A stretch of DNA of 64,000 bases from Helicobacteraceae bacterium (GTDB lineage Bacteria; Campylobacterota; Campylobacteria; Campylobacterales; Sulfurimonadaceae), in NCBI GenBank assembly GCA_027038835.1, contig JALWGC010000006.1:1-64000 (forward strand). The letters are read 5' to 3'. The notes under the pieces were generated by a model. That model did no database searches, was not told the origin of the DNA, and worked only from the letters and a program-made list of their open reading frames with translations. Shown here piece after piece: positions 1 to 64,000 of this stretch. Position 1 is the stretch's first letter; every line of letters starts with the position of its first letter. A program made the position numbers and the translations under genes.

Positions 1-26
1 CTTTATGCTAACACAACTTTTTTACA

Positions 27-53
27 TTTCCCATCCTCTTTGAGTGATGGAAA
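27..53. terminator. imperfect stem-loop at left edge
   Basis: TTTCCCATC (27-35) faces GATGGAAA (46-53), with one bulged C. A T-run lies just before it (18-23), so it could end a leftward transcript or, less well, a rightward gene lying outside the window. Weak call based on shape only. Confidence 0.3.
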
Positions 54-82
54 GTGTATATGTATTATAGGAGGAGGATTGT

Positions 83-256
83 ATGGAAACCAAAAAACTA
101 CTATACGACACAAAAGATTTAAGAGAAATTCTTAACATTGGTATTAAAAAAGTGTACGAAGTGGTCAATCGAGACGACTTCCCAAAACCAGTTATGTTTG
201 GCAACAAAAGGTTATGGAAAAAAACGGAAATAGAAAAGTGGGTCAGGGGTGCGTAG
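83..256 (+). CDS. AlpA/excisionase-like helix-turn-helix regulator
   Basis: This 57-residue protein has the layout of the AlpA/phage-excisionase winged-helix family: an N-terminal 'KDLREILNIGIKKVYEVV' helix-turn-helix, the wing motif 'DFPKPVMFGNKRLW' (typically FPkPvklg.r..W), and a C-terminal 'TEIEKWVRG' helix. Such proteins bind DNA next to attachment sites and direct excision, or regulate the integrase of an integrated element. The ATG has a near-perfect ribosome binding site (GGAGGAGG, about 70-78). No integrase lies in the window; downstream there is only a 27-codon open frame (258-341) and repeats. I infer that this is the edge of a mobile or accessory segment extending left of the window. 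The family call is fairly sure; the excisionase role is inferred. Confidence 0.75.
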   Translation: METKKLLYDTKDLREILNIGIKKVYEVVNRDDFPKPVMFGNKRLWKKTEIEKWVRGA

Positions 257-298
257 GATGGTAACACGCAGAAAAAAAATCTCGATTTTTTCCGTTTA

Positions 299-318
299 TG
301 CAGTAGGTTTTGCAGTAG
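299..318 (+). repeat. direct repeat TGCAGTAG x2
   Basis: TGCAGTAG occurs at 299-306 and 311-318, one 12-bp (about one helical turn) period apart, just downstream of the AlpA-like gene. Tandem short repeats on one helix face are typical of excisionase or integrase arm sites, but they could also be chance. They lie inside a 27-codon open frame (258-341) that I do not recognise. Confidence 0.35.
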
Positions 319-343
319 AAAAAACGCCAAACACCCCTTAAAT

Positions 344-386
344 GCGGACTTTAACCACCACTTCGAGTCCGCCCGGTGGTACCACC
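344..386. other. nested palindromes with tRNA-3'-end-like string; terminator or att site
   Basis: GCGGACT (344-350) pairs with AGTCCGC (366-372), and GGTGGTACCACC (375-386) is a perfect 12-bp palindrome. ACCACC at 354-359 can also pair with GGTGGT at 375-380, so alternative folds exist. Read leftwards, the first hairpin lies just past the stop of the helical-repeat gene and may terminate it. Separately, 362-384 reads like a tRNA 3' end: T-loop TTCGAGT, T-stem strand CCGCC, a 7-nt acceptor strand, A and CCA. No matching 5' T-stem precedes it. This would fit an att core left by integration into a tRNA gene. Both readings are inference. Confidence 0.35.
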
Positions 387-392
387 TCCTAC

Positions 393-1454
393 TTACTCAA
401 TCCCTTTTACGTACTCTTTAAAGCTCGTTTTTTTCGCATCGATTTCGTTCGCCAGTATCTTCTGAGCGTATTCCAGTTTCAAATCTTCCAAATCTTTTTT
501 CGAATACAAAGCCATAATCTCCTCTGCGGAACTTGTTCTTAGATACGCAGCGAGGTTTTCATCTTCGAGATACTCCGTTACCAACTGCGCTACGAGATTT
601 TTTTGGTTTTGTTCGTTCATCGAAAGCAAGGTGATTTTCATCACTTTTTTGAAAAAATCATCTCCCATGTCGGCTTGAGCGACATTTTGTAAAATCCTGA
701 AAAAATGATCGAAGTTTTGCGCTAAAGAAAGCGATTTGACGAAATACTCTTTCGCCGTTTTTCTGTCGTCGCAAAAATCGGCAAACGAGAGTGCAAGTCG
801 TACGTTCTGTTCCAAATTCTGCACATCTGCCATCCCTTTTGCCACATCGAGGATCTCCTTGGCGGATTGTTTGTCGTTTAAATAATCGGGCGTAGAAACG
901 GAACGCGCGACATAGATGAAATCGTACACATCTTTTGCCAAAGCGAGTGCGTCTTGATATATCTCCCTCGCCCACTCTTTGTCCTCGAGGTAGTCCACAT
1001 CGGCGACGCTATCAGCAACAAAAGTGAGATCGGTCGTCTCTTTCGCGACTTCTATCCCCTTTTTGTACGCTTCTTTCGCACGCTCTTTGTCATCGAACTC
1101 TTCGATGAAAAGCTCGGCTATATTGACGTATTCTTCACTCGTGTCGGCGATACCGAGCGCTTTGTTGATGACGATTTTCGCCATGTCGGTATCGAGTTCG
1201 TCAAAAAGCATCGATTCGGCTATGTCGATGTAGTGTTGCGCCTGCCAAGCACCTTTGAGATCGTCAAGCAAAAACTCCTCATCCTCTTCCAAAAGGTACT
1301 TCGCAACGACACCGACATCTTCACCGACATCTTCGAACCCTATAAGCTCTTTTTTTTGAAATTTTTTCACAAATTCGGCAAAATCGACTTCAAACGGGTC
1401 TATTTTTCCCTCAAGAATCTCCTGTGCATACAACTGTTCTAAATTTTTATTCAC
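393..1454 (-). CDS. acidic helical-repeat (TPR/Sel1-like) protein, unknown function
   Basis: A 353-residue, strongly acidic, all-helical soluble protein without a signal peptide. The centre holds about four degenerate repeats of 34-38 residues, each starting near 'D(K/R)xxAKExxxxxLxLA' (for example DKERAKEAYKKG, DKEWAREIYQDA, DRKTAKEYFVKS), resembling tetratricopeptide repeats and suggesting a protein-binding scaffold. The two ends carry related segments: residues 6-31 (YAQEILEGKI...FAEFVKKF) resemble residues 327-353 (YAQKILANEI...FKEYVKGIE). The start is GTG, with AAGGAT in front. It is divergent from the efflux operon and next to the mobile-element-like left edge. I do not recognise a specific family. 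Confidence 0.6.
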   Translation of the reverse strand: MNKNLEQLYAQEILEGKIDPFEVDFAEFVKKFQKKELIGFEDVGEDVGVVAKYLLEEDEEFLLDDLKGAWQAQHYIDIAESMLFDELDTDMAKIVINKALGIADTSEEYVNIAELFIEEFDDKERAKEAYKKGIEVAKETTDLTFVADSVADVDYLEDKEWAREIYQDALALAKDVYDFIYVARSVSTPDYLNDKQSAKEILDVAKGMADVQNLEQNVRLALSFADFCDDRKTAKEYFVKSLSLAQNFDHFFRILQNVAQADMGDDFFKKVMKITLLSMNEQNQKNLVAQLVTEYLEDENLAAYLRTSSAEEIMALYSKKDLEDLKLEYAQKILANEIDAKKTSFKEYVKGIE

Positions 1455-1500
1455 ATTTTATCCTTTATATAGCGTTTTTATGATAGTATCTGCGTGTAAT

Positions 1501-1506
1501 TATAAT
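1501..1506 (+). promoter_or_regulatory. -10 box of efflux operon
   Basis: A perfect TATAAT in AT-rich DNA sits 16 nt before the ATG of the membrane-fusion gene, in the 67-bp region divergent from the helical-repeat gene. No clear -35 is seen, as is usual for Campylobacterota sigma70 promoters. Confidence 0.5.
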
Positions 1507-1521
1507 TGAAAAAGAGCAACG

Positions 1522-2685
1522 ATGAATCCAATACACTCACTCCTTCTCATAGCGTCGATAGTTTTCGTCGGCTGTTCCAAAGAGGAACAAACCACGACAC
1601 GACCAAAAGAGATCGTTTACAACGTCAACGTCATAAAGGTCGAAAACAAACCCGTACCTATTTGGATGCGCTATACGGGGCGTACCAAAGCGAGCAACAA
1701 ACAAGATATCGTCTCGAGAGTTTCGGGAATACTCGAAAAACGGTACGTCAAAGACGGCGAGTATGTCAAAAAAGGGCAAAAACTTTTCAAAATACAACAA
1801 GACGAGTATATAGCCGCGCTCCAAGCCGCACAAGCGAAACTCCAAGAAGATATTGCCGCACTTTCTCTTGCAAAAGCGAACGTCGATAGATACGAACCGC
1901 TTGTCCAAGAGGGGCTCGCTCCAAGAGCTACGCTCGAACAGTACCAAGCGCAAGTCGCCAAACTCAAAGCTTCCATCGAAGGGGACAAAGCCAACATCCA
2001 AGAAGCCAAACTCAACCTCGATTACACCCTTATCAAAGCGCCGACAAGCGGGAAAATCAGCGCTAGACGGGTCGATGTAGGAAACCTTATAGACGCCAAC
2101 TCCGCAGAGGTACTCACAACCATAGTCAAGACCGATCCTATTTATGCCTATTTCTCCCCGAGTCAACAAGACGTGATGTTGCTCAATCACTTGGCGACTC
2201 AAAAGAAACCGTACGCGTTTGTCGAACTAAGCACCCCTTTTGGGCTCAAACGCTTCAACGGTTTTGTCGATTTTTCCGACAACGTCGTCGATCCGCTCAC
2301 CTCCACCATCACGATGCGAGCGACCATACACAACCCAAACCAAGAGCTTATACCGGGTAGTTTCGTATATGTCAACATCTTTTTGACCGACAAGAGAAAA
2401 TTTATAATGATTCCTCCGTATGTCATTCTCAACGACCAAGTCGGCAAATACATCTACGTCGTCGATGAACACGACCGCGTAAAAAGGGTCGATATACAAA
2501 CCGGATATTCGACGAAATACTACACAAGCGTCACGAAAGGGCTCAAAGGTGGTGAGCGCGTCATCGTCTCCTCTTTGATGAAAATAAAACCGGGCAACAA
2601 AGTCGATGCGACCGACGTTACCGACAAAGAAGGTATCGATGCCGTTTTGAAGCGACACAATCTCATACCCAAAAAGATGGACTGA
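1522..2685 (+). CDS. RND efflux membrane-fusion lipoprotein (AcrA/CmeA-like)
   Basis: Periplasmic adaptor of a tripartite multidrug efflux pump, joining the inner-membrane RND pump to the outer-membrane channel. The 387 residues are the usual length. They start with a lipoprotein signal (lipobox ending VGC, Cys18), then a lipoyl half-motif (RVSGILEKRYVKDGEYVKKG, about 70-89), a long coiled-coil hairpin of alternating helix (about 95-165, rich in A, K and Q), the second lipoyl half (APTSGKISARRVDVGNL), and beta-barrel and membrane-proximal domains to the end. It is first in a three-gene operon and is followed after 3 nt by the pump. Substrate cannot be read from sequence; orthology to Campylobacter CmeA is likely but not proven. 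Confidence 0.93.
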   Translation: MNPIHSLLLIASIVFVGCSKEEQTTTRPKEIVYNVNVIKVENKPVPIWMRYTGRTKASNKQDIVSRVSGILEKRYVKDGEYVKKGQKLFKIQQDEYIAALQAAQAKLQEDIAALSLAKANVDRYEPLVQEGLAPRATLEQYQAQVAKLKASIEGDKANIQEAKLNLDYTLIKAPTSGKISARRVDVGNLIDANSAEVLTTIVKTDPIYAYFSPSQQDVMLLNHLATQKKPYAFVELSTPFGLKRFNGFVDFSDNVVDPLTSTITMRATIHNPNQELIPGSFVYVNIFLTDKRKFIMIPPYVILNDQVGKYIYVVDEHDRVKRVDIQTGYSTKYYTSVTKGLKGGERVIVSSLMKIKPGNKVDATDVTDKEGIDAVLKRHNLIPKKMD

Positions 2686-2688
2686 TTC

Positions 2689-5600
2689 ATGTTTAGCGTA
2701 ACGTTTATCAAACGCCCTATCCTCGCTATCGTCATTTCGCTTATTATCATCATTTCCGGACTGGTAAGTCTTGGCGTGCTTCCTGTTGCCGAGTATCCCG
2801 ACGTCGCTCCGCCGAAAGTCTCCGTTACGACGACTTATACGGGTGCGAACGCCTACGTCGTCGAAGACACCGTCACACGGGTTCTCGAAGAGAAGATAAA
2901 CGGCGTGAAGAACATGATATATATGGAATCGAGCTCCACTTCAACGGGTCGTAGTACCATAAACGTCTATTTCGAACCCGGTTACGACCTCGACATCGCC
3001 GCAGTCGATGTACAGAACAAAGTTTCCGAAGCGACACCGATGCTTCCGCCGGAAGTCAAATCGCAAGGGGTAACCATCTCCAAAGAATCCCCGAATTTGG
3101 TGTGTATTATCTCCATAACGGGTGATGGGCATTACAGTTCCGAGTTCCTTTCCAATTTCATCAATATCCAGATTCTCGATGAACTCAAACGGATCAAAGG
3201 GGTAGGAAAAGCGGAAAATCTAGGCGAGAAAAAATACGCGATGCGCATATGGCTCGACCCGGACAAAGTCGCCGCTTTGGGGCTCACTCCAAAAAACATC
3301 ATCGACGCGATCAAAAGTCAGAATATGCAGGCAAGTCTTGGGCGCATAGGCGCTCCACCCACTTTCAAAGACCAAAAACTCGACATCATCCTCACGACTA
3401 ACGGAAGACTAAGTGATGTCAAAGGGTTCGAAAATATCGTTTTGAAACACAAACAAGACGGCTCGCTCATCCACCTCAAAGATGTCGCACGAGTCGAACT
3501 CGGAAGTGAAGTGTATGATTGGAACTCCTTTTCTAACAAACAACCCGCAGGTATCATCGGTGTATTTCAGCTCAACGGTGCGAACTCACTCGAAATCAGA
3601 AAGAAAATCGGCGAAGTGATGGAGCGGCTTAAAAGCCGATTTCCAAAAGGGGTAACCTACTCCATCCCGTACGATACGACCAAATACGTCAAAGTCGCCA
3701 TCAAAAACGTCGTTTTCAACCTTTTTACCGCCGTAGCGCTGGTCATTCTCATCATTTTCATCTTCTTGGGTTCATGGAGACCGACCATCATCGCTTCGGT
3801 CGCCATTCCGGTCTCGCTTGTAGGTACGTTTGGTATCATGTACTTGGCACCGGGCTTTTCCATCAACTTCTTAACCCTTTTTGGGCTTATCTTGGCTATC
3901 GGTATCGTCGTGGACGATGTTATCTTGGTTGTAGAAAACGTCGAAGTCATTTTGGAAAAAGAACCTAACCTAAGCGTTGCGCAAGTGGTGAAAAAAGCGA
4001 TGATAGAGCTCATAGGGCCTATCATCTCCACGACCCTCGTGCTTGTCGCGGTTTTCGTACCGGTTTCGATGTTACCGGGGATTACGGGGAGTTTGTATCA
4101 ACAATTTGCACTGACCATTTCGTTCGCGGTTATGATCTCCTCTCTTAACGCCCTTACCCTCTCTCCCGCTCTTGCTTCTATCATCATCAAACGGAGAAAA
4201 CAGGGAGAAGAGAAGTTCATCTTTTTCAAAAAATTCGACGAAATACTCGATGCCGTTACAAGAAGCTACACAAAGCTTATTACCTTCACTATCAAGATGC
4301 GCTACATGATGGTAGCACTTTTTGCGGGTATTTTCTACCTCACCTACTATCTTTTCACCATCGCTCCAATGGCGTTCGTACCGAGCGAAGACAAGGGGGT
4401 GTGTCTGGTTTCGGTAAATCAACTTCCGGGTACTTCGCTTATGCAGACATCAAAAACGAGAAAAGAGGTCGAAAAACTTATCTATACGATCCCGGAAGTA
4501 GCCAATATCCAATCGATAGAGGGATACAACGTCATCACTTCCTCCATAGACAGCTCCGCCATAGCGATGTATGTAACGCTCAAAGACTGGAGTGAGCGTA
4601 CACAACCCGGTAGCGACGTCGATAGCGTCATCAAAAAAATCATGCGAAAAACCGCTTCGATAAGCGATGCGAAAGTGTCTGCGTTCAATCTGCCGGGGAT
4701 TCCGGGGATCGGGAGTGTAGGCGGGTTCGATTTTCGACTCCAAGACTACCTAAGCGGAAGTTTGGAAAACTTGGAGTACTACGCGAACAAACTCATAAAA
4801 GAAGCGGCCAAAGACCCGAGCATCGCGTATGTTTTCACTACATTCGCCACCAACTATCCGATGTACGACTTGGTGCTCAATCGAGACAAAATCAACGCGC
4901 TTGGAGTCGATATGAGTGAACTTTTCGCCACGATGCAGGCGTATTTCGGTTCCGTTTATATCAACGATTTTACCAAATTCGGTAAGGTGTTTCGTGTCTT
5001 TCTACAAGCGGATCGAAATTTCCGAAGTTCCAAAGAGGACATAAAGAAACTCTTTGTCAAAAACAAAGACGGCAAAATGGTTCCACTTAGCTCCATCATC
5101 ACCGTAAAAGAGATAAAAGGACCCTCCAACCTCACCCACTACAACATCTACCGAAGCATACAGCTAAACGGTGTCGCCGCTGCTGGGCATAGCTCTTCAG
5201 AAGCGATGAACGCGATGGAAAAGATTGCCAAACGTGTTCTTCCCCCTCAATACGGCTTCGAATGGAGCGGTATGAGTTTTCAAGAGAAGTTAGCAGGCAA
5301 CGCACAGATATACGTCGTCATTTTCGTTACCATCGTCGTATTCCTCGTTTTGGCAGCACAGTATGAAAGCTGGATTCTACCGTTTATGATACTTCTCTCG
5401 GTACCTATGGTCATAGGGGGAGCGGTCGGTGGATTGCTGTGGGTTGGATTACCGCTAAACACGTTCGCGCAAGTCGGTTTGGTACTGCTTGTCGCACTCG
5501 CGGCAAAAAACGCCATACTTATCGTCGAGTTCGCCAAGGAGCAAAGAGAAAACGGCTTTAGCATCGTCGAGTCCGCCATCAACGCCGGAAAACTCCGTTT

Positions 5601-5835
5601 TCGCGCGATTATGATGACGATACTTTCGTTTTTGTTCGGTATCTTCCCTCTTGCGTTCGCAACGGGTGCGGGAGCGATAACGCAACAATCCATCGGTGTC
5701 GTTTTGCTTTTTGGAATGGTGAGTGCGACATTCATTTCGACCATTTTCGTTCCGGTTCTTTATGTACTGCTTGAAACGATGCGGGAAAAATTCGTCAGTG
5801 TCGAAGAGGAGATAAAAAGGAGAGAGTCGCTATGA
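2689..5835 (+). CDS. RND multidrug efflux permease (AcrB/CmeB-like, HAE1 type)
   Basis: A 1048-residue inner-membrane proton antiporter that exports drugs or other hydrophobic compounds. It has the full RND plan: TM1 (residues 10-28), a first periplasmic porter loop, TM2-6, a second periplasmic loop, and TM8-12. The proton-relay pair in TM4 is intact ([13 protein letters not shown]), as is the TM10 lysine region ([14 protein letters not shown]). The N-terminus [15 protein letters not shown] is typical of the family. It follows the adaptor after 3 nt and overlaps the channel gene by 4 nt (ATGA). It contrasts with the second RND pump in this window, which is split and has only one of the two TM4 aspartates. 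Confidence 0.95.
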
Positions 5836-7115
5836 AAAAATTACTCTGTTGTCTTGTTTTGGGCGTTACGCTTTTGCAAGCGAAAACTTATACGGTCGAT
5901 GAACTCGTACTCCAAGCACTGAAAAACTCACCCGATATCAACATCTCCTCTATCGACCTCGAAGCTGCAAAAAAACGCTACGACCAAGCCCATGGAGGGT
6001 ATTTGCCAAGGCTCGATCTAAGTGCCGACTACACCTACATAAACTCCAAAACCGCACCCCAGAACTTCAGCGACGACGACACCGTTCTCACCGGCTCGCT
6101 TACGCTAAAACAACTCCTGTACGATTTTGGAAAAACATCGGGTATCGTCGGTAACTACGAAAACCTCTCCAAAGCGTTTAACGCCACGCTCCAAGAACAG
6201 ATACTGCGAAAAAAACGGGATGTCAAGACAGCGTACTACGATATACTCAAAAACAAGTCGCTCATAACCGTCAACGAAGAGAATCTCAAACTCAACAAAG
6301 CGCAGCTCTACCGCTCGAAACGCTACTATGAAGCAGGCATCAGGACGAAAATAGACATCAGCGATGCACAAGTAAGAGTTGTCAAAGCGGAGATAGCTTT
6401 GAAAAACTCCCGCTACGATTTACAAAAATCGTTCGCCAAACTCGACACTATCGTCGGTTTTTCCAAAATAGGCTACAAATACGACGTCTATGAAACAAAA
6501 ATCGATTTGAACAAAGATTTGTACGCTTCTTTGCCGACTTATCCTTACGACCTTGCAAAAGCCATCGCGTACGCATACCAAAACCGTCCGCTTTTACAAA
6601 ACAAGCGTTACCAAATCCAAGCACAACACGAGCTTGTCAAAAACGCCAAATCGACCTACTATCCAAGTATCTATTTCAATGCCGACTACGTCAGAAGCGA
6701 TGCAAAAGAGTACAACCTACTTTTCGATAAAGACCAATACTCCCTAACTGCGAATCTCAATTGGAATATCTTCAAAGGGGGAAGTGACGAAGCGAAAATA
6801 GAAGAACAAAAACTTCTCGAACAAAAAAAGAGCTCCGAACTGACAAAAATGATGCTGAAAATCAAAGAAGAGGTAACACGCTCTTACATTGCGCTGGATA
6901 AAAGCAAAGAGGATGTGCGCCTTAGTGAAAACCTCTTGAAGTTTTCGGCACAAAAGTTCGAACAAGTCTCCAAACAGTACGAGCACGGCCTCTCGGACTA
7001 CATAGAACTCCAAGAAGCCAGACAAGGATACATCGACGCCAAAACGAACTTGGTCATCAACTACTACAACTACTTCGCCGCTATGGCTATCCTCGATGCC
7101 GCCATCGGCAAATAA
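5832..7115 (+). CDS. outer-membrane efflux channel (TolC/CmeC-like)
   Basis: Third component of the tripartite pump: a TolC-family channel of 427 residues that forms the outer-membrane barrel and periplasmic tunnel. It has a signal peptide ending near LLQAKT (about residue 17), then two related halves of long amphipathic helices and short strands (the family's internal duplication), with the conserved 'NWNIFKGGS' strand in the second half and a C-terminal '[20 protein letters not shown]' helix. Its start overlaps the pump stop by 4 nt, so expression is translationally coupled. It converges with the CitE-like gene at its 3' side across a 50-bp gap containing a short GCTA/TAGC stem. Confidence 0.92.
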
Positions 7116-7165
7116 GGCTAGTTCGAAATTTTAGCTCACGTAGCGACTACAACTTTTCTACCGTT

Positions 7166-8101
7166 TTAAAGTTTTAAAATCGCAAGTGCGCCTTTGTAGA
7201 TGGGTTCATCTATAAAACCGTATTTCGGATGGCTAAAACCGGTTATCCCTTCACTTCGTTTTTCTTCGAACAAGCGCACTATCTCTTTAGCACGTTCTAT
7301 CTCCTCTTTCGGTCTTGCAAAAACATCGTTGACTATCTCCACCTGTTTTGGAGAAATGCACCCTTTTGCATCGTAGCCCATCGATTTTTCAAGTTCGACC
7401 CACTCCCTAAAGCCGTCTAAATCTTTATACTCTTGATAAACGAAAGAAACCGGTTTGACGCCCATCGCTTTACACTCGAGTAGAAATCTAGGAAGTATGT
7501 AAAGAATCGACGGATTTTCCTTGGTTATAAGATGTTGCGAAAGCCCCATATCGGCAAATAGATCGAGTATGCCCAAATAAAACGTTTTGACCTTTTCGCA
7601 ACGGCGCAAACTCGTTAGCTTGTGCCAAGCTTCTTTCGTTTCTATCGAAAGGTGCAGTTCGATATCGTCATGCAGAAGTGCGAGAACGTTTTCGACCTCT
7701 TGTTCGTTTCGAATCTTCGGCACTCGCACGGCATCTGGCATATACTGGTTCAAATAGGCTATTTCATCGTATCCGGTCGTATCGAGCGAATTGACACGAA
7801 CGACAAGTTTTTTACTACATCGGCGCAAACGTGAAAGAAATATCGCACAAAGCACAAGCGCGAACGGTTTTTCCTCTTCGCTCACTCCATCTTCGAGATT
7901 GAGCATAATACACTCGGCATCGAGTGTTTCTATCTTGTTGAGATGTTTTACGTTGTTGCATGAAAGCATCAAAACGCTTCTATAGTTTTCATTTTTGTTG
8001 ACTTCTCTGTATGTCGGAGAACAAAAAGTTTGCAACTGCTTCAAATCTCTCTTTTCATAAGCTTCTTGAATCTGCCCCAGAAGCGGCTGGTCTATTATCA
8101 T
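7166..8101 (-). CDS. HpcH/HpaI aldolase / citrate lyase beta-like protein
   Basis: A 311-residue member of the CitE-like family of the HpcH/HpaI aldolase superfamily. These enzymes cleave or form C-C bonds in (malyl/citramalyl/citryl)-CoA-type substrates using Mg2+. Family landmarks in order: 'RSVLMLSCNN' (equivalent to RSxLFVPG), 'CIMLNLEDGV' (usually DLEDaV), 'VVRVNSLDT' (the R-x-N substrate motif), 'LSIETKEA' (catalytic/metal Glu) and 'GCISPKQVEIVNDVF' (usually GkxaIHPxQi). An extra N-terminal segment of about 40 residues precedes the TIM barrel. It overlaps the upstream cytochrome gene by 4 nt, so the two are co-translated. Substrate unknown; LNLED instead of DLEDA makes it a divergent member. 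Confidence 0.7.
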   Translation of the reverse strand: MIIDQPLLGQIQEAYEKRDLKQLQTFCSPTYREVNKNENYRSVLMLSCNNVKHLNKIETLDAECIMLNLEDGVSEEEKPFALVLCAIFLSRLRRCSKKLVVRVNSLDTTGYDEIAYLNQYMPDAVRVPKIRNEQEVENVLALLHDDIELHLSIETKEAWHKLTSLRRCEKVKTFYLGILDLFADMGLSQHLITKENPSILYILPRFLLECKAMGVKPVSFVYQEYKDLDGFREWVELEKSMGYDAKGCISPKQVEIVNDVFARPKEEIERAKEIVRLFEEKRSEGITGFSHPKYGFIDEPIYKGALAILKL

Positions 8102-8472
8102 TTTTTTCTCTCCAAATTCACCTGCTTGAGGTAGAAATAAAGCGCTTTTATCTCCCCTTCGGTGAGGTAATATTTAGGCATTCCGCTCACTCTGCCAAGC
8201 AAGACGTTTCGGAAAGTCTTGTAATCGAGCTTGTTGATAGCGGGTGCACGAAATTCTCTATCGACTTTCACTTTGTATATTTGCTCCCCTTTTTTGAGCT
8301 TTTTGGTTTCTTTGTATTTGGCTATAAGCTTCCCTTCCCCTTTGAGACCGTGACACTTGTGGCACCCTATTCCGCGCGGGTTTTTGTACAAGAGCGACGA
8401 ATACTCCATTTGGGTTATGAAACTGCTTTCGGCAAAAAGGCTCAAAGGCAAAAACAAAAGTAAAAATCGCAA
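8098..8472 (-). CDS. small monohaem c-type cytochrome
   Basis: A 124-residue periplasmic electron carrier. It has a Sec signal peptide (MRFLLLFLPLSLFAES, cleavage near residue 14-15), a single CHKCH haem c site at about residues 37-41, and a probable axial methionine in 'GMPKYYLTEGEIKALYFYL', the class I C-terminal pattern. The start is TTG: its upstream AGGAGG (8478-8483) sits 5 nt away and no ATG fits. It is followed by a 4-nt overlap with the CitE-like gene. Role in respiration is inferred from class; the partner is unknown. Confidence 0.85.
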   Translation of the reverse strand: MRFLLLFLPLSLFAESSFITQMEYSSLLYKNPRGIGCHKCHGLKGEGKLIAKYKETKKLKKGEQIYKVKVDREFRAPAINKLDYKTFRNVLLGRVSGMPKYYLTEGEIKALYFYLKQVNLERKK

Positions 8473-8499
8473 TGTAGCCTCCTATTAAATTCTAAATGA

Positions 8500-8505
8500 T
8501 ATAAT
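8500..8505 (+). promoter_or_regulatory. -10 box of folD
   Basis: A perfect TATAAT lies 27 nt before the folD ATG, in the 60-bp region divergent from the cytochrome gene, with AT-rich DNA upstream. Confidence 0.5.
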
Positions 8506-8532
8506 ATCGAAAATTTATTGTTTGGATGATAA

Positions 8533-9390
8533 ATGCAGATACTTGACGGAAAAAAACTCTCGAAGAAAATAGAAGAATATGTCGCTTTCGAAACGAAAGA
8601 ATTAAAAAGTGCCACAGGTCGCGTTCCGGGGCTTGCGGTCATACTTGTAGGGAACGATCCTGCAAGTCATGCGTATGTCGGCATGAAGAAAAAAGCGTGC
8701 GATAGAGTCGGTTTCTACTCCGTAACCCATGAAATGCCGGAGAACATCTCCCAAGAGGCGATAGAAGAAACTATAAAGATGATGAACCAAAACCCAAACA
8801 TCGACGGTATCCTCATCCAATTGCCGCTTCCAGCGCATATCGACACGACAAAACTACTCGAACTTGTCGCTCCCGAAAAAGACGTGGACGGTTTTCACCC
8901 TTTCAACGTCGGACGACTGACGACGGGGCTGGATGGGTTCGTTCCGTGTACTCCCCTTGGTGTCATGGAGCTTTTGAGCGAATACGACATCGACGTAAAA
9001 GGGAAAAACTGCTGCGTCGTAGGTGCAAGCAACATCGTCGGTAAACCGATGGCGGCACTTCTGCTAAACGCCAACGCGACGGTGGAAGTTTGCCACATTT
9101 TTACCGATGACTTGAAAAAACACACGCTAAATGCGGACATGATATTCGTCGGGGCAGGTGTTATCAACCTTATAAAAGAAGATATGGTCAAAGAGGGAGC
9201 CGTTATCGTAGATATCGGCATCAACCGAGCGGAAAACGGTAAACTTGTCGGAGACGTCGATTTCGAAAACGTTTCGAAAAAATGTTCCTACATCACTCCC
9301 GTTCCGGGGGGTGTCGGCCCTATGACCATAGCGATGCTTCTCTCGAACACCCTCAAAGCTGCGAAACTTCATGTAAAAGAAGAAGCGTAG
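8533..9390 (+). CDS. folD: bifunctional methylene-THF dehydrogenase/cyclohydrolase
   Basis: FolD interconverts 5,10-methylene-, methenyl- and 10-formyl-tetrahydrofolate in the cytosol, supplying one-carbon units. Its 285 residues match the family length. Visible signatures are the N-terminal catalytic segment with 'YVGMKKKACDRVG' (YxxxK active site), 'GILIQLPLP' and 'KDVDGFHPFNVG' (about residues 96-125), and the nucleotide-binding 'VVGASNIVGKPMA' (about 160-172), ending with 'TPVPGGVGPMT'. It begins a co-directional run; lepB starts directly after its stop with no spacer. Confidence 0.97.
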   Translation: MQILDGKKLSKKIEEYVAFETKELKSATGRVPGLAVILVGNDPASHAYVGMKKKACDRVGFYSVTHEMPENISQEAIEETIKMMNQNPNIDGILIQLPLPAHIDTTKLLELVAPEKDVDGFHPFNVGRLTTGLDGFVPCTPLGVMELLSEYDIDVKGKNCCVVGASNIVGKPMAALLLNANATVEVCHIFTDDLKKHTLNADMIFVGAGVINLIKEDMVKEGAVIVDIGINRAENGKLVGDVDFENVSKKCSYITPVPGGVGPMTIAMLLSNTLKAAKLHVKEEA

Positions 9391-10200
9391 ATGAAAGAGA
9401 AACTCTACAAATTTTACAAATGGTCCAATTCATGGACCGGTACGATAGTGATCGTACTTTTTGTCATCTTTTTCATCGCTCAAGCGTTTCGTATCCCTTC
9501 AGGAAGTATGAAAGACACACTTCTTATAGGGGATCACCTTTTTGCCAAAAAATTCGCTTACGGTATCCCTATGCCCTACATTCCGTTTTTGGAAATCCCC
9601 GTCATCCCTTGGAGTAAATCGCTCAAACTTGTCGATGGGGACGAGCCAAAAAGAGGCGATATCGTCATATTTCGCCCGCCGATGAATACCAAAACCCACT
9701 TCGTCAAACGTTGTGTCGGACTCCCCGGAGACGAACTTTTCGTACATGACAAACAACTCTACATCCACTTTCGTGAGGGTAACGACTACATCAAACAGCA
9801 TTACAAAGGGTTCGAAACGGTCGATTTCGCCGGGAAACTTTGGGTGAAGAACCCTTACATGAAACGACACCCCGGTATCCATCACGACCAAAAAATCATC
9901 AACAACGGACGCTATCCGCTCCCCATTTTCGAATTTGGTCCTATCGAAGTGCCAAAGGGGCGTTACTTTATGATGGGTGACAACCGAGACCACTCCAACG
10001 ATAGCCGTTTTTGGGGTGCCGTACCGTATGATAACTTAGAAGGCACACCTTGGTTCGTGTACTTCAGCATCGATAAAAACTACGAAATCAGATGGGACAG
10101 AATGTTCAAAACTCCATCGACGCTCGAGACGAAAGAGTACATAGAACGTGCCAGACAAGAGCGTTTGGAACAGGACAAAAACGACCATGGACTTTATTGA
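9391..10200 (+). CDS. lepB: signal peptidase I
   Basis: Inner-membrane serine protease that removes Sec signal peptides on the periplasmic side; 269 residues. One N-terminal TM segment (residues 17-33) is followed by box B 'IPSGSMKDTLLIGD' with nucleophile Ser39, 'GDIVIFRPP' (box C), 'FVKRCVGLPGDEL' with the general-base Lys106 (box D), and 'MGDNRDHSNDSRFWG' (box E). It abuts folD and overlaps the following membrane protease by 14 nt. Confidence 0.96.
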   Translation: MKEKLYKFYKWSNSWTGTIVIVLFVIFFIAQAFRIPSGSMKDTLLIGDHLFAKKFAYGIPMPYIPFLEIPVIPWSKSLKLVDGDEPKRGDIVIFRPPMNTKTHFVKRCVGLPGDELFVHDKQLYIHFREGNDYIKQHYKGFETVDFAGKLWVKNPYMKRHPGIHHDQKIINNGRYPLPIFEFGPIEVPKGRYFMMGDNRDHSNDSRFWGAVPYDNLEGTPWFVYFSIDKNYEIRWDRMFKTPSTLETKEYIERARQERLEQDKNDHGLY

Positions 10201-10864
10201 TATCTTAAAAATCGTCGCTTCGGTTCTAGCGCTTGCCGTAGCGATAATCGGGCATGAAATCATGCACGGTTACATCGCTTACAAATACGGCGACATGACC
10301 GCGAAAAACGCGGGTCGTCTTTCCATAAACCCCCTTGTTCACATCGATTTGTTCGGAACCATCATCGTTCCGGCTATGTTGTACTTTCTCCCTTTGCTTT
10401 TTGGACAAGACGGAGGTATCCTCTTTGGTTGGGCGAAACCGGTACCTGTGAATATGTACACGGTAGAGCGAAACGGCGGTTACAACGCCGCGATGCAAGT
10501 CGATTTGGCGGGAATCGTGTACAACTTCACCCTTGCCGCTTTTGCAAGCATCGCCATTACCATTATGCCATCCCCTACCACGGCAGATAGCTTTTTGTAT
10601 ATCTTGCTATATCTGTTTATCATGCAGACAATCATCATCAACGTCGTTTTGGGTGTGTTCAACCTACTGCCTATACCGCAGTTCGACGGAGCGCACTTCA
10701 TCCAACATTTGGCGATGAAATTCAGGTACTACAAAGTCGCCGAATTCTTTGCAAAATACGAACCTTATGGTATGATTATAGTACTTGTTGTGTTGATGAC
10801 ACCGCTTAGTACCTATTTGCTTTTTAAACCGGTACAGACCATTTTACGATTACTACTTACATAG
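10187..10864 (+). CDS. site-2-protease-like membrane metalloprotease (M50)
   Basis: A 225-residue polytopic membrane protein of the M50 family (short, without PDZ or CBS domains), expected to cut substrates within the membrane. The zinc site HEIMH (H23, E24, H27) lies in the first TM segment, 'NPLVHIDLFGTIIVPAM' follows, and the third ligand motif 'NLLPIPQFDGAHFI' sits in a later TM segment. The ATG at 10187 is preferred over a GTG at 10148, because the family begins directly with the TM segment bearing HExxH. It overlaps lepB by 14 nt, suggesting coupled expression of two membrane proteases. Substrate unknown. Confidence 0.87.
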   Translation: MDFIDILKIVASVLALAVAIIGHEIMHGYIAYKYGDMTAKNAGRLSINPLVHIDLFGTIIVPAMLYFLPLLFGQDGGILFGWAKPVPVNMYTVERNGGYNAAMQVDLAGIVYNFTLAAFASIAITIMPSPTTADSFLYILLYLFIMQTIIINVVLGVFNLLPIPQFDGAHFIQHLAMKFRYYKVAEFFAKYEPYGMIIVLVVLMTPLSTYLLFKPVQTILRLLLT

Positions 10865-10872
10865 GAGATTAT

Positions 10873-11313
10873 ATGAAATTTTATATAGCCACGGACCACG
10901 CCGGAGTCGATTTGAAAGACTGGACGGTGGAGTATTTGCGAGAAAAAGGGTTCGAAGTCGAAGACCTTGGGCCATACAGCAAAGATAGAGTCGATTATCC
11001 CGATTTCGCTAACAAGGTATGCGAAGCGGTTTTGGCAAATGACAACAGCCAAGGGATTCTCATCTGCGGAAGCGGTATCGGTATGAGTATGGCGGCAAAC
11101 CGCCACAAAGGTATCCGTGCCGCACTTTGCCACGATGCCTACACCGCTACGGTCGCTAGAGGGCACAACGACGCGAACGTTTTGTGCTTTGGGGAGCGCA
11201 TCGTCGGTAAAGGGGTTGCAGCATCCATCATCGACGCATGGCTTGCTGCGGATTTCGAAGGGGGCAGACACGAAGGGCGTGTCGCCAAGATAGAAGCGAT
11301 ATCGTGCAACTAA
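10873..11313 (+). CDS. rpiB: ribose-5-phosphate isomerase B
   Basis: A RpiB/LacAB-family isomerase of 146 residues that interconverts ribose-5-phosphate and ribulose-5-phosphate in the non-oxidative pentose phosphate pathway. Hallmarks: 'ATDHAGVDLK' (phosphate loop), 'DYPDFANKVCEAV', 'GILICGSGIGMSMAANRHKGIRAALCHD' region with the catalytic Cys (about residues 60-87), and 'ARGHNDANVLCFGERIVG'. Ribosome binding site AGGAG precedes the ATG. It follows the M50 gene by 8 nt. Confidence 0.95.
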   Translation: MKFYIATDHAGVDLKDWTVEYLREKGFEVEDLGPYSKDRVDYPDFANKVCEAVLANDNSQGILICGSGIGMSMAANRHKGIRAALCHDAYTATVARGHNDANVLCFGERIVGKGVAASIIDAWLAADFEGGRHEGRVAKIEAISCN

Positions 11314-11331
11314 AACGACGGAGCGTTTGAG

Positions 11332-11664
11332 ATGTTTGGAGAATGGTCACTACTGACGTTACTTGCGGTATTGTCGATATTTCTTTTTATCAAGATGTTC
11401 TACTTCAAAAGCATCACCCATAGAGAGAAAAAAAGCAACGACTTGATGAAAATGACGCTGCAAGAAGCGGAAATACTCATACGCAAGTACCAAATCCAGC
11501 TCCAACGCGCTCTTGGAAACGTGGACATCTTGAGTGAAGAGCTGAACAAACTCAAAAACGAAATGAAAGTACTCAAACAAAGAAACTCCAAACACCGCCA
11601 AGAGGTCGAACGCCTCACAAACAAAATCAAAGCACTTGAAAGCCGCATAGAAGCGCTGCTCTAA
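11332..11664 (+). CDS. small membrane-anchored coiled-coil protein
   Basis: A 110-residue protein of unknown function: an N-terminal TM helix (residues 6-24, [17 protein letters not shown]) followed by a continuous charged heptad-type helix (about residues 40-110, Leu every 3-4 residues, rich in E, K, R and Q) predicted to form a coiled coil in the cytoplasm. It sits between rpiB and apt with 18-22 nt gaps, so is probably co-transcribed with them. No enzymatic motif is visible. Confidence 0.7.
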
Positions 11665-11686
11665 GTGCTTTATACAAAGGAACCGT

Positions 11687-12238
11687 ATGACGACACTCTC
11701 ACCTACTGAAAAAAAGATTCTACAAAACGCCATCAGAGACATACCCGACTTTCCAAAACCGGGAATAGTCTTCAAAGATATCACCACTTTATTGAACGAT
11801 TCGCAAGCTTACGGCGTGACGATGAACCATCTCTACGAACGTTACAAAGGGCAAAATCTCGACTTCATAGCCGGAATCGACGCTAGAGGGTTCATTTTTG
11901 GTGCGGCGCTGGCACAGATGCTTGGCATAGGGTTCGTTCCTATCCGTAAAAAAGGGAAACTTCCCTATACGACCATCTCGCAAAAATACTCTTTGGAGTA
12001 CGGTTTTGACGAGATAGAAATCCACATAGACGCTTTTAGAGGGAGAAAAGGCGCAAGAGTGCTTCTTATAGACGACCTCATTGCGACTGGAGGTACGGCA
12101 AACGCAGCTGCCAAACTCATAACCCAAGCCGATGCCGAGTGCGTGGAGGCATGTTTTATCATAGGGCTGACCTTTTTGGACGGCATTAAAAATTTAAGTG
12201 AACAAACATCCGTTTATACACTGATAGAGGTTGATTGA
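11687..12238 (+). CDS. apt: adenine phosphoribosyltransferase
   Basis: Purine salvage enzyme making AMP from adenine and PRPP; 183 residues. The type I phosphoribosyltransferase fold is marked by '[15 protein letters not shown]' (the Apt N-terminal signature, residues 19-33), '[15 protein letters not shown]', the flexible-loop '[20 protein letters not shown]' region and the PRPP loop '[16 protein letters not shown]'. Its stop TGA shares one base with the ATG of trpB (TGATG), so the two are translationally coupled. Confidence 0.96.
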
Positions 12239-13434
12239 TGTATATACCAAAACCGAGTAAGTTCGACCCGGATTCTTTAGGGCATTTTGATATTTTCGGC
12301 GGCAGATACGTTCCAGAAACGTTGATGCCTGCACTTTTGAAACTGGAAAAAGAGTACGAGCAAATCCGCTTCGATGAAGATTTTTGGCGCGAGGTGGACT
12401 ACTACCTCAAAGACTATGTCGGGCGTCCTTCTCCGCTGTACTATGCGCACAACATTTCCGAAGAGTTGGGTGCGAAAGTCTATTTCAAACGTGAAGACCT
12501 CAACCACACCGGAGCGCACAAAGTCAACAACGTCATCGCCCAAGGGTTGATGGCGAAACGTCTTGGATACAAAAAAGTCATAGCCGAAACGGGTGCGGGT
12601 CAGCACGGTGTGGCAACGGCGACCATAGCGGCGCTTTTGGGACTGGAATGTGAAATATTCATGGGAGCTAAAGATGTCGAACGCCAAGAGCTCAACGTCT
12701 TTCGTATGAAACTGCTGGGTGCGAAAGTGCACGCTTGCCAAAGCGGTAGCAAAACCCTCAAAGACGCCATGAACGATGCCATCCGCCACTGGGTGACAAA
12801 CGCGCGCGATACGTTCTACATTATCGGTACGGTTGCAGGTCCCCACCCTTACCCTTTGATGGTGCGTGATTTCCAAGCTATCATCGGATGGGAAGCAAGA
12901 GCGCAGATTTTGGAAAAAGAGGGGCGTTTGCCCGACTGTGTCATAGCGTGTATCGGCGGAGGAAGCAACGCCATCGGAATTTTCCAACACTTTTTGGAAG
13001 ATGAAGGGGTGGAGTGTATCGGTATCGAAGCCGGAGGACTTGGGATAGACGATAAAAACGGATGCAGCTTGCAAAAGGGGCGTCCGGGTGTGCTTCATGG
13101 GCAAATGAGCTACCTGCTACAAGACGAAGACGGGCAAATCCTCGAAGCGCACTCCATCTCCGCAGGGCTCGATTATCCCGGTATCGGTCCCGAACACGCC
13201 TTCCACAAAGAGAACAAAAGCGTAACGTACGACTACATCACCGACGAAGAAGCGCTCGATGCGTTTGTATGGCTCAGTCAAAGAGAAGGGATCATTCCGG
13301 CGTTTGAAAGCTCCCATGCGGTGGCGTACTTGAAAAAACTGCAAAACATAAAAGACAAACTCATCATCGTCAACCTAAGCGGTCGCGGCGATAAAGACAT
13401 GATTCAAGCAAAAGAGATGCTACATTTCGATTAG
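12238..13434 (+). CDS. trpB: tryptophan synthase beta chain
   Basis: PLP enzyme that joins indole (or released indole) and serine to give tryptophan. The 398 residues are of TrpB1 type: '[14 protein letters not shown]', the PLP lysine in '[11 protein letters not shown]', '[13 protein letters not shown]', the phosphate-binding '[12 protein letters not shown]' and the C-terminal '[11 protein letters not shown]'. ATG at 12238 is chosen over an in-frame TTG one codon earlier. No trpA or other trp gene is next to it; it is embedded after apt and before pepA, so its alpha partner must be encoded elsewhere. Confidence 0.95.
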
Positions 13435-13449
13435 GAGAAAAAAGTAACA

Positions 13450-14841
13450 ATGGATATAAAACTTACAAAAAAAAGTGACGCGAAAGCACAAATAAGATTT
13501 ATAACGAAAAAAGAACTGCAAAAAAGCAGATACAACAAAACACTACAAAAAGCGGGATTCGAAGCAGATAGCGAAACTTCTTGTTTCTTGTATGAAAAAG
13601 GGTTGCTTTTTGTCGGTGTCGAGTCGAAACAAAGCGATGAGATAAGAGCCGCAAGCGCCGTAGCGATAAAAGCCGTAAAAAACAGCAACTTCGAAAAGAT
13701 AAGCGTCAACGTCGATAAAAAAACACTCGCAGCAGTCGTCGAAGGGTTCGTCCTTGGCGGATACAAGTTCGAAAAATACAAAAGCGAACCAAAATCGAAA
13801 AAACTCAAAATCGAGCTTGTCTCCTCGAAACAAAAAGAGCTTGAAAACCTTTTGGAAGAAGCCCTTATCGTAGCCAATGCGACCAATTTCACTCGTGATA
13901 TCGTAAATACGATTCCTCAGGAGATAAACCCAAAAACGTTTGCCGAGCTTGCGAAAAAACTCGCCAAAGAAAACAAACTTCAATGCGACATTCTCGACAA
14001 AGAACGGTTGCAAAAAGAGCGATGTGAAGCGATGCTAGCCGTTGGACGCGCATCGACCTACTCCCCTCGTCTCATCCACCTAGCTTACAAACCGAAAAAC
14101 GCTCGCAAAAAAGTGACTTTGATCGGTAAAGGGCTTACATACGACAGCGGCGGTCTGAGTCTCAAACCTGCAACTTCGATGGTAACTATGAAAATGGACA
14201 AAGCGGGAGCGTGTGCGGTGCTAGGGATCATCAAAGCCGTAAGTGAGCTCAAACTCGATATCGAAGTGCACGTTTTCATAGGTGCGGTTGAGAATATGAT
14301 AGGCGGAAACGCTTACAAACCCGACGACGTGCTCAAGTCTCGCAGCGGCAAGACGATAGAAGTGAGAAACACCGACGCAGAGGGTCGCTTGGTGCTTGCC
14401 GACGTACTCGACTATGCCCAAGACAAAGCCAAAGAGAGCGACTATCTTTTCGATTTCGCTACACTTACCGGTGCTTGCATGGTAGCACTCGGTCAATACA
14501 CAACCGGTATCATGGGGCATTCGAGTCAACTAAAACATGCCATCGCAAAAGCGGCCAACGAAGCGGGTGAGCTTACCGGTTCTTTGCCGTTTAACAAACA
14601 CCTACGCAAACTCCTAAAAAGCGAACTTGCCGACATCTGCAACATCGCTTCCAAACCGTATGGGGGTGCGATTACCGCCGGACTTTTCTTGGATAACTTC
14701 ATCAAAGAAGAGAACAAACAAAAATGGCTCCATTTCGACATCGCCGGAAGTGCCTACACGGAAACTCCTTGGGACGTCAACGTCTACGGCGGAACGGGTG
14801 CCGGTGTAAGGATGATGACCCGTTTTCTTCAAACCCTCTAA
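13450..14841 (+). CDS. pepA: leucyl (cytosol) aminopeptidase
   Basis: Peptidase family M17, a two-zinc hexameric aminopeptidase of the cytosol; 463 residues. A variable N-terminal domain (about 1-150, unusually Lys-rich) precedes the catalytic domain with 'GKGLTYDSGGLSLKP' (metal Lys and Asp), 'MKMDKAGACAVLG' and the family signature 'NTDAEGRLVLAD' (about residues 305-316). Last gene of the co-directional run starting at folD; a stem-loop follows its stop. Confidence 0.95.
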   Translation: MDIKLTKKSDAKAQIRFITKKELQKSRYNKTLQKAGFEADSETSCFLYEKGLLFVGVESKQSDEIRAASAVAIKAVKNSNFEKISVNVDKKTLAAVVEGFVLGGYKFEKYKSEPKSKKLKIELVSSKQKELENLLEEALIVANATNFTRDIVNTIPQEINPKTFAELAKKLAKENKLQCDILDKERLQKERCEAMLAVGRASTYSPRLIHLAYKPKNARKKVTLIGKGLTYDSGGLSLKPATSMVTMKMDKAGACAVLGIIKAVSELKLDIEVHVFIGAVENMIGGNAYKPDDVLKSRSGKTIEVRNTDAEGRLVLADVLDYAQDKAKESDYLFDFATLTGACMVALGQYTTGIMGHSSQLKHAIAKAANEAGELTGSLPFNKHLRKLLKSELADICNIASKPYGGAITAGLFLDNFIKEENKQKWLHFDIAGSAYTETPWDVNVYGGTGAGVRMMTRFLQTL

Positions 14842-14849
14842 ACTCCCCG

Positions 14850-14889
14850 TTCAAGTCAAGCCTCTTATCATACCTTGGCTTGACTTGAA
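14850..14889. terminator. 13-bp perfect inverted repeat after pepA
   Basis: TTCAAGTCAAGCC (14850-14862) and GGCTTGACTTGAA (14877-14889) are perfectly complementary around a 14-nt loop, 8 nt past the pepA stop. No T-tract follows, so it may act as an RNA-stabilising 3' hairpin or a weak terminator rather than a classic one. Confidence 0.55.
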
Positions 14890-14991
14890 TTGCTTAAACA
14901 AAACCTGAACATCGTATCAAAAAATTCTGTTTATCTTATATTTATGATAAGTTGATACTATAACGATAAATTTTATCAGGAGAAGTTACAT

Positions 14992-15369
14992 ATGGAAAAA
15001 CTACTATTTAAAGACAAATTTCCTCTTTATACTACAACTATGTCGAAAGAAAAAAGCATCGACGAGCTTGTCGAGTATTTCAAAGAACAAATAGAAAAAC
15101 ACCCCGTTGCAGGCTTCATCACCGTTTTCGATCACTATGCATACACGACGGCAAAAGAAGAGCATCAAGTAGCCGAAGGAATCGTCGATGTCAAAAACGT
15201 CATTTTCTGCTTCGGTAAAGAGATCGCCCATCCAAACGTACCTGCAGTCAGACCAAGAAGCATCGCGATTACGGAGATGGAAGACAAATTCGTCATCTCT
15301 TTCTTGGAAGCGCCGAACGACGCCTTGACACAAGTGATGGTAGGCTGGGTCGAAGCGCTACAAAATTAG
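14992..15369 (+). CDS. conserved small cytosolic protein of unknown function
   Basis: A 125-residue soluble protein. Visible features are 'EYFKEQIEKHPVAGFITVFDHYAYT' (about residues 27-51), a conserved-looking 'IFCFGKEIAHPNVPAVRPRSIAI' segment and a C-terminal helix. It has no signal, TM segment or known catalytic motif. It has its own upstream region (14890-14991) with an AT-rich 'GATACTATAACG' promoter-like sequence and a good RBS (AGGAGA). Its 3' end overlaps the convergent nitroreductase gene by 4 bp. I recall similar proteins in other Campylobacterota but cannot name a function. Confidence 0.65.
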   Translation: MEKLLFKDKFPLYTTTMSKEKSIDELVEYFKEQIEKHPVAGFITVFDHYAYTTAKEEHQVAEGIVDVKNVIFCFGKEIAHPNVPAVRPRSIAITEMEDKFVISFLEAPNDALTQVMVGWVEALQN

Positions 15370-16004
15370 TCGATAAACTCCACGACTTCATCGAAATCGC
15401 GTCGTAAATGCCCGCTTTGCGGGTAGATGCGATACCCAAACGGCAACAGCAAGCTTACACGAAACTCTTTTGTATCTATTTCAAGCAATTCTTCCACTTT
15501 CTCCCTCTCAAAACCTTCTATGGGGCAACTATCTATCTCGAGCGTAGCGGCAGCCAGCATCATCTGCATCGCGGCAAGATAGGTCTGCTTGGCACTCCAA
15601 GCGAACATTTTTTCATCATCGGCAATCTCTTGAGCCAAAAACTCGCTGTAACGCTCTATGTATGCTTCTTCTTGCTCTTTGGAAAGCCTTCTTCGCTCAA
15701 AACGTTTTTGCACTATACCGCTGCTTGGTTTGAGTGCGTCTATGGCTGCCAAGATGACAACAAGATGGCTACAAGTGGTGATTTGGGCTTGATTCCAACA
15801 AAGGGGACGCAATTTTTCTTTCAGTTCTTGGTTGGTTATGACCAAAAACTTCCATCCCTCCATCCCAAACGAACTTGGAGCCATTCTACCCGCTTCTAAA
15901 ATGTAGCGGATATCCTCATCGCTTATAACCTTTTTTTTACAAAACGTTTTACACGCATGGCGAAACTCGTATGTTTTTACAAAATCCTCTTTGGTGCATA
16001 TCAT
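15366..16004 (-). CDS. NAD(P)H nitroreductase family flavoprotein
   Basis: A 212-residue FMN-dependent oxidoreductase of the NfsB/FRase I type. Landmarks: N-terminal 'HACKTFCKKKVISDEDIRYILEAGRMAPSSFG' (FMN-phosphate binding, residues 17-48, normally RRS.R.F), 'WKFLVITNQELKEKL', 'TYLAAMQMMLAAATLEIDSCPIEGF' and the C-terminal 'LLPFGYRI'. Its physiological substrate (quinones, flavins or nitroaromatics) cannot be read. It is last in the pyk operon and overlaps the 79-residue gene by 4 nt. Confidence 0.88.
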   Translation of the reverse strand: MICTKEDFVKTYEFRHACKTFCKKKVISDEDIRYILEAGRMAPSSFGMEGWKFLVITNQELKEKLRPLCWNQAQITTCSHLVVILAAIDALKPSSGIVQKRFERRRLSKEQEEAYIERYSEFLAQEIADDEKMFAWSAKQTYLAAMQMMLAAATLEIDSCPIEGFEREKVEELLEIDTKEFRVSLLLPFGYRIYPQSGHLRRDFDEVVEFID

Positions 16005-16240
16005 CTTCTTTTCCTTAGTCGCTCTTTGAATGTTTTGGGGTCTATGTATTTGCCTGTCGTCGGTGTTACGGGCGTGGGCGTTTTTTGTAAAGGTTCTACG
16101 CGCTCTATCGGTTTTGGTTTGTTGTATGAGCGCTTTTTATCTACCTCTATACTTTGCACCATCCCCTCTTTGAGTGCCTCTACGACACCCAAAAAACGCT
16201 CCAATTCCTTGTCGTTTACTTCCAAAACAACTTTTGCCAT
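16001..16240 (-). CDS. small charged protein of unknown function
   Basis: A 79-residue protein with an N-terminal amphipathic helix ('EVNDKELERFLGVVEALKEG') and a basic, Pro/Thr-rich, probably disordered C-terminus ending 'KTFKERLRKRR'. It starts directly after the pyk stop and overlaps the nitroreductase start by 4 nt, so it is real by context and co-translated. No known family recognised. Confidence 0.6.
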   Translation of the reverse strand: MAKVVLEVNDKELERFLGVVEALKEGMVQSIEVDKKRSYNKPKPIERVEPLQKTPTPVTPTTGKYIDPKTFKERLRKRR

Positions 16241-17686
16241 CTACTCCTCCGCAAGATAGTAGTTAAATTCGTTCTGACTCAAAATCCGTATGACGTTCGT
16301 CGTGCCGGCAACGCCGGTCGGATTGCCGGCTGTTAGGATGTATCTCTTTGAAAAGTCAAGTTTTTCTTCCGTTTTTGCTTGTAAAACCAAATCTTTCAAA
16401 ATCTTCCCAAGGGAGCTTTTTTCAACGATGAACTTCGTTTCTATCCCCCAGCTAAGAGCGAGTTCGCGAGCTGTTTTTTCATCATGGGTTATGGCGTAAA
16501 TCGGCATTTTCGGTTTGTAACGCGAGAGTTTTCGAGCAGAACCGCCGGAAGTCGTGGCAGAAAGAAGCGCTTCGACCTCCAAATCGTCCGCCAAACGAAC
16601 GGCACTTTCGTCTATGAGGTCCATTTCGTCGTATCGGTCGTAAAAATCAAAACGGTTGTGGTAGTAGATATTTTCGGCATCTTTGATGGTGCTTGTCATC
16701 GTCTCCACAGCCAAATCGGGATGAACCCCGATGGCACTTTCTTCAGAAAGCATCACCGCATCCGCACCATCAAGCACTGCGTTCGCTACATCGCTTATCT
16801 CCGCTCTGGTAGCACGCTCGTTTTTTGTCATCGACAAGAGCATCTGTGTCGCGACGATGACGGGGATGCTCGCTTCGTTGGCTTTGAAAATAAGCTCTTT
16901 TTGGATGATGGGAACTCTGTGAAAGGGCACTTCTATACCCAAATCTCCCCGCGCTACCATCAACGCGTCGCTTTGTTCTATGATTTCGTCGATATTCTCG
17001 ACCGCATCGAACTTTTCAATCTTGGCGACAAGCTTGGTGTTGCCACCATAGCTACTTACAAGCTCGCGCGCTTTTTTCATGTCGTTTCCGTTTTGAACGA
17101 ACGAAATAGCCATAAAATCGACCCCGTTTTCGACACCCCAGCGGATATCTTCTTTATCTTTTGGGGTAAGAACCTCTATATCGATGCGACTGTTTGGAAA
17201 ATTCACCCCTTTGCGTGAAGTGAGCAGACCGTCGTTTTCTATCTTGGCGAGCACCTTTTCTCCGTCGTTGCTTATCACCTCGGCTCTGATGATACCGTCA
17301 TAAAGGTAGATATACTCTCCTACGTTGATTTTTGGAAGTATCTCTTTTTGGTTTATCGTCAGTCTATACAGCCCCTCTTGGACTTTCTCGCCGACGATGT
17401 CGTCCAAAACGAACTCCAAAATATCGCCGCTTTTAAGCTCGAAAGGCTCTTGTAAGTCCCCTACCCTGATTTTCGGACCGCTTATATCTTGCAAAACGGC
17501 GACGAAACGCCCGCTTTTTTCGACTGCACGGCGAATCTTTTTTAGATTCTCCAAATGGTACGCATGGTCACCGTGGGAGAAGTTGAGCCGAAAAACATTC
17601 ACTCCGTTTTCTATCAGCTTAAGCAACATCTCTTCGCTATCGGAAGCGGGTCCAACCGTAGCGACTATTTTCGTACGTTTTTCCAT
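16241..17686 (-). CDS. pyk: pyruvate kinase
   Basis: Glycolytic enzyme making pyruvate and ATP from phosphoenolpyruvate; 481 residues, as usual. Signatures: 'KIVATVGPASDSEEML', 'FRLNFSHGDH' (substrate Arg), 'AKIEKFDAVENIDEI' (catalytic Lys signature), 'LMVARGDLGIEVP' (metal) and 'LDGADAVMLSEESAIG', where most bacterial enzymes have SGETA. The C-terminal allosteric domain is complete. In organisms of this type it supports biosynthetic carbon flow, an inference. First gene of a three-gene leftward operon. Confidence 0.95.
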   Translation of the reverse strand: MEKRTKIVATVGPASDSEEMLLKLIENGVNVFRLNFSHGDHAYHLENLKKIRRAVEKSGRFVAVLQDISGPKIRVGDLQEPFELKSGDILEFVLDDIVGEKVQEGLYRLTINQKEILPKINVGEYIYLYDGIIRAEVISNDGEKVLAKIENDGLLTSRKGVNFPNSRIDIEVLTPKDKEDIRWGVENGVDFMAISFVQNGNDMKKARELVSSYGGNTKLVAKIEKFDAVENIDEIIEQSDALMVARGDLGIEVPFHRVPIIQKELIFKANEASIPVIVATQMLLSMTKNERATRAEISDVANAVLDGADAVMLSEESAIGVHPDLAVETMTSTIKDAENIYYHNRFDFYDRYDEMDLIDESAVRLADDLEVEALLSATTSGGSARKLSRYKPKMPIYAITHDEKTARELALSWGIETKFIVEKSSLGKILKDLVLQAKTEEKLDFSKRYILTAGNPTGVAGTTNVIRILSQNEFNYYLAEE

Positions 17687-17716
17687 TTATATCTCCTTTT
17701 GATACATGAATTATAC

Positions 17717-19981
17717 CTAATACGATTTTCCTAAAGAAAAATAGACAGTTTGGTGTCGTCTGTCACTAAAGCCGTATGCGAAATAAAACGGCCCAAGAAC
17801 GGTGTCTATCCCAAGATAGATACTGCTTCCATAAAGCGCGTTTTTCAGCGAAGCGGAATCTTGTTTTTCGTACCACGCTTTCCCCATCTCTACCGATGCC
17901 CCTATATACGCTTCCGATGTCAAAGAGCTTAAAAACTGGTTCGACATGAACAAATAACGATAATTCAACGAAGCGAAGTAGAGGTTGTCCCCCGTTTTGT
18001 TGTAGGTGGTGCGACCGGAGATGTTGAAAAGTCCGCCCAAGTTGTAAAACGCCGCTATGTCGTTCGCATCTTGAAGGTCTTGGCTGTTGTAGGTAGTACC
18101 GAACTTGACCTTTGGCACGAGTGTCGCTTTACCGAACGTATAGACACCCGAAATCTCACCAAAAAGCTGTGAATACTCCAACCCCGATTCGACGATATCG
18201 ACCACTTTGTAATATTTCAAATACCCTTTGTATCCGTCTTTTGGGAAAAACGGGTTGTCCAAACTGTCGATTTCCGCTACTACATAGATATCGGAGAGTC
18301 TTTGTTTTTGGGAGTAGGTATCAAACGTTATATCGTCTCCTTCTTTGAGAAAAATATCGACTGAAGGCTCCACCCTTTTTATATCGATTCCCGTTTCGAA
18401 TCTCGAAATATCTCCGATATTGACCCCAAAACCGAGCATAGCACCTATATCGTCACTCTCGATGGGAATGGTTTGGTCGTTTTTTGCCTCATCGACACCT
18501 TCTACAAAATTTGGAGCGACGTAGTATTTTATCTTGTCTATGTAGGCGTTCGAACGTAAATAGAATCGACGCCTTATATCCAAAGGTTGGTACAACTCCG
18601 TTTTGAGCATCCTTACGCGTCCGAACTCGACTCTACTGCGCCACTCCCCTCCATAGGGGTTGAGATTGTACTTGTTGTACTCCAAGCGCACTTGGTAATC
18701 GCTATGCCCGTTGAAGTCGTCTTCGAACTCGATGCCGGCACGTATGTCCCCATGCGCGTTCCAGCTAGGTTTGGTAAAAACGACAAGCGTCGTCTTCCCC
18801 TCTTTTTGCACCACTTCGAAATCGACATAGGCGAAATAGAGTAAATAGTATATCGAATTCAAATCTTTTTGGAGTTTTTTCAAATCAAGCGGCTTGCCGA
18901 TTGGCTGCGTGATGTAACTTCGAATCGTTTCATTCGAGACGAACGTGTCGTTTCGAATCTCGATAGCTTCGACGATAGGCGAAGTGGTTTTCGGTTTCGT
19001 TTTATGCCGTTTTTTGTATGTTTCATACTCCTGCTCGCCGATAGAAAGAAAAACTATGCGACTTTGCGCCTGACGTGCGGCTTCGTACCCTTTTTGGATA
19101 ATTTGCGGGTATTTGTCGGCATCGAGAAAACTGTAACCATCGAGTTTCGGTTCGATCAAAATCTCGTTGGGGCGCAAAGATTTGATGGTATCTTCTACGT
19201 TTTTGCGCGTCAAGATATCGAGCTGTTGCGACATCACCTCTTCGTAGGAATCGAACGCTTTGGTCTTGTCAAACGGCGTGGAGATATCGACGACGATGAT
19301 ATAATCGGGATGGAACAGTTTTCGCATCGTTTCTACAGGCAAGTTTTGCGAAATACCGCCATCGACAAGAACCCGCCCGTTTATGGTGATCGGTTCGAAA
19401 CCTCCCGGTACGCATATCGAAGCGTACACACTTTTGGCTATGTTGCCGCTATCTAACACCACCGCTTCCCCGGTGGCAATGTCGGTAGCGACTGCGGCGT
19501 AGGGGATCGGGAGGTGATGAAAATCTTTTATGCGCAAAACATTGGCGAATTTTTTCGTCAAAAGCTCGAGCATAAATTGCCGCTTGAAGATGCCGTTAGG
19601 CAATGCGACTTTGTTCGCTCCGTTGATCCCCACACTCAAATACCCCGGAAAGCCTGCTGAGAGTATTTTTCTACGAAAAGGGATGTATTTTCTTGGGATG
19701 TCGGTCGCTATGTACTCGCTCCAACGTGTATTGGTTAAAAACTCTTGGAGTTCATCTGCATCGTATCCGCTTGCGTACATCCCTCCCATGAACGACCCCA
19801 TACTCGTCCCGACGATATAATCGACGGGGATTCGATGCTCTTCCAAGAACTTCAAAATTCCTACATGAGCACCTCCTCGCGCACCGCCGCCGCTTAAAAC
19901 GAGCCCAACACTTGGACGCTCTTTCGCTACCGCTACACAACTAAAAAGTACCAACGAAACGATTGTAAAAAACTTCTTCAT
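17717..19981 (-). CDS. patatin-like phospholipase with POTRA and outer-membrane barrel (PlpD-like)
   Basis: A 754-residue predicted type Vd autotransporter. After a signal peptide (about 1-19) comes a patatin lipase domain with the oxyanion motif 'SGGGARGGAHVG' (30-41), nucleophile elbow 'GTSMGS' (Ser60) and catalytic 'DGGISQNLPVE' (Asp207), so the dyad is intact. A POTRA-type domain follows (about 335-415) and then a BamA/TpsB-like 16-strand barrel region to the C-terminus, ending in an aromatic-rich 'RRHQTVYFSLGKSY'. Such proteins act at the outer membrane and hydrolyse phospholipids. It starts 1 nt after the HD-GYP gene stop, so the two are co-transcribed. Confidence 0.87.
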   Translation of the reverse strand: MKKFFTIVSLVLFSCVAVAKERPSVGLVLSGGGARGGAHVGILKFLEEHRIPVDYIVGTSMGSFMGGMYASGYDADELQEFLTNTRWSEYIATDIPRKYIPFRRKILSAGFPGYLSVGINGANKVALPNGIFKRQFMLELLTKKFANVLRIKDFHHLPIPYAAVATDIATGEAVVLDSGNIAKSVYASICVPGGFEPITINGRVLVDGGISQNLPVETMRKLFHPDYIIVVDISTPFDKTKAFDSYEEVMSQQLDILTRKNVEDTIKSLRPNEILIEPKLDGYSFLDADKYPQIIQKGYEAARQAQSRIVFLSIGEQEYETYKKRHKTKPKTTSPIVEAIEIRNDTFVSNETIRSYITQPIGKPLDLKKLQKDLNSIYYLLYFAYVDFEVVQKEGKTTLVVFTKPSWNAHGDIRAGIEFEDDFNGHSDYQVRLEYNKYNLNPYGGEWRSRVEFGRVRMLKTELYQPLDIRRRFYLRSNAYIDKIKYYVAPNFVEGVDEAKNDQTIPIESDDIGAMLGFGVNIGDISRFETGIDIKRVEPSVDIFLKEGDDITFDTYSQKQRLSDIYVVAEIDSLDNPFFPKDGYKGYLKYYKVVDIVESGLEYSQLFGEISGVYTFGKATLVPKVKFGTTYNSQDLQDANDIAAFYNLGGLFNISGRTTYNKTGDNLYFASLNYRYLFMSNQFLSSLTSEAYIGASVEMGKAWYEKQDSASLKNALYGSSIYLGIDTVLGPFYFAYGFSDRRHQTVYFSLGKSY

Positions 19982-22297
19982 CTACTGCTCCAAAAAATCG
20001 ACAATCGATTCCACATCCACTTCGTCTATCTGTCGAGGCTGTAAAAACTTCGTCGCATACCGTTTGTAAATTCCGCGCTGTAAAAAGAAAACGAAAATAT
20101 CTTTGTCGATATGCCCCTCTTTTACCATATAGCTCATAATTTCAAGTGCGGCAGAAAGCGTTTTGGCTTTTTTGTACGGTCTATCGGACGCACACAGCGC
20201 TTCGAAGATATCCGCTATCGCCATGACTCGCTCGGGGATGCCCAAATCTTCGCCACAAAGCCCACGTGGATAGCCGCTACAATCGAGCTTTTCATGGTGC
20301 GTTCCGGCGTATTTTGGTATATGTTGCATCTTTTTTGGAAAAGGGATCGATTCGAGCATCTTGATTGTCATAATTACATGCTCGTTTATCTTGAAACGCT
20401 CCTCGGGTGTAAGCGTGCCTTTTTCCACACACAGGTTGTAAAGTTCTCCGTAGTTGTAGAGATGTTTAGGTACAGGCTCAACAAAACGGTAGCGCTTGTA
20501 CTCTTCGTAGTCGAAGTTCTCTCTTGGAACGATATGGCTCGGTTTGTCATCGAGAAGCCTCTCGGTAACGGGTAAAGAGCTTTTAGAGTCTGTATAACGT
20601 CTTTTTTCTATCTCCCCAAGCCCCAAAGTGTCATCGAAATATCGAATCCACTCTTTTTTGGCTATCTGTTCAAGTCGCCTTTTTTTCTCTTCGTCCATGA
20701 ACTCCCCGCCTATATTGCATTCGGCGATGAAAGCGAACTCCTCTTGAAGCTCTTTTTGTTTTTGACGCAACCGCTCTTTGGCCCGTTCTTGCTCTTCACC
20801 CTCCATACACGCTTTGAGGTACTCTATGTAGGCTTCTCTATAAAGCACTTCAAAACGCATACGTATTTCGTGGATGCGGTTATAGATGGTTTCTAATTTC
20901 GTCGCTTTGTCCACGACGTACTCCGGTGTCGTCACTTTACCGCAGTCATGTAGCCAAGCACCTATTTTGAACGCTTCTTTTTCCTCTTCATCCCCAAGAG
21001 TGAAATCTGCGAATTTTTCTTGGTCTTTGTCGATAGCATCAAGAAGCATCTCCGCCAATACCGGTACACGTTCGCAATGCCCGGCAGTATAGTGCGATTT
21101 TGCATCGATCGCTTTGGCTATGAGCTGCACTATCGAATCAAGAAGCGATTTCAGCTGTTTTTGATATCTGGCTATCGCTCTTGCCATCTTCACTTGGGAG
21201 CGGCTAAGGGAGCGGAGTTCACGTATATTCGTAGCGACAAGCTCGACCTTTTCGAATTCCCGCTTGGAAATTTTCTTGTTTTCTTTTACAAGCTTACCCA
21301 AAGTTGTCGTGAGCATTTTCGAAATGAGTATAACAAGCACAATGCCGACAAACAACAATATCGACGCCATCACCAAAGAGCGCCAAATGATAGTTTTGTA
21401 AGGGTGCAGCACCTGTGCGAGATCGACTCTCACAGCCAAAAAATTGTTTGGAAAAAGTTCCGTATAAACCGCTACGTAAGGCTTGGAGTTTTGTTTGTAG
21501 AAAAACACTTTTTCAGGTTTTTTCTCGAAAAATACAGATGGAACTTTACCGCTTCCATCCCTTTTGGCATCTATGAGTATCTCACCCGATTTTTGAAACA
21601 AAAAAAGATCGTCGATATTTTCCGTAAGAAGTACTCGTAAATAGTTGTCAAGTGTTTTGAGATTGGCATCTATTGCAAGAACGACCCCTTGCTTTTGCAT
21701 CTGCGTCGCATAGGTGATACCGACTTCACCCGAGCCGGAAAACCGATACGGAGGTATGAAAACCATACCCTGCGAGCGTGTCGCCTTTTGGTACCACTGC
21801 CGTTTTCTTGGGTCGTACATAGGTTGATTGCATATCGTCGTTCGCAACACGTGCAGTTTTTCGTCCAAATAGATATCTTTTTTCGCCCCGTTTTGGACGA
21901 TGACGTTTATATACCCGTTTTTCACCCTTGACAACTTGAAAAACGTTCCATCGGGATATGCGATGTAAACTTGGTCGGTATTTACTTTGAGCTTTAAAAT
22001 GCGTTTGAGCATTTTCACTTTCGCTTCTTCGAACTCCATCGAAGGAGTTTTGAGCAAAACGGTAGAATCACCGTATGTTTTTAGTAGCAGTTCCAAACTT
22101 TCAACATCTTTTCGAACTTTGAACAAAACGTTGTTTTCGACACCTTTTATAGATTGTTCTATCGATTTAAGTGCTATCTGTTTTCCGAAGTAGTAGTTCG
22201 AGACGATCAGCATCGCCGCTACGACCACTATCAGCAACGAGAACGAGGCTATAAGCACACTTTGGAGCGAATAGGTGCGAAAAAAACTTTGTTTCAT
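19982..22297 (-). CDS. membrane HD-GYP cyclic-di-GMP phosphodiesterase-type receptor
   Basis: A 771-residue sensor. TM1 (about 8-32), a periplasmic Cache-type sensor (about 33-305), TM2 (about 310-332), a HAMP-like linker, then an HD-GYP domain. Visible catalytic elements: 'SHYTAGHCERVP', 'GAWLHDCGKVTTPEYVVDKATKL' region (HD pair) and 'GTHHEKLDCSGYPRGL' (HHE...GYP). Between the HD pair and the next helix ('INEHVIMTIKMLE') is an extra charged helical insertion of about 150 residues. The ATG at 22297 is chosen because it begins 4 nt past the uvrA stop and yields a proper TM1; the open frame extends further only inside uvrA. Cyclic-di-GMP hydrolysis is inferred from family. Confidence 0.9.
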   Translation of the reverse strand: MKQSFFRTYSLQSVLIASFSLLIVVVAAMLIVSNYYFGKQIALKSIEQSIKGVENNVLFKVRKDVESLELLLKTYGDSTVLLKTPSMEFEEAKVKMLKRILKLKVNTDQVYIAYPDGTFFKLSRVKNGYINVIVQNGAKKDIYLDEKLHVLRTTICNQPMYDPRKRQWYQKATRSQGMVFIPPYRFSGSGEVGITYATQMQKQGVVLAIDANLKTLDNYLRVLLTENIDDLFLFQKSGEILIDAKRDGSGKVPSVFFEKKPEKVFFYKQNSKPYVAVYTELFPNNFLAVRVDLAQVLHPYKTIIWRSLVMASILLFVGIVLVILISKMLTTTLGKLVKENKKISKREFEKVELVATNIRELRSLSRSQVKMARAIARYQKQLKSLLDSIVQLIAKAIDAKSHYTAGHCERVPVLAEMLLDAIDKDQEKFADFTLGDEEEKEAFKIGAWLHDCGKVTTPEYVVDKATKLETIYNRIHEIRMRFEVLYREAYIEYLKACMEGEEQERAKERLRQKQKELQEEFAFIAECNIGGEFMDEEKKRRLEQIAKKEWIRYFDDTLGLGEIEKRRYTDSKSSLPVTERLLDDKPSHIVPRENFDYEEYKRYRFVEPVPKHLYNYGELYNLCVEKGTLTPEERFKINEHVIMTIKMLESIPFPKKMQHIPKYAGTHHEKLDCSGYPRGLCGEDLGIPERVMAIADIFEALCASDRPYKKAKTLSAALEIMSYMVKEGHIDKDIFVFFLQRGIYKRYATKFLQPRQIDEVDVESIVDFLEQ

Positions 22298-22301
22298 GCG
22301 A

Positions 22302-25118
22302 TTATACGTCAAGCTCCTTCGCGAGGTATTTACCGGTGTAACTTCCCGTTCGCTCGAAAGTTTTCGCCAACTCTTCGGGTGAACCAACAGCGACTATCTC
22401 TCCGCCGCCGCTTCCCCCCTCCGGTCCCATGTCGATGATGTAGTCGGCGTTTTTGATCATGTCGAGATTGTGCTCGATAACCAGTACGCTATTGCCCAGC
22501 TCGACAAAATGGTGCAACACTTTCGTAAGCCGATCGACATCGGCAAAATGCAGCCCCGTCGTCGGTTCGTCGAGGATATAGAGAGTTTTTCCGGTATCTT
22601 TTCGGCTTAGCTCCTTGGCAAGTTTTATACGCTGCGCTTCACCCCCGGAGAGTGTAACGGCGTTTTGACCCAAGGTTATGTACCCAAGCCCGACATCGAG
22701 AAGTGTGCGTAGTTTGGCTTCGATTTTTGGAATCGTTTTGAAAAACTCGTACGCCTCTTCGACACTCATATCGAGCACATCGGAGATGTTTTTCCCTTTG
22801 TAGTGCACTTCGAGTGTCTGGTCGTTGTAGCGCCGCCCTTTACATGCGTCACATTTGACAAGAATGTCGGGGAGAAAGTGCATCTCGATTTTTATCTCTC
22901 CTTCCCCTTGACACTTCTCACACCGCCCCCCTTTGACGTTGAAGCTAAAACGCCCGACACCATAGCCGCGAATCTGCGCTTCTTTCGTTTTTGCAAAAAG
23001 ATTTCGTATCTCGTCCATCACTCCCGTATAGGTTGCCGGGTTGCTTCGCGGGGTTCTACCTATGGGGCTTTGGTCAAGGTATATCACCTTATCGACTTGC
23101 TCAAGTCCGTTTATTTCCACCCCTTGCACTTTGTTCACTTTTCTTGCATGATTGAGCAGTTCTCTTGCCACCGGCAAAAGGGTTTGTAAAATAAGCGAAC
23201 TCTTTCCACTCCCGCTCACCCCCGTAATACAAACAAAGTTTTTCAAAGGTATCTTGGTGGAGAGGTTTTGAATGTTGTTGATGGTGACGTTTTTTATCTC
23301 TATCCACTTTTCCTGCGGACGTCTGTAAAAATACTCTATCTTTTTGCGTTCGGTCATGTAGTCGGCAGTAAGGGTTTTAGCTTTTTTGAGTTTTGCCAAA
23401 GTTCCGCTAAAAACCACTTCGCCGCCGAATTTTCCGGCACCCGGACCGATATCGACGATGAAGTCGGCATTGGCGATGGTTTCTTTGTCGTGTTCGACCA
23501 CGATGACGGTGTTGCCTTTTTCCTGTAAACTTCGAAGGGTTTTTATGAGTTTGAGCGTATCTCTTTCATGCAGCCCTATGCTTGGCTCGTCCAAAACGTA
23601 CATAACGCCGGTTAGTCCGCTTCCAATCTGCGACGCGATACGAATTCGCTGCGCTTCTCCACCGCTTATGGTTCGAGCGTCCCGACCTAACGTCAAATAC
23701 CCAAGCCCGACATCGTAGAGGAAAAAGAGCCGCTCTTGAATCTCGCGTAAAATCGGCGCGGCAATAAGCGCTTGTTGTTTGGTGAAGTAGTCGAAATTTC
23801 GCTCATCGCTGAACCACTCGTAGGTTTTGGCTATGGGCATATCGAGGATTTCGGCTATCCCTTTGCCACCCACTTTCACCGCCAAGGATTCCAGACGAAG
23901 CCTGTGCCCGCTACAGACGTTACACACCTTTTCGCTCATGTAGTCGGCTAAATCTTTTTCATCTTTGAACATATCGTACGCGATGCGAACGATTCCGGGG
24001 AAAACACGCTTGACACGGTGGCGCTTCCATAAAAACTCTATAGGTTCGCTGCTACCGTAAAGGATCGCTTTTTGCTGATGAGGCTCGAGCTCACCGTAAG
24101 GTTTTTTGATATCTATGTCGTTCGCTTCGCAAAAACCGGTAAGAAACTTGAAATAGTAGCTTTTGTTAAAACCGTAAACGATTTTTATAGCCCCTTTTTC
24201 TATAGACAAATCGGGATCGATAATCTTTTCAAGATCGAGCGCATAACGCAGTCCAAGCCCGTCACATTCACTACAAGCGCCTTTGGGGGAATTGAACGAA
24301 AAACTAAGGGGCTCGAGCTCATCGAAACTTATTTTACAATCAAAACAAGCATTATGCTCGGAATAGTGCAAATGGGACTCTTTCAGTCCAAGTTCTTCGG
24401 CGTTGAGGATGTCGATTTCAAGCTCTCCGTAACTCTCTTTAAGCGCTTTTTCGACATCTCCTGCTATCCGCTCTTTGTTCTCCTCTTTGACCACGACTCT
24501 GTCGATAACCACTTTGATAGTATGTTTTTTGGTTTTGCTGAGTTCTATCTCTTCATCCAAACGCACCATCACACCATCGATTTGTGCGCGTACATACCCT
24601 TTGTGCACCAAAGATTCCAACAAGTCGCTAAAACTCCCTTTTTTCTCCCTTACAAGCGGTGCCATCAAGACAAGCTTCGCACCTTGAGGGAGTTTAAGCA
24701 CCTCGTTGACGATGTCGCTTGCACTCATCTGCGAGATCACTTTGCCACATTTATGGCAGTGTTGCACACCGACTCTTGCATACAAAAGCCGCAGATAATC
24801 GTAAATCTCGGTGATTGTTCCAACGGTCGAGCGGGGGTTTTTGGAGGTGGTTTTTTGGTCTATCGCAACCGCGGGAGTAAGACCTTCTATCTTGTCCACT
24901 TCCGGCTTGCCTATACGGTCCAAGAACTGTCTGGCGTAACTTGAGAGACTCTCCATGTAGCGTCTTTGCCCTTCTGCATAAAGGGTATCGAAAGCCAATG
25001 TCGATTTACCGCTGCCAGAAAGCCCCGTAAAGACGACAAGCGAATTTTTCGGTATCTCCAAGTTAATATTTTTTAAGTTGTTTTCTCGTGCACCCGTAAT
25101 CTTGATGGTATCTTTCAT
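22302..25118 (-). CDS. uvrA: excinuclease ABC subunit A
   Basis: DNA-damage recognition ATPase of nucleotide excision repair; 938 residues. Two ABC modules are present: Walker A 'GLSGSGKSTLAFDT' and 'GVSGSGKSSLILQT', signature 'ISGGEAQRIRIA' and 'LSGGEAQRIKLA', Walker B 'VLDEPSIGLH' and 'ILDEPTTGLH', plus the zinc-binding CxxC pairs (CEKCQGEGE...CDACKGRRY, and CHKC/CFDC pairs in the N-terminal half). The ATG at 25118 has AGAGGAT in front and gives the normal start MKDTIKITGARENNL; the upstream in-frame ATG is rejected. The HD-GYP gene follows after 4 nt. Confidence 0.97.
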   Translation of the reverse strand: MKDTIKITGARENNLKNINLEIPKNSLVVFTGLSGSGKSTLAFDTLYAEGQRRYMESLSSYARQFLDRIGKPEVDKIEGLTPAVAIDQKTTSKNPRSTVGTITEIYDYLRLLYARVGVQHCHKCGKVISQMSASDIVNEVLKLPQGAKLVLMAPLVREKKGSFSDLLESLVHKGYVRAQIDGVMVRLDEEIELSKTKKHTIKVVIDRVVVKEENKERIAGDVEKALKESYGELEIDILNAEELGLKESHLHYSEHNACFDCKISFDELEPLSFSFNSPKGACSECDGLGLRYALDLEKIIDPDLSIEKGAIKIVYGFNKSYYFKFLTGFCEANDIDIKKPYGELEPHQQKAILYGSSEPIEFLWKRHRVKRVFPGIVRIAYDMFKDEKDLADYMSEKVCNVCSGHRLRLESLAVKVGGKGIAEILDMPIAKTYEWFSDERNFDYFTKQQALIAAPILREIQERLFFLYDVGLGYLTLGRDARTISGGEAQRIRIASQIGSGLTGVMYVLDEPSIGLHERDTLKLIKTLRSLQEKGNTVIVVEHDKETIANADFIVDIGPGAGKFGGEVVFSGTLAKLKKAKTLTADYMTERKKIEYFYRRPQEKWIEIKNVTINNIQNLSTKIPLKNFVCITGVSGSGKSSLILQTLLPVARELLNHARKVNKVQGVEINGLEQVDKVIYLDQSPIGRTPRSNPATYTGVMDEIRNLFAKTKEAQIRGYGVGRFSFNVKGGRCEKCQGEGEIKIEMHFLPDILVKCDACKGRRYNDQTLEVHYKGKNISDVLDMSVEEAYEFFKTIPKIEAKLRTLLDVGLGYITLGQNAVTLSGGEAQRIKLAKELSRKDTGKTLYILDEPTTGLHFADVDRLTKVLHHFVELGNSVLVIEHNLDMIKNADYIIDMGPEGGSGGGEIVAVGSPEELAKTFERTGSYTGKYLAKELDV

Positions 25119-25247
25119 ATAATCCTCTAAAATCGATAATGAAGCGATTTTATCCAATTTCGCCATAAGTTTTGTTTAACGACATACACGCAGGAAAAAA
25201 GAAGAAGATTTTACAAAGGAATGGAGTTGCAAAAAAGAGGTAAAGAC

Positions 25248-25511
25248 CTAAGCCTCCCCTTCTTGCATCGCGTTTTTGATATCGTCTATAATCTCTTGAG
25301 CTTCTTCATCACTCAAATCTCCGCTGTCGATATCTTTGACAATCTCTTGCAAATCCGCTTTGAATTCTTGAAGCTCTTTTACGTCCTCTTTCGTTTCATC
25401 GTCAGCATTTTTCAAGTCGTTGATTTGTTCGAAAATCTCATCCAAAGCATCTTCGATATCGGGAATAACTTGCTTTTGCAAAAGTTCTTTCAGTTTTTCT
25501 TGTACATTCAT
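25248..25511 (-). CDS. small acidic helical protein
   Basis: An 87-residue, very acidic, all-helical protein (heptad-like 'LKELLQKQVIPDIEDALDEI' at residues 8-27, then D/E-rich helices). It has no signal or catalytic motif. It stands alone between uvrA and a divergent CinA-like gene. I do not recognise a family; coding use and a clean ATG with an AGG-containing leader support it. Confidence 0.6.
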   Translation of the reverse strand: MNVQEKLKELLQKQVIPDIEDALDEIFEQINDLKNADDETKEDVKELQEFKADLQEIVKDIDSGDLSDEEAQEIIDDIKNAMQEGEA

Positions 25512-25577
25512 ATTGCACCTTTACTATTTTTTCGATATTCTATCGGAAATTAGGCAATTCTACAAACGGAAAGAGCG

Positions 25578-26321
25578 ATGCACATATACGCAGTTATCAT
25601 AGGAACAGAGATATTAAACGGAAGACGCAAAGACAAACATTTCGATTTTTTGCTCGAACGACTTTTGGAAAAAGGGCTTGAGATGTACGCGTCTTTCGTT
25701 ATCAAAGATGAAAAAGAGCTTATAGAAAAAGTGTATGAAACTATCAAAAACGACCCCGATTCCATCCTTTTTAGTTTTGGCGGTATCGGCTCGACTCCAG
25801 ACGACCTCACACGTGAAATAGCCGCGAAAGTATTTACCGACCACCCACTTGAGCGAAACGAGATTTTTTTCGAAGCGATTGTCGAAAAGTTCGGTAAAGA
25901 CGCCTACCCCCATCGCATCCATATGGCAGACCTCCCAAAAGGTGCGAAACTTTTACGCAACCCCATCAACAATATGAGCGGATTCTACCTGCAAGAGCGT
26001 TTTTTCTTTATGCCCGGCTTTCCTCAAATGTCCCACCCGATGGTGGAAGATATACTCCAAAATATCCTTTCCATAACGCAAAAAACCAAACACAGACGCA
26101 CGTTCAAAGCCCAAACGAGCGAAAACGAACTTATCTCCTTGATGCAACGAACCCCACATGATATAGAGCTTTCTTCTCTTCCTATCTTACGAGAGAACAA
26201 AAGGGAAGTGGAACTTTCCTTAGCCGGTTATGACGAGGAAAAAATCGATAAAGAGTTTCGAAAGTACATAGAATTTTTAAAACAAAACAAAATAGAGTAC
26301 GAAATTTTAAAATCCAAATAA
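25578..26321 (+). CDS. CinA/MoaB-like molybdopterin-binding domain protein
   Basis: A 247-residue soluble protein of the COG1058 type, a single molybdopterin-binding/competence-damage domain without the CinA C-terminal amidase. It shows 'VIIGTEILNGRRKDKH' (residues 6-21), 'LFSFGGIGSTPDDLTREIAAKVF' region (the GGxGxTxDD motif, about 64-86) and 'FFFMPGFPQM'. Family members act on nucleotide or molybdopterin-like ligands; specific function unknown. It is divergent from the acidic protein gene and followed closely by the HTH gene. Confidence 0.8.
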   Translation: MHIYAVIIGTEILNGRRKDKHFDFLLERLLEKGLEMYASFVIKDEKELIEKVYETIKNDPDSILFSFGGIGSTPDDLTREIAAKVFTDHPLERNEIFFEAIVEKFGKDAYPHRIHMADLPKGAKLLRNPINNMSGFYLQERFFFMPGFPQMSHPMVEDILQNILSITQKTKHRRTFKAQTSENELISLMQRTPHDIELSSLPILRENKREVELSLAGYDEEKIDKEFRKYIEFLKQNKIEYEILKSK

Positions 26322-26340
26322 TTTGGAACTCTATTTGCTT

Positions 26341-27000
26341 ATGACTGCCAAACAAATAACAGGAAAACAAATGGCAGCAACATTAAATAACCATGTTTTT
26401 AAAGGACATAAAACACTTTTTGGAGTCAAGTCGGTAACCTACGGGGAGGTGGAGCTACCTACGTACTACGACAAATTCGATGTTTCGAAAAACTTCGATT
26501 GGGGTTTTTTAGGTTCGGCAAGCTTACAACTCTCTTTTGCCATCCTTTATAAAATCTCCAAAGACGAAGAATTCGCAACCAACTACGCGCGTCAGTTTTC
26601 TCAAGAGGTGGTGAAGTATTTCGGCAAAGACTGGGTTCTTCAAGCAAAAGAAGTACAACAATGGATAGAAAAGAACGCGCCGTCAACTTTACCTAAAACT
26701 CAAGTCAAAGCGGTAAACAAGATAAATGTCAAAGTGGAACACCCAAACAGAACGAAAAAACGGGGTGCTTCAAAAGACAACATCGTCAAACAACTCTGTA
26801 AAGAGATAGGCATAACCCAAAAAGAGCTCGCCAAAGTTTTGGAAGTTCCCGAAGGAACGGTCAGTAGTTGGGCTGTCAAAAACGAAATTCCCCGTCTTGG
26901 CAAAAAAGCGATAGAATTCTACATTGAAAACAGAAAAAAAGAAGAGATTATCCAAAGCTACAAAAGCTTTGTCGATCTTCTCCAAAACCAAACGGCATAA
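26341..27000 (+). CDS. DUF6166-like domain fused to helix-turn-helix
   Basis: A 219-residue two-domain protein. The N-terminal part (about 20-115) has 'FDWGFLGSASLQLSFAIL' followed by a helical segment with 'EVVKYFGKDWVL', a pattern I associate with the DUF6166 family of plasmid and phage proteins. The C-terminal part (about 145-200) is an XRE-type helix-turn-helix: 'LCKEIGITQKELAKVLEVPEGTVSSWAVKNEIP'. ATG at 26341 is used; an in-frame TTG at 26323 is possible. Directly downstream lies a ribbon-helix-helix gene. Regulatory role inferred; the DUF match is from memory. Confidence 0.6.
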   Translation: MTAKQITGKQMAATLNNHVFKGHKTLFGVKSVTYGEVELPTYYDKFDVSKNFDWGFLGSASLQLSFAILYKISKDEEFATNYARQFSQEVVKYFGKDWVLQAKEVQQWIEKNAPSTLPKTQVKAVNKINVKVEHPNRTKKRGASKDNIVKQLCKEIGITQKELAKVLEVPEGTVSSWAVKNEIPRLGKKAIEFYIENRKKEEIIQSYKSFVDLLQNQTA

Positions 27001-27010
27001 GGAGTAAACA

Positions 27011-27205
27011 TTGCCGATAAAACCGAAAAACGAAGTCACGAGAAGTTTGGTCATAGATAAGAAGGTATGGGACGAGGCAATGATGTACGCCAAAAGCCGC
27101 TACAAAATGAGTCTTAGCAAAGTGATAGAAGCCCACCTTGAACAGTGGCTGAAAAACGAGCGCAAAAAGCCGCTCGAGAATGAAAAACAAGGAAGATTTT
27201 TCTAA
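27011..27205 (+). CDS. ribbon-helix-helix (CopG/Arc-like) small protein
   Basis: A 64-residue basic protein with a short strand ('VTRSLVIDKKVWDEAMMYAK') and two helices ('SLSKVIEAHLEQWL'), the ribbon-helix-helix DNA-binding layout of antitoxins and small repressors. The start is TTG, fixed by GGAG at 27001-27004 and the lack of an earlier ATG. It lies 10 nt after the HTH gene and overlaps the convergent hybrid kinase by 4 bp. No toxin partner is visible. Confidence 0.65.
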   Translation: MPIKPKNEVTRSLVIDKKVWDEAMMYAKSRYKMSLSKVIEAHLEQWLKNERKKPLENEKQGRFF

Positions 27206-29544
27206 TCCAAAACCTGAATCGACATCAGTCTTTTTTCTATTTTGGCAAAAGAGATTTCATAGGCAAACGTTTCGTTGCTCTCTTTTGCCGCCGTCTCCAT
27301 TGCATTTGCCTCTTTTTGCACATCTTCTAAACGAAAGTTCCCCGAAGAGCCTTTGATGTTGTGAGCGAGCTTCGCGATAGATTGCAAATCTCTCTTTCGT
27401 ATCGCTTCTTGCAGTTGAGGAAGAATAGCGTCTCTTTTTTTCAAAAACACCCCAAGGAGCATTCCGAGTTCTTCTTCATTTAGTGCCAACTCTTTTAGTA
27501 GTTTGTGTTTCTCAAGCCCGATTAAACGCAGTCCGCTTTTACTTACGGTTTGTGTGTTTTTCGCAACCACGACGTCGATGCTTCTTTTTTGCGACAAGAA
27601 CTTTTTCAAAACGTTTTGAAACTCTTCCAAATCGATAGGTTTGCCTAAAAAATCGTCAAATCCGCTCTTTAGCGTGAACTCTTTGTCCCCTTTTATCACA
27701 TTCGCACTTACGGCACATATGGGAGTTTTCACCAAAGTATGTTGACGCTCGAAAGAGCGAATGGCTCGCAGCGCTTGCGTGCCGTCCATCCTTGGCATCT
27801 GTTCATCCATCAAAAGTAAGTCGTAGCGGTTTTTCTTGTACAACTCCACCGCTTCTTTACCATCCTCTGCGACATCACATTCAATGCCGAATTTAGCGAG
27901 AAAAACACACATAAGCTCTCTGTTTGCTTCATTATCATCGGCAACAAGTACTTTAGCATCGAAGCGTATTTGGTTGAAATCGCCAAAAGAGCTTTGTTTT
28001 CGCTCTACATCCATCGAAGCGGTATCGATAGCTTCCAGCGGTATCTTCACACCGAATCTACTTCCAAGACCGTAAATCGATTCGACGAAAATCTCGCCTC
28101 CCATCTGTTTTGCGAGCTGATAGGAGATAGAAAGCCCTAGACCCGTACCTGCATACACTCCGTTTTCTTGCTTTACCTGCATAAAAGCGTGAAAGATGTT
28201 TTGTAGATTTTCCTTTTTTATCCCTATACCGTTGTCGGTAACGTCAACTTCAAGCACTCCATCTTCGTACGAGACGCTATAGACTATTTTCCCCTCTTGC
28301 GAGGTAAATTTGACGGCATTGCTCAAAAAATTCGAAACTATCTGCTTGATACGTAAAATATCCCCATAGAGTATTTTTGGCATATTTTCATCGAAACGGG
28401 ATTCGATATGTATCTGTTTTTCGAGCGCCGATGCCTTGAAAAGTTCAAGCACGTTTTCCAGTTCTTCGTAAACGGAAAACTTCCTCGGTTCTATGACGAA
28501 TTCACCGCTTCTGATTTTGGAAAAATCGAGTATATCGTTGATGATACCAAGCAGATTTTCACCGCTACTTGCGATAACTTGGAGATATTTTTTGTGAACC
28601 GTGTCTTTTTCTTCATCCAAAAGAAGCGAAACGAAACCGAGTATGGCATTAAGCGGCGTACGGATTTCATGGGACATGTTGGAGAGAAAGTACTCTTTGG
28701 CTTCCGAAGCTTTGACCGCTTCTATACGCGCATCTATGAGCGTCGTCACGTCATATGCGATGACCATATATTCGATGTCGTTTTCGTAAGGGTTGAAAAT
28801 TCGCAGTATCGTCACTTGCAAATAAAAATACCCACCCTCTTTTTTTCTATTTTTTACGATCCCCTGATAGATACCGTTTTGTTCTATCTCGCTCCATATG
28901 TTCTCGCACCTCTCTTTTTGTGTTTCGTCGTAGCACAAAAAGTCGTAAGGTTTGCCTATGATTTCATCCGCATCGTATCCGCTAAGCTCCAAAAGCTTAC
29001 GATTGACATAATTGACATTTTGGGAAGAGTCGAGTTTATATACCAACGAGCTTTCATCTATCGCTTTTTTATATTCGCTCAAAAGCTCCATATTTTTGAT
29101 GATTTCTTGCTCTTTTGCATAAATGGTATCGCTGTAGTATTGCAAGATAGAAGAGAAGTTCCGATCGAAAATATGCGTTATGGCGTTGAAAACGTCTTGG
29201 GAAGCGAAATCGTTTTCGAAGCTGAAGTCTATCATGGAGCGTTTGAAATGGGTGCAAATCTCAAAAAGCTCTTGGGAGGAGATATCGACATCTTTGAGAA
29301 AATGCAAAAACTGCTCCATCACGGGACATTGACCTATTGTAACCTCTTCGGCTATCACTCTCATAAAATAATCGAACACTCCGTTTGCAAAACGCGTAAT
29401 GAAAAAGTTTTTCTCTATGGAGTGTTTTATAAAAATTTTCTCAACCGGGAAAAACGATACCCACTCTACTACTATCTCTTCTTTGGCGTTTTGAAATTTC
29501 TCCCAATAAGGCTGAAGTGCTTTTACATAATGTTTATCTTTCAT
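27202..29544 (-). CDS. cytosolic hybrid histidine kinase (PAS-HisKA-HATPase-REC-HPt)
   Basis: A 780-residue sensor kinase with no TM segment. Residues 1-150 form an all-helical domain (possibly a globin-like or novel sensor), then a PAS domain (about 155-275), HisKA with phospho-His292 ('FLSNMSHEIRTPLNA'), HATPase with 'DNGIGI' and 'GTGLGLSI' (about 395-505), a receiver with Asp580 ('LLLMDEQMPRMDG') and a C-terminal HPt with His728 ('LAHNIKGSSGN'). All phosphorelay residues are present. It starts 9 nt after the pseudo-deformylase membrane gene, downstream of sqr, suggesting sulfide- or redox-linked sensing. The final output regulator is not encoded here. Confidence 0.92.
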   Translation of the reverse strand: MKDKHYVKALQPYWEKFQNAKEEIVVEWVSFFPVEKIFIKHSIEKNFFITRFANGVFDYFMRVIAEEVTIGQCPVMEQFLHFLKDVDISSQELFEICTHFKRSMIDFSFENDFASQDVFNAITHIFDRNFSSILQYYSDTIYAKEQEIIKNMELLSEYKKAIDESSLVYKLDSSQNVNYVNRKLLELSGYDADEIIGKPYDFLCYDETQKERCENIWSEIEQNGIYQGIVKNRKKEGGYFYLQVTILRIFNPYENDIEYMVIAYDVTTLIDARIEAVKASEAKEYFLSNMSHEIRTPLNAILGFVSLLLDEEKDTVHKKYLQVIASSGENLLGIINDILDFSKIRSGEFVIEPRKFSVYEELENVLELFKASALEKQIHIESRFDENMPKILYGDILRIKQIVSNFLSNAVKFTSQEGKIVYSVSYEDGVLEVDVTDNGIGIKKENLQNIFHAFMQVKQENGVYAGTGLGLSISYQLAKQMGGEIFVESIYGLGSRFGVKIPLEAIDTASMDVERKQSSFGDFNQIRFDAKVLVADDNEANRELMCVFLAKFGIECDVAEDGKEAVELYKKNRYDLLLMDEQMPRMDGTQALRAIRSFERQHTLVKTPICAVSANVIKGDKEFTLKSGFDDFLGKPIDLEEFQNVLKKFLSQKRSIDVVVAKNTQTVSKSGLRLIGLEKHKLLKELALNEEELGMLLGVFLKKRDAILPQLQEAIRKRDLQSIAKLAHNIKGSSGNFRLEDVQKEANAMETAAKESNETFAYEISFAKIEKRLMSIQVLD

Positions 29545-29553
29545 ACAAGTATA

Positions 29554-30360
29554 TTACATAAAGTAATATGAAAGCAACATTATAACGGTCAATTTAACCA
29601 GTGAAATAGCTACGCTTCCTATAAAATTGCCCACTTGACAACTTGTACATTGCTTATAGATATGCCCTTCGTAAAGCCCGTAAAAAAAGTATGCTATGTT
29701 CAAACCGACTACACCAAAAGAGCTATAAAGCTGAACGTTCCACAACGTTTCTTTCAACGTATCGGAAACGAAAAAAGAAACGATGAAATTTACAATCATC
29801 AATGCAGTCAGTATATTCGCCCCAAGCATGAATTTATCGCGAACGAACGTTGTCGGACACACCCCTCCTACCGCTATATCGCTTTTGCCACCCAATTTCT
29901 CTTCAAAACGCTTTTTTTCTTCTGCGGAGAGTTTCGTCAAGAAATTACCACCGAACGTATAATCCACTTTACGCTGAATCACACGTGCGAGCTTCCCTTT
30001 TGCTTGTAGCGACTTGTCGTTACCCTTTCTGTCTTGATATACGACCGAAATATCGTTATAGCGTGCTACTTGAGCGCTAAGTCCGGGAAAATACGCCGTA
30101 CTCTCTTCTTCTACGGTTTTATCGCTATGGCGGATAATGCGCGGATTGACAAGTTCTATAAAATCCCCGTTTTCATCTTTGACTACGACGACATTGAAGT
30201 AGTTACCTATTTGAAATGCCGCAAGCCCATCTAAGTTGTTTTCTTTGATAGTATCTTTAAGATCGTCCAGCAAAGAAAACAACTCTTCGTCGAATTTTCT
30301 GACATTGACACCGAATTCAAGACTGGGTTGCTGTGGATATGTGATAATTTCGCGTACCAT
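29554..30360 (-). CDS. catalytically dead peptide-deformylase domain fused to a membrane domain
   Basis: A 268-residue protein. Residues 1-140 align with peptide deformylase: 'LDGLAAFQ' (43-50, motif GxGLAAxQ with Gln50 kept), 'LVNPRII', then 'EESTAYFPG' (85-93) where EGCLSxPG should be, and 'LARVIQRKVDY' (124-134) where QHEIDH should be. The metal Cys is Thr88, both metal His are Arg130 and Tyr134, and the catalytic Glu is Lys131, so it cannot be an active metal deformylase. The rest has three TM segments (about 177-197, 210-229, 246-267) with a CxxC (238-241) between the last two. It lies downstream of sqr and the 52-residue gene, 9 nt before the hybrid kinase. I infer a membrane sensor or ligand-binding module. 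Confidence 0.8.
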   Translation of the reverse strand: MVREIITYPQQPSLEFGVNVRKFDEELFSLLDDLKDTIKENNLDGLAAFQIGNYFNVVVVKDENGDFIELVNPRIIRHSDKTVEEESTAYFPGLSAQVARYNDISVVYQDRKGNDKSLQAKGKLARVIQRKVDYTFGGNFLTKLSAEEKKRFEEKLGGKSDIAVGGVCPTTFVRDKFMLGANILTALMIVNFIVSFFVSDTLKETLWNVQLYSSFGVVGLNIAYFFYGLYEGHIYKQCTSCQVGNFIGSVAISLVKLTVIMLLSYYFM

Positions 30361-30414
30361 ATTTTGTCACCTTTGAAAAGTTCGTGGATTGAATAGATGA
30401 AGAGAATGCGATAA

Positions 30415-30435
30415 ATCCGCACCTAAAGTGCGGAT
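30415..30435. terminator. stem-loop between the microprotein and pseudo-deformylase genes
   Basis: ATCCGCAC (30415-30422) and GTGCGGAT (30428-30435) form a perfect 8-bp stem with a 5-nt loop. No T-tract follows on the minus strand, so partial termination or mRNA processing that lowers expression of the two downstream genes relative to sqr is more likely than full termination. Confidence 0.5.
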
Positions 30436-30450
30436 AGGCTCGAATAGTTT

Positions 30451-30609
30451 TTAGTGGCTTTTGCCAACGACGATGATCATTTTGATGTTGATCACGACAA
30501 ATCGAATGAACTGCCAAATAAGGCAAGTTCTAAAAAAACGGGCTGTTTTCCCCGGAATCATAGTTGTGTTGAATTTCTCTTTTGCAAAGTTGAGTTCTTC
30601 TACTTTCAT
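30451..30609 (-). CDS. 52-residue membrane-associated microprotein downstream of sqr
   Basis: A short gene encoding 52 residues, starting at ATG 30609 with AGGAG(A) in front (30613-30620 region) and ending TAA at 30451. Sequence features: a charged N-terminus (MKVEELNFAKEKF), 'MIPGKTARFFRTC' with one Cys (29), and a hydrophobic, amphipathic helix 'LIWQFIRFVVINIKMIIVV' ending in GKSH. It is likely membrane-bound with a basic collar. It lies 25 nt after the sqr stop in the same operon. Function unknown; position suggests a partner of SQR or of the downstream membrane protein. Confidence 0.7.
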   Translation of the reverse strand: MKVEELNFAKEKFNTTMIPGKTARFFRTCLIWQFIRFVVINIKMIIVVGKSH

Positions 30610-30634
30610 TAGTTTCTCCTTTTTTCTCTTCTGC

Positions 30635-32104
30635 TTATTCAGGGATCATAGTCCAGCCCGGATTGAGCTTCGCTTTGTAAATGAACAGGTGATGCAAGAT
30701 ATGCTTGATCCAGTGACCCGCAAGACCGATTTCACCGAATGTATAGTCTGTATCACGACCGGTACCCGGATATTTATCAAAGTCAGGAACGACCGGGTAA
30801 ACCGTCATAGCCGCCGCTTGACCGTCTAAGATACCTTTACCGGCTGAAGCGACACAAGCCGCACCCATTTCCGCCATAGAAGCTTCATGCAAGTGAGCGT
30901 TTTCACCTTTTGTGATAAGATCGCAAACAGAGTGTGCAACCGCTTTACCGATAATACCAGAAGGCATACCCGTTCTTGGAGGTGTCGGGTTGATTACCGT
31001 ACCGTTAGGCGACTTTGCAGGTTTTGAGATGATGTGCGGAGGAGCGAACGCGATACCCGCTGCAAAGAGGTTTTTGTATGTCGGGTTTTGGTAAGTTCTC
31101 GGCCAATCACTCGCTTTCCACTCTTCGTAAGGTTTTGGAGTGTAATCCGCATCGACTTTCATAAAGCCGTTTGGTGCAAAAACGGTATCTGTAATATCGT
31201 TGCCGTCTTTGTCGTACGCTTTAAGCCCTACACCGGCAAACGGTGGAATAAGCATCGCGAAATCGAACTCTTCTTCACCCATGCTACCATCGAGAAGCTC
31301 GTAGTGAACTTTTCCGGCTTCTACTTTGTTTACATGCGCACCGATAATCCACTCGACATCTCTTTCTGCATAGAGCGACTCTGCAAACAGTCTGGAAGAA
31401 ACGACGTAACCGCCCACTTTCATGTGCAATCCGCCCATACCGAAGTCACCGAGGAACGGTTCGTTGGAAATCCACTTCAATTCGATGTTATCTCTCACAC
31501 CCGCTTTTCTCGCTTCGTGCTCGATGTTGAAGATGTACTCAAAAGCCGCACCTTGACATGTACACATACCGTGACCCGTACCGATAAGGATTTTTTGCTT
31601 TTCACCCGCTTTGGCTTTTTCGAAAACCTTTTTAAGCTCTTGAGAAGCATGCACCGCGTGGTCTGCAGTACAAACGGAGACGGTATGCTCACCTATTTGG
31701 CTCCCTTCACCAAGACCCGGAGTAGCACCGAAGTTGAGTTTCGGACCTGTCGCGTTGATAAGATAATCGAACTCGACCTCTTCTGTTTCACCGGCTTTGT
31801 TTTGACCGGTATATTCGATAGTTACGAAAGATTTTTCGTGATTTTCACCACCTTCTGGATGGATCGAAACAGCTTTTGCCTGCTTGTAAGTGATACCGCC
31901 TTTTTTGTAAACCGGCGCAAGTTCGAACGTAACGTCCTCACGTGTCATCTGACCGACACCGACCCAGATATTCGATGGAATCCAGTTCCATTTGGAGTTT
32001 GGAGTTACAACAACAACTTCGTGTTGAGAACCCAACCATTTCGCCGCGAATGTAGCTGCGGTATGACCTGCAACACCGCCACCAAGAACAACTAATCGTG
32101 CCAT
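30635..32104 (-). CDS. sqr: sulfide:quinone oxidoreductase family flavoprotein
   Basis: A 489-residue FAD enzyme that oxidises sulfide and reduces the membrane quinone pool. Features: N-terminal dinucleotide fold 'VVLGGGVAGHTAA' (residues 5-17), 'FDYLINATGPKLNFG', redox-candidate cysteines Cys145 ('VSVCTADHA') and Cys181/Cys183 ('GMCTCQG'), 'NLFAAGIAF' (second FAD motif), and an amphipathic C-terminus ('HWIKHILHHLFIYK') for membrane attachment. There is no signal peptide, as in known SQRs. It heads the leftward operon with the microprotein, pseudo-deformylase and hybrid kinase. The SQR subtype cannot be assigned here; flavocytochrome-like or other sulfur-oxidising homologues are the alternative. 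Confidence 0.88.
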   Translation of the reverse strand: MARLVVLGGGVAGHTAATFAAKWLGSQHEVVVVTPNSKWNWIPSNIWVGVGQMTREDVTFELAPVYKKGGITYKQAKAVSIHPEGGENHEKSFVTIEYTGQNKAGETEEVEFDYLINATGPKLNFGATPGLGEGSQIGEHTVSVCTADHAVHASQELKKVFEKAKAGEKQKILIGTGHGMCTCQGAAFEYIFNIEHEARKAGVRDNIELKWISNEPFLGDFGMGGLHMKVGGYVVSSRLFAESLYAERDVEWIIGAHVNKVEAGKVHYELLDGSMGEEEFDFAMLIPPFAGVGLKAYDKDGNDITDTVFAPNGFMKVDADYTPKPYEEWKASDWPRTYQNPTYKNLFAAGIAFAPPHIISKPAKSPNGTVINPTPPRTGMPSGIIGKAVAHSVCDLITKGENAHLHEASMAEMGAACVASAGKGILDGQAAAMTVYPVVPDFDKYPGTGRDTDYTFGEIGLAGHWIKHILHHLFIYKAKLNPGWTMIPE

Positions 32105-32137
32105 ATATTTTTCCTCATATTGAAATATATCAGGTTT

Positions 32138-32143
32138 ATTATA
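32138..32143 (-). promoter_or_regulatory. -10 box of the sqr operon
   Basis: A perfect TATAAT on the minus strand lies 34 nt before the sqr ATG, in a very AT-rich 125-bp gap after pepN. The A/T runs (32182-32220) upstream of it could act as an UP element. Confidence 0.5.
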
Positions 32144-32229
32144 ATCAAAAAAGCGTTAATTTCTAACTATAAATCCAAAAAACTTTAATTTTTTTTAAAT
32201 TTTTTCGATAATGTTTCATTTTATCACAT

Positions 32230-34782
32230 TCAATCGGCAAGCGTTTTCGAAATTATCTCGTATGTATTATCAGAGCTTATATTGTCCATAATATTTTTTA
32301 ATTCTTTCTCGATTATCGCCCTATTTTCCCCACCAAGTTTTCTATATAGCTTGAAGCTTCCCGAAAGTGCCGCTGCCATTTGTGGATTTATAGCATCTAT
32401 CTCTTCGATTTTTTTCGCAATGAAGCTGTATCCGCTTCCGTCTTTTTTATGAAACTGTTTAAGGTTTCTTGCAAACGCTCCATAAAGTGCACGCACGAGA
32501 TTCGGCACTTCTTTGTCGAACGCTTTGTCCTTTTCAAGCTCTATGATACGACTCAACACGAATTCGTTGTCAAGTGAAGCCAAAATGGAGAAGTATTTCA
32601 CCATCAAAAGTTGGTTGTCGCTGTAACGGTCGTAAAAATCATCGAACATCGCTTTGGCTTGGATATGGTCTATAGAGTCGAGCACTTTGAGTGCCGTAAG
32701 TTTGTCACCCATCGCTTTTGAACTGAAATACTGCTCTTTTGCAAGATTGAAAACCGCTTCGGTTTTCAACACCCCAAGCATCTCCAAAGCGAAGTTTTTC
32801 AAAGCTCTTCTACCCCTTGCTTCTTTTGTCTGCTCGTTGTTGTTTGGCTCATGATTATCTTTATATAATACATAAAGCTCTTTTTCGTAACGTAAAGCTA
32901 CCGTTTTTTCAAGCTTTTCAAGCGCGTTTGCATATACTTCTATGTCCACATCTTCTTTATCGGCAATGACGCTAGTCAAAGATGGAAGTTCAAGCAGCAA
33001 TGCCAAAAAGAGCGGTTCGATATCGCTTGTAAGAATCTCACCGTAGAGGGAAACGAACGCTTCGTCCACCTCATCGCCATCGACGATTTTTGCAACCGTC
33101 TCCAAACCAAACTGTGTCAACGCTTCGTACTTGGCAAAGCCGTTATGCTCGAATCTGGCTATATTTGCATAATCGGCTTGAAAACGCACGATTATCGGTG
33201 CACTGAAATCGCGGTTGAGCGAAACAAGCGGTTTTGCATCGAAACCTTCGAAACAAAACGACTCTTTCTTTTTACTAATGGTAAGCGTTCTTTCCTCTTT
33301 GAGTTCCCCATCTTGGGTAAAAAGCGCTATTTTCAACGGATAATACATCTCACGCTGCTCTTTTCCCTCAACGCTTTTTGGAATTATTTGTGTACAAGTG
33401 AGTGTAAGCGTACCCTCTTCGAACACTTCTTCGACTTCAAGCTTCGGCGTGCCGCTTTGGTCGTACCAAAGGCGAAACTGTGTCAAATCGATTCCGCTTC
33501 CTTCTTCCATAGAACATAAAAAGTCCTCCGTCGTTACCGCTTTGCCGTCGTATCGCTCGAAATAAACATCCATCCCTTTTCTAAACCCCTCTTCACCTAA
33601 AAGGGTATGCACCATGCGTATAACTTCCGCACCTTTTTCATAGACGGTCGCGGTGTAGAAGTTGTTCATCGAAATATAGCTTTTTGGCTGAATGGGATGC
33701 GCCATAGGGGATGCGTCTTCGACGAACTGGCGTTCGCGCAACGCTTTGACATCTTCTATGCGCTGTACGTCGTAGGAGTTCATGTCGGCACTGAAACACT
33801 GGTCACGAAAAACGGTAAGCCCCTCTTTGAGTGTCAGCTGAAACCAGTCGCGGCAAGTGATGCGGTTGCCTGTCCAGTTATGGAAGTATTCATGTGCTAT
33901 TACCGACTCTATCCCCATAAAATCACGATCGGTACCCACTTCGTTATCGGCAAGTACGTAAGCGGAATTGAAGATATTCAACCCCTTGTTCTCCATCGCA
34001 CCCATGTTGAAGCTATCCACCGCGACGATGTTGTAGATTTCAAGGTCGTATTCTCTGCCGTATTTCTCTTCGTCCCACCGCATCGCACGTTTGAGCGAAT
34101 CCATGGCGTAGTGGCATCTGCTTTCGTTCCCTTTATCGGTATAGATGTTCAACTCCACAACATTGCCGCTTTTTGTAACGAAGGTATCGCCAATACTGCC
34201 TAAATCTCCTGCAACGAGCGCGAAAAGATAGCTCGGTTTTGGAAACGGGTCGTTCCATGTAACTTCAAGTTTGTTCCCTATCTCCCTTTGCTCTTTTTTG
34301 TTTCCGTTACTGAGCAGAACGGGAAAACGCTTTTTATCCGCCATTATGGTTACGGTGTATTTCGCCATCACGTCGGGACGGTCTATAAAAGGGGTTATAC
34401 GTCTGAACCCTTCCGGCTCACACTGTGTACAGAGTATTTCACCCGATTTGTACAGCCCCTCGAGCTCCGTATTTTTATATGGGTATATTCTATTTTTTAT
34501 CGTCAATTCGAACGCATCGAAAACATCTTTGACTATCAAACGCTCCCCATCCACTACGAAACGCTCCTGCTCCAACTCCACACCGTTTATGTAAATCTTG
34601 TGCAACTCCAAATCGAGCGTATCGAGCACCAAATCGTTTGCATCGTTATTTTGACGCCGTATCTGCATGACATTTAGAACATCGACATACTCATCTTCTA
34701 TCACAAAGTCCAAATCGACCTGTGTAACGGTAAAATCACTTGGTTTGTAATCTTTTAAAAATTTCTCTTTCGGCTTTGGCAT
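32230..34782 (-). CDS. pepN: aminopeptidase N
   Basis: Zinc aminopeptidase of family M1 (proteobacterial PepN clade), 850 residues, cytosolic peptide degradation. It has the exopeptidase motif 'GAMENKGLN' and the zinc site 'VIAHEYFHNWTGNRITCRDWFQL' region (HEXXH plus the downstream Glu in 'LKEGLTVFRD'), with the long C-terminal helical domain complete. It is preceded on its upstream side by the 268-bp inverted-repeat element, which therefore sits in its promoter region. Confidence 0.96.
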   Translation of the reverse strand: MPKPKEKFLKDYKPSDFTVTQVDLDFVIEDEYVDVLNVMQIRRQNNDANDLVLDTLDLELHKIYINGVELEQERFVVDGERLIVKDVFDAFELTIKNRIYPYKNTELEGLYKSGEILCTQCEPEGFRRITPFIDRPDVMAKYTVTIMADKKRFPVLLSNGNKKEQREIGNKLEVTWNDPFPKPSYLFALVAGDLGSIGDTFVTKSGNVVELNIYTDKGNESRCHYAMDSLKRAMRWDEEKYGREYDLEIYNIVAVDSFNMGAMENKGLNIFNSAYVLADNEVGTDRDFMGIESVIAHEYFHNWTGNRITCRDWFQLTLKEGLTVFRDQCFSADMNSYDVQRIEDVKALRERQFVEDASPMAHPIQPKSYISMNNFYTATVYEKGAEVIRMVHTLLGEEGFRKGMDVYFERYDGKAVTTEDFLCSMEEGSGIDLTQFRLWYDQSGTPKLEVEEVFEEGTLTLTCTQIIPKSVEGKEQREMYYPLKIALFTQDGELKEERTLTISKKKESFCFEGFDAKPLVSLNRDFSAPIIVRFQADYANIARFEHNGFAKYEALTQFGLETVAKIVDGDEVDEAFVSLYGEILTSDIEPLFLALLLELPSLTSVIADKEDVDIEVYANALEKLEKTVALRYEKELYVLYKDNHEPNNNEQTKEARGRRALKNFALEMLGVLKTEAVFNLAKEQYFSSKAMGDKLTALKVLDSIDHIQAKAMFDDFYDRYSDNQLLMVKYFSILASLDNEFVLSRIIELEKDKAFDKEVPNLVRALYGAFARNLKQFHKKDGSGYSFIAKKIEEIDAINPQMAAALSGSFKLYRKLGGENRAIIEKELKNIMDNISSDNTYEIISKTLAD

Positions 34783-34798
34783 ATTTCAATCCTCAATA

Positions 34799-35066
34799 AC
34801 TGACCTTACGCACCATATCGCACACTTAGTGATTTTTGCGATATGTGAGTGCAAGACACACCGACGAAGCATAGCCGTAGCTACGCCGAGGAGGTGTAAC
34901 GAAGCAATCGCGTGTCGCAAAAACCACCCAAAGGGCGGAAAGATAGGCATCATACTGACTTCGTTGGAAAACCTTCAGCGTAGCTACGGCTACGATGAAG
35001 AACTTCCGCCTTGCATTATGACGCCTCTCCTTTCGCTCAGTGTGTGATATGGTGCGTAAGGTCAGT
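34799..35066. mobile_element. 268-bp MITE-like element with 28-bp terminal inverted repeats
   Basis: The 331-bp gap between pepN and the phosphomannomutase gene has no gene. It holds a bounded element: 34799-34826 and 35039-35066 are inverted copies matching at 27 of 28 positions (starting ACTGACCTTACGC). Inside, 34872-34886 and 34978-34992 are a perfect 15-bp inverted repeat at equal distance (73/74 nt) from the two ends, and CATATCGC (34813-34820) faces GCGATATG (34838-34845). GGCGGAA and AGGCxTCATA motifs also recur inverted. The whole could fold as a long interrupted hairpin. No transposase or ORF is present. CAAT occurs near both edges, but a clean target duplication is not resolved. Confidence 0.75.
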
Positions 35067-35113
35067 CAATTTTTTCGCTATAATACCACGAAAATTTTAA
35101 ATGTGGGAAAAGT

Positions 35114-36472
35114 ATGAGTATATATAGAGAATACGACATTAGAGGGATTTTCGAAAAAGAGTTGAATGAAGAAAGCGTCACCAAAATTGGTTACGCACTT
35201 GCAAAGAAAATACAAGGGGAATACGTAGCGGTGGGGTATGATGCCAGAAGCCATTCTCCAGTATTGTTCGAGTACCTTGTAGCCGGTCTAAACGGCGGTG
35301 GAAAAACGGTGCTCGATATGGGGATGGTACCAACACCGGTAAACTACTTCTGCAACTATCAGTCCTTTGATGGTATCACTCCAAGTGCAAGCGTGATGAT
35401 AACTGGTTCGCACAACCCAAGCGAATACAACGGTTTTAAAATCACCATCGACAAAGCACCGTTTTTCGGCGAGCAAATATATGCACTCGGCAAAGAGTGC
35501 GAAGCGATGAAGGAAGTCCCAAAAGCGGATAGAAAAGTTATAAAAATCGATGCCAAAAAGCACTACATCGACTACATCGTCGAACAGTTCTCCCATCTAA
35601 AAGGGATGGAAACGAAAATCGTCTATGACTGCGGTAACGGGGTTGGAGGCGTTGTTTTACCGGAAATTTTTGAAAAACTCCAACTCGATGCCAAAGGGCT
35701 CTATGTAGAGCCTGACGGTACTTTTCCAAACCACCATCCAGACCCTTCAGTAGAGGAAAACTTAGCCGATGTCAAAGCTGAACTTGCCAAAGGGTACGAC
35801 ATCGCTTTTGCATACGACGGCGATGCCGACAGAATAGCGGTACTGACACACAAAAACAATATCAAAGGGGATATGATGGCACTTTTATACTCCCTCGTGA
35901 TGGACAAACCGACCGTCATCGGGGAGGTCAAATGTTCCCAAGTGATGTATGACGAGTTGGAAAAACGGGGCGCAAAAGCGATCATGTACAAAACAGGGCA
36001 CAGCAACCTCAAAGTGAAAATGAAAGAAACCGGAGCCGATTTGGCATGTGAAGTAAGCGGCCATATCTTTTTCAAACACCGATATTTCGGATACGACGAC
36101 GCTATTTACGCAACCTTTAGAATGCTCGAACTCCTCAAAGAGGGGATAGACCTCGATGCGGAGCTTGCAAAACTCCCTCAAGTGTTCTCCACCGAAGAGA
36201 TAAAAGTAAAAACCACCGAAGCGCAAAAATTTGCCGTTATCGACAAAGTAAAAGAGCTTTTGCAAAACCCGCCAAGCGATTTTCCGGCTATCGAAAGTAT
36301 CATAGACGTCGATGGAGTGCGCATCAACTTCGAAAACGGCTGGGGACTGGTAAGAGCTTCCAACACTACACCGGTTTTGGTTACTCGCTTCGAATCGACT
36401 ATAGAAAGTGAGGCGTTACGCTACGAAGAAGCTATAAACAAGCTTATCAAACAAGCGCAAGAGCTACTCTAA
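35114..36472 (+). CDS. phosphomannomutase/phosphoglucomutase
   Basis: A 452-residue alpha-D-phosphohexomutase (AlgC/ManB/PMM-PGM type) converting mannose- or glucose-6-phosphate to the 1-phosphate for LPS and nucleotide-sugar synthesis. The four family sites are present: phosphoserine loop 'ITGSHNPSEYNG' (about 97-108), metal loop 'AYDGDADRIAV' (about 236-246), sugar-binding 'CEVSGHIFF' (about 316-324; usually GE(M/L)SGH) and phosphate-binding 'RASNTTPVLVTRFE'. It starts 47 nt after the inverted-repeat element, with TATAAT at 35080-35085 as its likely -10. Symbol withheld because manB/algC/pgm cannot be separated here. Confidence 0.93.
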   Translation: MSIYREYDIRGIFEKELNEESVTKIGYALAKKIQGEYVAVGYDARSHSPVLFEYLVAGLNGGGKTVLDMGMVPTPVNYFCNYQSFDGITPSASVMITGSHNPSEYNGFKITIDKAPFFGEQIYALGKECEAMKEVPKADRKVIKIDAKKHYIDYIVEQFSHLKGMETKIVYDCGNGVGGVVLPEIFEKLQLDAKGLYVEPDGTFPNHHPDPSVEENLADVKAELAKGYDIAFAYDGDADRIAVLTHKNNIKGDMMALLYSLVMDKPTVIGEVKCSQVMYDELEKRGAKAIMYKTGHSNLKVKMKETGADLACEVSGHIFFKHRYFGYDDAIYATFRMLELLKEGIDLDAELAKLPQVFSTEEIKVKTTEAQKFAVIDKVKELLQNPPSDFPAIESIIDVDGVRINFENGWGLVRASNTTPVLVTRFESTIESEALRYEEAINKLIKQAQELL

Positions 36473-36478
36473 AAGTTT

Positions 36479-37327
36479 TTACTCTATCAACTCCACGTTC
36501 GCGCCAAAAGCTTTGGCGCTTACGCTCACTTTCGCACCGACATAGAACTTACCGACCTCTTCGCTACTGACAACCACTTCGACTATCTGCTGTGCTATGG
36601 CGACAACGACGACATAGATGACGTCCGATTTGTAAATCTCGAGCACTTCACCGCTAAATGTGAATTTCTGGCTTCCTTGCATCTTCAAAAGCACCTCTTT
36701 TGGAGTGCCCTCATCGACTATCTTCCCTTTTTTGAGTACGAACACTTTCGATGCGAGGCGGTATATTTCGCTTGGGTCGTGAGAAACCATAACGGTCGTG
36801 GTATTAAACTCTTTGTGCAAGCGTAAGATGTCGTTTTGAAGTTTTGCTCTCATTGCACTATCGAGTGCGGAAAGGGGCTCATCAAGCAAAAGAAGTTTGG
36901 GTTTTCGCATCAGTGCTCGAGCAAGTGCGACACGCTGTTTCTGCCCACCGCTTAATTGGGAAGGATACTTTTTTCTCAACTCTTGCAACTCTACGGTTTG
37001 TAGAAGATGCTCGGCTAGTTCTTTGTCTTTTCGCACAAAAAGGAGGTTTTTCTCTACGGTCATATTCTCAAACAACGCGTAGTTCTGAAACAAAAATCCC
37101 ACTTCCCTCTTTTGTGTCGGAAGAAAAAAACGCTCGCTTTGCCAAAGAGTCTGCCCTACTTTGAGTTCCCCCTTGGCGTTTTCAAGCCCTGCCAGTACAC
37201 GAAGCAGTGTCGTCTTGCCGCTACCACTCTCTCCGGCAATGGCGACAAAACTCCCCTCCTCTATGGAAAATTCGACTTCAAGCGAGAACTCTTTGGAAAC
37301 CTTTTTTTCAATCCATGCCGAAATCAT
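36479..37327 (-). CDS. modC: molybdate ABC transporter ATP-binding protein
   Basis: ATPase of the molybdate importer, 282 residues. Walker A '[11 protein letters not shown]' (residues 34-44), Q-loop '[10 protein letters not shown]', signature '[15 protein letters not shown]', Walker B '[12 protein letters not shown]' and switch His in '[13 protein letters not shown]'. The C-terminal part (about 215-282) resembles a Mop/TOBE oxyanion-binding domain. Its start overlaps modB by 4 nt and it converges with the phosphomannomutase gene 6 bp away. Molybdate supply would serve formate dehydrogenase, nitrate reductase or sulfite-oxidising enzymes, an inference. Confidence 0.93.
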
Positions 37328-38013
37328 GACCCAAAAGCCCCAATATGTCGCTTGTAGCGATGATTGAAAACATATACCCCAAGCAAAACCGAAAAACTGA
37401 TAACAAGCATCACGGCACTGTAAATATGCGCGTTGTCGTAGTCCATCACTTCTACCATTTCGTAAATGGCGACCGAAGCGACTTTCGTTTCGTTTGGGAT
37501 GCTTCCTCCCACCATCAAAACTACACCGAATTCTCCGACGGTATGGGCGAACGTAACTATGAGTGCCGTTAGAAGCGAGGGTTTGATGTTTGGCAAAGCG
37601 ACACGCAACAAAGTAGTCAGTTTCCCTTTACCGCTAACGTAACTCGCTTCTATCATTTCTTGCTTCAAACCTTCAAAACCGCTTTGAAGAGGCTGAAGCA
37701 TAAACGGAAAACTATACATCATGCTCGCAACCACCAACCCCCAAAAAGTGAAAACGAGGCTTATGTGGAAATGTTCTTGCAAAAAAACACCCAAAGGGGA
37801 AGTCTGGGAAAAAAGCACCAACAAATAAAACCCGAGCACCGAAGGGGGAAGGACTATCGGCAAAGCGCTAAGCGCTTCGAACAACGGTTTTGTTTTGGAG
37901 CGAGTTTGCGAAAGCCACCACGCAAACGGCAAAGCGATGAAAAAAAGCAAAAGAGTCGTAACGAACGCCAGCTTGAAAGAGAGTAAAAAGGGGGTGAAAT
38001 CAACCTGCATCAA
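37324..38013 (-). CDS. modB: molybdate ABC transporter permease
   Basis: Inner-membrane channel subunit, 229 residues, with about five TM segments. The EAA loop that contacts ModC is '[27 protein letters not shown]' region (about 138-164). '[17 protein letters not shown]' is the ModB/CysT-type signature. Overlaps modA by 4 nt and modC by 4 nt. Confidence 0.94.
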
Positions 38014-38765
38014 CGCTCCACTTTATAACCGTAATTTTCAAAAATCTTTTTCGCTTTTGCACTAAATAAAAACGCATAGAACGCTTGTGCGGAAGCGTTG
38101 TTTTTCGCGTGGTGCAAAAGTGCCGCGCCTTGTGCGATTGGGGTGTAGAGTTTGGAATCTATCTCTATGTAGTTTTTCCCCTCTTTGAAGCGGCGAAGCG
38201 TGGGAGCGAAAAGAGCCGACTTGGCGATAAGCCCGACATCGGCGGCTTTTAGCGTGTAAAGCAATGTTTGCGATATCGATTCGGCATATACGAACTTCGG
38301 TTTTAGTGCTTCGTAAAGTCCGCTGTTTTTCAACGCTTCCACCGAAGCTTTTCCATACGGTGCCGTTTTGGGGTTTGCTATGGCTATCTTGTAAACGGTA
38401 TCATCCTTTAGCAGTGCCAAACCCTTGGAGAAATCACGCTCTTTGACGCTAAGCATCACAAGTGCGCCTTTTGCATACACACGCGGTTTTTGCAACGTTT
38501 TACCGCCGTCGTAAAGCTTTTGCACATAAGCGGTATTCGCACTTAAAAATATATCGTACGGCGCTCCGCGACTGATTTGTGTAGCGAGTTTACCGCTTCC
38601 GCTTATGGTAAAACGCAGATGTGCTTGTGGATGGGTCTGCAAAAAAGCGGTTTTTAGCTCTTTTAACGCATAGGTCAAATTCGCCGCTGCGGCGACATTC
38701 ACCTCCGAAGCGGATAAAAAAGTAACACAACTAAAAAGAAGTAAGAAAAAGTGGCGTATCATCAT
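38010..38765 (-). CDS. modA: periplasmic molybdate-binding protein
   Basis: Type II periplasmic binding protein of 251 residues that captures molybdate or tungstate. Signal peptide about 1-20 ([17 protein letters not shown]), then '[18 protein letters not shown]' and '[26 protein letters not shown]' region with the oxyanion-contacting serines, and '[13 protein letters not shown]'. Two consecutive ATG codons begin it (38765 and 38762). A 16-bp palindrome lies 14 nt upstream of the first. Confidence 0.94.
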
Positions 38766-38779
38766 AATCGAATTATCTC

Positions 38780-38795
38780 ATATTAGTACTAATAT
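38780..38795. promoter_or_regulatory. 16-bp perfect palindrome between modA and a divergent lipoprotein gene
   Basis: ATATTAGTACTAATAT is a perfect palindrome placed exactly midway between the modA start codon (38765) and the ATG of the divergent lipoprotein gene (38810), 14 nt from each. This is the geometry of a dimeric repressor operator controlling both genes. No modE-like gene is in the window, and the sequence is not the E. coli ModE consensus. Confidence 0.6.
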
Positions 38796-38809
38796 TGTAC
38801 CATTTCGTT

Positions 38810-39415
38810 ATGAAAAATATCTCGATAGCGACAATACTACTCTCTTTAACGTTGTTTTCAGGCTGTGGGAGTGACACCTCGAAGCATCCAAAACTGATGC
38901 ATACTAAAGAAGGTATCAACCCCAACTCCATTGTTGTGAGAGCGCAAGAACAAGCGCTTGAGCGCAAAAACAAGATCGAACTGGCGAAAATCGAAGCCAA
39001 AACGAAAGTGGAAGTGGAGAAAATCAAAGCCGAAAAAGACCTAAAAGTGGCGAAACTCCAAACCCAAACCCAAAAAGAGCTCGGCATCAAAACGGCAACT
39101 ACTCAGGTGGAGATGAAAAAAATCGATGCCAAAGTCAAAGAAAAAAGCTCGTACATCCTACTTATCATCGCTGCGATATTCGGTTTGATTATACTCTTTG
39201 TCTTCTACATGTGGTACAAACATAAAAAAAGGCAGATAGAAATAGAAGTGCAACTCGAAAAAGAGCGCCTCGAACATCAAAAAGAACTAAAAGAGCGTGA
39301 ATTTCAAGAACAGCGTTTGCACAAAATGATCGACCTTGCAGCTGATGGCAAACTCCCAAAGCAGATCGAGCAAGAACTGCTTCTACAAATAACCCACAAA
39401 AAAGGGAAGCGCTAA
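38810..39415 (+). CDS. lipoprotein with long charged helix and internal TM segment
   Basis: A 201-residue protein of unknown function. It has a lipoprotein signal (MKNISIATILLSLTLFSGC, Cys19), a long uninterrupted Lys/Glu/Ala helix (about 48-115, likely a coiled coil), a strong TM helix (about 118-142, 'YILLIIAAIFGLIILFVFYMWY'), and a second charged coiled coil to the end ('KRQIEIEVQLEKERLEHQKEL'). If lipidated, both the N-terminus and the TM would anchor it; otherwise the first segment is a plain TM. ATG 38810 is preferred over TTG 38795, which lies within the palindrome. Confidence 0.6.
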   Translation: MKNISIATILLSLTLFSGCGSDTSKHPKLMHTKEGINPNSIVVRAQEQALERKNKIELAKIEAKTKVEVEKIKAEKDLKVAKLQTQTQKELGIKTATTQVEMKKIDAKVKEKSSYILLIIAAIFGLIILFVFYMWYKHKKRQIEIEVQLEKERLEHQKELKEREFQEQRLHKMIDLAADGKLPKQIEQELLLQITHKKGKR

Positions 39416-39424
39416 AGCGCTTCC

Positions 39425-39529
39425 TTACACTTTGAATTTATCCACTTCCTGTTGCAATCGCATCGCGATATCTTTGAGTTGTAGGGAAACTTTCTCCAAC
39501 TCCCCACTTTCATCGAACACAGGAACCAA
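39425..39529 (-). pseudogene. relic of a methyl-accepting chemotaxis protein C-terminus
   Basis: The last ~30 codons, ending 'KDIAMRLQQEVDKFKV', match the typical C-terminal tail of bacterial chemoreceptors (…L…L…V.KFKV). Upstream the frame stays open to about 39755 but has no receptor signature (no EEIAAAT hairpin) and no plausible start with RBS. I read it as a decayed 3' fragment of an MCP gene; a chance similarity cannot be ruled out. The rest of 39530-39800 shows no gene. Confidence 0.4.
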
Positions 39530-39802
39530 ACCCCGTGTTACAAGGCCGGCACGTCCCACTTCGAAAGCTCCCAGCCGGTTTTTTCGTTTTAGCCACCTGT
39601 TTGATTGTATGGCGAAAAGAGTGCAAATCGTCACCGTGCTTTTGTAGATTCCACAACCGAACGAACGAATGGTTCTGTTATGCTCTTTGAGCGCATCGAT
39701 GACATATTTGTTGAACGAAAGATTTATCGCAAAAATAGGTTGTAAACTAAAAAGGTGTTACAAGAAAGAAAGATTATAAAGGTTGGATTATAAAATTATT
39801 AA

Positions 39803-39821
39803 CGCGCGTAAAGCTCGCGCG
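39803..39821 (-). terminator. GC-rich stem-loop terminator after the YeeE pair
   Basis: CGCGCG (39803-39808) and CGCGCG (39816-39821) form a 6-bp stem around a 7-nt loop, 10 nt past the stop of the second YeeE-like gene. On the minus strand a T-rich stretch (TTAATAATTTTAT) follows, giving a standard rho-independent terminator. Confidence 0.65.
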
Positions 39822-39830
39822 CTTGAAGAA

Positions 39831-40463
39831 TTATTCTTTATAGCCTATATCGTCGTTGTCGATCTCTTCGACCAATGGGATCGCGACACTCACGGCAACC
39901 AACGCGATACCGAATATCAAAATAACTACCGGAGAATCGCTCCAAGTGTTCAAGATGGAGAGTTTTCCCATATTCGGCCCCATCAAAGGTTTGAATATCG
40001 GCTCGTAAAATAGGGTGAAGAAAAGCCCGCCCAAAATACCGCCGAATGCTCCGACCATAATATCTATGCGCCCCTCGGCAACAGAAACCGGACCGGTACC
40101 GGGACATTTACCGAAAATCGCCATCGATGCACCGAATATCGTCCCCCCGATAATCAAACCACCCAAAATCATCGGTTTTATGTGGTAAGACGCATACCCC
40201 ATCTTGACCATGAAATACAACATTATACTTGCCAAACCGATAGCCAAAAAGAGCATCTTCGGCACAACCGTGTCTTTCAGTACCGAAAAACCGGCTATCT
40301 TTTCGAACTTGTGTACTTTGGTGTACTGGATAATCGAACCAAACACAATCCCCAAAACGAAAACGAGCAAAACCGACCCGTGCCCCTCATCGGTAACGGT
40401 AGCGAACATGCTCTCCAATCTTGCGATCATGCCGTCTTGCGCACTATACATCATCTTTGCCAC
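39831..40463 (-). CDS. YeeE/YedE family membrane protein (second half-transporter)
   Basis: A 210-residue inner-membrane protein of the YeeE/YedE (DUF395, thiosulfate/sulfur transporter) family with about four to five TM segments. The family Cys motif is 'FGKCPGTGPVSVAEG' (about 115-129). In this family conserved Cys residues relay thiosulfate or sulfur equivalents across the membrane. It starts 20 nt inside the preceding paralogue, so translation is coupled; together the two equal one full-length YeeE. A role in sulfur import or export is inferred, and would fit an SQR-bearing organism. Confidence 0.85.
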   Translation of the reverse strand: MAKMMYSAQDGMIARLESMFATVTDEGHGSVLLVFVLGIVFGSIIQYTKVHKFEKIAGFSVLKDTVVPKMLFLAIGLASIMLYFMVKMGYASYHIKPMILGGLIIGGTIFGASMAIFGKCPGTGPVSVAEGRIDIMVGAFGGILGGLFFTLFYEPIFKPLMGPNMGKLSILNTWSDSPVVILIFGIALVAVSVAIPLVEEIDNDDIGYKE

Positions 40464-40959
40464 CTTTTTTGTAGAACAGTTTTCCGGTAACTATCAAACT
40501 CGCCATCACGACGCCGCCGAAAATCAAACTGCTAAACGCCGTTTGGGTTACACCGCTTAGGAAGTGTCCGCTTGTACATCCCCCCGCCATTCTCGCACCG
40601 ATAATCAAGAAAAAACCACCAACAAAACTCCAAAAAAGTCTCGAAGCGGCAGAATCGTTTTTATACCGTTTCCAAGCATCAGGTACGATGGTGAAACGAA
40701 ACGTTTTGGTGATGAAAATCGCATTGATAAAAGCTCCGACAAGCACACCGAGCAAAAATACGCCTTCCCATGAACCGGGATTGTGAATCTCTTTCAAATA
40801 TACATACTTTTGGGGATCGAGATCGAACAAAATACCGGCGAAATACGGTACGTACGTCGAAGCACCGATAGGTCTGTTCGCCCCGAATACACTAAAAGTA
40901 AAAACCAACAGCAAAGCCATCGCGATGCCGCCAACCCACCATGGGATACGTTTTATCAT
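40444..40959 (-). CDS. YeeE/YedE family membrane protein (first half-transporter)
   Basis: A 171-residue inner-membrane protein with TM segments at about 10-28, 66-84, 110-130 and 145-165. It carries the diagnostic 'GARMAGGCTSGHFLSGV' motif (about 121-137), where the Cys is the conserved sulfur-relay residue. It is paired with the downstream half carrying the KCPGTG motif. Leader 'AGGAG' lies before its ATG. It is divergent from pyrC. Confidence 0.87.
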   Translation of the reverse strand: MIKRIPWWVGGIAMALLLVFTFSVFGANRPIGASTYVPYFAGILFDLDPQKYVYLKEIHNPGSWEGVFLLGVLVGAFINAIFITKTFRFTIVPDAWKRYKNDSAASRLFWSFVGGFFLIIGARMAGGCTSGHFLSGVTQTAFSSLIFGGVVMASLIVTGKLFYKKGGKDDV

Positions 40960-41021
40960 ATAATCTCCTATTATTTTAGAAATTGGATAAAATTATACAA
41001 AAAAATCGGTTAACTGATATA

Positions 41022-41035
41022 GTGTATCATTACAC
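41022..41035. promoter_or_regulatory. short inverted repeat upstream of pyrC
   Basis: GTGTA (41022-41026) and TACAC (41031-41035) are a perfect inverted repeat with a 4-nt spacer, 24 nt before the pyrC ATG and overlapping a GATATAGT promoter-like segment. It may be an operator; evidence is shape and position only. Confidence 0.3.
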
Positions 41036-41058
41036 GACAATTCAATGAGGACTTTTTT

Positions 41059-42066
41059 ATGAAAACACATACGCTTATTATGCCTTTAGATATGCACCTA
41101 CATCTACGTGACGGTGTGATGCTCGAAACCGTCGCACCCCTTAGCGCGTACAGTTTCAGCGGAGCGCTTGTCATGCCAAACCTCGTTCCGCCCGTGACTT
41201 CCAAAGAGGACGTAACAAGCTACAAAGAGCGGATATCCGCTGCCGTAGCGAACGATTATTTCGAACCTTATATGACGTTGTTTTACAAAAACTACTCTAA
41301 AGAGTTCCTAGAAGATGTACGCGATGAGATTCTCGCCATCAAACTCTACCCCGACGGTGCTACGACCAACAGCGACGGCGGAGTGAAAGATTTCGACATC
41401 GAATCTATGCGAGAGACTTTGCAAACTATGAGTGACCTTGGCATACCGCTTTGTGTGCATGGAGAAAGTGCCGGTTTCGTGATGGATAGAGAAAAAGAGT
41501 TTATGAGCGTTTACGAGCTTTTGGCGAAGAACTTTCCAGAGCTCAAAATCGTCATGGAGCATATAACGACAAAGGACGCGGTAGAGATGCTCGACAAATA
41601 CGACAACCTCTACGCTACCATCACCGTGCACCACCTTTTACTCACTCTCGATGACGTCATAGGTGGAATGATGATGCCACACCATTTTTGCAAGCCTATC
41701 GCCAAACGCCCCGAAGACCTTGATGCACTCCTAAACGTCGCCTTAGAAGCGCACCCGAAAGTGATGTTTGGAAGCGACTCCGCACCCCACCCCCAAAACA
41801 AGAAAGAAGCTTCTCATTGTGCCGCCGGCGTGTTTAGCGCACCTATAGCATTGCAGCTTCTTTGTGAAATCTTCGACCAATACGGCAAACTCGACAACCT
41901 CCAAGCGTTCGTCAGCGACAACGCACAAAGCATCTACGGGATTTGTCCCGAGTTCAAAGAGGTTACCCTTGTGGAAAAAGAGTTCATCGTCCCTGCCAAA
42001 TACGGCGATGTCGTCCCGATGTATGCCAATCAAGCCATAGGATGGTCTATCGAGAATGTCGAGTAA
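41059..42066 (+). CDS. pyrC: dihydroorotase (type II)
   Basis: Pyrimidine synthesis enzyme that cyclises carbamoyl aspartate to dihydroorotate; 335 residues. 'MPLDMHLHLRDG' holds the metal HxH pair, 'KLYPDGATTNSDGGV' contains the lysine that is carboxylated, and 'MEHITTKDAVEML', 'HHLLLTLDD' and 'FGSDSAPHP' complete the metal and substrate sites. It overlaps the response-regulator gene by 11 bp, an unusual partnership. Confidence 0.96.
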   Translation: MKTHTLIMPLDMHLHLRDGVMLETVAPLSAYSFSGALVMPNLVPPVTSKEDVTSYKERISAAVANDYFEPYMTLFYKNYSKEFLEDVRDEILAIKLYPDGATTNSDGGVKDFDIESMRETLQTMSDLGIPLCVHGESAGFVMDREKEFMSVYELLAKNFPELKIVMEHITTKDAVEMLDKYDNLYATITVHHLLLTLDDVIGGMMMPHHFCKPIAKRPEDLDALLNVALEAHPKVMFGSDSAPHPQNKKEASHCAAGVFSAPIALQLLCEIFDQYGKLDNLQAFVSDNAQSIYGICPEFKEVTLVEKEFIVPAKYGDVVPMYANQAIGWSIENVE

Positions 42067-42706
42067 AATTCTCGTCGTCGAAGACGATACCCTCCTATCC
42101 CAAACGCTCGAAGACCTTTTGGAAGAGGAAGGGTACGAAGTGACTTTGGCCATAAACGGTGAAGAAGCGCTTGAGAAAACCTTCAACGAGCGTTTCTCGC
42201 TTTACTTGCTCGATATCAACCTCCCTTTGCTTGATGGTGTAACTCTTCTTAAGGAGCTTAGAGGCGCACAAGATACGACTCCTGCCATCTTCTTGACATC
42301 ACACAAAAAAGAGGAAAAACTCAAAGAGGGTTTTTTAGTCGGCGGGGACGATTACATCACGAAGCCGTTCGAAAATGAAGAACTCCTGCTTCGTATCCAA
42401 GCGCTTCTTCGCCGTACACAGCAAAAAGCTCCAAAACAAGTAGGTGATTTTACGATAGAAAACGGTGAGATTCTCTTTAGGAACGAACCGCTTGAGCTCT
42501 CCAAAAAAGAATACGACCTCCTCTCACTCTTTTTACAAAACGCCAACAAAGCCTTGCCCAAAGAGCATATAATCGAAACTATCTGGAATACGAGCGAATC
42601 CGGCAGCGAAGGAGCCATACGGGTTTATATCAACCGTCTTAAAAAGCACCTCCCGCAAATCACCATCGAAAATATCAGAGGCATAGGGTACAAACTTGTT
42701 TTATAA
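42056..42706 (+). CDS. OmpR-family response regulator
   Basis: A 216-residue regulator: a receiver domain (1-115) with acidic pocket 'VVEDD' and phospho-acceptor Asp53 ('YLLDINLPLLDG'), and a winged-helix DNA-binding domain (125-216) with 'ELSKKEYDLLSLFLQNANK' and 'VYINRLKKHL'. The start lies inside pyrC (11-bp overlap) and its 3' end overlaps the sensor kinase by 11 bp, so it forms a coupled pair with that kinase. Signal unknown. Confidence 0.94.
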   Translation: MSSKILVVEDDTLLSQTLEDLLEEEGYEVTLAINGEEALEKTFNERFSLYLLDINLPLLDGVTLLKELRGAQDTTPAIFLTSHKKEEKLKEGFLVGGDDYITKPFENEELLLRIQALLRRTQQKAPKQVGDFTIENGEILFRNEPLELSKKEYDLLSLFLQNANKALPKEHIIETIWNTSESGSEGAIRVYINRLKKHLPQITIENIRGIGYKLVL

Positions 42707-43526
42707 CCTGAAAATCCTTATAGCGTTTTTCTACCTTGTAACGGTTTTAGGGTTTATCGCCCTTTTTTACTACCTGCGCGACGTTTTGGGTTTTTCCCTT
42801 TTTGCAAGTGGCAGCGTACTTATAGCGCTTAGTGGCTTGAGCGCGTATTTGTTAGCGCGTTTTTCGACACAACCTCTACTCGATTATATAGAGGAGTTAA
42901 AATCGCTCTCTAGCGAAACGCTCCATGAACTCAACCTCCCCATAGCGACGATCAAAACCAACCTTTCGATGGTAAGAAAAAATCAAACCGACCAAAAACT
43001 TCTCAAACGTCTTGGAAGAATCGAAGAGGCGACAAAGATGCTTCAAGAGCGCTACGACGAGCTCGACCACCTCATAAAAACCCAAACGACGCAAAAGATT
43101 CAAGAACGCTTCCGCATAGACGAATTGCTCGAAAAACGGGTGAATTTTCTTCAAAACATCTACCCCTCCCACACCATAGAGCTCTATACCGAGGAAAAAA
43201 CGCTCATCGGCGATCCCGTAGGGCTTTCAAAAGCGATAGACAATCTTATAGACAACGCCGTTAAATATTCACCAAAAAATAGTAAAATTACCGTTACGTT
43301 CAGCTTGGACACCCTTTCTATAGCCGATACCGGTGAAGGGATCGACGAAGTGGAACTTGTAAAGATTTTCGATCGTTTCTACCAACAAGAAAAACATAGT
43401 CCCGGCTTTGGGATCGGGCTTTTTATGGTAAAACGGTTTTGCGATAAAAACTCCATAGAACTTTCGATCCATTCGAAGAAAAACGAAGGAACGAGAGTAG
43501 AGATGAAATTCAAGGACAAAAATTGA
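42696..43526 (+). CDS. membrane sensor histidine kinase
   Basis: A compact 276-residue kinase: two TM helices (about 6-27 and 34-54) with almost no periplasmic loop, so it probably senses within the membrane or cytosol. HisKA has His77 ('SETLHELNLPIATIKTNL'), and the ATPase domain has 'NLIDNAVKYSP', 'IADTGEGID' and 'GFGIGLFMVKRF'. The start is TTG overlapping the regulator gene; no closer ATG keeps TM1. Its stop overlaps the exbB TTG (TTGA). Confidence 0.92.
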   Translation: MFYNLKILIAFFYLVTVLGFIALFYYLRDVLGFSLFASGSVLIALSGLSAYLLARFSTQPLLDYIEELKSLSSETLHELNLPIATIKTNLSMVRKNQTDQKLLKRLGRIEEATKMLQERYDELDHLIKTQTTQKIQERFRIDELLEKRVNFLQNIYPSHTIELYTEEKTLIGDPVGLSKAIDNLIDNAVKYSPKNSKITVTFSLDTLSIADTGEGIDEVELVKIFDRFYQQEKHSPGFGIGLFMVKRFCDKNSIELSIHSKKNEGTRVEMKFKDKN

Positions 43527-43969
43527 CTCAAAACACACTTTTAAGCTATGCGACCGACTTTGTGGATTACGGAATTATCGGGATTCTCATCCTTCTTAGT
43601 ATCGTTGCGCTTTGGATATTTATAGAGCGGATGATGTTTTACAAAAGTTTACAAGTAGAAAACTATAAAAACAGAGACGAACTCGAACTCGACCTCACCG
43701 ACAATATAAACATCGTCAGCACCATCGCTTCGAACGCTCCTTACATAGGACTGCTTGGAACGGTTTTGGGGATTATGTTGACATTCTACACACTCGGCGA
43801 CATCGGTTCGGTCGATGCGAAAAAGATAATGACCGGTCTTGCCATGGCGCTCAAAGCGACCGCTATGGGGCTTATCGTGGCGATTCCGGCTATCGTTTTC
43901 TATACAATCCTGACACGAAAAATCGAGAAGATTCTTACACGCTACGACATACTCAACGAAGAGCGATAG
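43523..43969 (+). CDS. exbB: ExbB-family proton-channel protein
   Basis: A 148-residue inner-membrane protein of the MotA/TolQ/ExbB family. TM1 is about 14-33; 'ASNAPYIGLLGTVLGIMLTFYTLG' and 'MTGLAMALKATAMGLIVAIPAIVFYTIL' are the paired channel helices. Together with ExbD it uses the proton gradient to energise a TonB-like protein for outer-membrane uptake. TTG start overlapping the kinase stop; exbD starts directly after. No tonB is adjacent. Confidence 0.92.
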   Translation: MTQNTLLSYATDFVDYGIIGILILLSIVALWIFIERMMFYKSLQVENYKNRDELELDLTDNINIVSTIASNAPYIGLLGTVLGIMLTFYTLGDIGSVDAKKIMTGLAMALKATAMGLIVAIPAIVFYTILTRKIEKILTRYDILNEER

Positions 43970-44362
43970 ATGGCACGCTGTAAAAAACAGAGGAAAAAAT
44001 TCGACGAGATAAACGTCATACCGTTTATCGATATCATGCTCGTACTGCTTGTGATGGTTCTAACCACCGCGACTTTCGTCAAAACTGGTGTCATCCCGGT
44101 AGAGTTGCCCGATGCGAAAAAAGCGACGAAAGAAAAACCGAAAAAAGAGCTAACAATCTACATAAAAGCTAACGGAGACATCTATATAGACAAAGAGAAA
44201 ATGGGAGAAAAAGAGCTAAAAGGGAGACTCTCCTCTATTCCAAAGGAGCAAACCGTCGTTCTTCGAAGTGACAAAAACGCAAAATTCCAAGACTTCGTAA
44301 CCGTCATGGATATCCTCAAAGGGATAGGTCATGAAAACCTCTATATCGTAACCAAAGAGTGA
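43970..44362 (+). CDS. exbD: ExbD-family protein
   Basis: A 130-residue partner of ExbB. The N-terminal cytosolic stretch leads to 'INVIPFIDIMLVLLVMVLTTATF' with the proton-carrying Asp (Asp21, in the FIDIMLVLL segment), followed by a periplasmic domain ('VELPDAKKA...VVLRSDKNAKFQDFVTVMD'). Last gene of the pyrC-to-exbD chain; converges with glyS 1 bp away. Confidence 0.93.
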   Translation: MARCKKQRKKFDEINVIPFIDIMLVLLVMVLTTATFVKTGVIPVELPDAKKATKEKPKKELTIYIKANGDIYIDKEKMGEKELKGRLSSIPKEQTVVLRSDKNAKFQDFVTVMDILKGIGHENLYIVTKE

Positions 44363-44363
44363 G

Positions 44364-46376
44364 CTATACGCTCACTTCTTTGATATCGGCTATTTTATAT
44401 ATCGATTTGTAGATAGACGCTACAAGATTCTTTCTGTTTTGGCGGAGCTTCTGATCTTCGACGTTGACCATCACGTCATCGAAAAATCTATCGAGCTGCG
44501 GTTTGAGACCAAGAAGCGCATCGAGCTCCTCTTCGTAACTTTCGTACTCTTTGCTTACAACCGCTTTGTAAGCGTCAAAAAGTGTTTTTTCCGCTTCCTC
44601 TTGCAACAACGCTTCATCGATAACAAGTTCTTTAGATATATCGACATCGGTAGAAATGTTCGCGACCCTTTTGAACGTGGCGCTTATCTCTTTGAACGAT
44701 TCGCTTGCAACGACCGACGCGAGCGTTTTTATCTTTTTATCAAGCGCCGTTAGTTCTCTCTCTCCCGTTACCAAAACCGCTTCGACGATGGAAGGGTTGA
44801 CTTTGTAGTACTTTCTTATTCTATCGAGAATAAATTTTTCCAAAACTTCGAGGTCGAACTCTTTGTACCCTTTGGCAAGCTCGCTCAAATCCTCTTTCAA
44901 ATCGAATTTCAAGCCATATTCGTTCACTATTCGCACTATGCCGATAACCGCACGGCGAAGTGCGAACGGGTCGCGAGAACCCGTAGGTATCATCCCTATA
45001 CTAAAAAGCCCTATGAGGGTATCGAGCTTGATGGCAAGCGCGACAACGGCACTAAGCGAAGTAGAAGGCAGGTCATCCCCTTCCCCGTTTGGCATGTACT
45101 GCTCCTTGATTGCAAGTGCGACTTCTTCATCCTCTCCAAGCGCCAAAGCGTAATAATACCCCATAAGTCCTTGGAGTTCGGTAAACTCGTACACCATTTC
45201 ACTTAAAAGGTCCGCTTTGGCAAGCTCGATAGCTCGTTTGGTTTTTACCGCATCGACTCCGTATTTTTGTGCTAGTATCGAAGCGATTTTCTCTTCCCGC
45301 TCTATCTTCTCTTTGAGCGTTCCAAGTCCGTCCATGAAAACCACTTTTTCAAGTCCATCCGTAACGAGCCCTTTTTTCAAGTCGTTTTCGTAGAAGAAGA
45401 GCGCATCGGCAAGTCTTGGGCGCAAAACGCGCTCGTTGCCTTCTATCACTTCGCTAAAATCGTCCGTCAAGGCATTGGAAACGACAACGAAAGCGTTATC
45501 GAGTTTACCCTCTTTGAAAACCGGAAAATAGCGCTGGTGTTCTTTCATCGACGTGATGATAACTTCCGGAGGAAGTTGCAAAAACTCCGCATCGAACTTT
45601 CCAAGCAGCGGTGTAGGATGTTCGGTGATAGCTACGACCTCATCGAGCAATGCATTATCAATCTCTATCTTGACACCTGCATCTTGCTCCAAAGATTTGA
45701 AACCTTGGAGTATATCTTCCCTTCTTTGCTCTTGATACAGCGTTACACCGCCGTTTTTCAGTGTTTCGAAGTAGCTTTTGGCATCTTCTATCTCGATAGG
45801 CTCGAAACTGCTTTGTCTGTGCACACGCGTCGTTTTGGCACTTTTTACACCAAAAAGCTCCACTTCGACACACTCATCACCCAAAAGCACGTTCACCCAG
45901 CGAACAGGACGAATGAAACTCTCACTCAAACTGCCCCAACGCATCGACTTCCCAAAATCGAGCGATTTTATCCATTCGTTGACTATCTCGCCAAGGAGTT
46001 CTTTGGAATCTTTCCCTTTAACTTCCCGTTTATAGTAAAGAACCTCTTTGCCCCCTTTTACGACAAACTCGAGTTCTTCGACACTCACACCGCATTTGCG
46101 TGCGAACCCTTGCGCAGCTTTTGTCGGCTCACCGTCTTGAAACGCTATGGCTTTGGGTGCTCCGAAAAACTCTTCTGTTTTATCCTCTTGTCTGAGTGGA
46201 AACTCTCTATGCCACACTACAAGTCTTCGTGGCGTATAATAGAACTCGAATTCGCTTACAAGCGCATACTTTTCCAAAACCGATAAATATTTTTTCTCTA
46301 TGTTTTTTAGCTCTTTTAGAAGCGGAATAGCCGGAAGCTCCTCTACCCCTATCTCGATAAGAAGTGTCGTCCTCAT
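44364..46376 (-). CDS. glyS: glycine-tRNA ligase beta subunit
   Basis: Beta subunit of the bacterial alpha2beta2 glycyl-tRNA synthetase; 670 residues, the usual length. It begins '[19 protein letters not shown]' and includes '[23 protein letters not shown]', '[12 protein letters not shown]', '[29 protein letters not shown]' region and the C-terminal anticodon-binding helices ('[20 protein letters not shown]'). No glyQ is in the window. The defence pair lies directly upstream on the same strand, so glyS needs its own promoter (46377-46438). Confidence 0.96.
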   Translation of the reverse strand: [670 protein letters not shown]

Positions 46377-46438
46377 TCAAAACTCACTTGTATAAAATTG
46401 GTGCGATTTTATCCAAAAAGTGGTTAAAAAGGGATAAA

Positions 46439-47227
46439 TTAAGCTTTTTTTAAAGTATTGAACAATCTTTTCATTATTGTTTGAAGAGGCTTATTATCTT
46501 GAAAAAAAATCTCAATATTATTACATACAAAGTATCTAAAAGCATAAAATTCATTTTCAACTCTGCAACTTTGGATAAAAGCTTTAACTCCAGGACAAAA
46601 TCTTGAAATATCTTTGTATTTCAGATAATAAAAGTAATGTTCATTCATTGCATTTATAAAGTCTGTAATCATTTCTAAACGAAGTTCGACAAGTTCATCT
46701 CTATTGAGGTTACAAGCTTTTTCTATCGTGTGTTGCACTCGTTCATCATTTGAGCTTATTTTTCCATTATTATCAAAAGCTATAAAATCCAAAATATCGT
46801 CTTTTTCCGGATCTATTATCATCGGTTTTTCAATCTCATCGTATTTTGTTCCCAAATCATGTATTTGAGAAAAAGGTTCATCGTTATATTTTACCGGAGT
46901 GTTTTTGACGGCAAATTTTTTCCCCTTTGAGCTGTTGCAGCTTCCACAACAAAGTAAAAGATTATCCCAACTATACGCCAACCAGTAGTAGATATCTTTA
47001 GGTCTGTAATGCTCTATATGTTTGGGTGCATCTAAAAGTTTTTGTTCACAATACGCACACTTCAAGTGGTAAATTTCTTTCAACCTGTTTAAGACAGAAG
47101 CAACTTTATATCTGTTTTTATCATCGCAATAAGAAGCAGCAGCTATATTTTTATCAAACGCCTCTTCTCTTGATTTATCTTTTAATATAGCTGGAACATC
47201 TTCAAAGTTTTTTTCAACTTTTATCAT
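46439..47227 (-). CDS. HNH endonuclease of a Septu-like defence pair (PtuB-like)
   Basis: A 262-residue nuclease. 'CAYCEQ' (Cys57, Cys60) and 'CCGSCNSSKG' (93-102) frame an HNH core with 'HIEHYRPK' (His70, Glu72, His73) and 'WDNLLLCC', the zinc-bound beta-beta-alpha-metal fold; the C-terminal ~100 residues are helical. The gene follows its ATPase partner with a 4-nt overlap, the order of ptuA-ptuB in Septu anti-phage systems. It is expected to cut nucleic acid once the ATPase is triggered. The DNA is visibly more AT-rich than the flanks, a sign of transfer. Alternative: effector of another ATPase-HNH system. Confidence 0.8.
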   Translation of the reverse strand: MIKVEKNFEDVPAILKDKSREEAFDKNIAAASYCDDKNRYKVASVLNRLKEIYHLKCAYCEQKLLDAPKHIEHYRPKDIYYWLAYSWDNLLLCCGSCNSSKGKKFAVKNTPVKYNDEPFSQIHDLGTKYDEIEKPMIIDPEKDDILDFIAFDNNGKISSNDERVQHTIEKACNLNRDELVELRLEMITDFINAMNEHYFYYLKYKDISRFCPGVKAFIQSCRVENEFYAFRYFVCNNIEIFFQDNKPLQTIMKRLFNTLKKA

Positions 47228-49011
47228 ATCTTTGCTAATTCTTCCTCTATCTGTTTTAATAGTTCATCTTCACTTATGTTTACATCGTTTTTTATCTTAT
47301 TCGCTAACACTTGATGGATTTTGCTATAGATATAATCATCACTACTTATAGATTCTTTATATCCACGCGATGAAATTGTTTCCAAATCAAAAAGTGGAGA
47401 AGATATCAATGAGTTGTTTGTGTACCCCTCATTTGGAAGCTGATTTGAGATAGTGATTTTTCCATCATCTTTATAGATTTTGTAAAAAACAGCCTCTTTG
47501 CTTGCACCTAAAATAACAGTAGGACTGTGTGTCGTTACTATAAACTGAATATGAGGAAAAACATCTCTCAATTTTTTCATAAAGTTATATTTCCATTTAG
47601 GGTGCAGATGCAATTCAACCTCATCTATAAGAACAACTCCCCTAAAATCCTTTATATCTCTAACATAGGGTTGTTTTTCATATAATCTCGCTATTAAATC
47701 GCACATGATGGTTATAACACCTTTGTATCCAGCCGATAACTGCTCAAAACTCACTTTCGAGCCTTTTTCTTCAAATGTAACATTATCCGGTGTAATTTCG
47801 ATATCTACATCTTTATTAAGGAGCTCGTTAAGTAGCTGCTTCGCCTCTGCAACAGAGATGATATTTTCTTTGTTCGATTTTTCACTATGGTCTAAATACT
47901 GTAACCACTCTACCGGACTTCTAAGATCGTATCTGTTTTCAAATAGAGTCAAATATCCCGCTTCATCCTCTCTCATCTGACAACTATTGTATCTTGAAGC
48001 TCCGTATGCAACCATATATTCGTATGCGGCATCATCTTTGGTGTGTTGTATATCTTTGCTATCTACAACCTCTATTGTCGCTTCATTCTGTGTTTTTACA
48101 AGATCAAAGACATCCCCCTCTTTTATCCCGGCTAATCCTATAGCTATCGATTGAAGCAAAAGAGTTTTGCCATCCCCGTTTTCACCGACAATATAGACCT
48201 CTTTTTTATCTTTGAGATTTCTCATCTCCAAATCTTCTATACTATAAAAGTTTTTGATACGAACTAAATCTATCGAAGCTATCTCCTCTTGTGCTTTAGA
48301 GGCATGTTTTTCTTGTTGTATATCTTTTTGAAGCACATTTAAAAGAGTATCTACATCCTCTATTTTTTTTAAAAAAATTGGTTTTACATTATTATGTTCA
48401 TTTTCTAAAAACTTTTCTATATTTTCTTCCAAAGTGATAAATATAGATGATTTTTCGATATTTGCTTGAAGGATTGAAAAATGGTTTTTAGAAAAAATGA
48501 TAAAATTATCCAAGTAGGGTTTTTGTGGATAATAGCAAAAAAGCTCAAAAGCTCTATCGCTAGAAAAGAGTGCCGATTTAGTGTACTTTATAAAATCTTC
48601 TTTTTCTACCGGTCTGAGAATAATATTACAAGGAGCGCGAAGAATGCTATTTGGTTGTGGCATTATAAATTTTTTAAAAAAAGGATACCTAAAAATATTA
48701 TTTAACGGAAGTTCTTCATCTTCTATACTCTTCTTGAATTCATCCAATTCCGCTTGAGATAGTTGTTCTATATATAAGTCGATTTTTTGAGAAAAGGAGA
48801 GTTTGTCGTAGTTATTTGGTATATCCCAAAGCTCATCTTTGAACTTACCGTTTAGGAGTGTCTGCCCTAAAAAATACTGCAAAAAATCAGGTGAAAAGAA
48901 AACCGCATTTTCTCTCTTTGCAATTCTAGCTAACAGCTTATAAGATTTGCACTGCTTTGGATTTTTTGGATCAAATATATACTTCTCTATCTCCTCTTTA
49001 GCAATCGCCAT
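47224..49011 (-). CDS. SMC/ABC-type ATPase of a Septu-like defence pair (PtuA-like)
   Basis: A 595-residue ATPase of the OLD/RecF/SMC-related AAA type. Walker A 'GENGDGKT' (276-283), ABC-like signature 'LSAGYKG' (425-431), Walker B 'VVLIDEVELHLHP' (459-471) and 'VTTHSP' (His495). Between them lies the expected helical insertion. Unusually, about 250 residues with no recognised motif precede the ATPase domain ('VRIKNFYSIEDLEM' at 250-263 marks its real start), whereas PtuA proteins I know start with it. It is first of the pair and overlaps the nuclease gene by 4 nt. Low-GC composition suggests horizontal acquisition. Presumed to sense phage and control the nuclease. Confidence 0.8.
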   Translation of the reverse strand: MAIAKEEIEKYIFDPKNPKQCKSYKLLARIAKRENAVFFSPDFLQYFLGQTLLNGKFKDELWDIPNNYDKLSFSQKIDLYIEQLSQAELDEFKKSIEDEELPLNNIFRYPFFKKFIMPQPNSILRAPCNIILRPVEKEDFIKYTKSALFSSDRAFELFCYYPQKPYLDNFIIFSKNHFSILQANIEKSSIFITLEENIEKFLENEHNNVKPIFLKKIEDVDTLLNVLQKDIQQEKHASKAQEEIASIDLVRIKNFYSIEDLEMRNLKDKKEVYIVGENGDGKTLLLQSIAIGLAGIKEGDVFDLVKTQNEATIEVVDSKDIQHTKDDAAYEYMVAYGASRYNSCQMREDEAGYLTLFENRYDLRSPVEWLQYLDHSEKSNKENIISVAEAKQLLNELLNKDVDIEITPDNVTFEEKGSKVSFEQLSAGYKGVITIMCDLIARLYEKQPYVRDIKDFRGVVLIDEVELHLHPKWKYNFMKKLRDVFPHIQFIVTTHSPTVILGASKEAVFYKIYKDDGKITISNQLPNEGYTNNSLISSPLFDLETISSRGYKESISSDDYIYSKIHQVLANKIKNDVNISEDELLKQIEEELAKI

Positions 49012-49038
49012 TTAACACCTTTGATTTTTTTTAAAACA

Positions 49039-49044
49039 ATTATA
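49039..49044 (-). promoter_or_regulatory. -10 box of the defence pair
   Basis: A minus-strand TATAAT (GATATAATTG context) 27 nt before the ATPase ATG in a highly AT-rich intergenic region (49012-49238), which also holds the divergent superoxide reductase promoter. Confidence 0.45.
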
Positions 49045-49198
49045 TCAGAATCAAAAAAATCGAATATGGATTTTCAAATAAATCTCAAAATTTTCACAAA
49101 AGATAAGCAATAAGGCATAATATAGTATCAATAATTTAAATTTTTCTTAGTGTCTCTAAAACCGCTTCCATTTATGTTTCGTTCAAAGAAAGTAGCTG

Positions 49199-49204
49199 TA
49201 TAAT
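49199..49204 (+). promoter_or_regulatory. -10 box of superoxide reductase gene
   Basis: A perfect TATAAT 34 nt upstream of the ATG, in context GTATAATACC. The leader carries AAAGGAT as ribosome binding site. Confidence 0.5.
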
Positions 49205-49238
49205 ACCGCTATCAAAATCACAACAAAAAGGATACACC

Positions 49239-49625
49239 ATGCCAAAAATCAACAAATACGAAGATATCAGCCAAATCGATAGAGAAGCGAAAAAAGACCT
49301 TATCGATAGACACTCTCCATTCATCACCGTTTTGGGAGAAGCGAAAAAAGGTGAAATGCTTGCGGTAAATGTCAAAATGGGTCAAGAGTACACTCACCCT
49401 GACGATTTCGACCACTACATCGAAAGCATCACACTTTTTGACGGTGATACTAAACTCGCTATGGCGACATTCGTTCCGGGAACTCTTGGAAACGAAAAAT
49501 CTCATGCCGAAGTTACTTTCAACATCAGACCGACAAAAAGCAAACTCAACCTTGTCGCTCACGGTTACTGTACAAAACACGGTATCTGGGAATCTACGCC
49601 GGTTGTCGTAGAAGTAGCTGAATAA
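49239..49625 (+). CDS. superoxide reductase (neelaredoxin/class II SOR)
   Basis: A 128-residue cytosolic non-haem iron protein that reduces superoxide to peroxide without making oxygen. All iron ligands can be placed: His28 in 'DRHSPFITV', His52 and His58 in 'YTHPDDFDHYIESI', and the Cys/His pair in 'YCTKHGIWES' (about 110-119). There is no N-terminal desulforedoxin domain, so it is class II type. It has its own promoter and terminator, so it is monocistronic, and is divergent from the defence pair. It fits a microaerophilic or anaerobic lifestyle. Confidence 0.88.
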   Translation: MPKINKYEDISQIDREAKKDLIDRHSPFITVLGEAKKGEMLAVNVKMGQEYTHPDDFDHYIESITLFDGDTKLAMATFVPGTLGNEKSHAEVTFNIRPTKSKLNLVAHGYCTKHGIWESTPVVVEVAE

Positions 49626-49634
49626 GCACTTGGC

Positions 49635-49660
49635 AACAAGACCCCTTTTGGGGTTGTTTA
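49635..49660 (+). terminator. rho-independent terminator after superoxide reductase
   Basis: ACCCC TTTT GGGGT (49641-49654) with flanking AAC/GTT pairing, followed by a T-containing stretch, 15 nt past the stop codon. Confidence 0.6.
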
Positions 49661-49696
49661 ACCCTCTTTTAACATCACTTTCACTATACTTTTTCG

Positions 49697-50353
49697 ATGA
49701 AATCGTACCAAAACCTAAAAATCCTCCAAAACCTTTACAGACTCAAAGCTATAGGCTATGACTACACCGACACTTTGGAACTCAATGCAATCGAAGAGGA
49801 CGAAGTAGCAAAAGACATCCCCTCGCTACATCGGCAAATCGCCACGTGTCATCTGTGTGATTTCAGTAAAAGTAGAACACAGAGTATGCCCGGTTTTGGC
49901 AATGCGAACGCGAAAATCATGTTCATCGACCATACCGTTTCACAACTTGAAGACAACACCAACAGTTACTTCTGCGGTAGAAGCGGTGAAATGCTACAAA
50001 AAATGATAGAAAACGTCTTGGAACTCACTTTGGAAGAGGTTTTTTTCACCCACACCATAAAGTGCAAACCGCTGCATCTTCAACCGCGTTACGAAACACA
50101 ATGGCAATCATGCAAAAGCTATCTTCTGTCCCAAATTCGCTTCGTCGCTCCCAAAGTGATAGTCACCTTGGGTGAAGAGTCGTTTGAAAACCTTACCGCT
50201 CAAAAAGGGGAATTCGAAAAACTACGCGGACACGTCATGGAGCTTTACGACACGAAACTCGTCCCAACATACCATCCAAGTTTCCTACTTAGAAACCCCG
50301 ATATGAAAAAAATAGTTTTCAACGACCTAAAAACTATCAAAACTCTGCTATAA
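49697..50353 (+). CDS. uracil-DNA glycosylase superfamily protein (family 4-like, divergent)
   Basis: A 218-residue protein with the iron-sulfur cysteines of family 4/5 UDGs: Cys51 and Cys54 ('CHLCDFSKSR'), Cys123 ('IKCKPLH') and Cys139. Also present are 'MPGFGNANAKIMFI' and motif 2 'TYHPSFLLRNP' near the C-terminus. Motif 1, normally GEAPGxxED, reads 'DHTVSQLED' (78-86), so the usual catalytic/uracil-binding loop is altered. An N-terminal extension of about 45 residues precedes the cluster. It may excise other bases or have lost activity; the N-terminal halves of phage-polymerase-linked UDG-like proteins are the other possibility. Confidence 0.8.
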   Translation: MKSYQNLKILQNLYRLKAIGYDYTDTLELNAIEEDEVAKDIPSLHRQIATCHLCDFSKSRTQSMPGFGNANAKIMFIDHTVSQLEDNTNSYFCGRSGEMLQKMIENVLELTLEEVFFTHTIKCKPLHLQPRYETQWQSCKSYLLSQIRFVAPKVIVTLGEESFENLTAQKGEFEKLRGHVMELYDTKLVPTYHPSFLLRNPDMKKIVFNDLKTIKTLL

Positions 50354-50377
50354 TACCGATAAAAAAAGAGAGTATGA

Positions 50378-51667
50378 ATGGTTCGAAAAATCGTTCTTTT
50401 GTTTCTGTTTTTTCCCGCACTGCTTCAAGCCGAAGCTTTTTTGATATCGAGCATCCCGCTACCCAAAACATACGTGATGAACCTCGATCCTTATCCATGT
50501 GACGAGGAGTGCCTCAAAGAGGAACTGCAAAACAACAAAATCTTCTCCTTTTTGGCACACGCCAACGATATACAACTCGAGTCCAAAGAGCTTCAAGAAG
50601 CCAAGAACATCTACATCGCCGTATTCAATCTTGGAAGCTCCAACATCTCTTATGGGTTGAAATTCGCTCTTTTACTCCCCTATAAAAAAATCGGCAAATA
50701 CGCGACGACGGTAACGAACACCGTCTTTACCTACCTGATGACAAGAAACGATTCTTTCGAGATGAAAAGCTTCACCATAAACAGTGAAGAGAGAGAAGAT
50801 ATCGACAAAGCGCTCCAAGAAATAGAATCGGAAGGGTTTGGCTACATTATAGCACCCATGACCATTAAGGGAGCGAAAAATCTTATATCTCTCGACCCGC
50901 AAGCGAACGTTTTCTTTCCAACCATCCATAAAAACGACGTAGAAACGAGTGCAAGCAACATCTACTTCGGAGCTATCGACTACAAAGCACAAAGCCAAGT
51001 ACTTTTGAAAAACGCTTCACCTACATTGGTTATTTTCTACGACCGCTCCCCTATCGGGCGGAAACTCACCGCCATAGAAGAGGAGCTTTTTCTCCATCCG
51101 GATTTCCAAGATGATACGCAAACACAAGAGTATGAAACAATGCCGCAAGAAGAGTCTCAACCGCAAAAAAAAGTTATCAAGTTTTCAATCGCTTCTCGAA
51201 CGACGAACTTGGAAAACCAACTCAAAGACAACGACAAACTCAACGACTCGACCGTATTTCTCAATACACCGCTTGTCAAAAGCGGAATGATTCTTTCACA
51301 ACTCACCCTTTACGATATCAACACGACAAATACCCTCTCCACCCAAATAAACTACGATCCACTTATTTTTTCCATCACGCAATACGACGATAGAAAAAAC
51401 ATGATAATAGCCAACTCTATTACCAAAACCAACAAGGTTTTCACCCATTCCAACGCACTACTTGGCAACGATATCCGCTATGACTGGATCAACTACGCAA
51501 CGACGGTCGGCATGGACTATTTTTTCAGTAAAATCACCAACCTGCCAAGGGAATACGACATCGACATGATAGAAAATCAGCTCTACTACCCTATCGAGCT
51601 CGTACAACCGGGCATAGCGCGTTTTGTACGGTTCGAACCGGCAGTTGTTACGAACGAGGAGGAGTGA
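50378..51667 (+). CDS. secreted periplasmic protein of unknown function
   Basis: A 429-residue protein with a Sec signal peptide (MVRKIVLLFLFFPALLQAEA, about 1-18). An N-terminal domain (about 19-215) alternates helices and strands ('GLKFALLLPYKKIGKYATTVTNTVF', 'GFGYIIAPMTIKGAKNL', 'NVFFPTIHKND'), a pattern like the type 1 periplasmic-binding fold used by LpoA/LppC-like proteins. A Gln/Glu-rich linker (about 245-270) leads to a C-terminal domain. One Cys pair near residues 41 and 46 could form a disulphide. It starts 24 nt after the UDG-like gene and its last 20 bp overlap the convergent thioesterase gene. The fold is a guess from pattern. Confidence 0.6.
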   Translation: MVRKIVLLFLFFPALLQAEAFLISSIPLPKTYVMNLDPYPCDEECLKEELQNNKIFSFLAHANDIQLESKELQEAKNIYIAVFNLGSSNISYGLKFALLLPYKKIGKYATTVTNTVFTYLMTRNDSFEMKSFTINSEEREDIDKALQEIESEGFGYIIAPMTIKGAKNLISLDPQANVFFPTIHKNDVETSASNIYFGAIDYKAQSQVLLKNASPTLVIFYDRSPIGRKLTAIEEELFLHPDFQDDTQTQEYETMPQEESQPQKKVIKFSIASRTTNLENQLKDNDKLNDSTVFLNTPLVKSGMILSQLTLYDINTTNTLSTQINYDPLIFSITQYDDRKNMIIANSITKTNKVFTHSNALLGNDIRYDWINYATTVGMDYFFSKITNLPREYDIDMIENQLYYPIELVQPGIARFVRFEPAVVTNEEE

Positions 51668-52037
51668 ACATCTCTTCTATAAGAGCTTTTTCTTCCCTGC
51701 CCAAACGCTTTATCTTCTGGTCATGGGAAACATACACCAACGTCAACTCCATCGAAAACAGCACTTCATCCCCTCTTTTCACTTCTTGATACAGCACGAA
51801 AGACGCCGCTTTCATAGAGCGCAACTCCACACTAACATCGAGCATATCACCCAAAAAGGCATTCGCCTTGTAATCCGCACAAAGATTTTTGACAAAAAAG
51901 TGCCCTTTTGAATCATAAGGCATCAATCCCCGACGAAAAAACACTTCACTTCTTGCACGCTCGCAATATTTCAAATAATTGGCATAATAAACAACTCCGC
52001 CCACATCCGTATCTTCGTAATAGACTCTTATTTGCAT
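51648..52037 (-). CDS. YbgC-type acyl-CoA thioesterase
   Basis: A 129-residue hotdog-fold thioesterase of the 4-hydroxybenzoyl-CoA/YbgC family. It begins 'IRVYYEDTDVGGVVYYANYLKYCERAR', with the catalytic Asp in DTDVGG and the helix that follows, then 'KANAFLGDMLDVSVEL' and 'FSMELTLVYVSHDQKIKRL'. YbgC hydrolyses short or long acyl-CoAs and is often linked to phospholipid metabolism or Tol-Pal. It follows the coiled-coil membrane gene by 6 nt. Confidence 0.9.
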   Translation of the reverse strand: MQIRVYYEDTDVGGVVYYANYLKYCERARSEVFFRRGLMPYDSKGHFFVKNLCADYKANAFLGDMLDVSVELRSMKAASFVLYQEVKRGDEVLFSMELTLVYVSHDQKIKRLGREEKALIEEMFTPPRS

Positions 52038-52043
52038 CTCTTC

Positions 52044-53300
52044 TTAACTCTCATAGTCATTTTTGTATCCGCTTCCGTACTGAAGCTGTGCTTGTTTTGC
52101 AAGAAGCTGCATATGTTGAGAAACGGTATTGCTTTGCGAATTCAAATCTTCGCGAAGCTGTTCGATTATCTCCCGTATTTCATAAGGTAGTTGCTGCAAC
52201 ACCTCTTGGGTTTGTTCCTCTAAAGTTTCGACATACTCTTTGCCTATTTTCTCGAGTTCGAGCGTTATATTCGCTATCGTCGTAGCTACTTTTGCGTACT
52301 CTTTTTCCATTTTTTGAATACGCTCGAGCAAATACGCCGATTTTGCGGAAATATCATCAAGCCCCTCTTTCTCTTTTTCGAGTTTTTCCATCTTTTTCGA
52401 AACAAGCACCATCTGGCGAATCACATACTCGCTTTGTGTTTTGATCGCTTCTATTTTCCCTTCGCTTTCACTCAAAGCGGTTTTGAGTCCCTGAAGGTTC
52501 GTCGAGAAGGAAACGAACTCTTTTTCCATCGCATCGACGACAAGTTGCATTTTTCTGCCGCTTTGACTCACTATCTCGTCGGCGATCTCATTGGAAATAC
52601 CTTTGATACCTCTCAACTCTTTTTTCAGCGACTCCAGCTCATCGACAAGAAGCTTTTTCGTGCCGAGAGTCGATTCCAGATACGACGTGATTTTTTCGAA
52701 TTCCTGCTGATTGGAAATACGAAGCATCTCGATATGTTTATGTACGATTCCATCGAGTTCCGGAAGCTTGAATTCGGTGAAGTTGATAAAAAGCTCCTGT
52801 AACTCTTTGTGCCATTTTCGAAGCTCTTCGAATTTCGAAGCGAATACATGCTGATTTTGCAGAAGCTCTCCAAGGGTTTGAATATCTTCGTTGAACTTCG
52901 AAGCGAACTCTTCACGGACTTTGCGTTCCTCCTTGGCGTACGCGAGCATCCTTTGTTCGAGACTTTCGGTGAACTCTTTGAGTCCATTCAACTCCGAAAT
53001 CAATTCAAGAGTAAATTCATGTTGCAACCTTTCACGCTGCGCTCTTTGTGTTTGGTGCATAATATTGGTGATGATGTAGAGTATGAGCGCTATGAGAAAC
53101 GGGATGAACGAACCTTTTAGAACGAACATGACATCTTGCGAGGATGGAGCGATAATAAAGTGAATCACCGAAGCGATCGCACCGATTCCAAGCAGTAACG
53201 GAGAGTAGTTGATTTTATTTGGTTCTTTGTAAATAGAAATCTGACGAAGAAAGATAAGCCCCATCAAAACAAAAGAGATGAACATATAGATATCGAACAT
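52044..53300 (-). CDS. membrane-anchored long coiled-coil protein
   Basis: A 418-residue protein: three N-terminal TM helices (about 4-19, 32-50, 62-80) followed by some 330 residues of nearly continuous charged helix with heptad Leu/Ile spacing ('LEQRMLAYAKEERKVREEF', 'IKTQSEYVIRQMVLVSKKMEKLEKEKEGL' region). The cytoplasmic coiled coil suggests a structural, tethering or signalling scaffold. No kinase or methyl-accepting signature is visible. First gene of a two-gene unit with the thioesterase. Confidence 0.65.
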   Translation of the reverse strand: MFDIYMFISFVLMGLIFLRQISIYKEPNKINYSPLLLGIGAIASVIHFIIAPSSQDVMFVLKGSFIPFLIALILYIITNIMHQTQRAQRERLQHEFTLELISELNGLKEFTESLEQRMLAYAKEERKVREEFASKFNEDIQTLGELLQNQHVFASKFEELRKWHKELQELFINFTEFKLPELDGIVHKHIEMLRISNQQEFEKITSYLESTLGTKKLLVDELESLKKELRGIKGISNEIADEIVSQSGRKMQLVVDAMEKEFVSFSTNLQGLKTALSESEGKIEAIKTQSEYVIRQMVLVSKKMEKLEKEKEGLDDISAKSAYLLERIQKMEKEYAKVATTIANITLELEKIGKEYVETLEEQTQEVLQQLPYEIREIIEQLREDLNSQSNTVSQHMQLLAKQAQLQYGSGYKNDYES

Positions 53301-53337
53301 ATCGTTTCCTGAATTTATATTCGACTATTGTAACATA

Positions 53338-53964
53338 TTAAAGCACTATCTCCAAAATATCGTTGGGATTTTGCGCTCTAACCTTCCAAACAACATCGCT
53401 TTGAAAACCCCAAGCGGCATATATGGCGTTTATATTCGCGTTTTTCGCTACTTCGATATCTTTTTGATTGTCCCCAACCATCCATGCTACATCACCTCTT
53501 TGGTAGTTACACGCTTGTAGTATTTGAAAAACCATATCGGGATCGGGTTTTGGTTTGGAAATGTCCGCACCCACGATCGAAACGAACATGTTATCTACAC
53601 CCAGATGAGCGAGCATCTTTTTTGCAAACGGTGTTGGTGCATTCGTAGCCACTCCCATCAAGACACCCTTTTCTTTCAATTTTTTCAAAACCTCTTTGAT
53701 CCCCTCGAAAAGATAAGGATGCTCCACACACTGTTTGTGGTAATGCTCTTCGAACAGTACTTTGTCTCGCTCTTGGTATGTTTGGGTACGGTAGAAAATC
53801 CACGCGAGATTACGCTCTTTTTTGTTTATGGCTTTGACTACCTCCTCTTCACTTAGAGGCGGTAGGTTGTGGTTGCGCTCTCGAACGTAGTTCACCGAAA
53901 GAGTTATATCTTTTTTCGAATCTATCAGCGTCCCGTCCATATCGAAAATGACGATTTTTTTCAT
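53338..53964 (-). CDS. HAD-superfamily hydrolase (phosphoglycolate phosphatase-like)
   Basis: A 208-residue phosphatase. Motif I 'IFDMDGTLIDSKKD' (nucleophile Asp8), motif II 'VATNAPTP', motif III Lys in 'ISKPKPDP' and motif IV 'WMVGDNQKDIEVA', with a helical cap between I and II: the Gph/PhnX-like subfamily. Substrate not determined. It overlaps hemH by 4 nt. Confidence 0.9.
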   Translation of the reverse strand: MKKIVIFDMDGTLIDSKKDITLSVNYVRERNHNLPPLSEEEVVKAINKKERNLAWIFYRTQTYQERDKVLFEEHYHKQCVEHPYLFEGIKEVLKKLKEKGVLMGVATNAPTPFAKKMLAHLGVDNMFVSIVGADISKPKPDPDMVFQILQACNYQRGDVAWMVGDNQKDIEVAKNANINAIYAAWGFQSDVVWKVRAQNPNDILEIVL

Positions 53965-54911
53965 CGAAGCTCCAAATATATCGCTTTCAAGGCTTGTACG
54001 AACCCTTCATCGTCGTTTGGGCAGCGAGCCACTTTGTAGCGACTAAAACCAAGCTCTTTGGCTATCTCTGCATACTCCACACCAAGTTCGAAGTCGGTTT
54101 CGGAATTGTCTATCGTAAAAGCGATGGGAAAGATGAGCACTTTTTTGTTTTTTAACAAGCGTAATTTCTCTTCCAAAGAGGGCTCAAGCCACCGCATAGG
54201 TCCTACTTTCGACTGATACGCAAGATGGATACCCGCAAACTCGAGCGCTTCTTGTCGCAGTTTCGCTTTGAGTATCTCTACATGACGCTGGACCTGTTTT
54301 TGGTAAGGGTCCCCTTTGTCGATGATTTTTTGGGGGAGTCCATGTGCTGAAAAGACAAGCTCGAATTCACTTGCATCTTCATCGCCGAGTGCTTCTTGTA
54401 TCTTTTTCACTATGACACGGTTGTACTGCTCGTTTCTGTAGAAGTTACGCACCCAATGAAGTCGCGCATTTCCGCCTGTTTTATCGTACGCTTGTATGAA
54501 ATCTTCCAAAGAGGACTTCGTCGTCGTCGTGGAATACTGCGGATAAAGCGGTATAAGATAGATATCTCGTACATCTTCCTCTTCGAGCCTTTGGCATACT
54601 TCATCGGCAAAAGGCGGAGTGTAGCGCATGGCAAAATCGACTACGACCTCTTCTCCAAGAGCGCTTTGGAGCGAAGCGACAAGGTTTTTCGTATGATCGA
54701 CTATGGGGGACTTCCCTCCAAGCTCTTCATACACCTCTTGTGCCGCCGCTACGCGGCTGTGGACTATCATCCCCCCTATCAATTTACGTAAAAACGCGCT
54801 TTTTGTCGCAAGGATGTTCTCATCGGCGAACATGTTTTTCAAAAACACTTCCACTTCGCTAAGGTCGTTTGGACCCCCCATATTCAAAAGAACTACCGCT
54901 TCTTTTTTCAA
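53961..54911 (-). CDS. hemH: ferrochelatase
   Basis: Inserts Fe2+ into protoporphyrin IX, the last step of haem b synthesis; 316 residues. Signatures: 'VVLLNMGGPNDLSEVEVFL' at the N-terminus, 'YTPPFADEV', 'LIPLYPQYSTTTT', the metal-site 'VFSAHGLPQKIIDKGDPY' and 'FPIAFTIDNSETDFELGVEY'. It sits in a 4-nt-overlap chain (DUF2461, hemH, HAD) downstream of ccsBA, grouping haem production with cytochrome c assembly. Confidence 0.95.
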   Translation of the reverse strand: MKKEAVVLLNMGGPNDLSEVEVFLKNMFADENILATKSAFLRKLIGGMIVHSRVAAAQEVYEELGGKSPIVDHTKNLVASLQSALGEEVVVDFAMRYTPPFADEVCQRLEEEDVRDIYLIPLYPQYSTTTTKSSLEDFIQAYDKTGGNARLHWVRNFYRNEQYNRVIVKKIQEALGDEDASEFELVFSAHGLPQKIIDKGDPYQKQVQRHVEILKAKLRQEALEFAGIHLAYQSKVGPMRWLEPSLEEKLRLLKNKKVLIFPIAFTIDNSETDFELGVEYAEIAKELGFSRYKVARCPNDDEGFVQALKAIYLELR

Positions 54912-55603
54912 CTCTTCACCTTTGTACTTATCTCGTAAACCAAACGCTGTAATGATAGCATATCTTCATACACCCCATAAAGCGTATCGATGAGTTTTTC
55001 CCCATCGCACACCAAAGTGCTACGAAAGGTTTTGTACGTCGCCATACCTTTGTACAACGCAAGATGCGCGTGTTCCATCGTAGCATCGAAACCTCTTGGA
55101 TAGCGCTTGTAAGCGGGTTTTATAGTCTCATACCCTTTTGCGTTTATCTCCTCCAAGACACCAGCCAAACGAGTGCGATTCGTTTCATCTTGCAAAAACG
55201 CTCTATAAGCGTCCAGCATCGGCTTTTCGAACCATCGCACACCCACATAAGCCTGCAGTTCGTTTTTATCGAAATGCATATAAAAAGAGGAACTCTGCAG
55301 CCGTTTACCTCCCCCTTGCCACCAGATAAACCCTATGCGCTCCTTGATAGGGCGCTTGTCGTTACCCATACGCCGAATATCTCTGTAGATGCGAAAAAGG
55401 GAATGGTTGATTTTTGGAGCGAAGGTGATATTTGGCTCGAGTGCCATAAGGTGTTCTCCCATCTCTTGGGCGAACGCTCTAGATGGCTCTAGAATGAAGC
55501 GCTCATACTCGTTTTTATGCGCTTCGAACCACTCTTTGTCGTTGTTTTTGCCGATTTGGTCCAAAAAAGACAGCGCTTCTTTGGGAAAACCGCTAAAGCC
55601 CAT
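54908..55603 (-). CDS. DUF2461 (TIGR02453) family protein
   Basis: A 231-residue soluble protein with the family landmarks 'FPKEALSFLDQIGKNNDKEWFEAHKNEYE' region (6-34), 'KINHSLFRIYRDIRRMGNDKRPIKERIGF' region and 'SSSFYMHFDKNELQAYVGVRW'. The family is widespread but uncharacterised. It begins 1 nt after the ccsBA stop and overlaps hemH by 4 nt. Confidence 0.85.
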   Translation of the reverse strand: MGFSGFPKEALSFLDQIGKNNDKEWFEAHKNEYERFILEPSRAFAQEMGEHLMALEPNITFAPKINHSLFRIYRDIRRMGNDKRPIKERIGFIWWQGGGKRLQSSSFYMHFDKNELQAYVGVRWFEKPMLDAYRAFLQDETNRTRLAGVLEEINAKGYETIKPAYKRYPRGFDATMEHAHLALYKGMATYKTFRSTLVCDGEKLIDTLYGVYEDMLSLQRLVYEISTKVKS

Positions 55604-58600
55604 TTAGCTCTTTTCCATCGAAGCGGAGAATTTGTACGCGCTAAAGAGGAGGAAAAACTCTACGACGATGCCGGCAGCCAAAACGATGGCGTCTTTTTGG
55701 CTGGCATAGGTAGCAAACACGTTTCCACCTTGAAGTACGATAAAAAGAACACTCATCCAAAAATGGTTTTTCGCTCTTTTTGGATGGAATTTCAAGTCTT
55801 TTAGCATCGCCAAAGCGATAGTCAAAAAGAGAATCGTATATGTCAATGGAACGAAATCGGGTACGGGTACGGGATCTCCTTTAGCGTAGGAGTGTAGTCC
55901 CGCCAGATAGTAGTTCACCCCGAAATAGGTCATCAACACCGACGTAAACGCTAACAACGAGATGACGGCATAGTTGAACTCGTTGTAGATAGACTTGATA
56001 AATCGCAAATGCACTACGACCGCATAGACCAAAATCGTCACAAGTGCCCACGTCTCTTTAGGGTCCCATCCCCAGTATCGACCCCAACTCTCGTTCGCCC
56101 AGACACCCCCAAGGAAGTTTCCAAGAGTGAGCATCGCAAGCCCTATCATAAGCCCCATTTCGTTAATGGCGTTTAGCTCGATAATGGAGTTGGAGATTCT
56201 CGAAGCGTTGGTGTCGTTTTTCATAATGTAAAGTACGATCGCAATGAATCCAAGAAGAGCACCAAGCCCCAAAAAGCCGTAACTTGCCGTAATCATCGAC
56301 ACATGGATACTCAACCAATAGGAGTTAAGAACCGGAACGAGGTTGGTAACTTGCGGATTCATCCAGTTTAGATGTGCGACAAAGAGGATAAGCCCCGTAA
56401 GTATCCCCGTAGCCGCCATCGTTATAGGCGATTTTTTCGAGAAAATGAACCCCGCTAGCACACTTGCCCAACCGATGTATATCATAGACTCGTAACCGTT
56501 CGACCAAGGCGCATGACCGCTGATGTACCATCTAAGCCCAAGCCCTATAGTATGGGCAATAAAAAGAACGATGAGTATATAAAGCGTCGTTTTCGCATAA
56601 AACTCTATCTTGAACTGCGGTTTGATGATTTTGACAAAACTCAGTATCAAAAGGATGAAACCTACAAGCAGATATATAGGGTATATCGTCTCGAAAATAT
56701 TGGCATGGTTGTAAAACACCTCCGCTTTTATGCGCTTTTGTGAAGGATAGACCGCTTTACCGTATTTTTTCTGAAAATTTCTGATTTTTTCCAGTATTTT
56801 GTCGGCGTTTTCCCATTTGGAAGTGCGTATCCCCTCATCTACCGCCGTAAAATAGCCAAGTGCGAGCGTTCTAACTTCTTGGGCGTATTGCTGTGGAAAT
56901 GTTTTGAGTGCTTCGATGGTATCGAGCCATTTATTGTTTGGATCGTTTGGAATCGGCCAGATTTTCACTAATGCACCCGTAAAGGTCATGTAAACCACAT
57001 TGACACGTTCATCCACTTTGATAACTTCTTTATCGAACTTGTTTTGCTTCGAAGCCGGTTTTCTCGCCGCTTCGTCTATTTTATCGAGTAGCTTGTATCC
57101 TCTTAGATTTTGCGGGTCTTGAAAAAACTGCGCGAAAGAGACGTATTTCGCATCTTCGGGTGCACCTATGAGGCGGTTTATCTCTTTGTTTTTGGTTCGA
57201 ATAAGGGGCAAATCTTTGTACGCATCGGGGCGAACCATCATACCGAGTACGGCTTGATTGGCGTCTATTGTCTTGCCACCAAACTCAAGAGTCGCGCTTC
57301 TGTGCACTTTAGCGAGTATCTCGACAGCCAACGTATCTACTGGTTTCATCCTCCCTTGAGCATCTTGCACCACAAGAGTCGCGAACTTTTTGGCATGCTC
57401 TTTGGAGATCGATGTAACCACTTTGATCGCTTCTTGAACCGATTTGTCGTCGGCTTTGAGGTTTTGTGCACCGGACAAAAGAACGAAAACGGCGAAGAAC
57501 GCCGCAACCGCTTCCCTTGCATCGCGTGCTTTTTGCGCTTTTTTCAAAAGCTGCGCAAAACGGTGGTTTTTCGAAAAGAGCGACCAGAACATCCCTATTC
57601 CAAGCATCAAATACCCCAAATACGCCCAAATCGTTCCGGGATCGTGATTGACCGAAAGAACGGTTCCTTTTTCGTCTCTATCGTACGAAGCTTGGAAAAA
57701 TCTGTATCCTTTGTAATCGAGAACATGATTCATGTATATCCTATAGGGCATAGTTACGTTATCTTTTTTATCTATCAAAACGACATCGCTTTCATACGAA
57801 GCGGGACTCATAGAACCCGGATAACGCTCGAGTTTGAAATCGACAAGTTTCAACGCAAAAGGCAGCTCGATCTCCTTTGCTCCAAACGCTATGAAAACAT
57901 CCAAACCGTTTAGACTCACTTTTGTCGGATGACTTACGCTTCCTGCACTACCAAAGACTACCGTTTCTTTTTTCTCTCCATCCACATCCACTTCGAAGCG
58001 CAGCGCATCGACGCCGCTTGAGTTCATCTTCATCATCCCCGGAGCCGATTTAGTATCGTTGGAGACGATCTTTTTTGTCGCTTTTGGGTAGTAGCTACGA
58101 AGAACGAACCCCCCAAGCATCGTCGAATAAAGCGTTCTAACGTTGAGCGGTTCATGCGATGAAGCCGCAAGCTCCCCTTTTGATTGATCCGCCATACGAA
58201 AATAGGAAAGCTTCATATCATGCGCCATATACGGCTTGGAATTTTTTATGAAAATCTTGATTGTAGGTTTGTCAAACGTCTGTTTGGAGTCGAAATCTAT
58301 AACGAATGTCCCTGCATCGAAGAAACTCCCCTGTTTAAGCGCTACGGGTACTCCTCTGCCCTGCCCCGTAATCATCAAATCGAGCATCGGCACGCCGTTA
58401 GGGTCGGCAACGAGTTTTTCCACCGCATCGGGGATGTACTCCAAAAGTTTCACGTTCATATGTTTGCCTTCAAACGTGAAGTTTTCTTCGAAACTGTTGT
58501 GTGTACGTTTGGACAGGTAGATTCTGTGGTCGTTTTTGTACTCCTTGTCCCCTTTTTTCACTCCTATTTGGATGTAGTTGTCCGAACTAACAATAATGGA

Positions 58601-58936
58601 GCTCGTCTGCCCTTCACGAATGTGCATAGTCCCTTCATATCCTATATAGCGGGTTATAGCGGCACCGAGTAAAATCACCAAAAAAGCCACATGAAAAATG
58701 AAGATAGGAGCGTTTTTGAGTTTGTACATTTTATATTTGAAAATATTGTACACAAGGTTGAGAGCAAGAAGCCCAAGAAGCACTTCGAACCATCTGGCGT
58801 TGTACACGTCCGCTTTGGCACTCATCGTACCGTAGTCGTTTTCTATAAACGTCGCATATCCTATCGATACGGCGAATACCAGCATCAATACCGCCATCGT
58901 TTTCATCGAACCTATAAAGGAGAGAAGCGTTTTCAT
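55604..58936 (-). CDS. ccsBA: fused System II cytochrome c synthase (ResB-CcsA)
   Basis: A 1110-residue inner-membrane haem lyase that exports haem and attaches it to CxxCH apocytochromes in the periplasm, the fused form typical of Campylobacterota. The N-terminal ResB half has three TM helices near 6-90 and a large periplasmic domain with a fourth TM near 430-450; the C-terminal CcsA half (about 790-1110) has the haem-handling motif 'WGRYWGWDPKETWALV' and flanking His-bearing TM segments. ATG 58936 (MKTLLSFIG) is preferred to ATG 58954 because it starts at TM1. The small cytochrome at 8098-8472 would be a client. Confidence 0.93.
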   Translation of the reverse strand: MKTLLSFIGSMKTMAVLMLVFAVSIGYATFIENDYGTMSAKADVYNARWFEVLLGLLALNLVYNIFKYKMYKLKNAPIFIFHVAFLVILLGAAITRYIGYEGTMHIREGQTSSIIVSSDNYIQIGVKKGDKEYKNDHRIYLSKRTHNSFEENFTFEGKHMNVKLLEYIPDAVEKLVADPNGVPMLDLMITGQGRGVPVALKQGSFFDAGTFVIDFDSKQTFDKPTIKIFIKNSKPYMAHDMKLSYFRMADQSKGELAASSHEPLNVRTLYSTMLGGFVLRSYYPKATKKIVSNDTKSAPGMMKMNSSGVDALRFEVDVDGEKKETVVFGSAGSVSHPTKVSLNGLDVFIAFGAKEIELPFALKLVDFKLERYPGSMSPASYESDVVLIDKKDNVTMPYRIYMNHVLDYKGYRFFQASYDRDEKGTVLSVNHDPGTIWAYLGYLMLGIGMFWSLFSKNHRFAQLLKKAQKARDAREAVAAFFAVFVLLSGAQNLKADDKSVQEAIKVVTSISKEHAKKFATLVVQDAQGRMKPVDTLAVEILAKVHRSATLEFGGKTIDANQAVLGMMVRPDAYKDLPLIRTKNKEINRLIGAPEDAKYVSFAQFFQDPQNLRGYKLLDKIDEAARKPASKQNKFDKEVIKVDERVNVVYMTFTGALVKIWPIPNDPNNKWLDTIEALKTFPQQYAQEVRTLALGYFTAVDEGIRTSKWENADKILEKIRNFQKKYGKAVYPSQKRIKAEVFYNHANIFETIYPIYLLVGFILLILSFVKIIKPQFKIEFYAKTTLYILIVLFIAHTIGLGLRWYISGHAPWSNGYESMIYIGWASVLAGFIFSKKSPITMAATGILTGLILFVAHLNWMNPQVTNLVPVLNSYWLSIHVSMITASYGFLGLGALLGFIAIVLYIMKNDTNASRISNSIIELNAINEMGLMIGLAMLTLGNFLGGVWANESWGRYWGWDPKETWALVTILVYAVVVHLRFIKSIYNEFNYAVISLLAFTSVLMTYFGVNYYLAGLHSYAKGDPVPVPDFVPLTYTILFLTIALAMLKDLKFHPKRAKNHFWMSVLFIVLQGGNVFATYASQKDAIVLAAGIVVEFFLLFSAYKFSASMEKS

Positions 58937-59118
58937 AAATATATAGCCTTTCATTGCTTTTGCTAAAATGAGATGCTTATTCTAATCGAGTTTGACAAAC
59001 GAAAAGTTACAGAAAAGAAAAATTTAAAAACATCAATTTTTCTTATCTTTCAAAACACGTCGTTCGAATTTAAAAATAAATTTACCTAAAAATGAATATT
59101 ATTTTTAAGTATATATGC

Positions 59119-59124
59119 TATAAT
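59119..59124 (+). promoter_or_regulatory. extended -10 promoter of the second efflux operon
   Basis: TGC TATAAT (59116-59124) is an extended -10 box, 43 nt before the ATG, in a roughly 230-bp divergent region (58937-59166) that is very AT-rich and has no other gene. Confidence 0.55.
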
Positions 59125-59166
59125 TTCGCCCATTTATATAAAGCAATCTTTTGGAGGATTTTTCCA

Positions 59167-60609
59167 ATGACACAAAAAAAGTTGAAAATCTTTTTGGGGA
59201 TGTGTTTAACCACATTGTTACTCCATGCCCAAGAAGCGAGCACAACTCCCGCTTTGACTTTGCAGGATGCGCTCGAAATACTCAAAACACAAAACCTCGA
59301 AATCAAAGCTGCCACGCTCGAGGCCGATGCCGCTAAAAAAGAAGCCAAAACGGTTTCGGGAAAAAACTGGGGTAAACTCGACCTTATTCAGGACGTAGCA
59401 CGAAGTAACGATGCCGGAAACGTTTTTGGCTTTAAACTCACTTCAAGAGAAGCAACTTTTGGTGATTTTGGTTTTAGTGAGTTTTTAGGTGGTGTAGGAC
59501 AGGTACTTGGTACTTCCAACGACTTCAATACATTTAAAACATACATGACAAACCCTCAAACAGGGCAACAACTTTTAGATACTGCGCCAACAGACCTCAA
59601 CTATCCCGGGTATCGAAACTTTTTCCAAACGAAACTGAAATACGAAGTGCCCATTTTTACGGGTTTCAAACTCAGCAGTTACGAAGATATCATGAACTCC
59701 ATGGCGAAACTCAAAACACTCGACAAAGAAAAGGTGGAAAAAGAGAAACGCTATCAGCTGAAAAAATCATTTTACAATATGGGGTTGCTCGATGCTTCTA
59801 TCAAACATATGCGAGTAATCCACAAAAACATCGAGATTTTGGAAAACACGACAAAAGAGATGATTCAAGCGGGTTATGCGAAAAACGTCGATTTGCTCGA
59901 AGTTCAAGCGAAAAAGGCGAATGTCGAACGACTCCTTTCCCAAATGGAAGCGAACAAACAACTTCTTTACCATTTCATCAGCTTCTTGCTCAACCAAAAA
60001 GTGGAAAAGATCATCCCGCCTACAGAACCCGTACCGATGCCTTCATATACGGATGAGTATATCTTGACCCACAACCTCGACATAAAAAAAGCATCTACTG
60101 GTTTACATATAACTCAAAAAATGATAGACGCCAGCGAAGCGGACTACTACCCTATGGTAGGAGCGTTCGCGGAAGCCGCAACGGCTGACGACACTTTTTT
60201 AGGAGATGCTTCCGACCATAAAGCCTACACCGTAGGTGCGCGCCTTACATGGAACATTTTCAACGGTGGAATCGACAAAGCGAAAATCGAAAAAGCGAAA
60301 ATCGAAAAGCTCAAAACCGCAGCGCAAGTGGAACTTGCGAAAAAAGGGATCATCTTGCAAGTTGCGAAAATTCGCACACAGATAGAATCGCTCGATTCCG
60401 ACATAGCGAGTTTGAAAAAAGAGCTTGATTTGGCAAATGCGATTTATCAAAACTACGAAGGGCGTTACAAAGAGCAACTCGCTTCGATGAGCGATGTCAT
60501 CATCAAACAATCGCAACAGATCGAAAAAGTTCTCAAACTTCTTCAGGTTCACAACAAAAGAACTGAAAAAATCATAGCACTTGAAAAATTAGCAAACGGA
60601 GACGAATAA
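59167..60609 (+). CDS. TolC-family outer-membrane channel of second efflux operon
   Basis: A 480-residue TolC-type protein. The ATG at 59167 has a GGAGG site 12 nt upstream and begins a signal peptide (MTQKKLKIFLGMCLTTLLLHAQ); the longer open frame upstream lacks both. Two helical/strand repeats follow, with 'LTWNIFNGGIDKAKIEKAKIEKL' in the second half matching the family strand and long coiled-coil helices elsewhere. It heads the operon OMP-MFP-RND, an order opposite to the first efflux operon. Its stop overlaps the next ATG by 1 nt (TAATG). Confidence 0.9.
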   Translation: MTQKKLKIFLGMCLTTLLLHAQEASTTPALTLQDALEILKTQNLEIKAATLEADAAKKEAKTVSGKNWGKLDLIQDVARSNDAGNVFGFKLTSREATFGDFGFSEFLGGVGQVLGTSNDFNTFKTYMTNPQTGQQLLDTAPTDLNYPGYRNFFQTKLKYEVPIFTGFKLSSYEDIMNSMAKLKTLDKEKVEKEKRYQLKKSFYNMGLLDASIKHMRVIHKNIEILENTTKEMIQAGYAKNVDLLEVQAKKANVERLLSQMEANKQLLYHFISFLLNQKVEKIIPPTEPVPMPSYTDEYILTHNLDIKKASTGLHITQKMIDASEADYYPMVGAFAEAATADDTFLGDASDHKAYTVGARLTWNIFNGGIDKAKIEKAKIEKLKTAAQVELAKKGIILQVAKIRTQIESLDSDIASLKKELDLANAIYQNYEGRYKEQLASMSDVIIKQSQQIEKVLKLLQVHNKRTEKIIALEKLANGDE

Positions 60610-61364
60610 TGAAAAAAGCACTACTACTTCTACTTGGACTGGCTCTTTCGCTTATGGCGGAGACTCTTACGCTTTCAGGAAGCGTTATCTCGGATAACCA
60701 GAAAATGATTACAAGCCGTTTTATGGGCTTCGTTACCAATGTATATGTCAGTGAGGGGGATTTTGTCAAAAAAGGGCAGCTACTCTACACTATCGATTCA
60801 CGTGAAATCGACAGCGCGAAAAGACAAGCCGAACTAAGCTTGCAGATGTACCAAAACCAGCTCAACAACGTCAAACTCAACCTTGAACGTTATAAAAGAT
60901 TGTACGCTAAAGACATGGTTTCGAAATACGAAGTGGAAAACCTCGAACTTGCGCTAAAAAACATGCAAGATATGGTGGACATCGCCAAAGCACGTCTGCA
61001 AGAGGTAGAAAACCAGTACAAATACCTTAAAATAACCGCACCTAACGACGGCGTTATCATCGCTAAGAACATCAAAGTTGGTGAAATGGCGATGCCGGGT
61101 ATGCCCGCACTCGTGCTTTCCGATTTGAACGACTTGAAAGTACAAGTAGAAATCGCCGAAAACGACATGAAATCTATCTATGTCGGGAAAAAAGCTATCG
61201 TGGAGATTCCGGCACTCAAACTCAAAGAGATAGGAAAAATCCATGCGATCATTCCAAGCTCGAATCCAATGACCCATACATTCAAAATCAAAGTTTCTTT
61301 CCCGAACAAAACAAAAAAAGTGTATCCCGGAATGTATGCGACAGTCACTATAAAGGCGGACTAA
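60609..61364 (+). CDS. short membrane-fusion protein of second efflux operon
   Basis: A 251-residue HlyD/AcrA-family adaptor, shorter than the ~370-390 typical of drug-pump adaptors. Signal peptide about 1-18 (ALLLLLGLALSLMAE), lipoyl half 'NVYVSEGDFVKKGQLLYTID' (about 40-59), one coiled-coil hairpin (about 62-135), second half 'APNDGVIIAKNIKVGEMAMPG', and a short beta-barrel ending 'YPGMYATVTIKAD'. The membrane-proximal domain seems reduced or absent. Coupled to the gene before it by 1 nt and 1 nt from the pump gene. Confidence 0.88.
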   Translation: MKKALLLLLGLALSLMAETLTLSGSVISDNQKMITSRFMGFVTNVYVSEGDFVKKGQLLYTIDSREIDSAKRQAELSLQMYQNQLNNVKLNLERYKRLYAKDMVSKYEVENLELALKNMQDMVDIAKARLQEVENQYKYLKITAPNDGVIIAKNIKVGEMAMPGMPALVLSDLNDLKVQVEIAENDMKSIYVGKKAIVEIPALKLKEIGKIHAIIPSSNPMTHTFKIKVSFPNKTKKVYPGMYATVTIKAD

Positions 61365-61365
61365 C

Positions 61366-62982
61366 ATGAAAGAAAAAGATTTAAGCCATATCGAGGTTAA
61401 AGATTACGCAGGTAAATTAGCCAAGACGTTTCTTTACAACCCGTTAACGGCGGTACTGGCAGTGTTTTTGCTTGCTATCGGGTATCTTTCTTTAGAGGTG
61501 ATGCCGCGTGAGGAAGACCCGCAAATCGCCATAAGCGGAGGAAGTATCATCGTTCCTGCACCCGGACTCTCCCCTAAAGAGGTAGAGAAAATCATCGTCG
61601 AACCGTTAGAGCAAAAGATTCGTGAAATCAAAGGTGTAGAACACATCTACTCTATGAGTATGGAAAACGTCGGCGTCATCAACGTTATGTACTACATAGG
61701 GCAAAACAGAGAGATTTCCAACCTCAAGCTCTATGACAAAGTGATGCAAAATATGGACTTGATGCCAAAAGATATCATGATGCCGCTTGTCAAGCCGTTC
61801 GATATCGACATCGATATCCCTATCGTCAATATCGCTTTTTACCAAAAAGACCACTCCCTTAGCTATCCGAAATTTTTGGAAACTATCCAAAACATCAAAA
61901 AAGAGATAGCGACCATCGAAAATGTTTCCAAAACACAGCTCAAAGGGCAACACAAAGAGCAATTCAACATCGGTGTCGATTTGAACAAACTCAAAGGGTA
62001 TCACCTCTCATTAGGGCAAATCGTCCAAGCTATCAAAGCTATAACACTGAAAGTACCTAATGTCGATACCCAAACCAAAGAGAAAAAAATCGTCGTTTTC
62101 GGTGTCAAAAACGCCATCGAAACGGTTGAAGACGTTAAAAACATCATGGTCGCCCAATATATGGGAAGCCCTATCTACATACGCGATATCGCAACCGTGA
62201 CGGATGGCATAGATATTCAAAACAAAAAAGAAGCGAGTATCGTACTGAAAGAAGAAAACGGAAAAACCGAAAAACTGCCGCAAATCACCCTAAGTGTTTC
62301 CAAGCTTGCGGGCTCGAACGCCGTTTTTGTCGCAAACGATGTAAAAAAACTTCTTGAAAAAAACAAAGATAGACTGGAAAAACTTGGCATTGGCTATAAA
62401 ATAACCAGAGATTACGGAAAACGAGCCGACGAAGCGGTCAACGAACTTGTTCATCACCTGCTTATCACTATCGTCATTATAGCCGTGATGCTTGTGTTCT
62501 TCCTTGGCTACAAAGAAAGTCTCATCGTAACCTTTACCGTTCCGGCCATTCTTGCCGTTACACTTTTTATCGCGTATCTCAGCGGTCAGACCATCAACCG
62601 TATCACTCTCTTTGCGTTCTTGCTCTCACTTGGGCTTTTGGTCGATGCAGCGATTATCGTTATAGAAAATATCCACAGACATATCCACTCCCATGATAGC
62701 GAACACAAAGATATGGATACACTTTTGGTAAAAGCGACGGACGAAATAGGCGCACCGACGAATATCGCGACGTTGGCTATCATCTTGACGATGGTGCCGA
62801 TGCTTTTTGTTGGAGGTATGATGGGAGCGTTTATGAAACCGATTCCGCTCAATGTTCCCGTCGCTCTTATCGCTTCGCTCCTTGTCGCTTATATATTCAC
62901 GCCGTATTTGAGTCGTAAGCTACTCAAGTTCAACGACGACGGCGCACATAGACACAACAGTACAACAAAAGGGGGTAACTGA
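61366..62982 (+). CDS. RND efflux permease, N-terminal half (split gene)
   Basis: A 538-residue protein equal to the first half of an RND pump: TM1 (about 26-46), the whole first porter loop, and TM2-6, ending after TM6 with a cytosolic tail 'KLLKFNDDGAHRHNSTTKGGN'. TM4 reads 'GLLVDAAIIVIEN', with one Asp where drug pumps have two (compare [10 protein letters not shown] in the first pump); the D-A-A pattern recalls metal-exporting CusA types. A histidine-rich loop 'IHRHIHSHDSEHKD' follows TM4. The second half is the next gene, starting TGATG. Substrate unknown; metal or small-molecule export is possible. Confidence 0.88.
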   Translation: MKEKDLSHIEVKDYAGKLAKTFLYNPLTAVLAVFLLAIGYLSLEVMPREEDPQIAISGGSIIVPAPGLSPKEVEKIIVEPLEQKIREIKGVEHIYSMSMENVGVINVMYYIGQNREISNLKLYDKVMQNMDLMPKDIMMPLVKPFDIDIDIPIVNIAFYQKDHSLSYPKFLETIQNIKKEIATIENVSKTQLKGQHKEQFNIGVDLNKLKGYHLSLGQIVQAIKAITLKVPNVDTQTKEKKIVVFGVKNAIETVEDVKNIMVAQYMGSPIYIRDIATVTDGIDIQNKKEASIVLKEENGKTEKLPQITLSVSKLAGSNAVFVANDVKKLLEKNKDRLEKLGIGYKITRDYGKRADEAVNELVHHLLITIVIIAVMLVFFLGYKESLIVTFTVPAILAVTLFIAYLSGQTINRITLFAFLLSLGLLVDAAIIVIENIHRHIHSHDSEHKDMDTLLVKATDEIGAPTNIATLAIILTMVPMLFVGGMMGAFMKPIPLNVPVALIASLLVAYIFTPYLSRKLLKFNDDGAHRHNSTTKGGN

Positions 62983-64000
62983 TGCCGCATCATCACCACA
63001 AAGGGAAGAAGTTCGAAAACTTCATCTTCAATATCCTCCAAAGCAAATCGAAAAAAGCGATGGTGATTATCGCCGTACTTGTCGCTCTTGCCGGCAGTAT
63101 CATGATGATACCGACAAAGTTGGTATTGGCACGTATGCTTCCGGGTAAAAGTGCGAACACGTTCACCGTCTATACCGATACACCGGCCGGTAGTTCCATT
63201 TACCAAACGAAAAAAGTGGTCGAGTGTGTCGAAAACGTTTTGAAAGAGGAAAAAGAGGTAACCGATATAGAAAGTTTCATCGGTGAAGGTTCTCCACTTG
63301 ATTATGCCGGTCTTGTCAAAGGTAGCAGCATGAAACAAGGGGAGCGCTACGCCGAAACGGTCGTCAATCTGACCGACAAACACGAAAGGGACGAACCTTC
63401 TTTCTTGATGGTACAACGTTTGCGTCCTATCATCAAAAGCAAATGTGAGCCGCTTGTCAAAGATACCGTCATCAAACTTATCGAAATGCCGGCAGGTCCT
63501 CCGACACTCGCTTCACTCGTCGTCGAAGTTTACGGTGATGTCAACAGCGACGTGGCCAAAGTAGCACATGATGTCGCGCATGTTTTGAAAAACACCGACA
63601 AAGTGGTCGATGTGGACATAATGAGTGAAGAACCATACGATAAATATAACATCATTCCGATTACCGAAAAAATCACTCGAAGCGGACTTACGCTCGACCA
63701 AGTGAACAAAATCCTTTATCTCGCTTTCAAAGGAAGTGTCGTCGCCGTTAAAAACACCATAGAGCTCAACGACCAAGTCGGTATATTCGTCTCTTTGAGT
63801 CAAAAAACCAAAGAGCTTGAGAACAGCTCACTCGAAGCTCTACGTTCAAAACTAAGCTCACTCTTTTTGATGAACAAAAAAGGGATGATGATTCCGCTAA
63901 TAGAGATAGTCAAAATAAAAAAAGTGAAAAAAAGCAGACCGATCTATCATAAAGATTTGAAGACGATGATAAACGTTATTGCAGAGACGGACAACGAATC
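62982..64000 (+). CDS. RND efflux permease, C-terminal half (partial, runs off window)
   Basis: An open frame of 339 codons with no stop before the window end. It begins 'MPHHHHKGKKFENF' and continues with TM7 ('KAMVIIAVLVALAGSIMMIP', about 21-40), the RND porter-domain pattern 'ARMLPGKSANTFTVYTDTPAGSSI', 'PAGPPTLASLVVEVYG' and 'MIPLIEIVKIKK'. It thus supplies the second porter loop and, outside the window, TM8-12. The ATG shares a base with the stop of the first half, so it is made by coupled re-initiation. A TAA at 62976-62978 in its own frame, 3 nt ahead of the ATG, prevents fusion by frameshifting. Confidence 0.85.
   Translation, partial: MPHHHHKGKKFENFIFNILQSKSKKAMVIIAVLVALAGSIMMIPTKLVLARMLPGKSANTFTVYTDTPAGSSIYQTKKVVECVENVLKEEKEVTDIESFIGEGSPLDYAGLVKGSSMKQGERYAETVVNLTDKHERDEPSFLMVQRLRPIIKSKCEPLVKDTVIKLIEMPAGPPTLASLVVEVYGDVNSDVAKVAHDVAHVLKNTDKVVDVDIMSEEPYDKYNIIPITEKITRSGLTLDQVNKILYLAFKGSVVAVKNTIELNDQVGIFVSLSQKTKELENSSLEALRSKLSSLFLMNKKGMMIPLIEIVKIKKVKKSRPIYHKDLKTMINVIAETDNE

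Follow-up and report, generated by a model that had tools for sequence, protein, structure and literature searches.

Why should a protein resembling peptide deformylase (PDF) be built into the membrane and encoded next to a sulfide-oxidizing enzyme? The question is raised by an ORF in the window analyzed here, the 64,000-nucleotide stretch (positions 1 to 64,000) of contig JALWGC010000006.1 from a Helicobacteraceae bacterium (assembly GCA_027038835.1). An earlier note on this DNA had described the product, which we call PDFX, as a deformylase-like domain devoid of catalytic residues, joined to a three-helix membrane domain with a CxxC motif, and had suggested that the fold was reused in a sulfide-oxidation context, either as a sensor or as an anchor presenting a redox-active CxxC. 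Upon re-reading of the window, the ORF, its strand, its length, and all of the residues named (Q50, T88, R130, K131, Y134, and C238xxC241) proved correct. Two features were absent from that note, namely a 52-aa ORF and a third conserved cysteine, C168 (Table 1).

TABLE 1 Features of the PDFX locus, in window coordinates
Feature	Coordinates	Strand	Basis or remarks
SQR-like flavoprotein, 489 aa	30635..32104	(-)	FAD-binding fold; SQR cysteines C145, C183, and C417 all kept
Overlooked 52-aa ORF, one amphipathic/transmembrane helix, ends KSH	30451..30609	(-)	No Pfam match
Stem-loop between small ORF and PDFX	30415..30435	(-)	Structure recurs across loci, few with T-run
Pseudo-peptide-deformylase membrane protein (PDFX)	29554..30360	(-)	268 aa
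PDF-fold domain (residues 2-148), no metal ligand and no catalytic Glu	29917..30357	(-)	Pfam PF01327; Foldseek to 2ew5
Thr88 replacing metal Cys	30097..30099	(-)	T in 106/127, D/S/N in 21/127
R130-K131-V-D133-Y134 replacing HExDH	29959..29973	(-)	127-member and 60-sequence alignments
Cys168 immediately ahead of TM1	29857..29859	(-)	Alignment
PDFX membrane domain, predicted helices 174-197, 200-234, and 236-267	29560..29841	(-)	Model and charge bias
C238-T-S-C241, predicted cytosolic end of TM3	29638..29649	(-)	Both Cys in 127/127
Hybrid histidine kinase (PAS, HisKA, HATPase, REC, Hpt)	27202..29544	(-)	Neighbor mainly in the window's own family

RESULTS

PDFX has a deformylase fold and lacks the deformylase active site

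The sole Pfam match in PDFX is peptide deformylase (E value of 3e-29), and its score against the NCBIfam deformylase equivalog TIGR00079, 73.5 bits, falls below the cutoff of 103.95. An AlphaFold2 model computed from 60 sequences (mean pLDDT of 85) shows a PDF-like domain plus three long helices, the last of which begins with the CxxC; the arrangement of the domains is uncertain, since the pTM is 0.58. When the model was compared to the PDB with Foldseek, deformylases accounted for 50/50 of the matches listed, the best being the H. pylori PDF (2ew5; TM score of 0.85 by target length, E value of 1.4e-13). The PDF fold that the earlier note had read from the letters was thus recovered by structure prediction.

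PDFX shares with Def (PF01327, TIGR00079; H. pylori PDF 2ew5) the fold and the scaffold residues Q50, E86, R100, Q129, and D133. Unlike Def, it is membrane anchored, carries a CxxC, forms a separate clade, and is devoid of the metal Cys, the catalytic Glu, and the second His; two further positions are altered, the first Gly of motif 1 (position 43) and, in EGCLS, the Leu. In our alignment of 127 PDFX homologues, which spans several Campylobacterales families, the metal Cys of EGCLS is replaced by T, D, S, or N in 127/127 members, the catalytic Glu and the second His of HExxH occur in 0/127, and a His is found at position 130 in 3/127. We judge from this loss of residues that PDFX is probably a catalytically dead PDF paralogue. 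A check for an active def elsewhere in the host genome revealed an intact gene (G000:C4:13298-13756, with GIGLAAIQ, EGCLS, and QHEMDH), and the window gene is therefore not the cell's deformylase.

The charges of PDFX are positive ahead of TM1 and in the TM2-TM3 loop and negative in the TM1-TM2 loop, a positive-inside bias from which the PDF domain, C168, and the CxxC are predicted to lie inside the cell, at the membrane surface. The C terminus is predicted to be outside. In DsbB/VKOR-type membrane proteins, too, a CxxC lies where a TM helix ends, next to a quinone enzyme; we regard this as a resemblance only, as PDFX differs from them by its three TM helices and its predicted cytosolic CxxC, and no sequence match to them was found.

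PDFX forms a monophyletic family under purifying selection

A first search yielded full-length PDFX homologues in 20/41 genomes, the window's own included, and a scan of named genomes gave 209 relatives, the best 80 of the 209 belonging nearly all to Sulfurimonas and unclassified relatives. PDFX is present in 80/249 genomes of the window's order (families labeled f1, f4, f6, f7, f9, f17, f18, and f22), and its matches were confined to this order in a phylum-wide sample of 298 genomes. The PDFX family is monophyletic and stands apart from true Def, the split between 55 sampled PDFX and 11 true Def sequences having a support of 100.

C238, C241, E86, R100, and D133 are invariant across the 127 aligned sequences, and E231 and Q242, beside the CxxC, are nearly so. 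In a second alignment (n = 60), T88, R130, K131, and Y134 are invariant, which suggests that the old active site was rebuilt and is not drifting. In f18 and f22 genomes, T88 is replaced by D or S and Y134 by M or L, so the pocket varies more than the CxxC does. The dN/dS ratio was 0.06 to 0.14 in 13 close PDFX pairs. A functionless, decaying copy of def could account for the loss of every catalytic residue and for a frameshift in the copy of a Sulfurovum mangrovi plasmid, but the reading frame is open and full length in nearly all genomes examined, and the dN/dS values, the invariant CxxC, and the overall conservation rule decay out; we give it hardly any credence. The proposal that the fold was reused after catalysis was lost has thus held: the substitutions and the CxxC are kept among the homologues, which form a single clade under purifying selection, and none of the 127 has the catalytic set.

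The only annotated record that we found, that of the S. mangrovi plasmid, carries the whole gene unit described below, labeled "FAD-dependent oxidoreductase," "hypothetical protein" (the small gene), and "peptide deformylase" (PDFX, in two pieces). The frameshifted gene (L193:7805-8620), annotated there as two deformylase genes, may be truly broken or may reflect a sequencing error. As PDFX is mislabeled "peptide deformylase," genomes that carry it seem to have two def genes; such database labels mislead and conceal the probable function of PDFX. Our search of the open-access literature, outside which most subscription papers lie, returned nothing relevant on deformylase in Sulfurimonas, deformylase pseudoenzymes, or deformylase-like proteins.

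PDFX is encoded with a sulfide:quinone reductase and a small membrane protein

Clustering of the genes around 119 PDFX loci revealed a single constant neighbor, the 489-aa flavoprotein resembling sulfide:quinone reductase (SQR), which is encoded directly upstream of PDFX and on the same strand in 86/119 loci. The recurrent unit, which is new here, consists of the SQR-like flavoprotein, the 52-aa membrane protein, and PDFX as the last gene. The genes flanking it vary, with 22 families upstream and 22 downstream, which rules out simple synteny inertia. SQR was found in 80/80 genomes with PDFX versus 56/169 without it (Fisher P value of 3e-28, shared ancestry being ignored). The sulfide-oxidation context put forward in the earlier note is borne out, the PDFX gene belonging with an SQR.

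Among solved structures, the window's SQR comes closest to the Aquifex aeolicus type I enzyme (3hyv, E value of 3.7e-41), and what we take to be the three functional cysteines of the Aquifex protein align with C145, C183, and C417. NCBIfam gave only a weak type III match for this gene, and an AlphaFold model built from 8 close sequences had a pLDDT of 47 and was set aside. We think that the window's SQR is of type IV, an assignment that draws on reports from Sulfurimonas while the closest solved structure is of type I, because 3hyv is the best match and the type IV SQR, reported in all sequenced Sulfurimonas species, groups with type I (PMC4584964, PMC7952632). What sets the window-type SQR apart from the described types I/IV is the small membrane protein that consistently comes after it, a protein of which we found no description. 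At L169:2930-4600 and L172:2668-4335, another, divergent SQR-like gene occurs with an altered small ORF that lacks the KSH end; in L169, the divergent gene is followed by a protein resembling, by eye, a cytochrome b-type membrane subunit.

The gap between SQR and PDFX measures 194 to 563 bp and contains the small ORF, whose product in the window is MKVEELNFAKEKFNTTMIPGKTARFFRTCLIWQFIRFVVINIKMIIVVGKSH, in 86/86 loci. Where SQR has no adjacent PDFX, a recognizable small ORF still follows it in 19/20 loci fetched, and the pair also occurs on plasmids of the alphaproteobacterium Marivivens and the gammaproteobacterium Thiodictyon, with no PDFX nearby. Since the pair exists without PDFX, even in these classes, SQR and the small protein probably constitute a wider unit to which PDFX is an addition, and the membrane protein of ~50 to 60 aa is a candidate general SQR accessory. 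In the alpha- and gammaproteobacterial loci (L194:5423-5581 and L195:5507-5665), it is annotated only as hypothetical.

The stem-loop that separates the small ORF from PDFX has a mean z score of -4.0 over 84 loci relative to mononucleotide shuffles. Of 86 loci, 65 gave one clean hairpin, and only 8% of those hairpins have a T-run, which excludes a standard terminator. Similar hairpins follow the small ORF where PDFX is absent. The stem-loop may be where the SQR transcript ends, or it may reduce the expression of PDFX, and it argues against PDFX being a fixed 1:1 subunit.

Unlinked copies have other neighbors

Thirty-two PDFX members have no adjoining SQR. Many of these adjoin AhpD/CMD-like, MerR-like, DsrE-like, or thioredoxin-like genes, and others adjoin unrelated genes (recR, ribonucleotide reductase); no small ORF of the SQR-unit type was identified beside them. 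Thioredoxin-like, Lcl-domain, DsrE-like, and CMD/AhpD-like genes were seen next to the unlinked copies at L097:7147-7955, L100:3035-3478, and L102:7012-7539. C168 is present in 88/88 SQR-linked PDFX proteins and lost in 5/32 unlinked ones; one clade combines its loss with unlinking, so C168 is dispensable there.

DISCUSSION

As PDFX is usually encoded right after a sulfide-oxidizing enzyme, its role probably concerns the handling of sulfur or redox chemistry. We propose that its gene arose through a single early duplication of PDF in the Campylobacterales, followed by fusion to the three-helix membrane domain, and that it was retained as one SQR's accessory partner. The cysteines would accept sulfane sulfur from the SQR product, or be oxidized by it to a disulfide, and pass either on to cytosolic thiol proteins, and the rebuilt, cationic pocket (R130, K131, Y134, T88, and Q50) would bind an anionic ligand such as polysulfide or dock a peptide. 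Our favored, if unproven, reading, with a probability of about 0.38, is that PDFX serves SQR as a thiol/sulfur relay tethered to the membrane and facing the cytosol. In its favor, we count the invariant C238/C241, C168 in linked copies, the linkage and co-occurrence with SQR, the dN/dS values, the PDF fold, the charge bias, the SQR cysteines, and the CMD/AhpD-like, DsrE-like, and thioredoxin-like neighbors of unlinked paralogues. Against it stand the many genomes with SQR and no adjacent PDFX, including the Marivivens and Thiodictyon plasmids, the loss of C168 in an unlinked clade, the pocket changes in f18/f22, the stem-loop ahead of PDFX, and the unlinked copies beside unrelated genes. The anchor presenting a redox-active CxxC, as suggested earlier, would fit the invariant CxxC, the third cysteine, and the neighbors. 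A more ambitious version, in which a retired translation enzyme has become the membrane partner of SQR and passes sulfane sulfur to the cytosol through its dead pocket and juxtamembrane cysteines, within a new SQR-small protein-PDFX complex of vent and sediment Campylobacterota, is at best tentative.

The same residues could serve otherwise. C168, C238, C241, and perhaps E231, all juxtamembrane, might bind Zn, Fe, or an Fe-S cluster and make PDFX a membrane subunit with a structural or electron-transfer role, possibly on the quinone side of SQR. The three cysteines are indeed predicted to sit at the same face of the membrane in every SQR-linked copy, and E231 and Q242 hardly vary, but the CxxC outlasts the loss of C168, SQRs are monotopic enzymes that do not require such a subunit, and a stem-loop lies between the genes; we consider a metal site unlikely. 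The PDF fold persists, with Q50 and many scaffold residues, and a small hydrophobic protein is always encoded ahead of SQR-linked PDFX; both would suit a membrane receptor or assembly factor with a dead pocket that still recognizes peptides starting with (formyl-)Met, such as those of the small protein or SQR, and assists in their placement at the membrane. The changes at Gly43 and at the Leu of EGCLS, the frequent SQR-small ORF pairs without PDFX, and the unlinked paralogues with no such ORF identified beside them make this quite unlikely.

The ligand or peptide sensor suggested in the earlier note gained neither support nor contradiction here. The histidine kinase bears on a more specific sensor reading, whereby PDFX would sense quinone, sulfide, or peptides and signal to the adjacent kinase. 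The kinase lies 9 bp downstream of PDFX in the window and adjoins PDFX in about half of the surveyed loci, but it is missing from the loci shown for other families, and it comes after SQR and the small ORF in loci that lack PDFX, too. A dedicated PDFX sensor-kinase pair is unlikely for these reasons, and we regard signaling from PDFX to this kinase as improbable. The kinase's own sensor region (residues 1-160) matched no Pfam family.

PDFX is carried by sulfur-oxidizing relatives of Campylobacter. The way in which the various SQRs pass on their sulfur, and the reason that Sulfurimonas retains more than one, have been called unresolved (PMC4584964). The conserved partner and the small protein that adjoin the most constant Sulfurimonas SQR are two genes to knock out. 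PDFX itself offers a clear case of a dead protein-maturation enzyme that is under selection and has been relocated to the membrane.
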